From the NCBI GenBank assembly GCA_013306675.1, contig JABLUY010000160.1, forward strand, positions 1-64,000: DNA of 64,000 bases. Reading direction: 5' to 3'. Source of the stretch: Thraustochytrium sp. TN22. Lineage: Eukaryota > Sar > Bigyra > Thraustochytrida > Thraustochytriidae. This document shows positions 1 to 64,000 of this stretch, in pieces. Position 1 is the first letter of the stretch, and every line of letters starts with the position of its first letter. Below the pieces are notes generated by a model. That model was not told the DNA's origin. It did no database searches and saw nothing but the letters and a program-made list of their open reading frames with translations. The position numbers and the translations under genes were made by a program.

Positions 1-47
<47 letters not shown>

Positions 48-48
48 C
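1..48. repeat. (AGGC)n microsatellite
   Basis: About twelve perfect copies of the tetranucleotide AGGC open the window. The same motif recurs as imperfect runs just before the AspRS start (about 901-957) and near 26020-26040, so it is a common simple repeat of this genome. The array probably continues to the left of the window. Confidence 0.95.
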
Positions 49-958
49 GGGCAGCAGGCTGCCCGCCAGGGCCTGGCAGGCGTGCTGTCGTATTGAACTC
101 GGACGCGGGCCCTGTGATGGCGCGATGATATCATTGATATGACTGCTTCCTGCCTGGTCGGGAGCGGTGATGTTGGCCCTCGGCCCGCGCTCGTGCCGTG
201 CCCCCCGCGCGCGAGAGACGATAGGCGCCAGGACCGCTGCGCAACGCACAATGCAGGGGGCATCGGCGACCCCCTGCCTCGCACGAAGTTACTGCTAACT
301 ACCTAGGACAACAGCACTGCACTGCACAGCACTGCACTACCACTGGCACTGGCAGTGCCTGCACTGCATGGCGCTTCTCGGGCAGTCGGTGCCTGGGTGC
401 AGTCACTGCAGTGCGGTGGCGAGGACTCTCTCAGAGCCTCGAGAGCCGCGGTTGCCACCGGCTTTGGCCGCTGACACGCACTTGGCCAATGGACGCTACG
501 CGACGGTCAGTGCCGCGGCGGCCAGTTGGCCGGCGCAAGCTGCACCAGTGACAGGCGGCTGGCGGACGGCCTGTGAGGCCCAGGCAACATGCATGGCCAT
601 GACTCGTGACTTGTCACCCGGCCGTGGCCGGCACGCTCGAGCTCGAGCTCGAGCTCGAGCTCGCGCGAGCGCTCGAGCGAGCGCTCGCGCTCTGTCACGG
701 TGGAGGAGGTCTAATGAGCCGCCGCTTGAGGACGTTAGGCCCGTTCTCGCGTTCCTGAGCACACCCGGGGCCCGCCGCTGACCATGCCTCGTGCAGACTC
801 GGACACCATGAACACGCAGATCGCGGAGTCGCGCGGCGTCGCGCGGCGCTCGCGGTGGCGGGCTTTGAGCAGGCGCGCGCGAGGACTAGCGGGCGGCGAG
901 GCCCGCAGGCAGGCTCGCAGGCAGGCAGGCCACAGGCAGGCAAGCAGGTAGGCAGGCG
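49..958. other. Intergenic region upstream of AspRS, simple repeats only
   Basis: No supported gene. It holds ACTGC/TGCAC-type runs at about 310-370, a (CTCGAG)n run at about 635-662 followed by GCGCTCGAGCG-type palindromic sequence, and AGGC-rich sequence directly before the AspRS start. The frames here are arginine/alanine-rich products of composition. The AspRS promoter should lie here, but I see no clear TATA element. Confidence 0.6.
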
Positions 959-3067
959 ATGCGCAGGTCGAGGGCACTGCTGGCCGCGGCCGCGCGGCGC
1001 GTGGTGGCGTGCGGCGAGGTGGACGCGCGGCTGGTGGGCAGCGAGATCGAGGCTCGGGGCTGGGTGCAGTCGTCGCGCAAGTTCGGGCCGCTGCTGTTCG
1101 TGAACCTGCGCGACGCCAAGGGCAGCGTGCAGCTCAAGTGGGATGCCAGCCAGGGCGGCGCGGCGCTCGAGGACCTGCACGAGGAGACCGTGGTCCGCGT
1201 GCGCGGCACGGTGGGCGCGCGGCCGGCCGACATGGTCAACGCGCGCATGCGCACGGGCGAGGTGGAGGTGCTCGTGCAGGAGCTCGAGGTGCTGAACCGG
1301 CCCGTCGTGCCGGCCGCGCTGCCGGTGGAGCGCTGGCTGCGGCCGCGCGGCGAGGACGTGAGCAAGAGCGAGGGCAAAAAGGGCAAGAAGAAGGAGGGCG
1401 GCGGCGGCCTCGCAAGCGCGCAAGCGCGCCTGCGCGCGCGCCACCTGGACCTGCGCGGCGCCGAGATGCAGCGCAACCTGCGTGTGCGCGCCTCGCTTCT
1501 GCAGGCCGCGCGCTGCGCGCTCACCGCGCCCGAGGCCGCCTTTGTCGAGGTGGAGACGCCCATGCTCTTCAAGGTGACGCCGGAGGGCGCGCGCGAGTTT
1601 CTCGTGCCCACGCGCCATGGCGCGCCCGGAACTTGCTTCGCGCTGCCGCAAAGCCCGCAGCAGTACAAGCAGCTGCTCATGGCCGGCGGCATCGAGCGCT
1701 ACTTCCAGGTGGCGCGCTGCTTCCGCGACGAGGACGGGCGCGCCGACCGTCAGCCCGAGTTCACGCAGCTCGACCTGGAGATGAGCTTCGCCGAGGCCGA
1801 CGACGTCATGCAGGCCGTTGAATCCGTCCTGCAGTCAGCCTCTAACGCCGCACTTGCCGAGGCGGACCGCTTCGCGCGCGCGCTGGAGGCGCCACCCGCT
1901 GACGCGGCCGGCCTCGCGGCCTGGGAGGCACGCTTTCTGCCGGCCACGCTCCGCGCCATGGCCCGCGATGTCGCCTGGCCGCTCCCGTCCATGACCTTCG
2001 AGGAGGCCATGCTGCGCTACGGCTCCGACAAGCCCGACACGCGCTTCGGTCTCGAGCTGGAGCCGGTCGCCGACCTGCCGCGCTTCCACGGCGCGCTCGC
2101 GCGCGCCGTCCGCCTGCCGCGCGACCTCGGCTGGGCGCCTAGCCGCAAGGCCTGGGAGGACTTCGCCGCCTCCATCCTGGCGGACGTGCCGAGCAAGCAA
2201 GCGCGCGTGGCCTTTGCGCTCCTGCGCGTCTCGCCCAAGTCTGGCGCCTGGGAGTCTGCGCGCCTCAGCGCGGCGCCGCCCGACGCGCTGCTGCCCCGAC
2301 TCACCAAATTTGACGAGGCCGAGAAGGCGGCGCTCCTCGCAGCGGCCGGGGCTGGGCCCGGCGACGCCGTGCTGCTCGCTGTGGCCGAGCCCGCCGCGCC
2401 CTCGCTGCCTGCGCGCGTGGCGCGCGACGCGCTCTGCGAGGCGCTTGGCCGTGCCCGCTTGGCCATCGCCGAGGCCACGGGCGCCCGCGCCGCCGCCGCC
2501 GCGGCGCGCCCGCTCGACCTTTTCTGGGTGCGCGATTTCCCCATGTTCGAGCTCGACGACGATGCTCGCCCGCAGTCCGTGCACCACCCCTTCACCATGC
2601 CCAACCCGGCCCACGCAAACGTGGTGCGCGCATTCAGCCGGCACGGCGCCGCCACCGCCAGCACAGCCGACGGGCCTTCGCTCGAGGACCTCCTTGCCGT
2701 TCACGCGCAACACTACGACCTCGTCTGCAACGGCGCCGAGCTCGGCGGCGGCTCTGTGCGCGTGCACAACGCCGCCTTCCAGCGCCACATCTTCGAGCAC
2801 GTGCTTGGCATCCCGGACGACCGCGTGGAGGCATACTTTGGTCACCTCCTTGCCGGGCTTGCCTCGGGCTGTCCGCCGCACGCAGGTATTGCGCTCGGCG
2901 TCGACCGGCTCTGCGCCGTGCTGCTCGAGACGCGCTCCATCGCCGATGTCATTGCCTTTCCCAAGTCCGCGGCGGGCCAGGAACCGCTCACGGGCGCCCC
3001 GACGCGCGTCCAGGACGACCATCTCGCCGCCTACCGTCTTCAAGTTCTAAAGGAAGAGGGAAAGTAA
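959..3067 (+). CDS. DARS2: Aspartyl-tRNA synthetase, bacterial/mitochondrial type
   Basis: Class II synthetase that charges tRNA-Asp, most likely in mitochondria. The 702-residue frame starts with ATG and a basic, alanine-rich N-terminus suited to organelle import. An OB-fold anticodon domain follows, then a short lysine/glycine-rich linker (KGKKKEGGGG). The catalytic core shows LPQSPQQYKQLLM and motif 2 (CFRDEDGRADRQPEFTQLD, about residues 250-270). YGSDKPDTRFG precedes a bacterial-type insert domain. The bacterial signature DFPMFE...HHPFTMP lies near residue 530 and motif 3 (GIALGVDRL) near residue 642. The insert and the HHPFT signature separate it from cytosolic eukaryotic AspRS. No intron is visible. 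Family and function are secure; mitochondrial location is inferred from the type and the N-terminus. Confidence 0.95.
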   Translation: MRRSRALLAAAARRVVACGEVDARLVGSEIEARGWVQSSRKFGPLLFVNLRDAKGSVQLKWDASQGGAALEDLHEETVVRVRGTVGARPADMVNARMRTGEVEVLVQELEVLNRPVVPAALPVERWLRPRGEDVSKSEGKKGKKKEGGGGLASAQARLRARHLDLRGAEMQRNLRVRASLLQAARCALTAPEAAFVEVETPMLFKVTPEGAREFLVPTRHGAPGTCFALPQSPQQYKQLLMAGGIERYFQVARCFRDEDGRADRQPEFTQLDLEMSFAEADDVMQAVESVLQSASNAALAEADRFARALEAPPADAAGLAAWEARFLPATLRAMARDVAWPLPSMTFEEAMLRYGSDKPDTRFGLELEPVADLPRFHGALARAVRLPRDLGWAPSRKAWEDFAASILADVPSKQARVAFALLRVSPKSGAWESARLSAAPPDALLPRLTKFDEAEKAALLAAAGAGPGDAVLLAVAEPAAPSLPARVARDALCEALGRARLAIAEATGARAAAAAARPLDLFWVRDFPMFELDDDARPQSVHHPFTMPNPAHANVVRAFSRHGAATASTADGPSLEDLLAVHAQHYDLVCNGAELGGGSVRVHNAAFQRHIFEHVLGIPDDRVEAYFGHLLAGLASGCPPHAGIALGVDRLCAVLLETRSIADVIAFPKSAAGQEPLTGAPTRVQDDHLAAYRLQVLKEEGK

Positions 3068-3326
3068 GCACGTCCGTAGCAGCCTGACTTTAGTAGATCC
3101 AAAAGCTTCGTTAGTGACGGCCACGACGGCCAACATCAGCCAGCGTTTTCGTGCTTGGTCGCTTCTGCTGCCCTAGGCTAGGCCTTGACTCACTACTCAC
3201 GGCCAAGTTCGAGTCGCAATTGGCAAAAAATGGAGCTGGCTGGCCAAAGCGCAAAAGCGCGCCGCCGCCGCTGCCTCCGACCGGCAGCTCGGCGCAGCGC
3301 AGTAAGCCGCGGGCAGCGACGCCAGC

Positions 3327-3587
3327 ATGTGCCGCGAGTGCGCGCAGGAGGCACTGCCTGACCGAGGGCGCACGTGCCTGGATGCGGGCGCGTACCTCTT
3401 GAACTGGGCGGGCTGCGGCGCCTGCGGGCTCACAAACATGCCAACAGCCCAGGCGCGCCGCGTTGAGGTCGAAGACGACGAGGACGAGGAGGAGAGGGGC
3501 AACGGTGGCGTGGCGAACGGCGCTCTGCAGGCCGCCAGTACCGGTCCGAGTCGGGAACAACATGAACATCATCAGCAGCATTATCAT

Positions 3588-3622
<35 letters not shown>

Positions 3623-3992
3623 CTCCACCTACGAGGAGACCACCACCTTTGAGCACGTATGCAGCGGGTGCGGGCACGTCGTGTGCGAGCACTTTTACCG
3701 CTTCACCGCGAGCGGGCAGCGCCAGGAGTTCTTCATGGAGTGTGTGTTGTGCGGTCGCGGCGCCGACGAAAAGTTTCTCGACGCACTGGACCCCCGCGAC
3801 CCAGATCGCACGGTCTCGGGTTCGAGCCGTCTGAACGGCAGCAGCCACGACAACGACGCGCCCGATGAGGGCGCGCCAGCCCGGCCCAACGCCGCGCAAG
3901 TGACCGCTGGACTGGCCGCCATGATTGCCAGCGTCCACGTGAACGGCCACGAGTCCGGTGAAAATGAGGACCAAGATGACGACTGGAGCTGA
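3327..3992 (+). CDS. CHURC1: Churchill-domain zinc protein
   Basis: Resembles Churchill, a small zinc-binding protein known in vertebrates as a transcription-related developmental factor; its role in protists is not established. The start MCRECAQEALPDRGRTC carries the paired N-terminal cysteines that follow the initiator Met in the family. Next come LNWAGCGAC and, after a break, the second half: HVCSGCGHVVCEHFYRF and CVLCGRGAD, with FMEC between. The family is about 110 residues. This protein is 221 because of an acidic insert plus ten consecutive glutamines between the halves (about residues 45-100) and a polar C-terminal extension. Its stop lies 41 bp from the stop of the convergent FHA gene. 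Family assignment rests on the cysteine pattern and flanking residues; the glutamine run could vary between strains. Confidence 0.85.
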
Positions 3993-4033
3993 GCCAACAA
4001 ACAGCCTGTATCTTCTTCTACCCAAGCTTGCTC

Positions 4034-6139
4034 TTATTTCACGACCTCGTCCTCGTCCTCGTCGTAATTGGACTGCTCTGTTTGCAGAAGAAACTTGCGC
4101 TGCTTGGTCTGTTGGCCGTTTTCGGTCATCTTGACGACGCCCTCGGAGCCCGCCTCCTTGGGCGACGAAGCGCTGTTCTCAATGAACATGCGCTTGCGCT
4201 TGACGGACGCAGCGAGCAGGTCCTTTTCGGCGCCGGCCTGTGTCGCCCCCGACACGACTTGCTGCGCCCATGGTGCTCCTGCTACGCCTGCTGATGTGAT
4301 GGCGGCGGCCTCGGCGCCGTCGTCGCCCCCGGTGCCGCCCTCGTCGGCGCCGCCCTCGTCGGCGCCGCCCTCGTCGACGCCGCCCTCGCTGGCCTCATCC
4401 TCAAACGGGTTCTGTGTCGGAGCACTGGCCACCACCTCCTGCTCGTCCTCCTCCTCCTTCCCTTCCTCGCCTTCGGTCTCGGCGTCGCCTGCCGCATTGC
4501 CGGCTGGGTCGGGCGCATCTGTAGAGGTCATGTGGGAAGCGTTAAACGTCGCGAACGCTCCGGATGAGGCGCTCTGCTGTCCTTGCTGGTTGCCCTGGTC
4601 TCCCTCAGCGCTGGTTCGCCCCGCGGCGCCCCCGGCGACCGCGCCCGCCTCCGTCTGCGTGGCCTGTGCCGCCATCTCCTCGTCCGCGTCAACAGCGTTG
4701 GGCGCGGCAGGCGCGCCCACCTGCGTGGCCAGGACGTCGCCGACCTGCGTCGCAGCGCCGACCTGCGTATCGGCGCCGACCTGCGTGGTGGTCGCGACAT
4801 GCGCGTCCCCGATCTGCGTCGCAAAGTCTGCGCTCCCATCGCCACCGTCGCCGTCGCCGTCCCTATCATCATCCTCGCCGTCGGACATGTCCCTGTCGCA
4901 ACTCTTTTGCGTGGCGATGATTTCCGGCGAGGCGCTCCGGCTGACTGCTGGCTTCGGAGGCTCCGTGTCGGCAGGTGCGAGCGAGGGCCGAGGCATGGCG
5001 CGACTGGGTGGGGGCTCGAGCATCTGGTTGACAGCTTCGAGGTCTTTACAATGCCCCATGGTGAGCGCGAAGATGGCTTCGGTGAATTGATCGATGACCG
5101 GCTGCACGCGTGCTGACGCCGCCATATTCACTGCTCGTGCCTTGGACTGTGCCTGGTCGATGCGGTCCTGCAAAAAGTCTGCGTGCGCGCGCATCTCGGT
5201 GAGCTGCGAGCGCAGCTCGTTGATGGTCACTTGCCAGCGGTGGGCCTTGCTCTCTTCTAGCTCCTCCTTGGCAGCGGCCAGTGCCTGGGTCACCTTTTCA
5301 TGCTCGGCCGCCTGAGCCTCCATCTCCGCCTTGTGCTGTGCGACAGCATCCTCCAGCCTGTTGACAGAGCTGCTCTTCTCGCGCAGCTGGGCTTCCAGGG
5401 CAGCCCGCGTCTTCTGCAGTTCGTGCTTGAACTTGAGCTCAGCCTCCTCCTTCTCGTTCGCCAGTCGAGCGCTATTCGCGCTCGCGTCGTCGCGCTCCTT
5501 GGTGAGCTTAGATGCACGGTCTCGCTCCGCCGCGGCATCGCGCCGTGCCTGTGCCATGGCCTCCTGGGCGACCTCGACCTCGCGTTTGAGGTCGGCGAGG
5601 CGCTTGTCGTACTCGCTGCGAAGGCCGATGACCTCTGCTTCGAAGGCCTTGCGATTCTTGCGCATCTCTTCCATGAGTCTCATTTGGCGTTCCGCGGCGC
5701 CCCCTGCCGCGGGTCCCGGTTGCGCAGGGGCCGCATCCGCGGCGAGCGGCTCGAATTGGAACTGGTGCAGCTGCTTGGACGAGGTGTTCTTGGCGTGCAC
5801 GGAGAGCACGATGCAATCGCCGGCCTTGAGCGCAATACGGTCGCCCTTGGTGACTCGGTGCCTGTTCACATAGGTCCCGTTCGTGCTCGCGTCCTGCAGC
5901 TCGTAGGCCGGGCCGCCGCCGCTGCCGCCGCCCAGACGCAGCACGCAGTGCCTACCGGACACGATGGGCTCCTGCAGCACGACGCGGCAGTGCTCCGGGT
6001 CGCGCCCAATCCAGAACTCGGGCGCGTCCAGGACCACGTCCGCCTCCTCGCTCACCACATCCCAGTGCTCGTTCACGCGCGTGTGCCGGAGGCGGCCCCA
6101 GACGCTGGCCGCGGCGCGCGGCTCCGCCTTGAAGGACAT
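4034..6139 (-). CDS. FHA-domain coiled-coil protein with TQ cluster
   Basis: A 701-residue protein. The start is the first in-frame ATG (MSFKAEP); the frame stays open upstream without an earlier ATG. Residues about 35-120 form an FHA phosphothreonine-binding domain: WIGRDPEHCRVVL, IVSGRHCVLRL and DASTNGTYVN hold the usual Arg, Ser-Gly-x-His and Asn-Gly positions. A long charged coiled coil covers about 150-350. The tail is acidic and low complexity with nine TQ dipeptides, five in an ATQVG-like run, and a basic KRKR motif near the end. FHA plus clustered TQ sites is the layout of DNA-damage mediators and Rad53/Chk2-type proteins, TQ being a PI3K-like kinase target. No kinase or BRCT domain is present, so a checkpoint or adaptor role is inference. 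No named orthologue recognised. Confidence 0.8.
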   Translation of the reverse strand: MSFKAEPRAAASVWGRLRHTRVNEHWDVVSEEADVVLDAPEFWIGRDPEHCRVVLQEPIVSGRHCVLRLGGGSGGGPAYELQDASTNGTYVNRHRVTKGDRIALKAGDCIVLSVHAKNTSSKQLHQFQFEPLAADAAPAQPGPAAGGAAERQMRLMEEMRKNRKAFEAEVIGLRSEYDKRLADLKREVEVAQEAMAQARRDAAAERDRASKLTKERDDASANSARLANEKEEAELKFKHELQKTRAALEAQLREKSSSVNRLEDAVAQHKAEMEAQAAEHEKVTQALAAAKEELEESKAHRWQVTINELRSQLTEMRAHADFLQDRIDQAQSKARAVNMAASARVQPVIDQFTEAIFALTMGHCKDLEAVNQMLEPPPSRAMPRPSLAPADTEPPKPAVSRSASPEIIATQKSCDRDMSDGEDDDRDGDGDGGDGSADFATQIGDAHVATTTQVGADTQVGAATQVGDVLATQVGAPAAPNAVDADEEMAAQATQTEAGAVAGGAAGRTSAEGDQGNQQGQQSASSGAFATFNASHMTSTDAPDPAGNAAGDAETEGEEGKEEEDEQEVVASAPTQNPFEDEASEGGVDEGGADEGGADEGGTGGDDGAEAAAITSAGVAGAPWAQQVVSGATQAGAEKDLLAASVKRKRMFIENSASSPKEAGSEGVVKMTENGQQTKQRKFLLQTEQSNYDEDEDEVVK

Positions 6140-6467
6140 GGCGCGAGCTCCCGGCGGCGCGCCCAACCCCCGCGCTGCTGACCAAGAACGCCGCCGCCGC
6201 CGCTGCCGCAGCCGCTGCCGCCGCCGCCGCCGCCGCCGCCGCCGCAGCCGCCGCCGCCACGCGAGCGCCGCGCGAGCGCCACGCGACGGACCCCGCTCTG
6301 CTGGCGCGCGCGCCTAACCACGGCGCCCGAGAGAGGTGGCGACTCGGAGTCCTGCCTGGCAGAGCCGCGTTCGAAATTCGAAATTCGATTCCGAGTTCAA
6401 GTTCAAAACCAACGCCAGCGCGCCCGGCGCTGCTGCTGGCGCTGGCGGCGGCGGCGGCGGCGAGGGC

Positions 6468-6498
<31 letters not shown>

Positions 6499-6608
6499 GC
6501 GGTCTCAGCAGCAGCAGCGGCAGCGAGCGGCGAGCAGGCAAGCAGGCAAGCAGGCGCGGCGCGAGCGCCGCTGCTCGAGTCCACCAGCACAGGCTGGCGC
6601 CACCAGGC
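6140..6608. promoter_or_regulatory. Divergent promoter between FHA and PGAP1 genes
   Basis: A 469-bp divergent intergenic region. It contains a (CCG)n-rich block at about 6188-6255, GGC-rich sequence at about 6435-6495 and a short AAATTCGAAATTCGA stretch near 6371. The PGAP1 frame is open through part of it from a GTG, but the glycine- and alanine-rich translation looks like 5' leader rather than protein. Both promoters must lie here; no TATA box is obvious. Confidence 0.5.
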
Positions 6609-9287
6609 ATGGCGGGCCGCTGGACGGCGGCGGCGGCGGCCGTGGTGTGGGCGCTGTGCACGGCGTGTCTGGCAGGCGTGCTGCTGGGCGTCCGTGAGCT
6701 CCTTGTGGAGCTGCCCGCGCGCCCCAATGCCTGTACCATGACGTACATGCAGCCCAACTTCTACCCGGTGCCCATGGTGAACCGGTCCACGCTCGCCTAC
6801 AAATACCGCCTGCTGCAATACGCGCATGGCCCGCTCAGCGATGAGGACCGCGCGCTGCGCTCGGACCGCGTACTTGTCTTCGTGCCGGGCAGCGCGGGCT
6901 CCAGCGGCCAGGTGCGATCCATCGGCCGCGAGGTGATGGATGCGCTCTTGGCGAGTGGCCAGTCTCGCACTGCCATTGCGATCTACACGCTCGACTTTGC
7001 CGACGAGCCATCCGCGCTCAGCGGCCTCTTCATTCAGGACCAGACCGCCTTCCTCAAGGACGCGCTTCGCGTCGTTGGCGAGCGTCATGCGCAGCCGCGC
7101 GTGCTCCTCTTTGCGCACTCCATGGGAGGCATTGTGGCTCGCGAGGCAATTCTCGCCCTGGACCAGGGCGACTTGCTCTCAGTCGCCTCTGAGGACGTGC
7201 TGATGGACGAGCGAGAGGCGAACGCTAGCGATGCGCTGGGGCCGGAGGCAGTGCAGACGGAAGCGGAGGTCGAGGAGGCGCCGCAGGCCGAAGAGGAGCT
7301 CAAGGAGGAGGAAGCGCCTTTGGCGCCTGAGATTCCCCAGGCCGAAGAGATGTCTCTGGGTTCTCAGATGCCTGGGACCTCTGAGGCAGCTCCGGCAAAA
7401 CAAGTGGAGCCTGCAGTGAACATTCGAGCGCTCCTCTCCATGAGCACCCCGCATGCGGCCCCGGTAGTGGGTGCCGACGTCCTCCTCGCGTACATTTACC
7501 ACGCGCTAGGCGCCCACGAGGACAGCGAGCGTGTGTACGTGTCCGTGGCGGGCGGGTACCGTGACGTGCTTGTACCGAGTGCGCTAGCGCAACTGGACAA
7601 GCGGCAGTACCCGCAGAGCGCTTCAGCACTGACGAGTCTCCTGCCGGGCGTGGAGAAGTCTACGGACCACCTCGCGATCCTGTGGTGCAACGAGCTGGTG
7701 AAGCGTCTCGCCAAGCACGTGGTCGATATTTTGGACGGCGATGAAACGACCGTGCTGGAGTCGCCGGGCTTCAAGGGCAAGAAAATCCCTCGCGCCGGGT
7801 ATTCACGCGCCGAGGCGGAGGCGCTCAGGTCGGAGTTCTCAAAGGGCGGGCTGATCGAGTTTTTTACGGACGAGATGGCGCGCAAGCACTTGCTGCAGGT
7901 GCTGCCGGGCATGTTCGCAAGCATGCTGAGTCTGGTCCTGGTCGCGGCGGGCGCCTCACCGTTGGAGTTCGCAGGCTACGCGGCCGCGCTCGCGACGGCC
8001 TCGGCGCTCTTGGTCGAGGCACCAAGCGGGACAGGCTGGGCGGTGATTGGCGTGGCGGCCGCGAGTGGGCTCTCCTTGGCCAGCGTGCTACTGGTTGCTG
8101 GGCAGATTCTCTTTCGCTGGGTCGGCCGCTTCGCGGGGTGGGCTCCGCACGCTCTTCTCGGCGCGCTGCTGGCCGGCAAGGTGTCGTGGGGCGACGCTGG
8201 CCTGCCGTCTGGAGAGGATTGGCTTGCGGCCGCCTTTCTCGTGCTGCTAGGCTACACGGTGGTTCTCGCGGTGGCGAACCTGGGCGCGGCCCGGTCGCTG
8301 CGCAACTTTGAGGCTGGCTTGAGCGCACAGCACTATCAGGTGCTCTTCGCGCTCGCGTATGCGCCAGCACTCGTTGTGGGCGTTGGACCTGCGATGTACT
8401 GCGCGCTGGTTCTGCTGCGTCCCTCACTAACGTTCAGCGATCACTTCCCCCTGGCTGCGGAGCGGCGCAGCCGCGGCACCATCCACGGCGTGCTGGACAG
8501 CGAGCTGCCGGAGACGATCGTGCCGGGGGACCTTCGCGCCGACGCGACGCTGCAAGACAGCGGGCGTTGGCTGCTTTTGTGGAGCGCCGCCCTGCTGGTC
8601 CCGGTGGCGCTGCACCTGCATGGGCTGCTCTACTACCCGCAGTTCGCGGCGCCAGAGAAGGTTCTCGACTCGCAATATCAGTACGTGCGGGTGAAGCCGC
8701 CACCCAAGAAGGAGCGCGAGGGCCCGGCGCCGGAGGATTTTGACTTCGGGCCTTCGGCGCCCAAGACCAAGTCGCGTCGGCCCAAGGGTGGCGCGGCGGC
8801 CGGCGAGCGCGCCATTGTGACAGCTGAGGAGCGAGCGAACGGCGCTATCGAGTTCGACGACTCTGATTACATCGCCGAGAGTTCCTTTCGCATCGTGCGG
8901 CTTCCTGGGGGCGACACCGTGCAGGTGGACGACCTGGGAAGCGAGCCCCGCGTCGTGAACTACGCCGAGGACGCCGTCCCGCTCATTGAGGAGCCCACCG
9001 CCGCAGACAGCGGCGCTGGCGGCCTGGTGTGCGAGCTGCACCAGCGCGTGCGATGCGCCGTCAAGGCCTTTCCCGATTTGCTCTGGCTGCGGGCGCTTTT
9101 GGGCGGAGCCGCGATGATGGCGTTGATTCTCGCGCCGGCGCACCTGTACGTGCTTCCGGCTCTGGCTGCCATCGTCGCCACCGCGTGCGTGCTCACGCGG
9201 TGGGAGACCCAGGGCGCGGAGCGTTTTGTTCGCAAGCGCGTGCAGCGCAGGCCAGGAGAGGCGGCGTCAGGTTCAAGCCCAAACTAG
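6609..9287 (+). CDS. PGAP1: GPI inositol-deacylase (PGAP1 / Bst1p)
   Basis: ER membrane lipase that removes the acyl chain from the inositol of GPI anchors, allowing anchored proteins to leave the ER. The ATG chosen gives MAGRWTAAAAAVVW, a clean signal anchor (about residues 5-27), followed by the family start of the luminal domain, ACTMTYMQPNFYPV. The frame is open further upstream but only into low-complexity sequence. The hydrolase core has VFVPGSAGSSGQVRS and the nucleophile elbow LLFAHSMGG, with Ser171 as likely nucleophile. STPHAAPVVGAD follows an acidic, proline-rich insert of about 65 residues that looks lineage specific. Several hydrophobic segments follow from about residue 430, as expected for the multi-pass C-terminal half. 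At 892 residues it is near the family length. Confidence 0.92.
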   Translation: MAGRWTAAAAAVVWALCTACLAGVLLGVRELLVELPARPNACTMTYMQPNFYPVPMVNRSTLAYKYRLLQYAHGPLSDEDRALRSDRVLVFVPGSAGSSGQVRSIGREVMDALLASGQSRTAIAIYTLDFADEPSALSGLFIQDQTAFLKDALRVVGERHAQPRVLLFAHSMGGIVAREAILALDQGDLLSVASEDVLMDEREANASDALGPEAVQTEAEVEEAPQAEEELKEEEAPLAPEIPQAEEMSLGSQMPGTSEAAPAKQVEPAVNIRALLSMSTPHAAPVVGADVLLAYIYHALGAHEDSERVYVSVAGGYRDVLVPSALAQLDKRQYPQSASALTSLLPGVEKSTDHLAILWCNELVKRLAKHVVDILDGDETTVLESPGFKGKKIPRAGYSRAEAEALRSEFSKGGLIEFFTDEMARKHLLQVLPGMFASMLSLVLVAAGASPLEFAGYAAALATASALLVEAPSGTGWAVIGVAAASGLSLASVLLVAGQILFRWVGRFAGWAPHALLGALLAGKVSWGDAGLPSGEDWLAAAFLVLLGYTVVLAVANLGAARSLRNFEAGLSAQHYQVLFALAYAPALVVGVGPAMYCALVLLRPSLTFSDHFPLAAERRSRGTIHGVLDSELPETIVPGDLRADATLQDSGRWLLLWSAALLVPVALHLHGLLYYPQFAAPEKVLDSQYQYVRVKPPPKKEREGPAPEDFDFGPSAPKTKSRRPKGGAAAGERAIVTAEERANGAIEFDDSDYIAESSFRIVRLPGGDTVQVDDLGSEPRVVNYAEDAVPLIEEPTAADSGAGGLVCELHQRVRCAVKAFPDLLWLRALLGGAAMMALILAPAHLYVLPALAAIVATACVLTRWETQGAERFVRKRVQRRPGEAASGSSPN

Positions 9288-9325
9288 GTAGAGCGAGCGC
9301 ATCGTTGCCAAAGCTAAGGTTGATC

Positions 9326-9493
9326 ATGACGGATGACGAGAGAGAGCAACAGGAGGAAAGCAACATGCATGAGGAAAGCAACATGCATGACGAAGGCAAC
9401 ATGCATGAGGAAATCAACACGCATGACGAAAAACCTACCCCAGGAGGCCAAGTCTTGGGGAGGGGGAAAGTGCGAGCAGCGAGGAGCAAGTGA
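9326..9493 (+). repeat. 18-bp tandem repeat downstream of PGAP1, in a small ORF
   Basis: Four copies of an 18-bp unit related to GAGGAAAGCAACATGCAT occupy about 9353-9424, starting 65 bp after the PGAP1 stop. Because 18 is a multiple of three, a 55-residue ATG frame (9326-9493) reads through them as EESNMH-like hexapeptides. It is most simply a minisatellite in the PGAP1 3' UTR; whether the small frame is translated cannot be judged. Confidence 0.7.
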
Positions 9494-9715
9494 AGAGCTC
9501 GCTCACAGTCGTGGCTTGGTTCATGCACAGCTCCAGGCGAAGCTCGTTGCCGCTGAGCGACTACGAAAATCAAAATCAAATGCACAAAAGAAAAGAAAAG
9601 AAGAGACGTGGGTCCCCCACCGTTGGTGGGACAAGCAAGGCAAGGTGTGGTGCTGGTTCATGCTCAATCAATGTCAGAGACGAGGGTTGAGGTTATAAAG
9701 TTGTAGTCCGAGCGT

Positions 9716-10060
9716 CTAATAGCCATCGCCGCCGCCGCCGCCGCCGAAGAGGTCACCGCCACCGACGTCGACCTCCTCCTCCTCGACCTCCTCCTCCTCC
9801 TCGGCCGCCGCCTCGCCGCCAGCACCGCCGGCGGCCGCGCCGCCAGCACCGCCGCCGCCGCCGCCGCCCATGGAGAGGAGCTTCTCAGAGCCCTCCTTGA
9901 TGAGCTCCTTGAGGTCCTTGCCCTCCAGCTTGCTCAGAAGCTGGTCGAGGGCCGCATCGTCGACCTCGACGCCCTGCTCCGTGAGGAGCTTGGAGACGCC
10001 CTCCTTGGTCGGCTCCTCGCCGGCCAGAGACAGCAGCATGTACGCGCCGAGGTACTTCAT
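9716..10060 (-). CDS. RPLP2: 60S acidic ribosomal protein P2
   Basis: Ribosomal stalk protein that pairs with P1 and recruits translational GTPases. The 114-residue product has the family N-terminus MKYLGAYMLLSLAGEEPTKE, chosen as start although the frame is open farther upstream. The helical dimerisation half runs to about residue 65, followed by a Gly/Ala hinge and an acidic stretch. The C-terminus is odd: instead of the near-universal ESDDDMGFGLFD tail, it ends VDVGGGDLFGGGGGGDGY. Only a D-x-L-F core remains, followed by glycines and a terminal tyrosine. It lies antisense to the PGAP1 downstream region and shares an 819-bp upstream region with the next, divergent gene. Confidence 0.93.
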   Translation of the reverse strand: MKYLGAYMLLSLAGEEPTKEGVSKLLTEQGVEVDDAALDQLLSKLEGKDLKELIKEGSEKLLSMGGGGGGGAGGAAAGGAGGEAAAEEEEEVEEEEVDVGGGDLFGGGGGGDGY

Positions 10061-10434
10061 CCTGTCGCCGCGCCGTCCACGCTCGAACTGCTTCGAGTCG
10101 CCGCGCTGGTTGATAGTCTCCTGCCTCGCGCCCTCCTTGCCGCCCCTTGCCCGCGCCGCCGTTCTTCCCCTGTTCTCGGACCGTTCTCGCTCTCTGCGCC
10201 ACGACTTTTGCGCATGGCGGCGAAGCCAGGTCAGCCGCGTTCCCGCGCCTGCCGCGGCGCCGTTCCAGGGGTTCCAGCGCATGTTCCAAGGGTGCCAGCT
10301 TGGTTCCAGGGGTTCCCACCGGATAGCTGTACTCATGGCCACCGGCAGCGGCGCGTGGGCGCGCGCTGGAGAATGCGAGCCAGAGGTGACGAGCTGACGA
10401 GCCGAGGCGAGTCCGGCGGTGGCGGGCAAGCGAG

Positions 10435-10474
<40 letters not shown>

Positions 10475-10879
10475 ATGCGCTGACTGTAAGTGGTGTCTTT
10501 GGCCTGGCCGTCTTTTGGTGTGGAAGAGAGAGCACACGCCGCGACCGCCTCGTCAGCACAGAGCGCTGCGCTGCGCGGCCGCGGCCGGGGCCGGGCGGGC
10601 CGCATACGTGCGCAGCGCGGCATCCGCGAGGCGCTCAGCTGATCGTCCAGCTAGCTAGAGCGGAGAGCTGAGAGCTGAGAGCTGAGAGCTGAGAGCTGGA
10701 AGCGTGCGTGTGACGCGCGAGGCCTGTGACGCGAGGCGTGTATCGCGAAACTCGCAAGACGCAGTGGACCGGGGAAGCGCGGAGTCCAAGCGTCGTGCGT
10801 CATAGAAGCCAGGTTGCACTCGAAGCAAAGCGCCACCGTGGAGGGCGGGGCGCAGCGGCGCTGCGGCGAGACGAACGCC
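10061..10879. promoter_or_regulatory. Divergent upstream region, RPLP2 / CTFxP-repeat gene
   Basis: Region of 819 bp between two divergent genes. It holds short repeats of GGTTCCAGGGGTTCC type at about 10260-10320, a (GA)n tract at about 10438-10466 and five copies of a 7-bp GAGAGCT unit at about 10662-10697. No further gene is supported. A strong ribosomal-protein promoter is expected here, but I cannot place its elements. Confidence 0.5.
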
Positions 10880-12967
10880 ATGGACCTCGTCGAGCGCAGT
10901 GGGCGCGCGAATCGCGAGGTGAGGGATCGCCTGCGCGAGGTCAGCAGGCTGTACGAACAGAAGCGCAACGATCTCTACGAGAACCTTCAAAAGGAGTACC
11001 TGCTCAAGGAGTGCACCTTTGAGCCGAAGCTGCACCGCGTGGTACGCCGCCCGCGCTCGGGCTCGGCGGACAGCGAAAATGCAAGCCGTCGCAGCTTGTC
11101 GCCAAGGCGCGTCCCGGCGCCCTCCGCCACGCCGAGGCACGTGCCGCCCTCGTCTTCGCCGCCCGCCGCCACTGCCAACTCCACGGTGTACGAGCGCCTC
11201 TTCCAGCAGGCGGAGCATCAGCGCACGGCGCACGAGCGCCGGCGCGTGCAGGAGCGTGCCTCCCGCGACAAGGAGGAGATGAAGCTGTACGAGCAGTTCG
11301 ATGCCGTGCGCCGGCGCAAGAGCACGGACAAGCACCCGGTTGGCGCTCGCCAGCCCCTGTACAAGCCAGGCTTCCTCCCAAGCCGCGCACAAGAGCGCTC
11401 CCGCCAGCATCAGGAGCGTGCTGTGCAGGGCTGCACCTTTTCGCCGGTGATCAACCGCAAGAGCAAGGTCATGGCCGAGCGCCAGCGTGCCATCACGCCC
11501 GCCACCGTTCACGAGCGGCTCTACCGCCAGCGCAATGGCTCCTGGAGTCCGCAGGGCTCGCCGCGGCAACTTTCGCGCTCGGAGGGCCGCCCGCCAGCGC
11601 TTTCACTGCTGCACGACGCGGAGCCCATGAGCGCATCGGCAGCGCGCGGCGATGCGGATTCTGTCCCGGAAGTCTCTATCGTCTTCGATCTGGGCGTATT
11701 GGTGGGAGACTTGCCAAGCAAGCAGGGCCAGGCAGGCACACAGGCTGTCGTGGACACGCTTGAGCCTGAGAAGAATGACTACTTGGCCGGAGGCGACCTG
11801 GAATTGGTTGACGTCACGGTGGGGGAGGAGGCCGAAGAGGAGTCCGTCGAGGCGGAAGAGGTCGCAGGCGACGACGGAATCGGCATCGGCATTGACTCGG
11901 ACAACGAGGACGACGAGGTCGACGACGAGGACGACGACGAGGACGACGACGAGAACGAGAACGAGAACGAGGACAAGGAGGAAGACGGCTTTGGTCTCGG
12001 GATCCAAGAGCTCCCAGGTGAGGGGGAGGCTTCGGAGGTTGCCGGCGACCTGTTTGACAGTGAGGCCGCGGGCTCGGAAATGTCGGTGACGAGCAACTCA
12101 CTGTCCAGCAGCGAGCCGGCGGGGACGTCTCCTATTTCCGCTGCGCAAGAGGACGCCAGAAATGGCAGCGAGTGCTCTTTGTCGGGCGACAACGCGTCTG
12201 AAGCGTCTTCAACCATGCCTTCGACCGGGCATTCGTTCGAGTTGGAGGCGCTAGACGTGGCGCAGCTGACCGCGGAGTCGCTCGTGGCAAGCTCGCTGGG
12301 CGAGAGCGAGGAGTTGGAGGCCTCGGCGGCGCCGCGCAGCTGCAAGGCGGTGAGCACGAGCCCTGCGCTCGAGGAGCTGATGCGCTTCGGTGCGCACCTG
12401 GAGAAGCACGGACGGCTTGGCAAGCCGCACTATTGCCGCGTCCTGGTGGATGAGGAGAGCCTGTTCTGGACGTCCAAGCACGGGCAGACAAATCGTATTG
12501 CGTGGAGCAACGTGGTCCAGGTCCGCTCTGGGCGGTCCGCCGGCGCGGTGCGCTCGCTCAGCGCCTATTCGCGTCCGCTGCAGCGCCGTCGGAGCGCGTC
12601 CATCGGCCGCCGTCGCTCTGACTCTGGGGGCGCGGAGCGCAGCGGCCTGGCCAAGCAAGACGAGGAGGCTGACGACGCCTATCTGTTCTTGACCGTGCAG
12701 ACTGACTCGCGTGACTTGATTTTGTCGGCGAGGAACCGGGCTCAGCGTGACCACGTCCTGGAGGCCTTGCGGCTCGCGCTGCGCAATGCCTCGCAGCCCG
12801 TGGTCTCGCAGCAGCAGCAGCAAACGCAAATGCGGCAAATGCAGCAGGAAATGCAGCAGGAAATGCAGCAGCAGCAGGTTTTGCAGCAAATGCAGCCGCC
12901 ACCGCCGCCCACGACGCCGCGCCCGCCGCCGCCGTCGTCTTCGTCCTCCGACCCGGACGTCCTGTGA
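10880..12967 (+). CDS. CTFxP-repeat protein with PH-like C-terminus
   Basis: A 695-residue protein starting at MDLVERSGRANREVRDRL. The N-terminal 240 residues carry paired motifs seen in many protist ciliary and cytoskeletal proteins: CTFEPKL and CTFSPVIN, each associated with a YERLF/HERLY helix and an RxQERAxRDKEE-like basic segment. A serine- and acid-rich middle section of about 250 residues (runs of D and DE) is probably disordered. Residues about 520-640 (HGRLGKPHYCRVLV...LFWTSK...IAWSNVVQV...LTVQTDSRDLILSARN) look like a split PH-type fold: strands, then a final amphipathic helix (HVLEALRLAL). The end is glutamine- and proline-rich. A cytoskeletal or flagellar role is inferred from the repeats; no orthologue recognised. 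Confidence 0.7.
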   Translation: MDLVERSGRANREVRDRLREVSRLYEQKRNDLYENLQKEYLLKECTFEPKLHRVVRRPRSGSADSENASRRSLSPRRVPAPSATPRHVPPSSSPPAATANSTVYERLFQQAEHQRTAHERRRVQERASRDKEEMKLYEQFDAVRRRKSTDKHPVGARQPLYKPGFLPSRAQERSRQHQERAVQGCTFSPVINRKSKVMAERQRAITPATVHERLYRQRNGSWSPQGSPRQLSRSEGRPPALSLLHDAEPMSASAARGDADSVPEVSIVFDLGVLVGDLPSKQGQAGTQAVVDTLEPEKNDYLAGGDLELVDVTVGEEAEEESVEAEEVAGDDGIGIGIDSDNEDDEVDDEDDDEDDDENENENEDKEEDGFGLGIQELPGEGEASEVAGDLFDSEAAGSEMSVTSNSLSSSEPAGTSPISAAQEDARNGSECSLSGDNASEASSTMPSTGHSFELEALDVAQLTAESLVASSLGESEELEASAAPRSCKAVSTSPALEELMRFGAHLEKHGRLGKPHYCRVLVDEESLFWTSKHGQTNRIAWSNVVQVRSGRSAGAVRSLSAYSRPLQRRRSASIGRRRSDSGGAERSGLAKQDEEADDAYLFLTVQTDSRDLILSARNRAQRDHVLEALRLALRNASQPVVSQQQQQTQMRQMQQEMQQEMQQQQVLQQMQPPPPPTTPRPPPPSSSSSDPDVL

Positions 12968-14582
12968 CTGCGAGCATGGCTTGATTGGGAAAGACAACCG
13001 AGCTTCGCTTGGTTGGGAAGTAAGTAGCAAAGTGAACCGAGCTTCGAAAAGAGAGCATTCATTCCTCACCTCGGACGCGACTCCAGCTCAGGCTGGGCCC
13101 GCTTTTTCGGGCGCGCTGCGGAGAACCCCATAACCGGTCCTCGGCGAATCCCAGGTTCGGAACCTCCCGCAGCTTCCGCGGGACGCTCGCCGCCTCTCCC
13201 CTCCGGGCACCCTCTTCGCAGTGGCCCTGCCCCGCAGTCCCCCTCTGCTGCCGCGCGCTGCCGCAGCCCCGCCCGGCTTCCGTCCCCTCCCGGCCAAACT
13301 CTTGCCCCGCAGCGGCGCACGCGCCGCGCCGAAGCTAGGCCGCCGGTTTCGCCGGTTCACCCGTTGGCGTCCATGCCGCTGCTGGACTGCAGCGGAGCGC
13401 GCCATGGCGAGGCTCAACCTCGGGCCAGGCCGCTGCGAGCCGCGCGCAGCTGGCGCCTCGGCCGCGCCTCGCGCGCCGCAGCCCGGCGGCGCCGCACGCG
13501 GCCTTCGGCGCAGCCAGTGCCCTCGCCCGCCGCCGCCGGCGGGCCCGAGAGACGTTTCCCCTCTCCGCCCTGCAGTGGCAGCAGCCGCAGACAAGTCCTC
13601 GTGCCCCGCCCCGCCCGCCCTGCCCTGCCGGCCTCGCGCTGCCGGGCCCCGGCCGAGCCCGGCTCGGAGGCGGCCACGGACCGTCGCGCGCCGGCCGGGC
13701 CGGCGCGCGCCGAGCTTTGGCCGGCGGCGGCAGCTGAGCGCGGCGCCGCTGAGCGCGGCTAGCTAGCTAGCCGCTCTGCAGTGCCCTCTGAGCAGAGCAG
13801 GCTGCCCTGCCTGGACGCCCGCGCCGCGCGGCCTGGTGCAGAGTCAGTCAGTGAGTCTCTTGTCGCGCTGTCACTGTCACTGTCGGCGCAGAGCGGCGCA
13901 CTGCCAGCAGAGCAGCGCAGCGCAAGTTGCGCAACGCAGCACGGCACAGCGCGGCGCGGCGCGGCGCAGAGCACGCTGAGCAGGCAGACCAGAGCAGGCA
14001 GAGCGAGCAGAGCGAGCAGAGCGAGCAAATCAAATTCGAAAAGCAAACCCCGAACGCGAGGCAGCAGCAGAGCGGCGGCCAACAGCCAGGGCAGGGCAGC
14101 GCGGCGCAGCGCGGCGCGCGCGGCAGGCGGCGGCGGCGCAGCGGAGTGGAGGCGCGCGCGCTCGGAGGGCCGACCGCGGCGCGCGGGACCTGGCTTGCGC
14201 TGGATTGATCGATTTCTTCTGAGTCGGCCGGGCGCGGAAGAAACTAACTCTCCAAGGAAGCGAGCAGGCGCCGGCGCGGGCGACGCGGACGCGGCAGAGC
14301 GGCATCGACGAGCGAGAGAGCAGCGAGCGAGCGGGCGGGCGGCGCGGCGAGCGCAGCGTGGTGCAGCGCACCCAGCGTAGCGGAGCGGAGCGTGGCGCAG
14401 CGCAGCGCAGCGCGGACAGAGCGCAGCGGGCGTCAGCGGCGGCGAGCGCAGTCGGTGCGTGTGCGTGCGTGCGTGCCTGCGCGTGCTGCCTTGTTTGTTC
14501 CTTCGGTGCAAGGCAGGCGAGGCGAGGCGAGGCGAGGCAAGCAGGGGGCCGAGGCGCAGTTCCGCGTCGCGGCGTGGGAGGG
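12968..14582. other. 1.6-kb intergenic region, no supported gene
   Basis: Very GC-rich sequence between two plus-strand genes. Frames on both strands are Arg/Ala/Pro-rich and show no domain. Features seen are a (GCTA)n run at about 13757-13772, GTCACTGTCACTGTC at about 13868, (GCAGAGCGA)-like repeats at about 13997-14027 and (GGCGA)n at about 14518-14538 just before the next start. I see no tRNA-like A/B boxes. Confidence 0.5.
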
Positions 14583-15146
14583 ATGTCTACGGCCAACAAC
14601 GAGAGCGGCGAGGCCGCGCCGTGCCTGGAGGACACGTGCTCGTTCCACGGGTCGCCGAGCTACGCCGGGTACTGCTCGGTGTGCTACAAGAAGAAGATGA
14701 GCGAGAAGGCGGCGCTGGGCGCGAGTAGCGTGTCCGCGGAGCGCATGGAGCTCGAGGCGGCACCCAAGGAGGAGAAGAAGGAGGAACCGCGCGAGCTCAT
14801 GCAGGTGGACGACGAGCCGCTCAAGACGGGCGTCGTCGAGAAGTCGCCGGAGGCCGCGCCCGCGAGCGCCGCGGACGCCAAGGCGGAGGGCGAGGCCGAG
14901 GCCGAGGCCGAGGGCGAGGCCGAGCAGGTCCAGGAGCGCCCTGTGCAGAAGAAGCGCAACCGTTGCTGGCAGTGCCGCAAGAAGATTGGGCTCACCGGGA
15001 TCGAGTGCCGGTGCGGCTATTTGTTCTGCAGCATGCACCGCTACGCGGACCAGCACGATTGCGACTTTGATCACGGCGCGCTGGCGCGCAAGCACCTGGC
15101 CGCCGAGAACCAGGGCGTCGAGGCGAAGAAGTTCGAGGCTTTCTGA
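14583..15146 (+). CDS. A20/AN1 zinc-finger stress-associated protein
   Basis: A 187-residue protein of the ZFAND5/6 or plant SAP type, which binds ubiquitin and links stress signals to the proteasome. The A20 finger is at residues 13-33 with the C-x4-C-x11-C-x2-C pattern (PCLEDTC...YCSVCYKKK). An acidic E/A-rich linker is partly built from a GAGGCC/GAGGGC repeat (about 14881-14925). The AN1 finger follows at about 121-160 (CWQCRKKIGLTGIECRCGY, FCSMHRY, HDCDFDH), with all expected Cys and His. The C-terminal KHLAAENQGVEAKKFEAF is family-like. The last three codons plus stop begin a 14-bp repeat that continues into the 3' UTR. Confidence 0.92.
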   Translation: MSTANNESGEAAPCLEDTCSFHGSPSYAGYCSVCYKKKMSEKAALGASSVSAERMELEAAPKEEKKEEPRELMQVDDEPLKTGVVEKSPEAAPASAADAKAEGEAEAEAEGEAEQVQERPVQKKRNRCWQCRKKIGLTGIECRCGYLFCSMHRYADQHDCDFDHGALARKHLAAENQGVEAKKFEAF

Positions 15147-15213
15147 GCGAGCTTTTCTGAGCGAGCGTTTCTGAGCGAGCTCTTCTGAGCGAGCTCTTCT
15201 GAGCGAGCTCTTC
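15141..15213 (+). repeat. 14-bp repeat spanning the A20/AN1 stop codon
   Basis: Five to six copies of a 14-bp unit, TTCTGAGCGAGCTC with small variations. The first copy contains the TGA stop of the A20/AN1 gene, and the rest run directly downstream, each repeating the TGA. Confidence 0.85.
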
Positions 15214-15659
15214 TTGCCCCTTTATCCTGCCTGCATACATTGGTGTCGTTAGCTGCACTGCACCGCACTGCACTGCATTGCATTGCATTGCAACGCGCAC
15301 ACGCGGCTGGCTGGCCTGCCTGCCGGTGTTGCGCACCGCTTTTGGACGCACCGTCACGTCATACGTATCGGATTGGCGGCGGCTGCCTCACAAAGGCCGC
15401 CCCATCTTTGGCTGTACACACTTACCTACGACACGGACCTTCTTTTGGAGTGTGAGTGAGAACCTTGAAGAATGATGCGAGAGAGAAAGAATGAAAGAGA
15501 TCTGTGTTGTGTTTCGCCTCTACGAATAGATAGGCCCAGGCCTAGACCTACAAAGACGTTCCTTGCATCACGGCACGGCACGTGTTCATGCTCATCCGGA
15601 GCTTTCATGTGCTCGGTGTGATCGCATCTAACCTTGCATCACGCCAAGTGTTCATACAA
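15214..15659. other. Convergent intergenic region with TGCAC/TGCAT repeats
   Basis: Gap between convergent A20/AN1 and SUMF2-like genes. It contains a pentamer run moving from CACTG to CATTG units at about 15254-15292 and an A-rich patch near 15480-15500. No gene is supported. Confidence 0.55.
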
Positions 15660-16946
15660 TCAGAGTTCGATGTGCTCGGCGCCCTCGTTGACCTGGGCAT
15701 CTTGCTGGCGCTGGCGCTGCTGGGCCTCTTCCTCGGCGCGCAGCTCCTCGAGCTGGCGCTTGAGCGCGGCCTGGCGCTCCTTGAGCTGGCCCGCCGTGGT
15801 CACGGTAGCCTTGGACCCGAGCATCTCCTGGAGCGCCTCGATGCCGCCTTCCTCCACGATCTTCTGCATGGTCTCCTGGTCGAGGCCGGCCGGAAGCCCG
15901 CCCGGGCCCTTGGGCTGCGGCGGCTTGCGGTACTTGTAGCCGGCACCCTTGGTGCGCTCGCCCACACTCTGCGCGCAGCGCACGCCCGTGTTGCTCGAGG
16001 CGCTGTCTTCAGTGTTACCCATGCGTGTGTTGAGATCCACGCGATGGTTGTAGGCGCCGTCGATGGTGTCCAAGAAGGACCCGCCGCGCAGCACGCGCTG
16101 GCTGTCTGCGCCCTGTTGCTGCTGCTGCTGCTTGAGCGCCGCAGGGTTCATCTCCAGATATTTTGTCTTGGTCCACTCCCAGACATCGCCGAGCACGCCG
16201 TAAAGCCCGAGATCGTTGGGCGGGTACGTCTTGACCGGTGCCGTGGTGGCGAAGCCGTCTGCGAGCTCGTTCGTTTCCGGAAAGGCGCCCTGCCACACGT
16301 TGAGAGGCCAGCTGCCGTCCGCCGCCGCCCAGGGCTGCGCGTCGCCCCACGGGTAGCGCTGGGAGGCACGGCCGCCGCGCGCCGCGTACTCCCACTCGGA
16401 CTCCGTAGGCAGCCGCAGGCCGCGCCACGCGCAAAACGCCTTGGCGTCGTTGTAGCTCAGGTGCACGGCGGCGTGGTCCAGCCGGTCCTGCACGCCAGAG
16501 CCGGGCCCGTCCGGCTGGCGCCAGTATGCCTGCGGCACGGCCAGCCACTGCGAGGCGTCCTTGACCTGGCTCTCCGAGAGCTCCTTGGCGCGGTCCGTCG
16601 CCTGATAGTCCAGCACGAACGACCACCCGTACATCTCTGAGTCCGTCTTGAATTTGCTGGCGCGCACGAACTGCCGGAACTCCTCGTTCGTCGCGGGCCA
16701 GCGGTCGATGCGGAAGTCGTCCACGTGCACGGTCTGCGCCGGTAGCTGCTGCGGGTGCAGCTTCGTGTCGAGCGAGTTGCCCATGAGGAAGTCGCCGCCG
16801 CTCACATCCACCATCTTGGCCGCCAGCGGGTCCTCCTTGGCCACCGGCTCCGTCGTGGCGCCCCGGCTCGCGGCAACCGCCAAGCTGGCCGCCACCACGG
16901 CCGCCAGCTTCGCCGTGCGCGCGCGCCGAGGTCGCTGCGTAGCCAT
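15660..16946 (-). CDS. SUMF2: SUMF2-like (paralogue of formylglycine-generating enzyme)
   Basis: FGE-sulfatase-domain protein of the secretory pathway, 428 residues. The N-terminus MATQRPRRARTAKLAAVVAA is a signal peptide or anchor. The domain starts at VSGGDFLMGN and includes DFRIDRWPATNEEFRQFV, RLPTESEWEYAARGG, YPWGD, DVWEWT and RVLRGGSF. In active FGE the stretch after the GGS motif holds two redox cysteines. Here it reads LDTIDGAYNHRVDLNTRMGN, without them, which matches SUMF2 (pFGE) rather than SUMF1. SUMF2 binds FGE and sulfatases and is not known to form formylglycine. A C-terminal extension of about 95 residues carries a Q/E-rich coiled coil and ends in HIEL, the tetrapeptide that retains human carboxylesterase 1 in the ER. 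ER location is therefore well supported. It is divergent from the EGLN gene. Confidence 0.9.
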   Translation of the reverse strand: MATQRPRRARTAKLAAVVAASLAVAASRGATTEPVAKEDPLAAKMVDVSGGDFLMGNSLDTKLHPQQLPAQTVHVDDFRIDRWPATNEEFRQFVRASKFKTDSEMYGWSFVLDYQATDRAKELSESQVKDASQWLAVPQAYWRQPDGPGSGVQDRLDHAAVHLSYNDAKAFCAWRGLRLPTESEWEYAARGGRASQRYPWGDAQPWAAADGSWPLNVWQGAFPETNELADGFATTAPVKTYPPNDLGLYGVLGDVWEWTKTKYLEMNPAALKQQQQQQGADSQRVLRGGSFLDTIDGAYNHRVDLNTRMGNTEDSASSNTGVRCAQSVGERTKGAGYKYRKPPQPKGPGGLPAGLDQETMQKIVEEGGIEALQEMLGSKATVTTAGQLKERQAALKRQLEELRAEEEAQQRQRQQDAQVNEGAEHIEL

Positions 16947-17170
16947 GCTTGCGTGCTGCCCCGCCCCGCCTGCTCAGCCTACCCGGCCGCCGCCTGCGTG
17001 CGCTCACGCGCGCGGCGCAGTGGCAGCTAGCGTCGCTGCAGGTCTGGTTTCATGGAGTTGATTGATGCGCCGCGACGAACGGAGCGCTCGTGCGTCAGAC
17101 GTCAGACCTCACTGCAGACCTCGAACGTTGGGCGGGCCTGGACCTGGCGGACGCGGCGAGCGCTCCGGCG
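16947..17170. promoter_or_regulatory. Compact divergent promoter, SUMF2-like / EGLN-like
   Basis: Only 224 bp separate the two ATG codons, so the two genes must share a short bidirectional promoter. The EGLN frame is open back to a GTG at 17090, but the ATG at 17171 is preferred. Confidence 0.55.
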
Positions 17171-18787
17171 ATGGGGCGCAAGACGCGGGCGCGCACGGGC
17201 AAGGCCAAGGCCAAGGCCAAGGCGCCCCTTGGCGAGCGCGCCAAGAGCACCAGCTCGGGCGAGGTAAGAGACCCTCGCGTGGAGGAGGAGACCGCAACGG
17301 GTGGGACGCGACGAGACGCAGGGACACGACGAGACGCGGGGACGCGACGAGACGCAAGGTCGCTCCCGCGCAAGGAAGACGGCGCGTGGAGCCGCGCGCT
17401 GCGCGGCAAGTACGAGGCGCTCGGCAAGGAATGGTGGTGGCTCTTTGATGACGCCGTCGCCCAGATCGCCGTCCGGCTCCGACGCGACAACTTTGTCGTG
17501 CTGGACGGCTTCCTGGGACGCAGCCTGGCGCGCGAACTTCACGGTGAGCTGCGTCGCGCGTACGAGGCTGGCAAGCTGCCAGAGACGCTGCACTCCATGA
17601 TCGGCTGCCCGCGCATGGAGCCTGGCGCACTGGCCGGCGGCCAGGCGGGAAACAGCCTGACTTACCGCATGAACGCGGTTCGCGGCGACCACGTCGCTTG
17701 GTTTGACGGCAAGGAGGCAGCCTGCCAGTGGCGGGTCCTGCCCATGTACCTGCAGCGCATGGACACCCTCGTATCGGAGCTGGCGGGCATGCTGTCGGAG
17801 CTCGCAGGAACAGACGCGCTGCGTTCCAACGCCATGGCCACCTGCTACCCGGGGGACGGCGCCCACTACGTGCGCCACTGCGACAACACGTCGGCCGTGC
17901 GCAATGGCCGTCGTCTCACGGCGCTCTTTTACGCCAACCCGACGTGGGCACGCGGCGATGGCGGCGAGCTTCGCGTTTTCAAGGCGCAGCCACCCGATGA
18001 GGACGAGGCGAGCCGCGTCTACGAGGCTGTCGCGGACATCGAGCCGGTCCTTGACCGCGCGCTGCTCTTCTTCGCGGACGAGCGCTGCCCGCACGAGGTC
18101 CTCCCTGCCGTGCAGAAGCGATTTGCCATTACCGTCTGGTACTTTGACAAGGAAGAGAAGCTTGCTGCGAATACTGCGCGCAACGACCCGAGTCGAGTCG
18201 AAGCTGAAGCAGAGCGCACACGCCGCGAGATGGAGAAGTTCCAGCAGCGGTACGGTGAGGCTCCGGAGATCATGCATGGGCAAGCCGACGTGCCTCACAC
18301 GAAGACACCATCCGTCCCAGCGCATCCTGACGCAGTCGCGCATGAGCAAGCCAACGAGAGTGACCAAGGTACCTTGAGTGAGCAACCGCCTGTGCACGTT
18401 CAGGTCACGAATCGGGAGACCAGCGCAATTCGTACAGAGACGCCAGCTGGTGGTGCTGTAGAAGCCGAGGCAGACGGAGGTAAGGCTGTGGAACTTGAGC
18501 AGCCCGAGCCGGCCGAGCGCGCTGTACAAGAAGTGCCATCAGCGCAAAGCACATCCGAGCCAGTCAGAGCTGTAGAATCCGAGGCAGACGGAGATAAGGC
18601 TGTGAAACTTGAGCAGCCCGAGCCGGCCGAGCGCGCTGTACAAGAAGTGCCGTCAACGCAAAGCACATCCGAGCCAGTCAGACCAAAGGCTGCGCAGCTT
18701 GAGCACGCGTCACAAGAAGTGCATTTACTGTTAGCGCAAAGCGCCGTGGTAGCATCGAGTCCACCATCATTTTGGGAGCTCGACTGA
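17171..18787 (+). CDS. EGLN/PHD-type prolyl 4-hydroxylase (2-oxoglutarate dioxygenase)
   Basis: Fe(II)/2-oxoglutarate dioxygenase close to the HIF prolyl hydroxylases, 538 residues. ATCYPGDGAHYVRHCDNTS and RCPHEVLPAVQKRFAITVWYFD match EGLN1 almost along their length. They supply iron ligands His236, Asp238 and His308 and the 2-oxoglutarate arginine Arg317, nine residues after the last ligand as in human PHD2. Substrates in protists include Skp1 and ribosomal proteins; which applies here cannot be read from sequence. A basic leader is followed by a TRRDAG repeat from a 15-bp minisatellite (about 17303-17357). A GTAAGA at 17264 could open a 111-bp in-frame intron ending at 17374, but the frame is open without it. 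The C-terminal 190 residues are disordered and contain two 38-residue tandem repeats. Confidence 0.9.
   Translation: MGRKTRARTGKAKAKAKAPLGERAKSTSSGEVRDPRVEEETATGGTRRDAGTRRDAGTRRDARSLPRKEDGAWSRALRGKYEALGKEWWWLFDDAVAQIAVRLRRDNFVVLDGFLGRSLARELHGELRRAYEAGKLPETLHSMIGCPRMEPGALAGGQAGNSLTYRMNAVRGDHVAWFDGKEAACQWRVLPMYLQRMDTLVSELAGMLSELAGTDALRSNAMATCYPGDGAHYVRHCDNTSAVRNGRRLTALFYANPTWARGDGGELRVFKAQPPDEDEASRVYEAVADIEPVLDRALLFFADERCPHEVLPAVQKRFAITVWYFDKEEKLAANTARNDPSRVEAEAERTRREMEKFQQRYGEAPEIMHGQADVPHTKTPSVPAHPDAVAHEQANESDQGTLSEQPPVHVQVTNRETSAIRTETPAGGAVEAEADGGKAVELEQPEPAERAVQEVPSAQSTSEPVRAVESEADGDKAVKLEQPEPAERAVQEVPSTQSTSEPVRPKAAQLEHASQEVHLLLAQSAVVASSPPSFWELD
18455..18682 (+). repeat. Two tandem 114-bp coding repeats in the EGLN-like gene
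   Basis: Two adjacent 114-bp units beginning GCTGTAGAA at 18455 and 18569 encode nearly identical 38-residue peptides (AVE(A/S)EADG...QEVPS(A/T)QSTSEPVR). Only a few bases differ, so the duplication looks recent and keeps the frame. Confidence 0.9.
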
Positions 18788-19190
18788 CAAACGGAGAGGT
18801 CCACAGTCCGGTGTATGTTCGGTTAGCTTAGAGTTTGAGCCATCTTGCTGCTACGCTTGGTTGCCAGACGTGCTACGGAATCACTGGCCAGCCAAAGGGC
18901 AGTTGGCTCATTGACAGACGGACTGGCTGGCTGACTTTTCAGGCAGACAAGGTGGCTGCAAAGGGGGAACGGCGCCGGCTGTGTGGATCCGAGCGATAAA
19001 AAGGTCATACGCACGTGGTGCACATGCAAGAGACCGGCAGTCAAATGCCGGCCGCGCGGCGGGTGCCTGTATGCCTGTCATGATACTCTCGCTCTCACAG
19101 GCCCCATATAGGGACGGAAAGGGGGCGCGGGGGGGGGGAGGCTGGGATCCGTCGGTCGTTGGGTAAGGAGGGGTGCGTGTTGTTGTGTCT
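18788..19190. other. Convergent 3' region, no gene
   Basis: About 400 bp between the stops of two convergent genes. Apart from a GGGGGGGGG run near 19131 nothing stands out. Confidence 0.5.
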
Positions 19191-20822
19191 CTACTCGGCG
19201 GCAAAGGCCTCGGCGCGCGTGGGCCACTTGGGCCAGGGCAGCGTATCACTGGGGTCGACGACAACCTGGTGGTAGTACACGGTCTTGGAGGTGAACCAGG
19301 CAGAGGAGTTGTCCCACTTGAGGGTGTAGACACCAGACTTGTCCGCAGTGAAGCGGCCCTGGTACGGCTCGGTCTTGACGGAGCAGGAGTGTGACGCGGC
19401 AGGGACGGGGAAGGAGCCGTCCGGGCCCTTGATGGAGAAGGTGATGTCGTGGTCCTCGAGAATCCACTCGTAGACGAGCTCGGAGCCCTGGGGCACCTCG
19501 ATGGTGGTCTCGAAGAAGGTTCCCTTCTCGATGGTGGCGGAGAGCGCCTCAAAGCCGTTGAGCTCGGTGTTCTTGTCAAAGAAGTGGGTGATGATGTCAC
19601 GCTGCTTGAGCGCGTAGTCGCGCACACGCTTGACGTTGAGGCCCTGCTGCGGGCCGACGAGGTTGACAGCCCAGCGCGGGATGGCGCCCTTGATGTTGAT
19701 CTGCAGCAGGTAGGTGAGGTCGATGCTCATGGCATTCTTGCCGACGGGCTTCTTGGGGTCGGAGCCGGCAGTGTTCTTCCAAAAGTAGCCGGACATGCCC
19801 ATGTGGCCGCGCACGATGCCGTGGGTGTCCTCGAGGCTCTTGACCTTGTCGGTGATGGCCGGAATGCTCATACACATGGAGACGCCGTAGCCGTTCTCAG
19901 CCCAGCAGGTGAACTCGCAAAAGACAAAGTCGCGATTGGAGAGCGGAAAGGGGAGCATCCAGGCGCCCCACTTGACGGAGTAGAGCGGCAGGTTGAGGTT
20001 CTCGGGGCGCACGGTCTTGCCACCGTAGCGGTCGTAGTCCTTGGGGATGAGGTGCAGGACGTCGCCGTCGCCGAACATCGGGTCGAGCATGGTGAAGATG
20101 CGGCAAAACTCGGAGCGCGTGCAGGTGACGGCGGCGTTCATCATGAGGTCGGCCGGGATCGGGATCTGCACCTGGGAAAGCACCATCTGCACGGACTCGC
20201 CCTCGGAGTCGACGCGGTCGCCGAGGAAGACCTTGATGCCGTCGGACTCGGTGGCCTTGCGCATGCCGCGCTCCTCGGGCGGCGAGGTGACGATGGCCAG
20301 CGCCTCCTGCAGGTTCTTGTTCATGAACTCCTTGATGTGCTCCTCCTCCTGGTTGGACAGCTCCGCGAGCTCGCTGAAGAAGCCATCCGGCAGCGGCAGG
20401 CTGCCGGCCTGCTCGCCGTACTCCTTGCGTTGCGTCGTGGTGAAGCTGAGCGTGCGCGGCCAGGACGCGCCGCCCACCTTCTCGAGAATGTCCTCGAACG
20501 AGAGGCCCTCGAGCGACTCGTTGTTCACGGCCACCAGCAGGTGCCCGGGCTTGATCTTGTCGTTCTCGCTCGACACCACGAAGGCGTCGCGCCCGTCGTC
20601 GCTGCTCTCCAGGTTGATGCCCATCGGGCCCTGCGAGGCGAACTCCACATCATACCTGTCGCCGGCGATGAAGATTTCGCGCGTCAGCCTTCGTGCCCTG
20701 CCTCCCGCGCGCGTCCATGACGCGCCGCGCCGCGCCCGCCGCGCCGCGCCGCGCTGCCCGCGTCTCGTTCTGCGCGCCTTGCCCTGTACAGCGCGTGCTC
20801 CGCAGCCAGGCTGTCGTGCCAT
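19191..20822 (-). CDS. PDZ-START-GOLD multidomain lipid-transfer-like protein
   Basis: A 543-residue protein. After a basic, low-complexity leader of about 50 residues there is a PDZ-like domain (YDVEFASQGPMGINLE...IKPGHLLVAVNNESLEGLSFEDI; about residues 57-125), with GPMG in place of the usual GLGF loop. A START-family lipid-binding domain follows (about 185-400: KVFLGDRVDSEGESVQMVLS, MLPFPLSNRDFVF, GMSGYFWKNT, WAVNLVG). The C-terminal GOLD-type beta domain (about 425-520: TTIEVPQGSELVYEWILEDH, GRFTADKSGVYTLKWDN) resembles those of p24 and Sec14/patellin proteins. Transfer or sensing of a lipid at Golgi or endosomal membranes is a reasonable inference; the ligand is unknown. The ATG is the first in frame, but the leader could be 5' UTR or exon-boundary sequence. 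Confidence 0.82.
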   Translation of the reverse strand: MARQPGCGARAVQGKARRTRRGQRGAARRARRGASWTRAGGRARRLTREIFIAGDRYDVEFASQGPMGINLESSDDGRDAFVVSSENDKIKPGHLLVAVNNESLEGLSFEDILEKVGGASWPRTLSFTTTQRKEYGEQAGSLPLPDGFFSELAELSNQEEEHIKEFMNKNLQEALAIVTSPPEERGMRKATESDGIKVFLGDRVDSEGESVQMVLSQVQIPIPADLMMNAAVTCTRSEFCRIFTMLDPMFGDGDVLHLIPKDYDRYGGKTVRPENLNLPLYSVKWGAWMLPFPLSNRDFVFCEFTCWAENGYGVSMCMSIPAITDKVKSLEDTHGIVRGHMGMSGYFWKNTAGSDPKKPVGKNAMSIDLTYLLQINIKGAIPRWAVNLVGPQQGLNVKRVRDYALKQRDIITHFFDKNTELNGFEALSATIEKGTFFETTIEVPQGSELVYEWILEDHDITFSIKGPDGSFPVPAASHSCSVKTEPYQGRFTADKSGVYTLKWDNSSAWFTSKTVYYHQVVVDPSDTLPWPKWPTRAEAFAAE

Positions 20823-21833
20823 GGCATCCCGTGTCGCGGGCGCAGCGCGCGCTCATCCGCTCGCCGCGCCGCCGCCGCGCCGCGCCGCGCCGCGCCGCGC
20901 GCTCCTGCCCGCCGCCACTTACAGCGTCTCGCCCGCGAAGGCCGCCATCCTGCCGCCCTGCTGCGCCGCGCGCGCGTGCTGCTCCGAGGCCGAGGCCGCG
21001 CGATTCTGGTTTGCTCTGCCCAGCTCTTGCTCCGCTGGCAGGCAGGTGAAGGCAGGCGGATACAGGCAGGCTGTCTCGTTTCGCACAGCCCTGACACTGC
21101 AGTGGTCGGAGCCCAGCTCAACTTGACAGTGAACTTGAACTTGAACTTGAACAACGAAGAGGGCGAGGGGGCACCACGCAAGTGGAGAGACAGGACTCGG
21201 ACTCGGACTCGGACTCGGACTCCACTCCGTGGCCGCTGGCCGACAAGGCAAAGCACACAGCTCGCCACTGTAACTTGAACTCAGGGCCGTCCCGTCTCGG
21301 CACTCTCCGCCAAAGCTGGCTAGCTGAGCTAGCTAACTCGGAGGTCTCGCCGGTCTCCGGCGAAGTGGACGGCGCGGCGCCCGGCACGCGCGCGGCGCCG
21401 GACCCGCGCTCCGGGCCCTACCAGTGGCCCGCGCCGCCTCGCAGAGGCCCCGCCGACGAGGCGGCAGCCAGCCAGGCTGAGCCGCCACGCAGGAGGGCCC
21501 GGGCCCCTCGGGCGCGCTCGCAGCTGCCGCGCCGCGCGGTGGCGTGCGGGAGCGAGCCTGACTCGGAGGGCTCCGAGTCCGAGTCGAGCCCTGACTTGAC
21601 TCCTGACAGACGGCAGAGTCCAGGCGACTCCGGACTCGGACTCCACGTGGACGCACGTGGTCTGGCGCAGTGGCGCGGAAATCGGCGCGCGCTCCGGCGG
21701 ACGCGGGCGAAAGCGCAGCGCGCGCTCGCGCGCGAGCGAGCCGCGCTGCGCATGCCGACGATGCCGTGGCAGGGGCAAGCAGGCCGGGAAAGAAGCGGCG
21801 GCGGCGGCGGCGGAGGAGGAGGGCGGCGGGAGG
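20823..21833. promoter_or_regulatory. Divergent 1-kb upstream region with hexamer repeats
   Basis: Between the divergent PDZ-START-GOLD and mL45-like genes. It contains (GCCGC)n-like runs at about 20870-20900, a GAACTT/AACTTG hexamer run at about 21121-21150 and five copies of GGACTC at about 21190-21220. No gene is supported. Confidence 0.5.
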
Positions 21834-22841
21834 ATGCTGGGCGCGGCCGGGCGCGCGGCGGCGCGCGGCGCGGCGGCGCGCGGCGCGGAGGCGCGCGGGC
21901 CTGCGCGCGCGCTGTCGTCGATGGCGAGCCTGGGCGGGCAGCCGTCGGCGGCGGAGGTGCGCAAGATGCGCTGCACCGAGATGGTCATGGACAGGCGGCA
22001 GCCGGAGGTGGGGGACGCGGAGCGCGAGCTGCCGCTGCTGTCGCGCGGGTGGCGCGCGCGCAAGCGGTTCCAGTTCGGGTCCATGACCAAGTCGTTCCGC
22101 GCCAAGAGCCTGGTGGCGCGCACCGACAAGCAGTACAACGAGCGCGGCTTCCTCGCGGACGCGCAGCTCATCTACCAGGAGTTCAACGCGGCGCTGGCGA
22201 CGGGCGCGTTTCGGCAGATGCTGGACGTCTGTACGGAGAATCTCACGGACAAGCTGCAGCAGGGCATGAACTACGATGCGGTGCTGGGCTCGAGCAAGCT
22301 CTCGCGCGTGGCGGCCTTTCTGGAGCCGCCCGAACTGCTGCAGGCGCGCACCGTGAGCATGCACCAGCAGGCGCGCGACCTGGTCTTTGCGCAGTTCACC
22401 GTGCGCTTCGTGACGGAGAACCGCCGCGTGCGCCCTGAGGACCTTGGCCACGGCGTGGCGAGCGCGGCCGGGGGGCGCGGCCAGCGCCACGGCAAGGCCG
22501 CCAAGTCCGTACAGGCGGAGATGTCGCGCCGCTACCAGCAGAACCTGCTGCGCCAGCAGGGCTCGCGCGTCGAGCGCGAGCCGGGTCGGTGGATGGTGGC
22601 CTTTGACGGCTCCAAGGGCGAGTACTACTATAACTCGGTCACGCGCCAAGCGCGTTGGGACCGGCCCCCGAACTTTCTCATCACGCCGGCCTACACGCTC
22701 TGCGCCAATGGCACGCTAGGTGTCACCGGCACGCTGCTGCACGAGGACGCGGCCACCGGCGTCGACCAGGTTCAGGTTGATGTCATCTTCGAGCGCCCGC
22801 TCTTCAACCTGGGCACGCCATGGCGCGTTGCCCTCTTCTAA
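21834..22841 (+). CDS. Tim44/mL45-like mitochondrial protein with WW-like insert
   Basis: A 335-residue protein starting MLGAAGRAAARGAAARG, a strong matrix-targeting presequence. The body (about residues 60-215 and 285-335) resembles the Tim44-like domain of mitoribosomal mL45/Mba1, which tethers the ribosome to the inner membrane and Oxa1: QFGSMTKSFRAKSLVARTDK, LLQARTVSMHQQARDLVFAQFTVRF and a final strand set. Inserted before the last strands is a WW-like module (about residues 250-281) with GRWMVAFDGSKGEYYYNS and TRQARWDRPPNF, where the two Trp and the Pro of a WW domain are recognisable. A WW module here is unusual. The coding tail is duplicated several times downstream. Confidence 0.78.
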   Translation: MLGAAGRAAARGAAARGAEARGPARALSSMASLGGQPSAAEVRKMRCTEMVMDRRQPEVGDAERELPLLSRGWRARKRFQFGSMTKSFRAKSLVARTDKQYNERGFLADAQLIYQEFNAALATGAFRQMLDVCTENLTDKLQQGMNYDAVLGSSKLSRVAAFLEPPELLQARTVSMHQQARDLVFAQFTVRFVTENRRVRPEDLGHGVASAAGGRGQRHGKAAKSVQAEMSRRYQQNLLRQQGSRVEREPGRWMVAFDGSKGEYYYNSVTRQARWDRPPNFLITPAYTLCANGTLGVTGTLLHEDAATGVDQVQVDVIFERPLFNLGTPWRVALF

Positions 22842-23069
22842 CGAACTAAGCTAAAATGAAAGAATCAAACAAACAAAGAAACAAGGATGCCATCTTCGAG
22901 CGCCCGCTCTTCAACCTGGGCACAAACAAACAAAGAAACAAGCATGTCATCTTCCAGCGCCCGCTCTTCGACCTGGGCACGCCATGGCGCGTTGCCCTCT
23001 TCCAACGAACTAAGCTAAAGGATGCCATCTTCGAGCGCCCGCTCTTCGACCTGGGCACGCCATGGCGCG
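22779..23069 (+). repeat. Tandem copies of the mL45-like gene tail; 88-residue derived ORF
   Basis: Four units related to GATGTCATCTTCGAGCGC start at 22779 (inside the gene, ending in its stop), 22886, 22944 and 23021. Units 1 and 3 extend through GCCATGGCGCGTTGCCCTC to the post-stop AACGAACTAAGCTAAA. Unit 2 is cut short and joined by an AAACAAACAAAGAAACAAG linker that also occurs before it. Downstream of the true stop a new ATG frame (22856-23122, 88 codons, different phase) stays open and translates the gene's C-terminal peptide (IFERPLFNLGTPWR) three times. Whether it is expressed is unknown. Confidence 0.88.
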
Positions 23070-23242
23070 AAGGAGATGGTATGTATGTACGAGAAGTCTC
23101 ATTGCATTCCGAGTGCTCTTGAGGAAGGGGAAGGTAGAAGGGAAAACTACATATGTACGAGCTGCTGTTGTTTTTCAGGGGCGCGCGTGCTGGTGCTGGC
23201 CTTGGGTTGTTTTGTACTTGCTTGCTTGCTGTAAGTGCTACA

Positions 23243-23652
23243 TCAGGAGGTCCCCGCTGTTGCGCGCTTGCGGCGCTTGCCGTCGCTGCCAAGTTTCTCT
23301 GGGAGCTCGGCAATGCGGTCCAGAAGACGCTGCTCGAGCTCCGCAATCTTCGATTCAAGTCGAGAGATGCTGCTGGACCCCGCTGGCCCCGTAGCGGCCG
23401 CTTGCTTGAGTAGCGAGCCGAGGTTCATCGGCAACCCACCATCCTGCACGCTCTGTAGGCTGAGCAGGTGCTCCAGTACAGGGGAGGACGTCAAGCCACT
23501 GGGAGCCCCACCGTTGGCCAGAGCGGACGCGCACGGTAGCAGGCTGCGCACGCTCGCCTCCATGGCCGTAGGAGATACAATAGTCGGGCTCGCCGTCGCC
23601 TGTTGCTGCTCCTCAGACCTTTGCGTACTGGAAGACTGCGGGGAATCCTGCA

Positions 23653-23712
<60 letters not shown>

Positions 23713-24568
23713 GCATTTCTCTGGTGGAGGCAGGCCCTGTCCCCCCAGACAAGGCCGCTACCGTGGAGGATGCGACGGCGGCAGCGGCAACAGCTGCTGC
23801 AGCATTCGAGGCGATGGAATGTGCGCCGTTGCCGTTGCGCGCCCCGGTTGATGATGACGGCGGCGGCGGCGGCGGTGGTGGTGACTTCTGCGGATGTGGC
23901 GCCCCATCCTCCTCATGGTCTTGGTCCGGGTCGTGAGCACTGGGACGCTTGACGTCCTCCAGGCCGGTGTGGTCATGCTGGTGCTGTAGAGACGCACCGT
24001 TGCGAAAGGGAAAGGCGGCGGCAGCGAGGCGGATGGATGGCGTGGCCCCGGCGGCCGCACTCTGCAGGGGCAAGTCCGCAGAGTGGTCGGCCGCGGCGGA
24101 CAAGGTCATGGCCGAGGCGCTGCTCGGAAGGCATGCGCCAGACTCGGCGTCGGAGCCGCAAATGTCGTCGTGGTCCTCCCAGGTAGCCAGCAGGCGGTCG
24201 ATGGCTGGCAGGCAGCCGAGGTCGCGCGCATCGACCTGCTTGGCGAAGCAGTACCGGCGCACCTCGAGCAGCAGGTGGTGCGCCTCGACATTGGTGCGCT
24301 TGAGCGCGGAGATTTCCTCACGCATGCGCTTGAGCTCCTCCTTGCGCTTGGCGCGGAAGCGGCGCGCCGCTTGACTGTTTTGCAGCTTACGGCGATTGTA
24401 GGAGACTTCAGCGGACTCATTGGAGTCGCCGTTGCCATTACTGGCATTGTTATTGCCTGCGTGCGCATGGCCCGTGCCGGTCGCGCCGCCGTCCTTGGCG
24501 GCGCCGGTCTCGAGCGAAACTGCGCGCGCTTGGTCGCCATTCCCGTGATGTGCGAGCGAGCGCGCCAT
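23243..24568 (-). CDS. bZIP transcription factor with polyglutamine tract
   Basis: A 441-residue nuclear DNA-binding protein. The basic region SYNRRKLQNSQAARRFRAKR (about residues 57-76) has the N-x2-AA-R-x-F-R core of GCN4/ATF-like factors. A short leucine zipper follows (KEELKRMREEISALKRTNVEAHHLLLEV). After it come an acidic stretch, a proline-rich region (PPPPPPPPSSS), 18 consecutive glutamines encoded by pure CAG (23657-23710 on the plus strand), and a C-terminal coiled coil (SRLESKIAELEQRLLDRIAEL) ending in a basic KRRKRAT. The ATG chosen is the first; the frame is open upstream through an 18-bp repeat region without ATG. Targets cannot be inferred. Confidence 0.9.
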
Positions 24569-24654
24569 GGCCAGCGCGCCGCAGTGGCCGCTCAGCAGCG
24601 ACGCGTCCTGCGGCGCGAGGCCCTCGTCGTGGTCCACGCGGTGCACCGTGGAGA

Positions 24655-24720
24655 AGGGAGGCGGCGGCAAAGACGGAGGCGGCGGCAAAGACGGAGGCGG
24701 CGGCAAAGACGGAGGCGAGA
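24655..24720. repeat. 18-bp tandem repeat in the bZIP upstream region
   Basis: Three to four copies of GGAGGCGGCGGCAAAGAC lie about 90-150 bp upstream of the bZIP start codon, in its presumed promoter or 5' UTR. The unit is a multiple of three, so the open frame there reads SLPPPP repeats. Confidence 0.85.
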
Positions 24721-26724
24721 CGAATGAGATAGGATCCGAAGAAGTAGGAGCGAAAGGAAAGAGTAGACGAACTAGCCTCGTGCCCAAGCGGGGGAGGATG
24801 GACTTGGCGTCTCCCAGGACCTACGTAAGAGCCAAGCTAACTGCTCAGCGCAACACGGCGCGGCACGGCTCGGCTCGGCACGGCGCGGCACGGCACGGCC
24901 CACGCGGGGCCCTGCCTGCGTCCCGAGGCCAGGGCCAGGTCGGCGGCCACGGCGCGCGCGCAGCGCCCGCGCGCCCGCCGTCTGCCGCGCAGTTGGGACC
25001 TCGCTTGAGGCGCCCGAGGCGCCCAGCCCGAGTGTAGCCGCCTGGCTGCCGGGTCCCGCTCGCCGCGCGAACGAACCCGAGCGAGCGAGCGAGCGAGCGA
25101 GCTGGCGCGGGAGGGGCCTGCCTGCCCGCCCGCCTGCGCGCCTGCCTGGCCTGCCTGCCTGCGCGCCCGCTGCGCCCCACCCTGCCTGCCGGCCTGCTGC
25201 GGCCTCGAGCGAGCGCGCGAGCGGCGGCCGGGCCGAGTCTGGCTACCCTGTCGCGCGCCGTCCGCGCGGCCCGCGCAGACCGCGCCTCCGCGCAAGCGGA
25301 TGACGCGAGCCCGCTCCGCGAGCCCGCGCCTGCGACGCAATGCCCGGGTCGAAGGCCGCGGGTTGCGCACGCCGCGGCTGGGGCGTGCCCGCGACCGGCG
25401 GTCCCGAGGAGGCTTGGTGATGCGAAGGATCCCTGCGAGCGCCGGCGGGCCGGTCGACCGCGCTCGGAGGGCTGCCAATCGAGGTCTGGCCGGAGCGAGG
25501 GGCCCTCGCCCGAGCGAGCGAGCCCGCGCCCGAGCGAGCCCGCGCCCGAGCGAGCCCGCGCAAGCTCTGGCAGCACTGCACTGCACCGCACTGCACCGCT
25601 GCGGCGGCGGCGGCGCGGTTCTTGGCGGGGCGACGCATGACGAGGCGTCGACGATGACGCACGAACCCGACATCAGAACTGCGCATCGACGATTCGCAGC
25701 GAGCTAGCTAGCGAGCTAGCTGGATGCTGGGATTCGAGACGGCGGCGGGCCGCGGAAGCGCAGGCGGCTGTCAGAGGCGGGCGTGCGGGCGCACTGGCGC
25801 ACTGCCCGAGAGGCGAGAGAGACGGACACGCACGGACACGACCAGCGCAGAACTTGCGAGCTGGCCGCGACTCCGCCTGGTGCCAGTGATGATGAGCGAG
25901 AGCAGAAAAGGGCTCGCCAGGGGGGCAAAAGCCTCGCTCCAGATCTCAGCTCCGCCAAGGCAGTTGTTGCGCAGACTCATCACTGTCAGAGCGCGCAATC
26001 TTCGAACGAAGCAGTGGCAGGCAGGCAGGCAGGCAGGCAGTGCCAGTGCAGCTTCCATGTTGAGGTCATCATGCAGGGAGCGACGGACGTTTGCGCGTAT
26101 CCAAGGTGACGCTGCGACGAGGCAGGCTCGCGTCGTCTTGCAATGCCATTTCCCTTGTGCTGCCCGCGGAAGAAGAAGCGCGGGCGTGGCCGACGGGTCG
26201 CGGATACGCTGGTCCGGCACCGGGAGGTTCAAGTCTGTGACGGTTGATCACTGTACCACTCACCAACCTAACTAGTTAACCGCTGCGCTGCAGCCTGCAC
26301 TGCCTGCAGTAGGCCTAGGCCTAGTACGCTGGCAGTAGGCTAACGCCTGCCGGGCCCGGACTCGGCCCGGCCCGGCCTGCCGGGGGCGTCGCCTGTTGCG
26401 CTTCCTCCGTCTTGCGTCGTTGAGCTTGTGTCAGCAGTGCAAGCGAGCGAGCCTCGCTGCCTCGAGCCTGCAGTGACTGTGAGAACTTGAATGCAGTGCA
26501 CGGAATAAGGAACGTGGTACGGAAACAGCGTCAAAAGAAAGAAAGAAAGAACGAAAGAAAGAAAGAAAGAAAGAAAGCAAGAGAGAAAGCAGGCAAGCAA
26601 CGGCGTCCACAGAAGATGGATGGATCCTCGAATTGTCGATTGTCGCGATCCGCCACGAAAGTCGCTCCGCTCCTGTGGACAAGCAAGCAAGCAAACAGAC
26701 ACAGAACAGGCATCGGCAAAGCGT
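24721..26724. other. 2-kb intergenic region, simple repeats only
   Basis: No supported gene between the bZIP start and the eIF3j stop. It contains CGGCACGG-type runs at about 24855-24900, (GAGC)n at about 25078-25100, CGAGCGAGCCCGCGCC repeats at about 25510-25560, a TGCAC run at about 25572-25600, GCTAGCGAGCTAGC near 25703, (AGGC)n at about 26020-26040, AGGCCTAGGCCTAG at about 26310 and a (GAAA)n tract at about 26535-26580. Confidence 0.5.
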
Positions 26725-27516
26725 TTACATGAAGTCGCCGTCGAGGTCCTCATTCACGTAGGAGGCGGCGTGCGCGAGGCCGCGGGCGTCGGCGCCACTA
26801 AAGTCGGCGAGGTCGTTGTTGTCATTACGCGCAACGTTGGCGAACTTCTTAGTGACCTTCTTCTTCTTCTTGTTCTGGTCAGCCTTGACGCGCTCGTTCT
26901 TGATGACGCCGAGCACGGCAACGACCTCGGCGAAGTCCTCGCCCTTGATGGTGCGGCCGAGGTTGCGGCAGATCTCCTTGAGGAACTCCTTGGTCATGTA
27001 CGCGTTGTCCATGACCTCGAAGCGGAGGCCCACCGCCTCGGCGAAGGTCTTGCACTCGTCCTCGTCCGAGAGCGGGACGGCGGTGAGCAGCGCCTGAATG
27101 GCGTCGGCGTCCACGCCGCCCTGGTCCTTCTTGGCCTGGAACATCTCGCCCATGAGCGAGAGGTCGGCCTCCTCGGCCATCTGCTGCAGGCGCTGCTTCT
27201 CGGCCATCTTCTCCTCCTTGCTGAGCGGCTTGGCGTTGCGCAGCGCCTCGGCCTCGGCCGCCAGCTTGTCCTCGAGCTCCTTCTGCTTGGCCTTGGCGCT
27301 CGCCGCCTTCTTGCTCTTGGGCTTGCCGCCCTCGGCCGGCGTCTTGCGCGGCTGCGTACCCTCGGTGGCCTCGGCCTCGTTCGAGAAGTCCACCACCTCA
27401 TCGTCCTCGCTCACGGCCTCCTCATCGCCGCCCACCGCGCCCTTGGTGTCCACCTCCTCGGCGGCAGCCAGCACCTGGTCGGCCGCGGCCTCCCAGTCAT
27501 CGTCGTCCCACGACAT
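26725..27516 (-). CDS. EIF3J: Translation initiation factor eIF3 subunit J
   Basis: Loosely bound eIF3 subunit that sits near the mRNA entry channel of the 40S ribosome and acts in scanning and recycling (yeast Hcr1). The 263-residue product begins MSWDDDDWEAAADQV, the hallmark acidic Trp-rich N-terminus that contacts eIF3b. A lysine-rich helical segment follows (SKKAASAKAKQKELEDKLA), then the conserved centre LKEICRNLGRTIKGEDFAEV and the basic KKKKKVTKKF tail. Length and layout are typical. The frame continues upstream of the ATG only because a long (CCG)n tract lies in the 5' UTR and reads as poly-Arg. Confidence 0.93.
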   Translation of the reverse strand: MSWDDDDWEAAADQVLAAAEEVDTKGAVGGDEEAVSEDDEVVDFSNEAEATEGTQPRKTPAEGGKPKSKKAASAKAKQKELEDKLAAEAEALRNAKPLSKEEKMAEKQRLQQMAEEADLSLMGEMFQAKKDQGGVDADAIQALLTAVPLSDEDECKTFAEAVGLRFEVMDNAYMTKEFLKEICRNLGRTIKGEDFAEVVAVLGVIKNERVKADQNKKKKKVTKKFANVARNDNNDLADFSGADARGLAHAASYVNEDLDGDFM

Positions 27517-27561
27517 GCTGCTGCTGCGGCTGCTGCCTGCCTCGCTCGCGCGCTCTGCCCC

Positions 27562-27565
<4 letters not shown>

Positions 27566-27618
<53 letters not shown>
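27566..27618. repeat. (CCG)n tract in the eIF3j 5' region
   Basis: About 17 uninterrupted CCG/GCC triplets lie 50-100 bp upstream of the eIF3j start codon. The tract probably falls in the 5' UTR, where GC-rich triplet structure could affect scanning. Confidence 0.9.
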
Positions 27619-27619
<1 letters not shown>

Positions 27620-28506
27620 CCTCCCTCCACGCGCGCCGCCTTGCCTGCGTGTCTGGAGGCGACGGAAGGTGCCGTGAGTGGCTCGCAGCGAAAAAGCCAA
27701 GAGGCCTTGCTTGTCAGAGTGCTTGACCGACCACGAAAGTGAGCGCGGCGAGTTCAAGCTCGCTGTCAAGCTCGCTAACTATCAGGAGCAAGGACAACTT
27801 GAAGGCGAGCCGGCCTGGCGGCCAAGATGAAGTGCAACACAACTCGAGTCGAGTCGAATGGGCAGCAAGAAAGAGCGCAAGATGCAGAGTTGCAAGGACG
27901 AGCAAAAGCTGGCGGTGCGAAAGTGGCAACAAATTGGCATGCATGGAAATCATCGCAAATCTGCGTTGCCAGCAGACCGAAAGGAATCAAATGAGATGTG
28001 ATTATTGGAAACAAAAGGGAATGTGAACATCAAATGTAATACAAGGCAGGGGCCGCCCACGCAGCCAGTTGAATAAAAGAGAAAAAAGATGCCCGCTCGC
28101 TCGTCTCGCGCTCGGAAATGTGCCCTTTTGCGCGCCGCGAACGAGGAGCACCAGAAGGGAGGTGCCGTCCCAGACGGAACGGCACCAAAAGATGGATCAT
28201 AGCGATCGCGCTAAAGGCTAGCTAAGTGGGACGCCGCGCGCTTCCTTTGGCTTGCGAGCATTGGGGAAAATGGCGCGAGAGGTCCGGTGCCTACGACCAA
28301 CCTGTAAGGCTCGGCTGGAATACGCCAGGGGAGTCCTGGTCGGGTCGGGTCGGGTCTGGTCTGGCATGGTCTGTCTGGACTACGAGGCCCGCCGGGGCCA
28401 GCGTGGGTGTGGCTGTGGCTGTGGCTGCACTAGCTACGAGCGAAGCCCACCTGATGCACGCAGTCCGCGGGCCGCCGAGAGTGTGGCGAGCAAGGGTGGC
28501 TGTCGC
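27619..28506. other. Intergenic region with a short inverted repeat
   Basis: Between the eIF3j start and the CaMK stop. A perfect 8-bp inverted repeat, GGTGCCGT...ACGGCACC, lies at about 28161-28187. A (CGGGT)n-like run is at about 28337-28358. The stretch near 28020-28090 is the most AT-rich part of this neighbourhood. No gene is supported. Confidence 0.45.
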
Positions 28507-29688
28507 TTACTCGAAGTTGAGGTACTCGGTGTGGCGGAGCTTGGTGTTGCGCAGAACCCAGGGGTCGTTGAGGACCTGCTGCGTGGTGTAGCGCTTGGCA
28601 GGGTCGAGGCGCAGCATGCGCGAGACGAGGCTCTTCGCGCCCTGATCAATATCGCGCCAAACGCCCTTGGTCAGATGCTCGCGCCAGCGCGCGGGCTCGC
28701 GGCCGAACTCGATGGCCTCAAGCTCGAGCTCGATCTGCTCCTCGACGGCGAGATTGGCCACGTCCACGCCGGGCTTGTGCGGGAAGGGCGGGTAGCCGGC
28801 GAGGAGGATGTAAAGCACGATGCCGGCGGACCAGACGTCGCAAGCCGGCGAGTAGCTGCGGTCGCGCAGCACCTCGGGCGCGACGTAGCCGAGCGTGCCA
28901 GCCGGGTTCTTGAAGGCATCCGAGTCGGTGATCTTCTTGGCAAAGCCGAGGTCGGCAAGCATGAAAGCCTCGTCCTCGCCCTCGTCCTTCTCCTCCTCAT
29001 GCAGGCGGCCCTCGAGCAGCAAGTTCTCGAGCTTGACGTCGCGGTGCAGAATGTCGTGCTCGTGCAAGGCGTCGAGCGCGAAGCAAAGCTTGCGCACCAC
29101 TGCGGCGGCCTCGCGCTCCGGCATGCGGCCCGAGGTGGACACGCGCTCGAAGAAGTCGCCGCCGCGCATGAGCTCCAGCACAAAGTAGAGGCGGCGCGAG
29201 TCCTCGTACACGTCCTTAATGGGCGTGATGCGGTGGTGCCGGTTGCTGGCGCTAATCTCCTCGAGGATGCGCAGCTCGTTCTGGCAAATCTCGCGCGGCG
29301 CCATGCGCTTGTCCATGACCTTGACAGCCACCTTCTGGCCGGTCTTGGTATCGAGCGCCTCGTACACCGTGGCGAAGTTGCCACGGCCCAGCTCGGCGCC
29401 CAGCTCGTAGCGCAGACGCGTGTCGCGGCGGCGGTACTTGAGCGGCAGGTAAAAGCCGTCGCTCAGGTCGTCCTCCACGCCGCTCGACACGCGCTGGGCC
29501 GCCGCCACGGACGAGACGGCCAGCCCGCGCAGCGAGCTGCCGGCGCTGGGCCGCAGCGCGCGCGCCGTCTCCTGCGGCGCGTCGCGCAGGGTCGCGAACG
29601 GCCGGGGCCGCCGCCCCAGCGCGTTGCCGCTGGCCCTGGCGCCGCGCGCCGCCACGCGCGCGCCCGCGGCTGCCGCGCTGCGCATCAT
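28507..29688 (-). CDS. CaMK-like serine/threonine kinase with organelle-type N-terminus
   Basis: A 393-residue protein kinase of the CAMK group. The glycine loop ELGRGNFATVYEA, VAVKVMDK (Lys123), the catalytic loop LHRDVKLENLLLE (Asp217), the GTLGYVAPEV activation segment and DVWSAGIVLYILLAGYPPFP are all present, so it should be active. The metal-binding motif is DLG (MLADLGFAKK) in place of DFG. The first 60 residues are rich in Arg and Ala with almost no acid (MMRSAAAAGARVAARGARAS), as in a mitochondrial presequence. A regulatory calmodulin-binding tail is not obvious: the protein ends about 20 residues after the kinase fold (HTEYLNFE). Substrates are unknown. Confidence 0.88.
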   Translation of the reverse strand: MMRSAAAAGARVAARGARASGNALGRRPRPFATLRDAPQETARALRPSAGSSLRGLAVSSVAAAQRVSSGVEDDLSDGFYLPLKYRRRDTRLRYELGAELGRGNFATVYEALDTKTGQKVAVKVMDKRMAPREICQNELRILEEISASNRHHRITPIKDVYEDSRRLYFVLELMRGGDFFERVSTSGRMPEREAAAVVRKLCFALDALHEHDILHRDVKLENLLLEGRLHEEEKDEGEDEAFMLADLGFAKKITDSDAFKNPAGTLGYVAPEVLRDRSYSPACDVWSAGIVLYILLAGYPPFPHKPGVDVANLAVEEQIELELEAIEFGREPARWREHLTKGVWRDIDQGAKSLVSRMLRLDPAKRYTTQQVLNDPWVLRNTKLRHTEYLNFE

Positions 29689-32445
29689 CCTGCCTGCCCG
29701 CCTCTCTGCCGCGCGCGCTGCTCCGCCTTGGCCTGGCTCTCGGCTCTGCCGCCCCCGCGCGCGCCGCGCCGCCCGCGTTCACCCGCGCAGCGCTGAGCCC
29801 CGCCGCTGCTGTCCTCTGTCCTGCCCCTGGTCCCTACGCGCGCCAGCGGTGACGGCTGCTTGCACAACCCCACCTCGCCAGCTGCTACTAGCTAGCCAGC
29901 CAGCCGGAAGCGCGCCTTTCCTGACTTGACTCACTCCTGTCAGTCAGTCAGTCGGAAGCAGCTTCCCGCCTTGCTCGTTGGCGCCGCGTTTCGCCGCGCC
30001 GCGCCGCGCCGCGCCGCGCCGCGCCGCGCCGGTCCGCCTGCGCGCCGCGCCTCGGCCCTAGCGGCCGCGCGCTGCCCGTCTGTCTGCCTGCCGCCGCGCC
30101 GCGCCGCGCCGCGCAAGCTAGCCTTGCGCCGCGCCGACGAGCGAGCGAGCGAGCGACCGGCCGCCCGAGGAGGGTTTGCCGCGCTGCCGCCGCTGCGTGC
30201 GCTGGCCAGCCTGCGCCGAGGCACGGAGCGGAGGAGGGAGGGAGGGACTCGCCTCTCTCTGCCTGAGTCTGCCAGCGACGCTCTCGCAGAGAGAGAGAGT
30301 CGCAGAGCGCCGCTCCCGGTACCTGCGCGGCGCCTTCCTTGCCGCGCTTTTTCCGCCGCGCCTCGCTGCCGTTGCCTCAAGGCCGGCCGATCGATCGTCG
30401 TCTGCTAGGCTTGCGCGCCGCCCGCTGACTGGCCGCCGGCCGGGCCGGCTGCGCTCCGCGCGTCGCCGCGCTGCTAGGGCTCCGACCTCGAGCAGTCGGC
30501 GCGCCGCGACGCGCGCAGGCAGGCCCGCGGCCTGCGACTCCGGCGCGAAGGCTGCCAGGGCGAATCGAAACAGCGGCACCGCGGGCAGCTAGCTGAGCTC
30601 AGCGCTGGCCGCGGGACCCGCTCTCCCGTGGCGGCCGTCACGGTGGCCGGCGAGAACTTGTTCAAGGCTGGCCTGGCAGGCTGGCCGGCCGATGGGATGA
30701 GAGGAGCGCCGGCGGCAGCGCCGCAGCGCGGGTTAGGACTAGCCCTGCAGCGAGGCGGCGCGCCCCTTGTCGCGCGGCTTTCGTGCGCTTTCGTGCGCTT
30801 GCGCGAGTTCCTGGAAACTGCTGCCTGGCAGCCAGGAAGACCAGGACCAGAACGGGGTGATGAGAGGAGAAACTTCTCGTTTCGATCGAGCTCCCAAAGC
30901 GCAGAGCTTGCTCGATCAACAACCAGTGCGCCGGCCTTCGAAGCCTTCGAAGTTCGAGGCCTCGATTCGATCAGCCAGCGCGCAGCGCGGCCCAGCCTCA
31001 CTCTGTCAGCTGAGCGGCCAGCTGGCCGGCCGGGTCTTTAAGCGCAGAATCTGGGATTCCAGGGCGGGCTGCAGAGGCACGCAGAAGCAGGCAGCTATGG
31101 CTAGCTGCAGGCAGCTAGCTCGTGAGATTCGCCTCACCGCCAATCGAGAGCAACAAACTTGAAGCCAGGCAGCCGCATGGCGCGGGATGGATCGAAAACT
31201 CGTGCGCCTCGAGCGTGCGTGCGTGCGTCGCGGCGGCGGCGGCGCCGCGCCGCGGTCACGGACCGCGCGTTGGCTCGGACTCGCGCGCAGTATGGCCCCT
31301 CGCACGGCGCGGGCGAGGGAGACCTCGGCGGCGGCGCGTCGACCGGACACGGGCGCAGCCCGCCGCCCCAGGTCGTGCAGCAGCCCAGGGCCCCAGGCTG
31401 CCCAGCGGATGGCTCGCGAGCGGGCTGGCTGGCTCGCTGCGCGGGCAGGCGCCGCGCCGCGGGCGGCTTCGTCTCGCAGCGGTTTGGGCCTGGGCTGTGC
31501 TTTCGGAGTACAAATCGTACAAATGCTGCCAGTGCCACGGCCGTGCGCGGACCGACCGCCGCGCGGACCGCAGCCACAACGTTTGCGAAGGCCTTACAGC
31601 ACGCGCAGGCGGCGCGTCATCGGATTCGGCGACTCGAAGAGGTTCGTGTTCAACAGAACAAGCCTACGAACGAACTTCGGCCGCGCCGCGTCTGGCTGCA
31701 GTGGTGCAAGGTGCAGCAAGGTGAACGTTCAACGTGGGCGTTCATGAGGATCATGACTGCCTTGCGCGGCCCGGTCCGCAGGCCGGCCTTCACCTTGCGC
31801 GCGGCTCCAGGGGTGGTGATGTGGAAATGGATGCATGATCGTCACGCCGTCCGTGGATGGTGGTACACGAGCACACCGGTACGGTGGTGGTGGTGGTACC
31901 CTACACGCGGCGGCTACACGCGGAGCGAGCCAGAGTAAGTGCGCAGTGAGCTCGCAGGTGTGCTTTGCCGTTTGCCACCACCATTGCTGTCGATCCAAGT
32001 GTGCACGACCGGGCTCCTGCAGTGGCCATGGACGACGGCAAGTGGCAGGCATGTTACTGGGCACGTCCGGCAGTGCTCGCGCTCACGCAATAGGCCATGC
32101 TTCGCTCACTTGCCCTTGATGAACTTTACGCGGGCTGGCTGCTGTAGTCGCGCTCTCTTGTTCAACTTGAAGCCTGGTTGGTTGACAGTGAGTTGGTTGA
32201 CAGTATGGCAACTTGATCATGATGCCACCGACTTGGCTCGCTTTCATCTTCATCACGTAGGGAGGCTGGTAGGCAGAAAGATCAATGAGAAAGAGAACTG
32301 CTGGCGCCTGTCCGCTGGAACGAAGAACAAATGCACCCTTGCCATGGTGGCGGGCGCGGAAGGCATCTCTAAGAATCTCGCCGGGCCGCATCTTCGCCTT
32401 CGCGGAGTCTCGCTGGTACTACCAAAGCTAGAATCAACACCTTTC
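29689..32445. other. 2.75-kb divergent intergenic region, no supported gene
   Basis: Upstream of both the kinase and the acetyltransferase gene. It contains (GCCGC)n at about 29993-30030 and 30092-30114, (GAGC)n near 30140, (GAGA)n near 30290, TTCGAAGCCTTCGAAGTTCGA at about 30936-30957, (GGT)n at about 31883-31896 and TTGGTTGACAGTGAGTTGGTTGACAGT at about 32177-32203. Frames are compositionally biased and show no domain. Confidence 0.5.
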
Positions 32446-33189
32446 ATGAGCGGCGAGAAAACCACGGCATGGACGGCAGCGGCGGCCGTGGCGGCGGCGG
32501 CGGCGGCGGCGGCGGCCTTGGTAGCCACGCTGGCGCTCCGCAACGTGGCGGCGGCTCGCAAGCCGCAGCTCGAGGAGCGCGTGCGACGATGGGAGAAGGC
32601 AACCGGAGCGGCGCGGGCGGCAGCGCCGGGCGAGGAGAAGCGCAAGATGTGCGCCGGCGAGACCTACGTATGCACGGCTGAACAGCTGGTGCGCGAGCGC
32701 GACCTCGCCCACGACGCGAACGCACTGCTGCGCGACCTCGCTTATAGCGAGCTGGTGAGCTTGCGGCGGCGCGTGGTGCAGCAGCTCGTGGGCAGCGGGG
32801 GCGACTCGATCACGATCGAGGCCCCCTTTTGTGTAGACTATGGGTACAACCTGCGGTGCGGCAGCAATGTGTACTTCAACTTCAACTGCGTGGTGCTGGA
32901 TAGCGCGCCGGTGACGATTGGAGACAACACCATGTTCGGGCCCTCGTGCCAGCTGGTGACGCCCAACCACCCGCTCAACGCCCAGGAGCGGCACTCGCCG
33001 CCATTCCCGGAGGTGGGCAAGGCCATCACCATCGGCAAGAACTGCTGGTTCGGCGCCGCCGTGACCGTTTGCCCTGGCGTCACCATCGGCGACGAGTGCG
33101 TCATCGCGGCCGGCAGCGTGGTCGTCAAGGACATCCCGCCCAAGAGTCTGGCTGCGGGCTGCCCAGCCAAGGTGATACGGCAGCTCTGA
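32446..33189 (+). CDS. Membrane-anchored maltose O-acetyltransferase-like protein
   Basis: Left-handed beta-helix acetyltransferase of the maltose/galactoside type, 247 residues. The chosen ATG gives MSGEKTTAWTAAAAV followed by an Ala-rich hydrophobic segment (about residues 12-34), probably a signal anchor; another in-frame ATG lies 34 codons upstream. The Mac domain (MCAGETYVCTAEQLVRERD) is followed by hexapeptide repeats: APFCVDYGYNLRCGSNVYFN, VTIGDNTMFGPSC, AITIGKNCWFGAAVTVCPG and VTIGDECVIAAGSVV. The catalytic histidine is most likely His175 in LVTPNHPL. Family members use acetyl-CoA and sugar acceptors; the acceptor here is unknown. The stop is 85 bp from that of convergent CFAP91. Bacterial-like family, but codon use matches the neighbours. 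Confidence 0.9.
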   Translation: MSGEKTTAWTAAAAVAAAAAAAAALVATLALRNVAAARKPQLEERVRRWEKATGAARAAAPGEEKRKMCAGETYVCTAEQLVRERDLAHDANALLRDLAYSELVSLRRRVVQQLVGSGGDSITIEAPFCVDYGYNLRCGSNVYFNFNCVVLDSAPVTIGDNTMFGPSCQLVTPNHPLNAQERHSPPFPEVGKAITIGKNCWFGAAVTVCPGVTIGDECVIAAGSVVVKDIPPKSLAAGCPAKVIRQL

Positions 33190-33274
33190 CGAACAGAAAA
33201 AGAGCAAATCAAATCAAGGACCAAACGAAACGGGAAAATGAGTCACACTGTCTTGCCTGCGCCGCGTACGAAGT

Positions 33275-35575
33275 TTACTGCTGCTCGTCCGCCGCCTCGT
33301 CCGCCGCCTCGTCCTTGGCGTCGGCGTCAATGGCGGAGAGCACGCTAAAGATGGAGGTGTTGGCGGCCTGCAGGAAGCGGCGCTCCTGGGCGCGCGCATC
33401 GAGGCGCTCTGACTCGCGTTGCACGTGCGGCAGGAGGAAGGAGGAGACCAGGCCCCCGACAATCTCGGCATCGTGCCGAGCGCGCTCCGCAGAGGGCGGG
33501 CGGCTCGAGGTGTCGAGGCCGGCCCGAGCCGTCTGCGAGGCGGCCATCTCGATGCTGTCGGCCAGCAGCTCATCGAAGAGACTGTCCACCGTGCCATGGT
33601 GCACGCGCATGAGCTGCCGGTATACCTCGTCCTCGCGGCCGCGCTGCAGCGCCTCGGCCTGCCGCGTGCCGGCCTGCAGCACCTCGCGGCGGCGGCGCTT
33701 CTCAAGCGCCGCAGCCGCCAGCGCGTTCACCTGCCGCTCCTGCTCAATATGCGTCAGCTCCTTTGCCAGCAGGTCCAGCGTCGTTGACAAGACCTCGCCG
33801 TGCACGGCGTCGGCGGCCGCCTCGGTCGCCGTCGGCGCCACGGCGCCGCCACCGGTGCCGCTTGCGGCCGCTGGAGCCACCTCGCGGCCCTGCGCAGCAG
33901 CCTCGCTCTCGGCGCGGGCCGCCTCTTGGGCCGCCACCTCCTCGGTGCGCAGCTCGCGAATCAACTCCAGCCGCTTCGTCTTGCCCTCCAGCATCATCGT
34001 CTGAATGGCGCGCCCGCGCACCAGGCGCTGCAGGAGCGCCGCCGCGTTCGCCAACGCCTGCGACTCGGCCGACTCCGCTGGGTCCTCGGCGCGAGCTACG
34101 CGGGGCGTCGGCGGCCGCTCCAGCTTCTCCGCGCGCTTGCGCCACAGCGGCGTGCGCCCGTCGTCCAACCCATTCTCGCCCTGCTCCTGCTCGCTCTCCT
34201 GCTCGCCCGCCAGCTCGCCGCTCGCCTTCTTGCGCGACCGAATCAGGCCGTCCATCCACACAAGGTGCTGCACGAGCTGCTGCTGCTGCCGCGTCGCAGC
34301 CGGCCCGTGCGGCGAGCTATGCTGCTGCGCCTGCCCGTGCGCCTGCCCGTGCGCCTGCGCTTGGCCACGCTTCGACGCCTTGGCGTGCTTGCGCGCGTCC
34401 ACGCTCGCCTCCAGCTGCAGCAGGCCACCGTAGTCCTGCGGCAGTGCCGCACGCGCCGCCTCGCGCGCGCCCACCTTGCTTGGGTCGAAGACGCCGTCCC
34501 GCTGAAGGGGCGCGTACGTCTTGGACGCGAAGTTGCTGTACTCTTCCACCACCGCGTGCGTCGGCTTGCTCGGGTACACGCCGGCGCGGGCGCGAGCCAG
34601 CTTGCGCAGGTGCTTGATTCGCTGCCGCTGGATCGCCACCAGCTGCGCGTCCTTCTCCTGCAGCTTTTGCTGCTGCATCGCTGCCAGCCGCTGCTCCGAC
34701 ATATACTCGGACTCCGCCTCGCGCTCGTCGAGGGCCTCCTTGAGCAGCCGAAGGTGCTCCGTCTGCATGCGGTTGATTGCGTCCTCCTTGTACTTGAACT
34801 CCCGCAGCTCCTGCTCCTCCATCATGCGCTTGCGCAGATTGAAGCTCGCCTCGTCCGTGATGGGCGGCAGCGACGCCAGGAACGCGCGCTTGAAGCGAGC
34901 GCGCTCGATCAGGTTCACTTCCTGCTGTGTAATGGGCAGCCCGCGCCCGAACTTGAGCCCGGCGAGCTCCAAAATCTCAGGCTCCGGGTCTGCGCCCTCC
35001 GGGATGAAGTAGTCAGGTGTGTACGGGTCCGTCTGCGCTTCTGACTCGCGCACCACCGTCTGCGTGCCCTGCGTCACCTGGCCGTCCACCTCCTCCACCA
35101 TGTCCGCCTCGTACCGTTTGCCGCCCTGCGACTGTGCGCCGAGCTGGTCCATCTCCACGCGCGCTTCGCGCGTCTTCCACTTCTCGTCTGCCAGGAGCAC
35201 CTCGGGCGGCGCGCTGTGCAGGACCGGTACCACTGGCCGCCGGAAGTACTTGTGCCGGTTCTTGCCGCTCACCGCCATGGTCGAGCTGCCCGAGCGCCGC
35301 TCCTGCACGTCACTCGCACACCCGCGGTACGCCGCGCTCACGTGCTCTGGCAGGTCACTCTTGCTGCTCAGCTGCATCTCGTGGCTTTTGTACACGGACG
35401 GAATCTCTGAGAACAGATTCTCGCGGTCCGCCACGCGCTTTAGCACTGACGTCTGTGCCTTGGCCGTCACGCGCGCGTGGTCGCGCTGCCCCGAGCATGT
35501 GTAAACCGGGTCGTACACGTGATCAAATCGCCGCGTCGCCTGCTGCTGCGTTGTCGTCGTCGTCGTCGTCGGCAT
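33275..35575 (-). CDS. CFAP91: Cilia- and flagella-associated protein 91
   Basis: A 766-residue coiled-coil protein matching CFAP91/MAATS1 (FAP91/AAT-1), a scaffold at the base of radial spokes in motile cilia. Recognised blocks are VRESEAQTDPYTPDYFIPEG, EILELAGLKFGRGLPITQQE, VNLIERARFKRAFLASLPPI and RKRMMEEQELREFKYKEDAI. Then come ALDEREAESEYMSEQRLAAM, ASKTYAPLQRDG and AAALLQRLVRGRAIQTMML, the last IQ-like. The N-terminus has YDPVYTCSGQRDHARVTAK, also family-like. Long charged helices separate the blocks and the end is acidic (AADEAADEQQ). It is direct evidence for a motile cilium in this organism. Confidence 0.9.
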   Translation of the reverse strand: MPTTTTTTTQQQATRRFDHVYDPVYTCSGQRDHARVTAKAQTSVLKRVADRENLFSEIPSVYKSHEMQLSSKSDLPEHVSAAYRGCASDVQERRSGSSTMAVSGKNRHKYFRRPVVPVLHSAPPEVLLADEKWKTREARVEMDQLGAQSQGGKRYEADMVEEVDGQVTQGTQTVVRESEAQTDPYTPDYFIPEGADPEPEILELAGLKFGRGLPITQQEVNLIERARFKRAFLASLPPITDEASFNLRKRMMEEQELREFKYKEDAINRMQTEHLRLLKEALDEREAESEYMSEQRLAAMQQQKLQEKDAQLVAIQRQRIKHLRKLARARAGVYPSKPTHAVVEEYSNFASKTYAPLQRDGVFDPSKVGAREAARAALPQDYGGLLQLEASVDARKHAKASKRGQAQAHGQAHGQAQQHSSPHGPAATRQQQQLVQHLVWMDGLIRSRKKASGELAGEQESEQEQGENGLDDGRTPLWRKRAEKLERPPTPRVARAEDPAESAESQALANAAALLQRLVRGRAIQTMMLEGKTKRLELIRELRTEEVAAQEAARAESEAAAQGREVAPAAASGTGGGAVAPTATEAAADAVHGEVLSTTLDLLAKELTHIEQERQVNALAAAALEKRRRREVLQAGTRQAEALQRGREDEVYRQLMRVHHGTVDSLFDELLADSIEMAASQTARAGLDTSSRPPSAERARHDAEIVGGLVSSFLLPHVQRESERLDARAQERRFLQAANTSIFSVLSAIDADAKDEAADEAADEQQ

Positions 35576-36155
35576 TGTGGCCAGCTGTCAGCGCCGCGCA
35601 ACCTCCCCGCCTCGCACGCACGCACGGGCGCCCGCGCGCGCCGCTTGTCCTGACTGCTTGTCTTCCGCGCTGTGCTGCGTCGCGCCGCGCCGCGCCGCAC
35701 CGCGCCGCGTCGCGCCGCGCCGCGCCCGGCCGTACGCTGCTTCAAACCGAGCCGTGCTGCACCGACGCCAGCAAACCTGCTCGACGCCGCTCTGCCGCCG
35801 CGCCGCCGCCGTTCGTTCCCCCAGCGCGCGCGCGCCGCCGTGCCGCTCCTGCCTGCTCCGCCGCCCGCGCCCGTCAACGAGGGCGCAGTGTTGCGCGGCA
35901 GGCTACACCGGGCAACCGTGCACGCGCTGCGCGATTGAACGGATCTCTCTGCATTTTCTCTCGGTGGCCACTGGCAATCAATGCGTGTGCACTTTCGCTA
36001 TGACTCGGATCGCTCAGGCTGGCAGCTCTTGATAGCTAAATTAAGTTAGGAAGACTTTCTGAAGGCCTGGAGCCTAGTATGCGCCACGGACAACACATGT
36101 GTTCTCTTTCTGTTTTCTCTCTTCTTTTCACTGCTTCTTTCTTGCTAAGCTAAGG
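35576..36155. other. Intergenic region between CFAP91 start and COG7 stop
   Basis: Holds GCCGCGCCGCGCC-type runs at about 35685-35725 and a more AT-rich part from about 35940 on. It must contain the CFAP91 promoter. The TCTTTCTGTTTTCTCTCTTCT tract at about 36102-36145 is T-rich and lies just downstream of COG7. No gene is seen. Confidence 0.45.
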
Positions 36156-39052
36156 CTACTCGCCTCGCGCGTCGTCAGGCGGCGGGACAGCAGCGCGCGC
36201 GGCGGCCTGGATCTTCTCCAGGAGGAGGCGTTGCACGTGCACGACGGGATCGTCAGGCGCCGCCGCCGCAGCGGCCAAGACGGCGTGCTCCAGGTCCGAT
36301 GTGGGTGTCTGGAGCGTCGTGCGAAAGTGCTCGAGCGTAGCATCGTGCGGCGCGGCGATGAGGCTGATGACGTACTCGAGCTGGCCCAGGTCGGCGGCAA
36401 GCTGGTCCCTGCCCTTGTCGCCGATGCGGTCGATCTTGGCAATCTGGAGGAGCAGCGTGTTGCTGGCGCCGAGCGCCACGACGTTGAGCCAGAGCCGTGA
36501 GAAGCGATCGAGCGCCTCGTCGACGTCATCCGCCTCCGCATCGCCTGGTTCGTCGGCATCCGCTCCGGCGGCGGCAGCGACCGCGGTAGCGGCGGTGGTC
36601 CCGGAGCCGCCGGCGCGGTCCTCGCGGTCCTCCTCGTCCCGCTCCGCGGCGAGCAGCGGCTCGAGGCGCGCGTCCGCAGCCATGTGCAAGAGGTCTTCGA
36701 GCGCGTTGCGCGTTGCGGCGCCCAGGCGGTGCGCGTCCGGGAGAAGCGCCGGGAGCGGACTCTTGCTGGCGAAGGGCTCAAGCAGCTGCACGAGGCTGCT
36801 GAGGTCCTTCACAACGCGCGTCATGTAGCGCAGCGGCGTGCCAAACTCCGAAATGAGCTCCTCCTCAGTGCTTTGAAAGGCAGCCACCTGTTCGTCCGTG
36901 TGCAGCGCCCAGACACGCATGGCCGACATCTTGACCCACTCGCGCTGGATAGGCGCCATAATGGTCTCGTAAGTGACCGTCTGCGCGGCGCGCACCAAGT
37001 CGTCCAGCGCGGCACGCGTCCGCGCGAGCCGCTGCGCGACTTGGGTCTGGTCGCGCGCCAGCGCCGCGCTTTCGGCACTGCCGTCCTGCGCCAGGAGCGC
37101 GACGACCGCCGAGGCGGTCGCCGGCGCCTGCTGCGGCGGCGGCGATGTGCCGGTGGCTGCGCCACCGCCCAGCCGCGAGAGCTTGGGCGCCAGGTCAGTG
37201 TCGCGAAACCGCGCGAGACGATCGCTGAAGCTAGCCACATCGTGTAGGAGGCCCAGGACCGCCGAAGTCTGCTCCTCCCAGGCTTCATCGGAGGCGTACG
37301 CCTCGCTGGAGCTGCCGAACATCTGCTGCACCACCTGCGTGCACTTTGTACAAAAGTCGGCCCAGAAGGCGTCAACGCCGTCCAGGAGCGCCGCAGCCTT
37401 GGCGCCGCGCGTCAGCCGCGCGCACCTCTCCAAGGCGCCCTGCACCAGCGTCACCGACATTGGGTCGCCCAGGAGCCCGCGGAGCGTCGCGGAAGAGACC
37501 TGGCCAGCCCGCGTCGCGAACTCCTGTGCCATGCCCGCGCGCTCCAGGTCGCCGTACTCGGCGAAGAGCGTGCGAAACGGCCGCGCCACCGCGGCAACGA
37601 GCGCGGAATCCGGGCCGGCCGCCTCCCCGTTGCCGCCGGCGTCAGCGCCCTCGCTCTCGCTCGCGGCTGCGGCGATCCGCGCAGCCTGATCCGCAAATGC
37701 GCAGGTCCGCTCGAAGACGTCGATGGCGGCGCCGAGGCGCTCGGCGTACACGCGCGCCTCGAGGTCCGGCCCCAGCAGCGCGAGGCCCTCCACAGCAATG
37801 GCGGCGATGACGGTGTGCGCGCGCGCCTTGCCGAAGACGCGAACGCAGCGGCTGGTCTCGCGGTCTAGCGCGCCCGCGAAGCGCTCGTAGAAGCGTTGCG
37901 TCCACGAGGCAAGAGGATCGTCCGCCTCGCGCGCTGCGGCGGCCGAGGCCTCCCAGTCCTTGAGTAGAAAGCCTGCACGCGCCGAGGCGAACTCGTTGCA
38001 CAAGCTCTGCAGCGTGCCCAGCTTCTCAAAGACCTCCACGAGGCCCTCGAGCCGCTTCTCTGCCTCCTTGACCTTTTCGGCATCGCCCTCGCCCTCCTCG
38101 CCAGCCAGGCACGTGCGAATGGCATCCTGCAGACCGGGCCCGATGAGCGTCTCCAGGCGCTCCTCCATGGACGAAAGAGTGGCTTCGCGCTGCGCGGCGC
38201 CCGGCATACCCTCCAGCAGCGCCAGGCTCGCGCGCAGCGACGACAGCCGCTGCGCCACGCCGCCCAGGTCCTGTGATTCAAAGCCCTCCTCCACTTCGCG
38301 CGCCAGCCTGCTCCAGTTTGCCGACTGCTCCAACACACTAATGGTCTGGTCCAGGTTGGTTTTGATCGTGTGCAGGTGCTCCAGGGTGTCAATTGTGCTC
38401 ACGTCCGCGGTGCTGACGCTACCGGCGGCACCGCCCCGGCTGCCGCCGCCGCCCTCGCTCGCCTCCGCCTCGGGGTCCGGCTGCGTGCCGTTTGGCCGGG
38501 CGCCAGCGCCCCTGGCGGCCGCGGCCGCCACGGACCGCTCCAGGTCGCCCACTTGCGACTCCAGCTTGCCCACGCCGCGCAGCAGCGCGCTTGAGTCGCG
38601 CCGGATGCGGTCCACCTCGCGCACGGCGCGCGGGATCGACCCCAGCAGCTGTGCCATTTGGTCCTCCAGCTTGCTGCTCAAGAGCTGCGACTCCTGCTGT
38701 AGCTGGACCAAGACGCTCGACAGATAGCTCTGCGTGCAGTGAGAGAGGGTGCATGAGTGAGCGCGTGAGTGAGTGAGTCCTCAGGTCTCGCGATTGCCGC
38801 GTGCTTCTGCAAGCCACCTACCTCAAGGGGCGCCTGCTGGCCTGCACCGGCAGGGCCCGCGTCGGCTTCCAGCCCTGCGTCGCCGGGCGCCTCGCCATCG
38901 GCGCCTTGCTGCTCCTGCAGCGGCTGCTCCTGTCTCTGCGTCACCGACTGCTGCGCCTGCTGCGCCGCCGCCTGCTCCAGGCAGCTGTTGACCCACGCCT
39001 TGACGTCCAGGTCCACCTCCTCGAAGGCGCGCAGCGGCCCGTCGCCGGCCAT
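36156..39052 (-). CDS. COG7: Conserved oligomeric Golgi complex subunit 7 (two exons)
   Basis: COG lobe-B subunit that tethers retrograde vesicles within the Golgi. Exon 1 is 38822-39052 (77 codons, MAGDGPLRAFEEVDLDVKAWVNSCLEQ) and matches the DxDVKxWIN start of COG7. Exon 2 is 36156-38729. They are joined in phase 0 across a 92-bp GT-AG intron (38730-38821: donor GTAGGT, acceptor CTCACTGCACGCAG), which gives LESYLSSVLVQLQQESQ at the junction. The product is 934 residues (human 770), longer through acidic and alanine-rich insertions. Other matching blocks are TIKTNLDQTISVLEQSANWS, GTPLRYMTRVVKDLSSLVQL and QLAADLGQLEYVISLI near the end. Without the splice, exon 2 has no ATG and loses the conserved N-terminus. 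Confidence 0.9.
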
Positions 39053-40450
39053 GCTGGCCACCTGGCCCCGGGCAGCGCCGCTGCCGTCGCCGCTGCCAGC
39101 CCGCGCCCGCAGCCCACGCCCGCGCCCGCGCGCCCGCGCGCCCTCGCGCCCGCGCGCGCCGCTCGGCTAACGCCTTTGGTGATCTGGCCGATTCTCGCGG
39201 CGGCCAGATCCGGCGCGCGCGGGCGCCGATCTTTTGCGCGGCCCTCCATCGCGCGTACAGCGCAGACGTGCGTCCAGGCGGCCACACGAGGGCTCGCCCG
39301 AAATCAAGGCCACCAGCAGCTCACGCTGCGTCTCGTAATCAAGAACGACCTCAGCCACAGGCACTGACTCGTCCGTTAGAAGCTCTTGCTGTTGCGTCCT
39401 GTCCGTCCACGGGCCACGCACGGCGGTGGCGGGCCACGCGGGCTACGGCGGCTAACTACGTCTCTCCGTCTCGTTTTCTCTCCCTTTCCCGCTCCCTCTA
39501 CCTAGCTAGGCCTGGGCCTAGGCTCTCTCTCTCTCTCTCGGGCTCCTCCAACTGGCAATCCGCACCGCGCGCTCCACCGTGCAAGAAGCTTCGCTGACGC
39601 GCAAGGGATGGACGATCCCCTCCTCGCCGACATCCATGTACTGTCTCGCGACTGGACAGTGGCTGCAGCTCCAACTGCTCATGTCAAAAGCTGCCAACCG
39701 CTCGCCGTTGGCCGCTAGGCTTGTTGGCGGGTGGCCAATCAACGCTCCGCGCACGCTACGAAGAGCCTCAACTTGATTCTTGAAGAAGGCCGCGCGGACT
39801 CGGACGGGCGGGACTCGGAGGGGCTCCGCTCCGGCGTCCTGCTCCAGTGCCAGACGCGCGCTCGAGCTTGGAAAGCTTGGACCTGTCATGAGTCAGCCCA
39901 CTGCCTGCCTGAGAAAATCCGTCCATTCCACTGGCAGGGGAGCCCTTCCTCTCGCTCGCGCCCCGGCGGCGCGCAAGCCGCCGCCCTCGAGCTGGCACGG
40001 CTCGCCGCCCGAGCCCGGGAGCCCGAGTCCTCCGCCCTTTGCGCCCTCAGGCTCTGCGGCCGGCGCGCGGCAGCTTTAGCCTAAGTTATGTTCGACAGAG
40101 GGGCGGAAAAGCGTTAGCCGACTGCGCGCGGAAAGCTCGACTTGCGGCGGCCCTGTGGCGCGCGTGGACGCGGGGTGGTTCGCGCGGCGCGGCCGGGTCC
40201 ACCGGCGCGGCTCGGCGCGGCAGCGACTGGCCCAGCGCCGGCGGCGGCGGCGCGGATACGGCAGACGCGCATCGATCGCGGCGGCGGCGGCGCTGGGCGG
40301 CGCGAGCGGGGGAGCGGGCGAGCGAGCGGGGGAGCGGGCGAGCGAGCGAGCGGACGGGCGGCGTACGAGCGAAGCGCGAGCGCGAGCGAGCGGGCGGGCG
40401 GCGGGCGGGTGGGCGAGCGGGCGAGCGGAGGAGGAGAGAGAGCGAGCACC
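39053..40450. promoter_or_regulatory. Divergent 1.4-kb region upstream of COG7 and the IMPDH-like gene
   Basis: Contains CGCGCCCGCGCGCCC runs at about 39118-39160, CCTAGCTAGGCCTGGGCCTAGG at about 39500-39521, (CT)n at about 39523-39540 and (GCGAGCGAGCGG)-type repeats from about 40310 to 40440 just before the IMPDH-like start. No gene is supported. Confidence 0.5.
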
Positions 40451-42001
40451 ATGGCGTCGCCGTTTAAGCCGGACCAGTTCGAGCTGTCGACGGACGAGAT
40501 GGACGGCGTCGGGTCCGAGGCGCTCTTCGGCAGCACGACGGGTGGGCGCGGGTTCACCTTCGACGACGTGATCCTGCTGCCCGGGTCGATCGACTTTGGC
40601 GTGACGGATGTGAGCCTGGACACGCAACTGACGCGCAACATCAAGCTCAACGTGCCGCTGGTGAGCTCGCCGATGGACTCGGTGACGGAGCACCTGATGG
40701 CCATCAACATGGCGCTGCACGGCGGCATTGGCTTCATCCACCGCGGCAACACCATCGAGGAGCAGGCCGAGGAGGTGCGGCTGGTGAAGCGTTACAAGAG
40801 CGGCTTCATCACGTCGCCCTTCTGCCTGGCGCCCACCAACACGATCGAGGACGTGGACCGCATGACGGCCGAGAAGGGCTTCACGGCCGTGCCCATCACC
40901 GAGGGCGGGGACCCCAAGGGCAAGCTTCTGGGCATGGTGACCTCGCGCGACGTTGACTTCGTGGAGGACCGCACGCGCGAGCTGTCCACGGTCATGACGC
41001 CCAAGGACAGCCTCTACACGCTGCCGGAGGGCTGCTCGCTGGACGAGGCCAACAAGGAGCTCTGCGACAGCAAGCGCGGCAAGATCCCCGTGGTCGACTC
41101 CGAGGGCCGCCTCACCTCGCTCGTCTCGCGCAAGGACCTCCTCAAGAACCGCGACTTCCCGGACGCCAGCAAGGACGCCAACGACCGCCTGCTCGTGGGC
41201 GCCTCGGTCGGCATCAACGACCTCGAAGAGGCCAAGAGCCGCCTCGCCGCGCTCGCCGAGGCTGGCGTCGACGTTGTCACGCTCGAGTCGCGTGCCCCGG
41301 ACATCGAGGTCGAGGTGGAGCTCATCCGCTTCATCAAGTCCAACTACCCTGGCGTCGACGTCATTGGTGGCAACATCGTCACCGCCTCGCAGTTGCAGAA
41401 GCTCGTCGAGGCTGGCGTCGATGGCGTGCGCGTCGGTATGGGCGTGGCCTCCATCGCCACGGGCCAGCTCATCAAGGCCGTCGGCAGGCCACAGATGTCG
41501 GCCGTCTTCCACGTCTCGCGCCTCGCGCGCAAGAGCGGCATTCCCGTCATTGCCGACGGCGGCATCGCCAACAGCGGCTGTGCCATCAAGGCGCTCGCGC
41601 TCGGCGCCAGCACCGTCATGATGGGCTCTCTCCTCGCCGGCACCGAGGAGTCCCCTGGCCAGTACTACTTCCAGGACGGTCTGCGCCTCAAGAAGTACCG
41701 CGGCTACCACTCGCGCGACGCTCTTGTCGCCAGCGGCGGTCTCAGCGACACCTCCGACTTCCCCATCATCTCCACTGGCGTTTCTGGCGCTGTCGTCGAC
41801 AAGGGTTCTGTGCGCCGCTTCCTCCCCTATGTCGCGCAGAGTATCCGCCACGGCTTCCAGGACCTTGGTGTCAAGTCGCTTGGCATTCTCCACGACCGCC
41901 TCTTTGACCAGAGCCTGCGCTTCGAGATCCGCTCCTCCGCTGCGCAGAAGGAGGGCGGCGTCCATGATCTCCACACCTTTGTGCGCAACTATGTGCACTA
42001 A
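40451..42001 (+). CDS. IMP dehydrogenase-like protein lacking the catalytic cysteine
   Basis: A 516-residue protein collinear with IMP dehydrogenase, the NAD-dependent enzyme that commits IMP to guanine nucleotides. Present are the barrel start (FDDVILLPG, VSSPMDSVTEHLMAI), two CBS modules (about residues 115-235: GFITSPFCLAPTNTI, VTSRDVDFV, GKIPVVDSEGRLTSLVSRKD), VIGGNIVTASQ, GIPVIADGGI and GASTVMMGSLLAGTEESPG. The catalytic loop, GMG-CGSICIT-Q in human, reads GMGVASIATGQ: the nucleophile position is Ala336 (codon GCC at 41456-41458). The LDSSQG segment is LESRAPD, and the flap lacks the Arg-Tyr pair. It is well conserved elsewhere and uninterrupted, so it is not a decaying gene. It may be a regulatory pseudoenzyme, or related GuaC-like chemistry may remain, though GMP reductase also needs this cysteine. 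Confidence 0.88.
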   Translation: MASPFKPDQFELSTDEMDGVGSEALFGSTTGGRGFTFDDVILLPGSIDFGVTDVSLDTQLTRNIKLNVPLVSSPMDSVTEHLMAINMALHGGIGFIHRGNTIEEQAEEVRLVKRYKSGFITSPFCLAPTNTIEDVDRMTAEKGFTAVPITEGGDPKGKLLGMVTSRDVDFVEDRTRELSTVMTPKDSLYTLPEGCSLDEANKELCDSKRGKIPVVDSEGRLTSLVSRKDLLKNRDFPDASKDANDRLLVGASVGINDLEEAKSRLAALAEAGVDVVTLESRAPDIEVEVELIRFIKSNYPGVDVIGGNIVTASQLQKLVEAGVDGVRVGMGVASIATGQLIKAVGRPQMSAVFHVSRLARKSGIPVIADGGIANSGCAIKALALGASTVMMGSLLAGTEESPGQYYFQDGLRLKKYRGYHSRDALVASGGLSDTSDFPIISTGVSGAVVDKGSVRRFLPYVAQSIRHGFQDLGVKSLGILHDRLFDQSLRFEIRSSAAQKEGGVHDLHTFVRNYVH

Positions 42002-42464
42002 TGTCGCGAGGAAATGGGCCGTGACAGATTGAACGAGAGAGAGAGACAGAGACAGAGACAGAGACAGACTGAGAGCGTGGGGCTGGAACTGTAAAGAAGA
42101 GCCCAATGATGATGTTGACGGATGATGATGATGATGATGATGATGACGGTGGCGACATTCACCGGGAGAGGCATTCGATACAGAACTGGGCATCTCGTCA
42201 TTGGCTTCTTGATGACCTGATGCGCACGGCGGCGTGCGGCGCGCATGTGCACATTGTTTCTCCCAAGCTTCTGGATCTTCCATCGAGAACGACGAATCAA
42301 TTCCAGTTGCTGACGGCGGCTAACCCCATCACTTTGTCGAACTGCGTCAACTCGTCATGCCAAGTCAAGTCCCTCGTGAGATCCTCTCACATCCACAATG
42401 TCCGATGTTTTCCAAGATGGCTTCTTTTCTGGCCTTGATTATTCTTCTTCTTGCTCTCTTTAGT
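42002..42464. other. Convergent region with (GAGACA)n and (GAT)n repeats
   Basis: Downstream of the IMPDH-like gene. (GAGACA)n runs at about 42038-42068 and (GATGAT)n at about 42119-42147. Nothing gene-like is seen. Confidence 0.6.
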
Positions 42465-42812
42465 TCAGAGCAGGAAAACGTCGTCCTCATGATGCATGAG
42501 CTCGCGGTACTCGACCGGGCTCGTGAGCACGCCGCCGAGATCGTCCACGACGCGCTTGTGCAGATCGCTGCGGAGCCAGTGGCGCAGGTGCGAGCGCGAC
42601 TCCCACTCGGTGACAACCATGAGCTTGTCGGACTTCTCCGTGTCGACGAGCGTCTCGATGCTGAGCAGCCCCGGCCAGTCGCGCACGTCCGTTTCCACGT
42701 TGGCCATGATCTGGCGCACCTGGCTCAGCTTGTTGGCCTCCACCGTGCGCTCCGAAATGCGAATCACCTTGCCCATCTGCACAAGGGCCACCTTGGCCCG
42801 GTTGAGCGCCAT
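42465..42812 (-). CDS. Small ABM-fold (antibiotic biosynthesis monooxygenase-type) protein
   Basis: A 115-residue single-domain protein. KVIRISERTVEANKLSQVRQ, the central WPGLLSIETLVD, KLMVVTEWESRSHLRHWLRS and the C-terminal strand PVEYREL follow the dimeric alpha/beta barrel pattern of ABM/YgiN-type proteins, including the strand-helix-strand order and a Trp in the helix after EWES. Such proteins include heme-degrading, quinone and polyketide-modifying enzymes as well as members without known activity, so no reaction is assigned. The ATG used is the first in frame. An ATG in another frame (MAGRPQGVAAAAA, near 42924) would need an intron to join it. Confidence 0.72.
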   Translation of the reverse strand: MALNRAKVALVQMGKVIRISERTVEANKLSQVRQIMANVETDVRDWPGLLSIETLVDTEKSDKLMVVTEWESRSHLRHWLRSDLHKRVVDDLGGVLTSPVEYRELMHHEDDVFLL

Positions 42813-43937
42813 GTTGGCCGCCGCGCACCGCGCCGTGCCGCCCGTGACCCGCCGCAGAGACGGCCCCAACTCGGTCTGCACCGCGCCGCCGCCGCCGCCG
42901 CGACGCCCTGCGGCCGGCCTGCCATGAGAATGCGACCTGTTTTGGACCTGGGATTATCCTTTTTACACCCCTTTTCTAGAGGACAATTTGGGCAAATGTG
43001 TCGCCAGCGTCTCGCCAGCGGCAGCGCGGCCAGGCCCGCCAGGTCCGTGTCACGGTCACGGTCTCCGGTCCGTCTCCGGACCGTTACGTGCCGTTTCCAC
43101 GGGCGACTCGAAGCATCTGCATGCACTGCCTTGCAGGCTCAGGCCCGCTGGCAATCTTTCCGCCAGGCAGAGAGTGATGGTGGGCCAGGAAGCAGCCAGC
43201 CGCGGCAGCCAAACTGGACGCCACACCCGACGTGAAGCTGGGGAGAAGGCTGCGGATTCTCTTACCCGTTCGGGCTGCGTGCTGTGCTGGCTATCGGAAC
43301 GTTGTTTTATGTCGACCAAGGCGACTGACTCACAAAGCAAGTCGGATGAGCCCCAAGTCGCCGGGCCGAGCGCGGCGCTGCTGCGTCGCTGCGCGGCTTT
43401 GGGATCGAGCACGCGTGAAGCTCGAGATGAAACACAGTGCACTGTCGCCTTCAAGTTGAGCGAAAGCATCATCAGCCAGGTCACGGTCAGCCAGGTGCTG
43501 CTAGCCTAACCAACGTCTGCCAGGGTCCATCCAGTGGATTCCAGCCAGACATCCTCTGATAACTACTTCAAGGAGCGGGAGGGGGGAGGGACAGTTGGGA
43601 CGATACGCGTGGGTCTGGCACTCCGCACTGCCCCCAAAACCTTGCTGAGGCTGAATCACCTCGGGCACTGCCCAAGGTGGCCGGTGAGCGCGGGCCCGGC
43701 AGGCCGTGGCTGGGCTCGGCGGGCTACTTGACGCTGCAGACACGTTGACCGTGACGCCCAAGGCGCAAACGCGCGCGCGCGCGCGGGCGCGCGCAGGCAC
43801 GTCGAGCTGGCGGTCGGCCAGTGCGCGGCAGGCAGACGGGGCAGTCAAGTCAGGTGAGCAGGGCTAGAGGCCCTGCGCGCGCGCTTGCGCGCTTCTAGCG
43901 CGCTGCGACAACGCCTGACTGTTCGCCACACGCCACG
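42813..43937. promoter_or_regulatory. Divergent region upstream of ABM and K+ channel genes
   Basis: 1.1 kb with a (CCG)n patch at about 42887-42901, GGTCCGTGTCACGGTCACGG near 43040 and an alternating (GC)n tract at about 43768-43795 that could adopt Z-DNA. No gene is supported. Confidence 0.45.
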
Positions 43938-46900
43938 ATGGCCGAGGTGGAGGCGCGCGCGGATAGCCCGGACGCCAGCAACGAGGTGGCTCAACAAGAA
44001 GCGCCAATGGCACGCACGGCGTCTGGGCTTGGGCAAGTCCAGGACCCAAGCGAAGGACCTTTACCGAGCCCAGAGGATATTGCCGCCATGGTCACAGAAC
44101 AGCGGCGCACCATCGTGAGCCAGCAAAAGCTGCTCAAGCAGGTGGAGGCGATACAGTTGCGCCTGGAGAGGCTGACGAACGTGGGTGGTAGCGGCGTTAT
44201 TGCAGGCACTAGGCCGTCAATGCCGCTGCAACGAAGGGTGAGCTTGCGGAGGCTGTCGGGTGGGAGACCGCTAAATCGACGCAGCAACGCAGGCCCGGGC
44301 TTGATGCGCTTCAACACACACCGGGTGCTTCGCACAAGGAGTGACACGAGCGATGCTGACACGGAAAACAGCCCGCGCGACGCAAACCTGGCCATCACGA
44401 ACAACCTGGAGGCGTGCGAGGAGCGACGCCGGTCCATCTTCGGCATGAGCCCGGGCACATTGGTCAATCCGATGGACGAGGAGGCCCGGCTGCAACAACA
44501 CCAGTGGCGCGTGACCTCAAGTCTTGCCAAGGTGGCCCCGGACGAGCACTCGACGGACTCGGTGGCCGTGGACGGAGCATGCAGCGGGCGCGTCCGCAAG
44601 CGGCAGCCGTCGGTTCGCGGCAAGCATTTCGAGGGCCTCTCGCGGCTGCGCGTGCAGATCGAGAGCGGCTACCGCATGGTGGTCACGGACGAGGAAGAAA
44701 CGGACGAAGACGATCTGCGAACGAAGGAGTTGCGCGAGGAGGCCGAAGCGCTCGCCATCCATGAGTACGAGGAGACCAAGAGCGAGCGGTCGGCGGGCCG
44801 GGGTACGGCGCTCGCAGCAGGCATTTCGACGGATTCCACCGGGACGTTGAACGCACCACTGGGCGAGAAGGGATCGAGCATCGACATGACCCCTGCGGAG
44901 ACTCCTATGATGGATCACACGCCGTGCACGCTGACGGAGCCGGACGAGCGAAGGGGGTCGCGCGCACGGCGGCGTGAAGCGGGCAGGGGCGCCAGCGGCA
45001 AGTACCGGTCCGGCGTCGGGGCGGTGGGCGGCGGCAGCAGCGGCCAACGCAAGCGCAAGGGGTCTGCGTGGACGCGCGGGCTGGCTGCCGTACTCATGCG
45101 CGTGCCGGTGGTGCATCCGGAGAGCGAGTTCCGTGCCAGGTGGAACCTCTTCGTGCTGGTGATGTTGCTGTGGTTCAGCTTCACGATCCCGTTCTCGATC
45201 TGCTTCGGAATCGCGCCGTCTGGGGTGTGGCGCATTGTGGAGCTCTTCTTCGACGTGGCCTTCGGCATCGATATCGCACTCAATTTTGTGACTGGGTACT
45301 ACTCGCAGAGGCAGTCGGTGCAACTGATCGTGATGAACCGGCGCATGATTGTGCGCAACTACGTGACGACCTGGCTGTTGGTGGACCTGGTGGCCATCAC
45401 GCCGTTTGAGCAGGTGGCGACGCTGGCGACGACGGGTGAGCTAAGCAGCGTGGAGGGCACGCGGTCGGTGGCAAGCCTGTCGAAGCTGATCCGCCTGGTG
45501 AAGTTGACGCGGCTGCTGCGGCTCGTCGGCCTGTACAGGTACTTTCGGTACTGGTCGGAGCGCCTCAAGCCGGGCATGCTGCGGCTTGGTTCGTCGATTG
45601 TGGTGGGCCTGCTGGTGATTCACCTGCTGGCATGCTTCTTCTACTACCTGTCGGACCTCGATCCGACGCGCGTGGACACCTGGTCGGACGTCTATGGCGT
45701 GCGTCACGATGACAGCGTGTATCCCAAGTACGTGGTGAGCCTGTATTGGTCGATCACCACCATGACGACGGTGGGCTACGGCGACATTCTACCGCAGAAT
45801 GAGGGCGAGGTGCTCTACGTGATTATGGCCATGCTGGTGTCCTGCTCCATGTTCGCCTACCTGGTGGGCAACGTGGCGTCCATGGTGAGCGCCATTGACT
45901 CCACGCAGGTGCTGTACAAGGAGAAGATGGACTGGCTCAAAGAGTACTGCTCGCAGCAGGACCTGCCGGCGGAGCTGCAGGCGCGCATCCGCGCTTTCTA
46001 CAGCCACTGCTGGAAGGACCTCAAGAGCTTCCCGTTCTCGGAGCATGCCATTCTGGACGACCTGAGCCCGGCGCTGCGGCGCGAGGTGGTGCTCTTTTTG
46101 AATCGCGACATGGTGGCCAAGGTGCCATTCTTCGAGGGCCAGGACGACAACTTCATCTGCCGGCTCATCTTGACCATGTCCTCCGAGGTGTGCGCGCCAC
46201 TGGACATGATCATCCGCCAGGGCGAGGTTGGCAAGGCCATGTACTTTGTGCGGCGCGGCCTTGTCGAGGTCTGCAATGCGGACGTCAGCGTCATCTACAC
46301 GACGCTCTCTGACGGCTGCTATTTTGGCGAGGTCTCGCTGCTGGTCGGCGGCCGCCGCACGGCCTCGGTACGCGCCATCTTCCACTGCAGCCTCTTTCGC
46401 CTCGAGCAGGAGGACCTGGACGAGCTCCTGCTCGACTACCCGGAAACGCTACAAAAGATCGTGCAGCTCGCCGCCACGAGTCGCTACCACCTCACGGACG
46501 CTGAGAAGGAGTCGCTCGAGCGACGCTTCGAGGCCTTTGCCGACGTCCTCAGCCCTGACGTCATGGAGGAGATCAAGCACTCGGGCGGCCTGCTGCGCCA
46601 GGAATCGTTCAATATCTACAGCTCCGTCCTCGTGGACGAGGACGAAGAGGACGCGGACGCGGACGCCGACGCCGATGATGCCAGCGAGCAGGCCAGCCGC
46701 AGTTTCGATAACGCATCGCTGCCGGACCTCGCCGGCAAGACCTCCGAGGAGCGCGCCACAATTGTGGGCGGGGCCCAGGCCGTGTCGCCCTCGCACAGAG
46801 CGCTCGGGAGCCGCGTGCCTTCACGCAGCATCTCCACGGTCTCCTCAGTCTCGAGCAGCAGCACCGCCAGGTCCCGCACTGCCGTCTCCACGCATATCCC

Positions 46901-47096
46901 GCTCGGTACGGCCGTCTTGGAGCGCGCGCGCACCGTACGGACCATCGCCGGCGGCAGCCCTACTGCCGCCGCCGCCATCAGCAGGGCCTCGCCTCAAATC
47001 AGCGCCGACATTATCGAGGAGGACGAGAATGAAGAGGAGGATGCTTGCAGCGGGGTCCACGAGTCCGCGGCCAAGGACTCGGCGGCCTCTGCATGA
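43938..47096 (+). CDS. Voltage-gated K+ channel with cyclic-nucleotide-binding domain
   Basis: A 1,052-residue channel of the EAG/HCN/CNG superfamily. A disordered cytosolic N-terminus (about 390 residues, with a short coiled coil near 55-80) precedes six transmembrane segments (about 398-665). S4 is LSKLIRLVKLTRLLRLV with regularly spaced basic residues, so voltage sensing is likely. The pore carries the K+-selective filter TVGYGD (residues 611-616). After a C-linker (MDWLKEYCSQQDLPAELQAR) comes a CNBD at about 728-840 with the phosphate-binding cassette YFGEVSLLVGGRRTASVRA, including the Arg that contacts cyclic nucleotide. The acidic Ser-rich tail ends with DENEEEDACSGVHESAAKDS. That tail is amplified downstream. 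Cyclic-nucleotide-tuned K+ flux at the plasma or ciliary membrane is a reasonable inference. Confidence 0.93.
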   Translation: MAEVEARADSPDASNEVAQQEAPMARTASGLGQVQDPSEGPLPSPEDIAAMVTEQRRTIVSQQKLLKQVEAIQLRLERLTNVGGSGVIAGTRPSMPLQRRVSLRRLSGGRPLNRRSNAGPGLMRFNTHRVLRTRSDTSDADTENSPRDANLAITNNLEACEERRRSIFGMSPGTLVNPMDEEARLQQHQWRVTSSLAKVAPDEHSTDSVAVDGACSGRVRKRQPSVRGKHFEGLSRLRVQIESGYRMVVTDEEETDEDDLRTKELREEAEALAIHEYEETKSERSAGRGTALAAGISTDSTGTLNAPLGEKGSSIDMTPAETPMMDHTPCTLTEPDERRGSRARRREAGRGASGKYRSGVGAVGGGSSGQRKRKGSAWTRGLAAVLMRVPVVHPESEFRARWNLFVLVMLLWFSFTIPFSICFGIAPSGVWRIVELFFDVAFGIDIALNFVTGYYSQRQSVQLIVMNRRMIVRNYVTTWLLVDLVAITPFEQVATLATTGELSSVEGTRSVASLSKLIRLVKLTRLLRLVGLYRYFRYWSERLKPGMLRLGSSIVVGLLVIHLLACFFYYLSDLDPTRVDTWSDVYGVRHDDSVYPKYVVSLYWSITTMTTVGYGDILPQNEGEVLYVIMAMLVSCSMFAYLVGNVASMVSAIDSTQVLYKEKMDWLKEYCSQQDLPAELQARIRAFYSHCWKDLKSFPFSEHAILDDLSPALRREVVLFLNRDMVAKVPFFEGQDDNFICRLILTMSSEVCAPLDMIIRQGEVGKAMYFVRRGLVEVCNADVSVIYTTLSDGCYFGEVSLLVGGRRTASVRAIFHCSLFRLEQEDLDELLLDYPETLQKIVQLAATSRYHLTDAEKESLERRFEAFADVLSPDVMEEIKHSGGLLRQESFNIYSSVLVDEDEEDADADADADDASEQASRSFDNASLPDLAGKTSEERATIVGGAQAVSPSHRALGSRVPSRSISTVSSVSSSSTARSRTAVSTHIPLGTAVLERARTVRTIAGGSPTAAAAISRASPQISADIIEEDENEEEDACSGVHESAAKDSAASA

Positions 47097-47640
47097 CGAA
47101 ATTGATGGAGCGCGTGGAGCGCGCGCGCCCCGTACAGACCATCGCCGGCAGCAGCCCTATCAGTACGGCCTCGCCTCAAGTCAGAGCCGACGAGGAGGAC
47201 GAGAACGAAGAGGAGGATGCCGGCAGCGTGGTCCATGAGTCCGCGGCCAAGGACTCGGCCTTTGCATGACGAGATTGATGGAGCGCACGGAGCGCGCGCG
47301 CACCGTACAGACCATCGCCGGCAGCAGCCCTATCAGTACGGCCTCACCTCAAGTCAGAGCCGACGAGGAGGACGAGAATGAAGAGGAGGATGCCGGCAGC
47401 GTGCTCCATGAGTCCGCGGCCAAGGACTCGGCCTCTGCATGACGAGATTGATGGAGCGCGCGGAGCGCGCGCGCACCGCATGGACCATCGCCGGTCGTAG
47501 CGCTACCGCCGCCATCAGCAGTGCCTCACCTCAAATTAGGGTCGACATTATCGAGGAGGACGAGAATGAAGAGGGATGCCGGCAGCGGGGTCCATGAGTC
47601 CGCGGCCCAGGACTCGGCTTCTGCATGACGAGATTGAATC
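46917..47640 (+). repeat. Four tandem copies of the channel 3' end with ATGA-linked mini-ORFs
   Basis: Unit 1 is the last part of the channel CDS. Three more copies follow with stop-region starts at 47091, 47264, 47437 and 47623, giving periods of 173, 173 and 186 bp. In units 2-4 a frame begins at ATGACGA(A/G)ATTGATGGAGC, its ATG overlapping the preceding TGA as ATGA: 47093-47269 (58 aa), 47266-47442 (58 aa) and 47439-47597 (52 aa). The first two products start MT(K/R)LMER and end in HESAAKDS plus three residues, repeating the channel tail; the last ends in another frame. Expression is unknown. Confidence 0.9.
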
Positions 47641-47925
47641 GCGCTCTTCACAGCGCCGGAAGTGCTCCCATCCACTCGCTCGCTGCAGACACGATCCCAA
47701 ACACAGGTTAATCTCAAAAGTAAAGAGCATCGTCCAGCCGCAGCAGCACCCTGCGTGTCATGATAAATCCCGTGCATTTTCGCTTGGCCGGCCACAGAGC
47801 TCCCTTTCCGAGCTCGATCAGAGATCCACTGTCAGTCCCAAACACAGGTAGGAAACATTTCAAGATCCACAGCAAGCCACGCGCCACGATTAAAACCGCA
47901 CGTTCTCGCTTGGCCGCGACCATGG
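47641..47925 (+). repeat. Diverged 140-bp tandem duplication
   Basis: Two copies share CCCAAACACAGGT (starting at 47696 and 47836) and, near their ends, a TCGCTTGGCCG block preceded by similar A-rich sequence. The offset is 140 bp. The copies are clearly more diverged than the channel-tail repeats directly upstream. Confidence 0.65.
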
Positions 47926-49605
47926 GATCTGGCACCACAACCACTGAAACCGCAGGGAAGGGGGGCCGCCGTCCCCACCTCTCGCTACCGGAGACGTCTC
48001 GTCATCGTCCCCTGTACGCGGGGACTGACCCGAGCCATCCCGCTGGCAAGGCCTCGGACAGATACTACTCTGAGATCAACGCGGCCGGCGTCAACCATTG
48101 GGCGCGCGCAGGCATCGCCGCAGGGCCCGGCAGGCTCACGCGGGGCAGCGGACAGCGGACGGCGGGTGCAGCACGGTGCAGTGCGGTGCGCGGGCGGTGC
48201 GAGCGCGGCGCGGGCGGCCCACGCGCACGCGCCGTGCTGCGTGCACTGCACTGCACTGCAGCGACGTCAGGCTGGCTGGTCGCGGTCCCACGCCCCGGTA
48301 CCAGTCATCCTGCAGCGCAAGTTTCCGCCGCCTTGCAGACAGCGTAGCGTCAACTTGACATGTGAATGGCATGTCAGGGTACGCCGCGAGCGAACGCGCG
48401 CCGCGCGCAGCCCCTCTGCTCAGCTCTGCCGTGCGAGCCGATCTTGGCGAGCGGGTAAAGGCAAGCGCGAGCGGGCGGACGAGCGCGGCAAGGCGCGGAC
48501 GCGAGGTCGACGCTCGAGCCCGAGCGCGGGCTCGACCCGGCCAGGCCGCCAGCCACGCAGGCACGACCCTCGGCTGGCCACGAGCGTCTTCCCGTCGACA
48601 AGAGCCTGCCTCCAGCGCGCACGCGGCCTGCGAGGCTGCGAGCCGAGTCGAGCCGAGCCGAGCCGGGCTGAGCCGAGCCGCCCGCGGCCAGGCCGAGCCG
48701 AGCCGAGCCGAGCCGTGGCCGACCGGAGGGGCTCGAGCGCTAGCTGTAGCTGGCTACTGCTCCAAGTCTTCGGCCGGCTGCTGACAGAGGCTTGCTTGGT
48801 TGTGCTGCCAGCTGACTCACTGCTCGGCCACGCCTCGGCTTCTCTTGCGCTGTAGCTCCTCTTGCTGGTGCTTTCCCTGGCTGGCGACGACCTGGCTTGG
48901 AGCCTTGGACCCGGCCCCGTCCTGCGTCCTGCGCGCGGTATTAGCGGCGGGCCAGCACCACCGCGCTGCCAGTGCAGCGGCGCAGGCAGCGAGCTGGCTG
49001 CTGATCAGAGGCGGGCTCGGATGAGTGAGATGAGAGCTCGCATCGACCAGCACTGGCAAGCTTGAGCTCCCGTGTAAGCGGCTAGCTCTGGCCGCGGCAC
49101 CGCATGCTCCTTGCTTTGTGATTGCCGCCAGCCAGGCACTGCAGTGCAAGCAGGCAGCCTGAGCCTGGGAGGCGGGCGCGCTGCACTGGCGCTGGCACTG
49201 GCAGCGCGCCACGAGGAAGGCGAGAAAGGCGAGAAGCGAGAAAGCGAGAAAGCGAGAAAGGCGAGAGAGAGCACTGCAGTCAGGCGGCAGGCAGGCGAGC
49301 AAGCACGCTAGGTCGCGCGAGGCGCGCGGGCTCCGGGCGCGGCCGGCGCGGCGCGGCGGCGCGGTTCCGTCGGGCGGAGGCGGGCGGGTCGCGGTCCTGG
49401 AGCTTGGCCTGCCTTCGCGCCAGCGCCAGCAGGCAGGCAGGCAAGGCGCCGGCCGGGCAGGCGTGGCAGAGCAGAGCAGAGCAGGCTGCGCGCGCGCGCT
49501 CGCGCGGGCCTGGGCTCGCGGCGCGCGGCGGGTTGGCGCGCGCGGCAGAGCGCGCGCGGGCAGAGGCGCGCGGCGGCGCCTGCGGCCGGCGCGCTGGCGG
49601 GCGCG
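47926..49605. other. Intergenic region with TGCAC, GAGCC and GCAGGC repeats
   Basis: No supported gene. It contains a TGCAC run at about 48238-48262, (GAGCC)n at about 48648-48712, GCGAGAAAGCGAGAAAG at about 49233-49260 and (GCAGAG)n near 49467-49480. The region leads into the 5' side of the next gene. Confidence 0.5.
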
Positions 49606-50691
49606 ATGCAGGCGGCCGGGCGGCGCGGCGGGCGCGCGGCGTCGGGCGAGGGATGGGAGATGGTGGCGACGCGGCGCGACGGAGGGCGCGCGCGAGGCGC
49701 TCGCGGCGGCGAGGGCGGCGGCAGCGGCGCGAGGCGCGGCGGGCCCGCGCGCAGCAGCAGCAGTGGCGGTGGCAGCAACGGAGCGGGCGGCAGCGGCGGC
49801 AGCGGCGGCAGCAGCCGTGAGCGAGGCCGGCGCGGAGGCGCCGGCGGCGGCAGCGGCCAAGGTGGAGGCCAAGGTGGCGCCGGCGCCAGCGGCGCCAGCG
49901 CGCGCGGCGCGGACGCGCGCGGCGAGCCGGAGAGCGAGGCACACCCAGTGGACCCTGAGACGCGGCAGCGGCTGAATAGTCTGCTGGACGACTACATCGA
50001 GAAGAAGTGCACGGCGAACGAGCAATGCCAAAAGGCCGACTTTGATGCCTCGGCGCGCGAGGCGCTGCAGCGCATCAGCTTCCTGCAGGCGCTGCAGGCC
50101 ATCGAGCACTTCGCCAGCTCCGTGTCGTCGCGCATCGTGAACCGCCCGGCCTACCTCATGGGCATCCTGCGTGGGCAGGAGGTGCACTGGGACAAGTCGC
50201 GCGCGGCCGCCAGTTTGCCGGGCGGATCCGCAGACCTGCTCGGCATGCCGAGCGAGCTCATGCTGCTTGTTGGCGAGTACTGCCTCGTCGGTCACTGCAT
50301 GCCCTCCGACTTCACCCCCGAGGTCTGCCTCGCGCTTCAGCGCCTCTCGCCCGCGCTCGCCGTCAAGGCGGTGCAGGCCTTCAACGCCAACAAGCGTATC
50401 TGCGCCGGCAACCGCGGTGGTGTGCTCAATCGCCCGCGCTTCTTTCAGCGCCTCATCCAGAACGTCGCGGACCAGAACACGGATGGGCCCGAGGAGGATG
50501 AGCCCTTGGGACCTGGCGTCCCAGCTTCTCCCCAGACGCAGACCCAGACGCAAGACGCGCAGGACACCTCGGCCTCGGACGCCGACGGCCGCGCGTCCTC
50601 CTTTGCGGCGGCCGCGGCCGCAGCGGACGCAGCCGTGGCGGCCGCCCGCAGCGAAGCCCTTCCGAATTCGGCCTGGCGCGATGGCCCCAGT

Positions 50692-50723
<32 letters not shown>

Positions 50724-52071
50724 TACCGCTGGTGGTCACACTGCTGCTGCTCCTGCTGCTGCTCCCGCTGCGCACCCTATGCACGCCCAAACACTGCTGC
50801 CACCCCTGCCCAAGAGCAACGGCAGCAGCTCGCTCAACACATCGACGACCTCGGCCAAGTCCGCGGACGGCTCGGCCTCGTCCGTGTCCACTGGCACAGG
50901 CTCCGCGGAGGCCGAAGACCACGATCACGACCCAGACCACGACGAAGACCACGACAACGACCATCAAGACCATGATCTCAGCCACGACCCGGTCCACGAC
51001 TCCTTCGACGACTTCAACGCGCGCCCTGGTAGCAGCAACAGCAACAGCAGCAGCCTGCACAGTGGTGACGTTGATGCCTTTGGCGGTGGCGTCGGTGCCC
51101 GCGCCGCCCTGTCCTCATCTTCGTCTTCATCGTCTCTCGGCGGCGCGCCCGGCCTCACCAGCCTTGGGCCCGCCGGCGCGCCCGGCTCCGGTGGCTGGGA
51201 CGAGACCGCCTTTGGCGGCGCCGGCGGCGCCGCGGCCGGCGCGGGCGCCGCTGCGAACTCGCTTTACTGGGTCACGCAGGGCATCGGTGCCTCCATGGGC
51301 GGCGCCAGCGGCAACGAGCCGTCCACGCCCAAGTCGGCGCGCGGACGCACGTCCTCGTTCATGACGCCCTCGCCGCAGGTTCACTTCAAGGAGCGCCCCC
51401 AGACAGCCGACCGCGATGCCGTGGGCGGCCGCCAGCTGCACCACCTTGAGGCTGGTCCCTTTGATGACGCACGCTCGCGCCAGTCCACCGTCGTGAGCAG
51501 CGACTTCCTGGAGGCAGGCGCCTTTGACTCGCGCAGCCGCACCAGCAGTGTCGCCTACGACCCGCAGACCGCAACGGAGCCTGGCCCGCCCGGCGCCTCG
51601 GCTGCCACCGTCTCGTGGGATGCCGTCAGCGAGCGCAGTGGGCTCTTCTTTCCCAGCTCCGGCCCGGGCCCTGCCCATGCCGCAGCACCCGAGACCGCTG
51701 TCTTTTTCTCGGGCTCTGGCGCCTTTGGCGAGCCCCAGTTCTCGCCAGACACCTGGTCTGGCCCGTCCGGCCCCAAGACGGCGGCCACCGCCGCTCCTGC
51801 CGCCGCTCCTGCTGCGGCCACGGCCGGCTCCGCCAGCGAGACGGCGTGGTCTTCACAGCGCGACGGCTCACCAGCGTCCATTGCGTCCTCGTCTGGCCGC
51901 GACCGCGCCACCGAAGCCGGCCATGCCGACCTGCACGCGCGCGTGCACCATCTCGAGACGCTCTGTGCGCGCCTCGAGCGCGAAAACTCGCAGCTTCGAC
52001 TGCGCCAGGAGGCCCTCGCCGCAGGTCTGCGCCAGCTCCTCGCCACGGCGACGGGTTCTGCCGCGCAGTAA
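49606..52071 (+). CDS. Low-complexity protein with hnRNP-Q-type acidic-domain-like repeats
   Basis: An 821-residue protein. After a Gly/Arg/Ser-rich N-terminus (about 1-120, RGG-like) there is one ordered block at about 120-290. RISFLQALQAIEHFASSVSS, RIVNRPAYLMGILRGQ, then LSPALAVKAVQAFNANKRI and NRPRFFQRLIQN read as two helical repeats resembling the acidic (NURR) domain of hnRNP Q/R, where the motif is ALxxLxxF...NKSAFLxGVMK. The rest is disordered: polyalanine, an alternating His/Asp tract (about residues 437-470), Ser/Gly-rich sequence and repeated DxxHxxEAGxFDxxSR segments. It ends in a short coiled coil (HHLETLCARLERENSQLRLR). No RRM is present. RNA-related function is inferred. Confidence 0.7.
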
Positions 52072-52775
52072 ACACATCCCTTCGTCCGCGGCGCCCCGCA
52101 CGCCTATAAACCTGTCCCTCTACGTACCACACCACACCACACCACACGACACGCTTGAAGAACCTTTTATCAAATCGACCAACCCATGAGCAATGTCCTG
52201 CGAATGATGATGACTCTGCATTGGGACAGGCAAGGGTGTCCGTGAGCCACGAAGTCACGTTCAGTGCCTTGCCTTGTTCGTAGGTTGTTGTTGTTTTTTT
52301 ACATGTTACGCACGCCGCGCGGCCATGAAGCTCGTACTCGTGCTCCGCAACAACCCGCGGCGGCCGGCCACGGGTGCGATCCATCCAGGAAAACCAGGGT
52401 GGGCAACGGCGAGAAGGACCAGCTAGCCAGCACCCGAGAGCATCAGTCGAGTCCGTGGCCATTGTCTCGCTCGCTTGGCTGGCGGCCGCCGTTCACTGTC
52501 GCCGCTGCGCCTCAAGGCCTAACTACTTCAAGTTGTTTCGCCCCCGCCAGGCCGTCCGTCACGGTGGCCGTGTCGTGGCCGCGTCACCAAGGCCTTTTCG
52601 AGACAGCGGCGCAGCGTCCGAAATCCCCCCCTCTGTTGCTTCATTCTTTCAAACATAGCGGCTGCGCGCGCGGCGGCGAGCGGCGGCGCGGCGGCGGCGC
52701 GGCGGCGGCGACGGCGGCGCGGCGACGGCAAAGGCCATCGCTGCGGCAGCCGCAGCAGCGGCAGCAGCAGCAGCA

Positions 52776-52819
<44 letters not shown>

Positions 52820-52951
52820 GGCTTCCCCGCGCCATCGGAAAGGCTCAAGCAGGTTGGCGGCGCGGCTCGCGGAAAGGCGCGGCGGCCCGCGGCAAGGCGC
52901 GCGAGGCGGCGCCCACGCGTGCGGGTAAGCGAGCGCAGCATAGACGGCACG
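52072..52951. other. Intergenic region with (CACAC)n and CGG repeats
   Basis: (ACCAC)n at about 52127-52147, then GGCGGCG-rich sequence at about 52675-52825 directly upstream of the SAPS gene, mostly CGG/CAG triplets and likely 5' UTR. No gene is seen. Confidence 0.5.
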
Positions 52952-55900
52952 ATGTACTCGTCGTCGAGCGGGATCGACTTCATGTCGGGCACGTTCTGGT
53001 CGCAGTCACAGGGCGTGGCGTTTTTCGGGAGCCCGGTGGACGATATCCTGGCCAAGGAGGATGTGGCCGTGGAGGACCTGCTGGATGAGGACACGACAAT
53101 TCAGGAGACCAAGGCGATGAACGAGAAGCTGGTGGACTTTTTGAAGGAGCCGCAGACGCTGGATCGCCTCCTCTCGTACGTCGGGTGTACCGACATGGCG
53201 ACCTTCAACGCGCTGGCGAGTGAGCGCGCCTCAGCCGGTCAAGGCCCGGTCGTGACCTTTGGCGAAGGCGCCGAGGGCAGCGCCGCGGCGACTGGCGGGC
53301 AGGGCTCCGCGCCCGCGCCGGGGCCCAAGGACACGGACCAAGCGACGCCCCAAGAGGAGTCCGAGGCGCCGGCGGATGCGGCCCCGGCCGCGGCGGACGT
53401 GCCGAGCGCCGGAGCCGGAGCCGGAGCCGGAGCTGGGGGTGAGACCGGGGACGAGACCGGGGACGAGCCGAGCCCGCAGGACGAGGCGGACGAGGAGCGC
53501 GAGGAGCGGCTGATGCGTTTCCCGTTCATTGCGTGTGAGATCCTGTGCTGCAACGTGACGCAGCTCATCGAGCCCCTGGTGAACCGCGCCGATCTCCTGT
53601 CCAAGTTCTTCTCGCTGCTGGACCGCGAGCCGCCCCTGGATTCGAGGCTGGCCGGGTACTTTTTCAAGATCCTCATGGTGCTGCTGCGGCGCGCGCCAGA
53701 GAAGGTGCTGTGGTTCTCCGTCTTCCGCAACGTTGATATCTCGGCGACCGGGTGCGAGGACGGGATCGACGGCATCGGCTGGCTCATGCCGAAGCTGCTC
53801 AAGCATATCGACTCGTACTCGGTCATGTGCTGCTTCAAGTCGCTGCTCCAGGTCGCCGCTGACGAGAGCGCACTGGGCGACGCCGATGAGGACGACGAGG
53901 ACGACAGCTCGTTCCCGGGCTACAGCCAGGGCCTGGGCGGTGGCCAGGAGTCCAAGCAGGTGGGTGACTTGGACGGCCGTGACGAGTGTGACCTCGAGGA
54001 GCGCAATGCGCTTATGCGGTCTGTGCGCTCGGTCTGGCTGGGCGGCCGCGGCGCGGCACAGGCCGTGCTCAAGACGCTGGCGGCCAGCACGAACTCGGAC
54101 TCGCACAACAATGCAGCGGAGCTCCTGGCGGACATGATCCACCGCGCCGCCATGGCGCGCCTGGCGCTTCAGCAAAGCGATGTCGTGTCGGCAATGGGCG
54201 TCGGCGGCGACGGTGAGCAAGGGGATGCGGGGTCTCCTGCCACTGCCACTGCCACTGCCGATGCCGATGCCGCTGGCGCTGCTGCTGCTGCTACTACTAC
54301 TACTACTACTGATGAAGTCGCGGCGCTGGACGGGAAGCTGCCGACGTTTAGCGCATTCGTTCTGGCGGACCGCGGCGAAGGCCCTGGTGCGGAGACAGCC
54401 ATTATCGAGTCGGGCGTGGAGTGGACGTTGCAGCTGTGCAAGGAGCTCCTCGGTGTGGCCCTCTTTGAGGCAAGCCCAAACAAGGGCACCGGCGCGAAGC
54501 TCGGACAGGGAGAAGGGCAAGAGGACGAGTCCGAGGGCACCCTCTTGCTGCGCACCGTGGAACGCGGGTCCGCAGCGGTGGCGAGCCTGCAGGTGCTGAC
54601 GCATTTGGTAAGCGCGTTCGCGCTGGAGCGCTGGGCCGCGCCGAGCGCCGAGGTGGCTTTGCACACAGGCGCACAGCACGTGACATCGGTGGACAAGCAC
54701 GCGGACCTGCCGGCGGAGCTGGACGTCATCCTGGAGCGCCTCGGCGACCTCACGAACTGCCTCAAGGCGGAGCGGCACGCCGAGCTCTTCGGTGTTTCGC
54801 CCGAGCGCGCTCGCCGCGTGCTGGGCATGCACCGGCTGCGCATCGTGGAGCTGACGTGCATGCTGGTGCACACCAAGTACCCGGAGGCGCTGGGGCGCGT
54901 AGCAAGCTGCCCGGCACGGCCGCTCGACGTGTGCATGGACCTCTTCTTTGACTTTGAGTGGAACAACTGCTTGCACTCGGTGGTTGAGCGCACGCTGCAG
55001 TTCTGCCTGCGCGGAGGCGTCTCGGAGGAGTCAATAGGCTTTGACGACCCGAGCGACGAGTCCGAGACCGGCGAGGAGGACGACGATGATGCGGAGGACG
55101 CCGACACCTTTTTTGGCCGCCGCGGCGAGGGCATTACCGTGAGTACCAAGGACCCTGCAGCCCGCAAGGTCGACGAGGAGCAGTTGCGCGTGCGCCACGA
55201 GGAGCTGGTGCGCGAGCAGCGCGCCGCGGATCAGGCGCTCGTGCCGTTGCAGCGCCACGTCTTCGAGGCCTGCGCGCTCGTGGACCGCCTGCTGCGCGCC
55301 TATGGCGCCAACCGGGAGAGCGTGGGTGAGACCGAGACCTTTTGGACGGCCCTTGACGAGAAGCGCGTCTCTGACCTGCGCGGCAAGGTGCGCTCTTGCG
55401 GCCAGCGTGGCTACATCGGGTACTGCCACCGCATCGTCAACACTGTGGCGCTTGTTGCCTCTCTCGAGCGCGGTGAGGGTCGCGACGCGGCCACGGCACC
55501 GGCGCTCGCGGCCACGGATGCCAACGCCGACTGGACCGCGCTGCTGGAAGGCGAGATTGCCGACATCAATGCCGTCGAACAGTGCCTCCTTGGCGGTTCG
55601 CGCCCGCGAACTTCCTCCATCCCGACGTCCGAGGGCCTCGGTGGCGACCTGGGCGACTTCGACGGCGACCTCTTCTCCAGCGGCGCCGCGCGCGCGGCCG
55701 CTGCCGCCGACGCTGCTGCCGAGCGCGCAGCAGCCGCTGGTATCACGATGGACGACGACGATGACGACGACGACGACGATGATGACGACGATGGCTTCGG
55801 CACCTCCAATGCGCAACGCGATGACTTCGACTTTGGCGCTGCAGACACTGGCGCGGCGGGCTTCAACCCGTTCGGGGTCGACCCGCCTGAGGCGAACGCG

Positions 55901-56236
55901 TCCGCTGTGAGCGGCGACGGCGATGATGTCATGGACCCCTTCGCGGACTTTTCGGCCTCCGCCGCCGAATCGAAGGGCCTCTCCCCGGCCAACGGCGGCG
56001 GCAACGATGGTGGCGCCGACGACGACGAGTTTGCTGCGCTGGCCGCCGAGAGTGATCCATTCGCCGAGGACGACGACGACAACAGCAAGAAGGCGGCGGC
56101 CTCCGCCATGAGTAGCGCCGATGCCCTCGCCGCCTCCATGGACGCCAGCCTCTCGCTCGGCCAGGCCAACGAAAAGCCGCCAGCGAACGGCGAAGACGCC
56201 AAATCCGATGGCTGGGTCCCCGACTTTGGCGCTTAG
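52952..56236 (+). CDS. PP6 regulatory subunit, SAPS domain
   Basis: Homologue of PPP6R1-3 and yeast Sit4-associated proteins, which direct protein phosphatase 6/Sit4. The 1,094-residue product starts MYSSSSGIDFMSGTFWSQSQ. The SAPS region shows VDDILAKEDVAVEDLLDEDT, IQETKAMNEKLVDFLKEPQT and LDRLLSYVG. After an E/A/G-rich insert (about 95-190) come MRFPFIACEILCCNVTQLIE, LLSKFFSLLDREPPLDSRLA and GYFFKILMVLLRRAPEKVL. Helical repeats continue to about residue 800, broken by acidic and Ala/Thr-rich insertions, including a tract of about 14 Asp encoded by GAC/GAT. The tail carries DPFAD motifs (FNPFGVDPPE, MDPFADFS, SDPFAED) like those that bind clathrin-adaptor appendages. The first ATG is used; a GTG frame extends 11 codons upstream. 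Confidence 0.9.
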   Translation: MYSSSSGIDFMSGTFWSQSQGVAFFGSPVDDILAKEDVAVEDLLDEDTTIQETKAMNEKLVDFLKEPQTLDRLLSYVGCTDMATFNALASERASAGQGPVVTFGEGAEGSAAATGGQGSAPAPGPKDTDQATPQEESEAPADAAPAAADVPSAGAGAGAGAGGETGDETGDEPSPQDEADEEREERLMRFPFIACEILCCNVTQLIEPLVNRADLLSKFFSLLDREPPLDSRLAGYFFKILMVLLRRAPEKVLWFSVFRNVDISATGCEDGIDGIGWLMPKLLKHIDSYSVMCCFKSLLQVAADESALGDADEDDEDDSSFPGYSQGLGGGQESKQVGDLDGRDECDLEERNALMRSVRSVWLGGRGAAQAVLKTLAASTNSDSHNNAAELLADMIHRAAMARLALQQSDVVSAMGVGGDGEQGDAGSPATATATADADAAGAAAAATTTTTTDEVAALDGKLPTFSAFVLADRGEGPGAETAIIESGVEWTLQLCKELLGVALFEASPNKGTGAKLGQGEGQEDESEGTLLLRTVERGSAAVASLQVLTHLVSAFALERWAAPSAEVALHTGAQHVTSVDKHADLPAELDVILERLGDLTNCLKAERHAELFGVSPERARRVLGMHRLRIVELTCMLVHTKYPEALGRVASCPARPLDVCMDLFFDFEWNNCLHSVVERTLQFCLRGGVSEESIGFDDPSDESETGEEDDDDAEDADTFFGRRGEGITVSTKDPAARKVDEEQLRVRHEELVREQRAADQALVPLQRHVFEACALVDRLLRAYGANRESVGETETFWTALDEKRVSDLRGKVRSCGQRGYIGYCHRIVNTVALVASLERGEGRDAATAPALAATDANADWTALLEGEIADINAVEQCLLGGSRPRTSSIPTSEGLGGDLGDFDGDLFSSGAARAAAAADAAAERAAAAGITMDDDDDDDDDDDDDDGFGTSNAQRDDFDFGAADTGAAGFNPFGVDPPEANASAVSGDGDDVMDPFADFSASAAESKGLSPANGGGNDGGADDDEFAALAAESDPFAEDDDDNSKKAAASAMSSADALAASMDASLSLGQANEKPPANGEDAKSDGWVPDFGA

Positions 56237-57407
56237 CTTCACGGCAGCGATTCCTATTTTCTGCCTCTACAAAAAGTACACAGCTTTCCCTCCATTCCAT
56301 GAGCCACATCCTGGCCTCCAGGCCGGTCATTGCAGAAACGATCTGGCTGACTGACTTGTCACGGCAAGTCAGCTGCTCGTGCATGCTTGCTTGCGCTCGA
56401 CATGACTGGTCGGCGTGCCACGGCGTTGATTTCAACGCCGCGGCAACGACGAGAGCTCGGGTCCCACTCGCCAGCCATGGCTGGTACAATCAGCTCTCGT
56501 CACGGTCCGCAAGAAGCAAACATACGAACTGTGAGAGACGTGTCGCGCCTTTAAGAGCTTCTTTCCGCATCTTGCGCTTGCCGAGCTGGCCAGCCCGCGC
56601 GGCCGCGGCCTGGCCTCGTGGCAGCCCTCAGCGGCGCCGCCGCTGGCCGGTGGCAGGCCGCTTCCGCCGCTCCAGGACGGCCCGGCTCAAGAGTCGCTGC
56701 TTTGAGATGGTGGGGGGGGGGCGTTGGATCGGGCCGCGATCGGCGTGTGGCGCTGCCGACTCGCAACCTACACAGGGGTGGCTGTGGGAGGGCGGCCCGC
56801 AGCCCGGCGGCCGCCCGTCGCAAGCGTCTTTGCGGCGCGGCGGCGCGAGGCGGCCCTCTCTCTCTCTCAGCCTGAGCCCTTTCCCACGGTACCCACGGTG
56901 CGGGCTTTGCGGTCTCCCACACCGCATTCCAAGGCAGCCTCGCTCCACTGGCGTAAGAATGTGAGGGGTCAGCCGCTGTGGAGGGGCTAAACCCCCCCTG
57001 CTCAGAGAAGCCTGGCCGCAGCCCTGCCTGGCCTCCGGCGGGAATGGCCACTGCGCGGCAAGGGCGCGCCGCGGCTCCTGCAACTAGCTCTCCCGCCATG
57101 GGCTACTTGCAGGACTCGCCGCCAGGGCCAGCCAGCTATCACTGCTAGCTAGCTAGCCAGGCAGCCGCCACCGGTAGCAAGCTCGTCTCTCTCTCTCTCT
57201 CTCTCTCGCTCGCTCGCACAGAGCAGAGCGACAGCAGAGGCCAGGCAGGCCGCGCAGACACGCGCGGCGGCGCGCGCGGCGGCGGCGACGGGCAGCCAGG
57301 CAGGCAGCTGGCGGCAGCTGGCAGGCGGCCGGGCAGGCACCGCAGCCCGCCAGGCTCGGTCGGCGGCGAGGTCGCGGCCGCGAGGTCGCGGCGCACCCGC
57401 GGCAGCC
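56237..57407. other. Intergenic region between SAPS and PCIF1 genes
   Basis: 1.17 kb without a supported gene. It holds a G9 run near 56712, (CT)n at about 56853-56868 and 57185-57208, AGCTAGCTAGCTAGC at about 57145-57158 and CAGGCAGGCAGC near 57297. The PCIF1 promoter should be in its 3' part. Confidence 0.5.
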
Positions 57408-59192
57408 ATGGCGGCGACGGGCGGCGGCGACGAGCTGTCCGCGCTCATGGCGTCGTACTACGCCAAGGAGGACGAGGCGGCCGCGCGCGACGCCGGAGAG
57501 GACAGCGACGAGCAGAGGCCAGGGGTAGCGTCGTCGAATAACAGCACGACGAGCGTCAAGAGCGAGAACGGCGGGTCCGGGAGCGGGTCCGGCGGCGAGC
57601 AGCCGTCCGCTAAACACGCCGACAAGCGCCGCCGCGTCGAGCTCAGCGACGGCAGCAGTGACGGCAGCAACAGCGGTAACAGCAACACCTGCGACGCCGC
57701 GGCAGGTGGCTCGGGCCGTGCCCGCAAACAGCAGCTCTTCCTGCAGCGACAATCCGCCAAACTGGGCGAGGCGCCCGTCTCCTCCAGTTCCGGGCAAATG
57801 GACGACGAGGACGAAGACGGTAGCGTGGACAAGAACACAGGCGGCGCCGTCAGCCTGAGCGGCAGCAGCGCCACCGACAGCGCCGTGCGCAACACCGGGC
57901 CGGTGGTCGTGGCCCCCAGTTTTCCTGCCTTCGAAGTCTGGGTTCGTGCAGAGCTGCGCAAGCTGCACGCCAAGCTTGAGCAGGCGCTGACCGCGCACCT
58001 GACAAGCGCTGAGATTTCCAAACTCCAGCTCAAGACCAATGTCACTCTCCGCAACGGCGACGCACTCTGGACACGTTGGCTCTTCGCCGCGCTCGAGAGC
58101 AGTGCGGCCCCGCGCGGGCTCGTCCCGGACGACGTGGGCCTCCAGGGCGCAGGACCGGTCATCGCCAGCGATCTCGAACCCTCCAAGGAGGCCGAAGACG
58201 CCTTGCGGGCCTTCAACACCGCCGCAGCCAGACACGTCGCCGCGCTCGTGCCGCCGGACCCGGATTCCAAGCAGGGCCGCAAGCAGCACATCGCCCTCAA
58301 TCGCGGCGCCGACTACCGCCTCACCTACCGCTCGGAAACAGTGCGCATTCGCCCCGCTCATCTCGCCCGTCTTGCGGCCCTCTATCGTAACAGTGCCCAG
58401 GCATGTCAGGAGCACCAAGCATCGGCCGCGGGATCGTCAGCGTCAGCGTCAGCGTCAACGTCAACGTCAACGTCCGCGGGGGCGACGACGGCCAAGTCTG
58501 ACAACCTCCCTCGTACACAGCTCGAGGGAGGCGAGCTGGACCGAATGCTGCAAGACCAGGCCTTCCTCAGGGCCACATTCTGCATGATCATGCGCTACGA
58601 GACCTGCGCCAGCGCCGGCTTCCAGGCCGCTCTGCCCGACGAGGTCTTCCGCCTGCTCGAGACCGAGCTGGGAGTCGAGGGCGAGTGCTTCGCCTCCCCC
58701 CTCAACCGTTTCGCGTCGCTGCCAATCTTTTGTTCTGCCTTTCCGGACACCGACGCTCCCTTCGGCTCGCGCGGGTCGTTTTTCCAGTTCTTCCCGACTC
58801 GGGGCTCATTCGAGGTCAATCCGCCTTTTACCACATCCACCATCATGCTCGCCGCTGATCACATTGGCAACCTTCTCACCGAGGCCGCCGTTGACGGAGA
58901 GCCCCTCTCGTTCACTGTTGTTGTGCCCTCGCGCTACAATTCCTTCTTCGAGAGGAGCGCGTTCCAGCGCGGTATGCTCGCCATCCCACATCGCACGCAC
59001 AACTATAAACAAGGCCACCAGCACAAGACCAAGTCCAGGACATCCGTCGCGTCCACTACTGATACGACCCTGCATGTCCTCCAGACGGAGGCCGCCATGG
59101 AGCGCTGGACCTTCACGGAGGACCTCCGCGAACGCATCGCCGGTGCCTTCCGCGGGCCTGCAGCAGAATCATCAGAAACGCGTTCCACATGA
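57408..59192 (+). CDS. PCIF1: Cap-specific N6-adenosine methyltransferase PCIF1/CAPAM
   Basis: Nuclear methyltransferase that adds N6-methyl to the cap-adjacent 2'-O-methyladenosine of mRNA. The 594-residue product has a disordered N-terminus (about 1-165). Then come the helical domain (FEVWVRAELRKLHAKLEQAL, ALWTRWLFAALES) and the catalytic core: GECFASPLNRFASLPIFCSA, FPDTDAPFGSRGSFFQF and the motif FEVNPPF (Asn471), the NPPF that in human PCIF1 binds the target adenine. LSFTVVVPSRY and FKRHQL-like QRGMLAIPH follow. The WW domain by which human PCIF1 binds the RNA polymerase II tail is not seen. A TCAGCG/TCAACG hexamer repeat encodes an SA/ST run near residue 350. Core identification is strong; recruitment to polymerase may differ. 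Confidence 0.93.
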   Translation: MAATGGGDELSALMASYYAKEDEAAARDAGEDSDEQRPGVASSNNSTTSVKSENGGSGSGSGGEQPSAKHADKRRRVELSDGSSDGSNSGNSNTCDAAAGGSGRARKQQLFLQRQSAKLGEAPVSSSSGQMDDEDEDGSVDKNTGGAVSLSGSSATDSAVRNTGPVVVAPSFPAFEVWVRAELRKLHAKLEQALTAHLTSAEISKLQLKTNVTLRNGDALWTRWLFAALESSAAPRGLVPDDVGLQGAGPVIASDLEPSKEAEDALRAFNTAAARHVAALVPPDPDSKQGRKQHIALNRGADYRLTYRSETVRIRPAHLARLAALYRNSAQACQEHQASAAGSSASASASTSTSTSAGATTAKSDNLPRTQLEGGELDRMLQDQAFLRATFCMIMRYETCASAGFQAALPDEVFRLLETELGVEGECFASPLNRFASLPIFCSAFPDTDAPFGSRGSFFQFFPTRGSFEVNPPFTTSTIMLAADHIGNLLTEAAVDGEPLSFTVVVPSRYNSFFERSAFQRGMLAIPHRTHNYKQGHQHKTKSRTSVASTTDTTLHVLQTEAAMERWTFTEDLRERIAGAFRGPAAESSETRST

Positions 59193-59238
59193 CATGCATG
59201 CGTTTACCACTGATTTTATTTGATTTCCTGCACCCGCT

Positions 59239-59264
59239 TGAGAGAGAGAGAGAGAGAGAGAGAG
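59239..59264. repeat. (GA)n tract at the border of the repeat-rich region
   Basis: About twelve GA dinucleotides between the PCIF1 stop and the start of the mobile-element sequence. Confidence 0.9.
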
Positions 59265-59265
59265 T

Positions 59266-61150
59266 ACTACTAGCCGACGAGGCGGTGCAGCGAGCGGCGC
59301 GAAGGCGGCCTTTGCTCGCGTCCGAGCTGGTGCCACACGCAAATCGCCGGTCGCTTCGCTACGGCCGACGGCCGACACGAGGTCGACGGCCAGCGGGAAG
59401 GCTTCGTTGGAGTTACAAAACAAAACAAACGAATGCGAATGACCTGCTTGATTTGTCGAGCTTACACAAGCGATGTAGCACTGATCCGGCCGGAACGCTA
59501 AAAGAATGGACAGGTTTTAGAAACGCAACAAAGCCCCGCCCCCACGCCAGCCGAAGGGGCCGGCCCGGGCGAGGAACGGGGTGAAAAGGGTTGTTGGTAC
59601 GGTCGAGAGCTGTAAGGTAGGTAGAGCCGGAGTTGTGAGTCTGCCGAAGCCGCGGAGCGGCTTGGCGCCAGACACCAGTGGTGGTTGCGAGGCCCTGGCA
59701 GTGATGCTATGCTGCCTAGGACCTTAGTACGAGGTACTAAGAGATGAGCGCCTTGATTGGCGCAGAGCTGCGCGGGAAGCAGCTCGTGGAGCTGCACGAT
59801 CAGGCACGGGGTGCATTCACGGCAGCGTACGAAGTATTTGAGCGGTCGGGCCTGGTCTCGATGAGATTCTGCCCCTTGCCCGGAGTCGCCCCGAGGTCGC
59901 CCGAGCTGGGCGCGTCACACGAGGCTTCCGACGGGGCGGGCATCCAGGCGTCGGTCGCTCTTGTTGGTCTCCCACCCTCTGAGCCTGTCGCACGTCATCC
60001 CTTGATATCAGCACACACACGGAGAGACCTTACCTTGTCCGAGCAGCTAGTTGAAGAATTGATTGCAGGACGCAATCGGCTCGCGGTGCGGCCCTCATTG
60101 TCTACTTTTGTGAATCGATGCATAACGCCGCTTGCGCGCAGATTAAAGTAAGAGAAACAAGTCTGTGAGAGCGATGCCGCCGCTTGCGCCTCCGGCAGAT
60201 AACCTGAGAGAAGAAGCCACAGGAATCTTGGGCCCTCCGCCTCTGCCGGTGGGGCAGAGGGACACTGAGGGGCGGCTTGCCTGGTTGGAATCGTCGAGGC
60301 GTAGTCGCTTATCTGTGAGGATGTTGTTGTGTAGTTGTGCCCTAGTGGTGGCGCACCGAGGCAAAAGAGCCTTGCAAGCTGGCCCTCGCGTGGCGATGCG
60401 CATTGCTAATTTTTCTGTGGCCAAACTTGTGTGCGGCGTTGATTGAGCACGACGACTTGGCGCAGGCTGCGTTCCGAGCAAGAGCTGCCACGTTCTCGTC
60501 ACCTCGGGGCGCGGGTCAGCCGGTGCCGCTCCCTGTTGAAATTCAATCCTCCAGCACATCTCCGAGGCGTGCCACGCTCAAATGTTAGGCTTCCCCCAGG
60601 TGTTCGAGGGACGCGGGCCGTAAACGATGTTGTCCATGCCATGGTGCTGCGGTGGCTCGAGGCGGCCGTCCACGTGCTGCTAACTGAGGCGTACTCAGGA
60701 GTAGAGAGGCAGTGGCGCTGACCTGTCGCCAGATGCGCCTCATCGTAGCCGCCGTGGGCGAGCCCGAGCCCGAGGCCGCCGAGCATTTATTTGATCCAGT
60801 CTGACAGGTTGTGCTGGCGGCATTTGTTGCCTCTAGCGCCACGACGACGGCGACGGCCATCTGAGAGCTTATTTGCTGAGCGCCGCTGGCTGGCGCGTAC
60901 TACCTACCACTCTGCACTTGATGGCGGGCGCGGCTGGCGAGGTAGTTCGTGTCTACGTTGGGGTAGGTCGGCCAGAGCGGAGTGCCGGGGCCGAAGCTGT
61001 TGCCGTAGCAAATCCAACAAAACTGGAGCTCACCAGAGGCTCCCAGGCGCGGTCAAATCGATGCGCAGAGACGCAAGAGGGTCTCCGCAGCCCTGAGGCG
61101 TAATGAGTGCGGCGGAGAGCCTTAAGAGCGGCTAAAAAGGCCCGATCGTA
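59266..61150 (+). mobile_element. Old, diverged copy of an unclassified mobile element
   Basis: Shares ordered blocks with the palindrome arm at 61158-62264 in the same orientation. Examples are the GACGAGGCGGTGCAG block (59276 versus about 61237), the CACACGGAGAGA block (60023 versus 61395), a CTCGTCNCCTCGGGGCGCGG block (about 60495 versus 61710) and GCGCCTCATCGT (about 60735 versus 61940). It is much more diverged than the two arms are from each other, and it carries about 540 bp of extra sequence at about 59471-60011. It is an old, broken fossil. Family undetermined. Confidence 0.7.
59723..59741. repeat. Perfect 8-bp hairpin
   Basis: CTTAGTAC-GAG-GTACTAAG, a perfect stem of eight with a three-base loop. 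It lies inside the extra sequence of the diverged copy, so it may belong to a second inserted element. Confidence 0.75.
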
Positions 61151-61157
61151 CCATAGT

Positions 61158-62264
61158 TATGGGCGGCCACAACCCCTCGTTGTGGCGCGCAATCTGACTG
61201 CGAGGACGCAGCCGTGCAGCTCACCTCGTAGCCGACGAGGCGGTGCAGCGGCGCGAAGGCGGCCTTGCTCGCGTCCGAGCCGGCGGCGCTCGCAGATCAC
61301 TTCGCGAGGGCCGTCGACCCGAGGTCGACGGCCTGCGGCAATGGCGAGAAACAAACGATGAACTTATCTGCTAGTTGTTGAGCTTGCTCAGCACACGGAG
61401 AGAGTTTGTCTGGGCAGCTAGTTGAGGGATTGCTTGCCGTCGGCAATTGGCCAGCGGCGCGGCCCTCAGAGGAGGTAGTGAGGGCGGCGCTGCGGCAGGC
61501 TTGCAGAAAGAATGAGAGAAGAAGTCACAGGAATCTGTACCCTCTGCCTCTGCTGCTTGCGCAGAGAGTAGTAGAGGGGCGGCTTGCCTTGGTCGGAATC
61601 GTCGAAGCGAAGTCGCTCATCTGTGAGGAGGCGGTGCACGTCAATGCGGCGTTTCGCGCAGCGACGTGGTGCAGGCTGCGTCCCGGGCGGAGGTTGCCTC
61701 GTTCTCGTCGCCTCGGGGCGCGGATTTGCCTGTACGCTCTTTGCCGTAAGAGCCTTGAGAGTTGATCTACCAGCACACACCAGCGGCACCCTCAGATTCC
61801 AGGAGGCGCCCAGGTCGGCCAGGAGCTTGACAGCGGCGGAGCAAAAATGTTGCTGCCCATGTTGCTGCTGTGGCTGGAGGAGGGCGTGATGACCGAGGGG
61901 TACTCCTGGGAGGTGATGTCGCCCACCTGGCGCCAGAGGCGCCTCATCGTGCGGTTATGCTGGCGGCTTTGCTTCCCTCTCGCGCCTCGGCGACGGCGGC
62001 GACGGACTGCTAAGACATTAGCGGGTCGCGGCTGGCTCGCGTGCGCGTCCACTCTGCGCCTGTTGAGGGGCGCAGCCTGCGAGGCGGTGTCCACGCTGGT
62101 GTAGTGGACGGCGATGGGGTAGCTCGGCCAGAGCGGGGAGCCGAAGTCACCGCTGTTGCTGAGAGCTGAGCTAGATGTCGCCGGGAGGTTCCAGAGATGA
62201 TCCACACGATGGGGAACGGTGCTGGGAGGTGCCAGCGGTCCTGAGATGGCTTGCTCTCGGCGTA
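61158..62264 (-). mobile_element. Left arm of a large palindrome (element copy, head inward)
   Basis: Nearly exact inverted copy of 62299-63405. Over about 250 bp next to the centre compared by eye, identity is roughly 96%. On the minus strand it carries an open frame ending at 61792 (conserved MRRLWRQVGDITSQEYPSV and an end in WPTWAPPGI), followed by about 630 bp of non-coding sequence with the 11-bp hairpin. The arm stops at GGGCGGCCAC, beyond which the flanks differ. Family unassigned; a retroelement (coding end plus terminal repeat) is possible. Its high identity to the other arm points to a young duplication. Confidence 0.75.
61309..61333. repeat. 11-bp perfect hairpin, left arm copy
   Basis: GGCCGTCGACC-CGA-GGTCGACGGCC. 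The same stem with a different loop (ACG) is present in the right arm, and a weaker version in the old copy near 59384-59406. Confidence 0.9.
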
Positions 62265-62298
62265 TACGAGCGGGCATTTCAGCCACTCTCAAAGCTTC
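62265..62298. other. 34-bp palindrome centre
   Basis: Unique spacer between the two arms. The arms begin directly at CGTA/TACG on either side, so the whole structure can form a hairpin of about 1.1 kb. Confidence 0.8.
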
Positions 62299-63405
62299 TA
62301 CGCCGAGAGCAAGCCATCTCAGGACCGCTGGCACCTCCCAGCAGCTTTCCCCATCGAGTGGATCATCTCTGGAACCTCCCGGCGACTTCTAGCTCAGCTC
62401 TCAGCAACAGCGGTGACTTCGGCTCCCCGCTCTGGCCGAGCTACCCCATCGCCGTCCACTACACCAGCGTGGACACCGCCTTGCAGGCTGCGCCTCACAA
62501 CAGGCGCAGAGTGGACGCGCGCGCGAGCCAGCCGCGACCTGCTAATGTCTTAGCAGTCCGCCGCCGCCGTCGCCGAGGCGCGAGAGGGAAGCAAAGCCGC
62601 CAGCATAACCGCACGATGAGGCGCCTCTGGCGCCAGGTGGGCGACATCACCTCCCAGGAGTACCCCTCGGTCATCACGCCCTCCTCCAGCCACAGCAGCA
62701 ACATGGGCAGCAACATTTTTGCTCCGCCGCTGTCAAGCTCCTGGCCGACCTGGGCGCCTCCTGGAATCTGAGGGTGCCGCTGGTGTGTGCTGGTAGATCA
62801 ACTCTCAAGGCTCTTACGGCAAAGAGCGTACAGGCAAATCCGCGCCCCGAGGCGACGAGAACGAGGCAACCTCCGCCCGGGACGCAGCCTGCACCACGTC
62901 GCTGCGCGAAACGCCGCATTGACGTGCACAGCCTCCTCACAGATGAGCGACTTCGCTTCGACGATTCCGACCAAGCCAAGCCGCCCTCTACCGCTCTCTG
63001 CGCAAGCAGCAGAGGCAGAGGGTACAGATTCCTGTGACTTCTTCTCTCATTCTTTCTGCAAGCCTGCCGCAGCGCCGCCCTCACTATCTCCTCTGAGGGC
63101 CGCGCCGCTGGCCAAATGCCGACGGCAAGCAATCCCTCAACTAGCTGCTCAGACAAAGTCTCTCCGTGTGCTGAGCAAGCTCAACAACTAGCAGATAAGT
63201 TCATCGTTTGTTTCTCGCCATTACCGCAGGCCGTCGACCACGGGTCGACGGCCCTCGCGAAGTGATCTGCGAGCGCCGCCAGCTCGGACGCGAGCAAGGC
63301 CGCCTTCGCGCCGTTGCACCGCCTCGTCGGCTACGAGGTGAGCTGCACGGCTGCGTCCTCGCAGTCAGATTGCGCGCCACATCGAGGGATTGTGGCCGCC
63401 CGTAA
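62299..63405 (+). mobile_element. Right arm of the palindrome (element copy, head inward)
   Basis: Mirror of the left arm. It carries the same open frame reading outward and ending at 62771, then non-coding sequence with the hairpin at 63229-63253, and ends at GTGGCCGCCC (63405). Sequence continuing to the right (GTAAGTCATCAGC, then a CGGCCTC...GAGGCCG hairpin at about 63431-63454 and a second GTAAGTCAT at about 63469) leads into the open frame at 63526. The right arm is therefore probably the one still attached to the rest of its element. Confidence 0.75.
63229..63253. repeat. 11-bp perfect hairpin, right arm copy
   Basis: GGCCGTCGACC-ACG-GGTCGACGGCC, counterpart of the left-arm hairpin. 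The stem is identical in both arms while the three loop bases differ. Confidence 0.9.
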
Positions 63406-63486
63406 GTCATCAGCTCCAGAGCTCTTTCCGGCCTCAAGGTTTTTCGAGGCCGACGCACCGGGTAAGTCATTTCACCCGCCATACAT

Positions 63487-63498
63487 TTTATAAAAATA
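63487..63498 (+). promoter_or_regulatory. TATA-like element before the terminal open frame
   Basis: TTTTATAAAAATA lies 28-40 bp upstream of the ATG at 63526, the clearest TATA-like sequence in an otherwise very GC-rich window. A promoter role is inferred from the sequence and position only. Confidence 0.45.
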
Positions 63499-63525
63499 AC
63501 CAAGCCACCCACCCGCCCGACAACA

Positions 63526-64000
63526 ATGGCGCCACGCAACCAGCGCAACCAAGGCCGTCGCACTGCTGACGAGACCGACGCCGCGTCTGCCGCGGCTGGT
63601 ACTCCGGCCCGTACTACTGCTGGCACCCCTGCTCCGGCAGCTCCGTCTCAACTCACCGATCAGCCCGGCCGGAGTGCGACACCTGCGCCCGCCGCGCGCC
63701 TCGCGGCCCAGCAAGATGAAGACAGCGACGATGAGCTGGAGGCCCCGCGCCGCGCCACCGCGGCCGGCGCCACGGAGGAGACCGAGCCCATGTCGCGCGC
63801 CGATCTCATCTATCACCTGACCAACATGCAGGCCATCATCTCCCGCTTCACTGGCCACAAGTTCGACGTACGGCACATGGAGCTGGACGAGGACGGGCTC
63901 GACATGCTCTACGAGGGCTTGCGCACGCAAGCGCCGCCGGCTCTGTACAGCAAAGCCTATGAGCGCGTCTTTGACGACGCCGTCCTGGCCACCACCGAGC
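63526..64000 (+). CDS. Partial ORF of the mobile element (runs off the window)
   Basis: An ATG frame opens MAPRNQRNQGRRTADETDA and is uninterrupted to the window edge, about 158 codons. The first 90 residues are Ala/Thr/Pro-rich with an acidic patch (DEDSDDELEAP). The following part looks folded and helical (MSRADLIYHLTNMQAIISRF, YEGLRTQAPPALYSKAYERV). I recognise no family. Its position directly after the repeated arm suggests the first ORF of the element, gag-like or otherwise. It looks whole as far as it is visible. Confidence 0.6.
   Translation, partial: MAPRNQRNQGRRTADETDAASAAAGTPARTTAGTPAPAAPSQLTDQPGRSATPAPAARLAAQQDEDSDDELEAPRRATAAGATEETEPMSRADLIYHLTNMQAIISRFTGHKFDVRHMELDEDGLDMLYEGLRTQAPPALYSKAYERVFDDAVLATTE

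Follow-up and report, generated by a model that had tools for sequence, protein, structure and literature searches.

ATGA-linked small frames beyond the end of a CNG/HCN-like channel gene in Thraustochytrium sp. TN22, most likely a by-product of tandem duplication

Among the described systems closest to the locus considered here is the coupled termination-reinitiation of viruses. According to PMC3542737, reinitiation at AUGA in victoriviruses and some caliciviruses requires upstream sequence, which in caliciviruses and influenza B includes UGGGA; in the TURBS-type definition given there, the UGGGA is complementary to 18S rRNA h26 and precedes the stop by about 40-90 nt. The stop/start overlap is found at ATGA 47093, 47266 and 47439 of a 64,000-bp stretch of Thraustochytrium sp. 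TN22 DNA (contig JABLUY010000160.1, positions 1 to 64,000; hereafter the window), where the coding sequence of a cation channel is followed by small frames, each opening on the stop of the one before. No comparable case appeared among the literature matches listed, as judged by their titles and the beginnings of their abstracts. We conclude that the series very probably reflects an ordinary tandem duplication across the end of the coding sequence, and that the ATGA-linked frames are by-products of copying, most likely not extra genes.

The channel gene and its repeated end

The window has a GC content of 67%, and the genome assembly comprises 37.9 Mb in 453 contigs. This size fits the 30-60 Mb given as typical for thraustochytrid genomes, and the window's composition is not close to that of Aurantiochytrium sp. 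TWZ-97 (45% GC), both comparisons being drawn from PMC12258536. Eight of the ten other long window ORFs that were scanned have a Pfam match, each within one ORF (class II tRNA synthetase, FHA, PGAP1, 2OG-Fe(II) oxygenase, CFAP91, COG7, SAPS and PCIF1). The channel gene and the units of the array are as follows.

43938..47096, + strand: cation channel with a cyclic-nucleotide-binding domain; uninterrupted ORF of 1052 aa, ending GCA TGA (ORF list, Pfam, structure and protein searches)
46917..47105, + strand: unit 1, made up of the C-terminal tail of the channel itself (LERARTV...SAASA), the stop and nine 3'-flank bases, CGAAATTGA (sequence)
47093..47269, + strand: extra unit 2, a 58-aa frame opening on the channel stop, ATGA (ORF list, alignment)
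47266..47442, + strand: extra unit 3, a 58-aa frame opening on the unit 2 stop (ORF list, alignment)
47439..47597, + strand: extra unit 4, a frame opening on the unit 3 stop, shortened to 52 aa after a 2-nt deletion (ORF list, alignment)
47598..47637, + strand: remainder of unit 4 outside the 52-aa frame; the fourth GCATGACGAGATTGA closes it, and the unique 3' flank, ATCGCGCTC..., adjoins directly (sequence)

The channel ORF has an Ion_trans domain (PF00520, at 402-656, 1.5e-25) followed by a C-terminal cNMP_binding domain (PF00027, at 756-832, 1.1e-15), which is the arrangement that defines the CNG/HCN-like class. Among solved structures HCN1 is the closest (HCN1 chains, E 9.9e-71), and the best protein relative is a channel of the thraustochytrid Hondaea, annotated as HCN1-like (P0001; 54% identity, 90% of the query). 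Near the C-terminus, at 46893-46925, the motif H(I/V)PLGxAVLER is common to the Hondaea homologue and a second relative, P0002, and the rest of the tail is variable. In both of these relatives the protein ends shortly past the motif, without the acidic tail of the present channel; motif and acidic tail are both absent from the more distant homologues P0003 and P0004. Its role in these channels may be that of a short binding motif. The repeated tail is absent from all four homologues compared (P0001-P0004). The same genome holds a large family of related channels: 49 places match the channel at E <= 0.001, including the channel itself and three array units, and C401, C417 and C445 each carry several channel-like matches inside open frames of 2468-2823 codons.

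The array consists of the last ~180 bp of the channel gene, together with the TGA and the first nine bases of the 3' flank, followed by three further head-to-tail copies. ATGA lies at 47093-47096 (the channel stop), 47266-47269, 47439-47442 and 47625-47628, with stop-to-stop spacings of 173, 173 and 186, so the three additional repeats with these periods reported in the initial annotation are borne out, as are its 58-, 58- and 52-aa frames, each starting on the prior stop. Tandem Repeats Finder (TRF) assigned the array a period of 173, 3.5 copies and 88% matches, and its score of 888 was the top of the 115 rows for the window. Thus, TRF and the alignment of the units both reveal the adjacent, highly similar head-to-tail copies that define a tandem array. 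The 2-nt deletion in unit 4 moves its stop to 47595-47597, and the chain stops at the third extra copy: because the deletion shifts the unit 4 frame, the ATGA at 47625 falls off the unit 4 stop and opens a frame of only 28 aa. Restoring the two deleted bases would bring the unit 4 period to 188, a value of the form 3n-1, as is 173.

A DNA search of the organism's own genome (37.9 Mb, 453 contigs) placed the array at at least one site, the one described here. No array of similar period was present at 29 other channel-matching loci (L003-L031), which overlap in part and extend 1.5 kb to each side of the match, such that some gene ends may fall outside them. A 15-base pattern spanning the stop junction, searched with up to one mismatch, was found at 12 sites, comprising four in the array, one other exact site (C40, L032) and seven carrying a single mismatch; with the pattern reversed as a control, three sites were found. 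L032 was considered as a second array, has ~21 bp in common with the first (E 5e-4) and was treated as a chance match.

Origin of the array and of the ATGA linkage

The boundaries of the units record how the array was built. On its left edge, unit 1 runs on into the channel's own sequence (GTCTTGGAGCGCGCG). All three extra units have one identical junction, GCATGACGARATTGATGGAGCGC, together with a GGAGCGC block that is missing from unit 1. Past the last unit, CGAGATTGA-ATCGCG is the original 3' flank, with CGAGATTGA continuing into the unique sequence ATCGCGCTC. The repeat itself cannot be a matter of chance. A GCC block and ATTATC are present in units 1 and 4 and missing from units 2 and 3, and core differences, which range from 5 to 21 over the pairs, are fewest between units 2 and 3 (5 of 150 positions), unit 4 differing from the others at 17-21. 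Since units 2 and 3 both lack these blocks and have the fewest core differences, they appear to be the youngest pair, and this order of copying would make them the most recent products. The same differences bear on whether the array could be an assembly artefact, tandem repeats being places where assembly errors are common. The units differ by substitutions and indels, with the 5-21 core differences noted for each pair, which spurious multiplication of a single unit would not produce; we therefore regard an artefact as exceedingly improbable.

Ordinary duplication accounts for these features in a few steps and offers the simplest history. A tandem duplication with breakpoints inside the C-terminal tail and nine bases past the stop would have placed the tail and its stop a second time, downstream of the gene. 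The length of this first junction would have happened to set the ATG in frame with the copied peptide, an alignment that later copies would have inherited, and further rounds of copying, the latest for units 2 and 3, would have brought the extra copies to three. Because the channel ends GCATGA, every copy contains ATGA; because the three extra units share one junction, the ATGA linkage arose once and was then copied; and because the channel still ends at 47096, the copies sit in its 3' untranslated region or beyond.

How often such a duplication would produce the linkage was estimated by simulating all duplications of 100-250 bp that span the channel stop and include at least 60 nt of coding sequence, conditional on the GCATGA end. 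The same ATGA-linked frame, starting on ATGA and running to the next copy of the stop, was obtained in 3760 of 15561 cases (24%). In the window, 176 of 721 TGA triplets, about a quarter, have an A before them. The extra frames owe their openness to the coding DNA from which they were copied, and open frames of this size are common in any event: in 26% of trials, a random frame with the dinucleotide content of the array stays open over 58 codons, and ATG ORFs of 54 aa (+ strand) and of 45, 44 and 53 aa (- strand) occur in the non-peptide frames of the extra copies themselves. Thus, the ATGA chain is explicable by chance and needs no functional explanation; it is ordinary because the linkage is one event, arises in 24% of simulated duplications and involves open frames of a common size.

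Other duplications occur nearby. An in-frame 114-bp duplication at 18455-18682 provides two copies of the acidic C-terminal tail of the 2OG-Fe(II) oxygenase ORF (ORF end 18787); the copies differ at 5 sites, 4 of which are first or second codon positions. Four other arrays with a period of at least 40 and a score of at least 150 were found in the DNA examined (213,590 bases, overlaps included). Given the oxygenase event and these four arrays, duplications on this scale are not rare here. Two further repeats lie just beyond ORF ends: a 57-bp tandem duplication (22866-22980, 93% matches), 25 bases past the end of a putative 335-aa ORF (21834-22841), and an 18-bp unit (GAGGAAAGCAACATGCAT) present 4.4 times at 9353-9431, from 66 bases past the end of the PGAP1-domain ORF (6609-9287).

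Coding capacity of the extra units

If the frames were maintained for their peptides, their differences should carry the mark of selection. Between units 2 and 3 there are 8 differences in 174 positions, of which 3, 3 and 2 fall on first, second and third codon positions, respectively. The change is non-synonymous in five of the seven codons affected, where neutrality predicts 5.54 (P of <=5 = 0.47), a comparison of low power given the 8 differences. An omega of 0.1 yields at least five non-synonymous codons in 0.7% of runs (P = 0.007), which disfavors strong constraint; an omega of 0.2 is marginally disfavored (P = 0.063), and values of 0.3-0.5 are compatible with the differences. There is thus no detectable constraint on the two 58-aa frames, at low power, and the comparison of synonymous with non-synonymous changes that the initial annotation had proposed fits neutrality within that limit. 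The open state of the frames is weak evidence because simulated frames mostly survive this number of changes, remaining open in 81-86% of cases after 8 random changes and in 62% after 21. Units 1 and 4 show an excess of third-position differences (10 of 17, P = 0.022), albeit in one of six pairs and uncorrected, the other five giving P >= 0.22. Length differences between units are multiples of three at three of four places (by eye), two of these in triplet runs. Neither observation points clearly to the extra frames, because unit 1 is the real channel tail, which may itself explain the third-position excess, and because of the triplet runs. A protein search requiring shared exact five-residue words, made with the 58-aa peptide of unit 3, returned no candidate homologue.

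These results weigh on the possibility that ribosomes ending the channel restart in series at the overlapping ATG codons, releasing one to three free acidic tail peptides from a cellular mRNA. Both 58-aa frames are intact, and the moderate constraint that the data allow would suit such a process, but constraint between units 2 and 3 was not detected (again at low power) and the frame of unit 4 is broken. The sole TGGGA within 43938-47640 lies at 44261, about 2.8 kb upstream of the channel stop, so that UGGGA is not found about 40-90 nt before the stop, as TURBS-type signals have it; victorivirus-type signals are not defined by UGGGA. Start codons are preferred with a purine at -3 and G at +4. 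The channel's own start has A and G at these positions, whereas the ATGA starts have T and A. The copied piece also omits most of H(I/V)PLGxAVLER, the motif common to the Hondaea homologue and P0002, because the duplication begins at the motif's end. The AUGA geometry is one also used by victoriviruses and some caliciviruses (PMC3542737), but reinitiation after ORFs for cellular proteins is, in the review PMC5972666, presumed to be very rare. On balance we consider serial reinitiation very unlikely, and the copies are probably not translated to any useful degree. The initial annotation had left three readings side by side. Of these, neutral slippage is favored by the one-off linkage, the lack of detected constraint at low power, the broken last frame and the lack of a nearby UGGGA, the one established reinitiation motif sought, whereas a polycistronic tail and a source of free peptides appear, at the level of sequence, to find no support beyond the ATGA geometry itself.

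The copies could instead contribute to the channel if the intervening stops were spliced out, joining the units in frame and giving a channel with a repeated C-terminal tail. Eighteen GT...AG pairs of 30-250 nt would place unit 1 in the unit 2 frame, and one frame-restoring pair spans 83 nt (47055-47137) and ends CCGTACAG. However, no GTRAG, the usual splice donor, occurs in 46800-47700, that consensus being a general one and not derived from the introns of this genome; the 18 pairs begin GTCCAC, GTCCGC or GTACGG. The acceptor of the 83-nt pair is changed in unit 4 (CATGG), the channel is a single ORF in a window where eight of the ten other scanned ORFs likewise keep their Pfam domains within one long ORF, and the homologues P0001-P0004 have no repeated tail. 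Splicing of this kind is accordingly held to be highly improbable.

Extension of the channel into the copies through readthrough or frameshifting at its stop is less credible still, to the point of being negligible. The channel stop is TGA followed by C, which is sometimes a leaky context, but the channel frame contains another TGA only two codons further on (TGA CGA AAT TGA, 47094-47105), so readthrough alone cannot reach the copies, and no slippery heptamer was seen by eye before the stop (C TCT GCA TGA).

Relation to known systems

Tandem duplication across the end of the channel coding sequence remains the preferred account, and it carries a lesson for annotation: a duplication that includes a stop codon can mimic a chain of overlapping genes without selection for one. 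Small ORFs also call for caution in GC-rich genomes, since chance alone often yields frames of 45-58 codons there. Were the frames of the array truly translated, they would be a remarkable instance of serial reinitiation on a cellular mRNA, each unit setting the frame back by one base.

The array resembles viral coupled termination-reinitiation (calicivirus VP2, influenza B BM2, victorivirus Pol) in its stop/start overlap, which is AUGA or UAAUG in those systems. It differs in that it has no UGGGA near its stops, a weak start context and no detected constraint, belongs to a cellular gene, and has downstream frames that are copies of the upstream tail. Among viral contigs, 65 stretches fitted the pattern and none was confirmed by tblastn as a channel relative. 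With the downstream ORFs (dORFs) of 3' untranslated regions, the array has in common small ATG frames right after a main coding sequence; its frames differ in being copies of the end of that sequence, and their translation is only putative.

Within the same window, the in-frame tail duplication of the 2OG-Fe(II) oxygenase (18455-18682) is likewise a 100-bp-scale event in an acidic C-terminal tail. The oxygenase duplication precedes its stop and lengthens the protein, whereas the channel duplication includes the stop and does not. The channel array is most like a minisatellite-like duplication in which a coding sequence is repeated at its end, with head-to-tail copies, periods of 173-186 bp, copy-specific indels, an inner pair of units that are most alike, and one locus found. 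It differs from the usual duplication of that kind in that a stop codon with an A before it lies within the copied piece, and it is because of this that the ATGA-linked series arises by coincidence.
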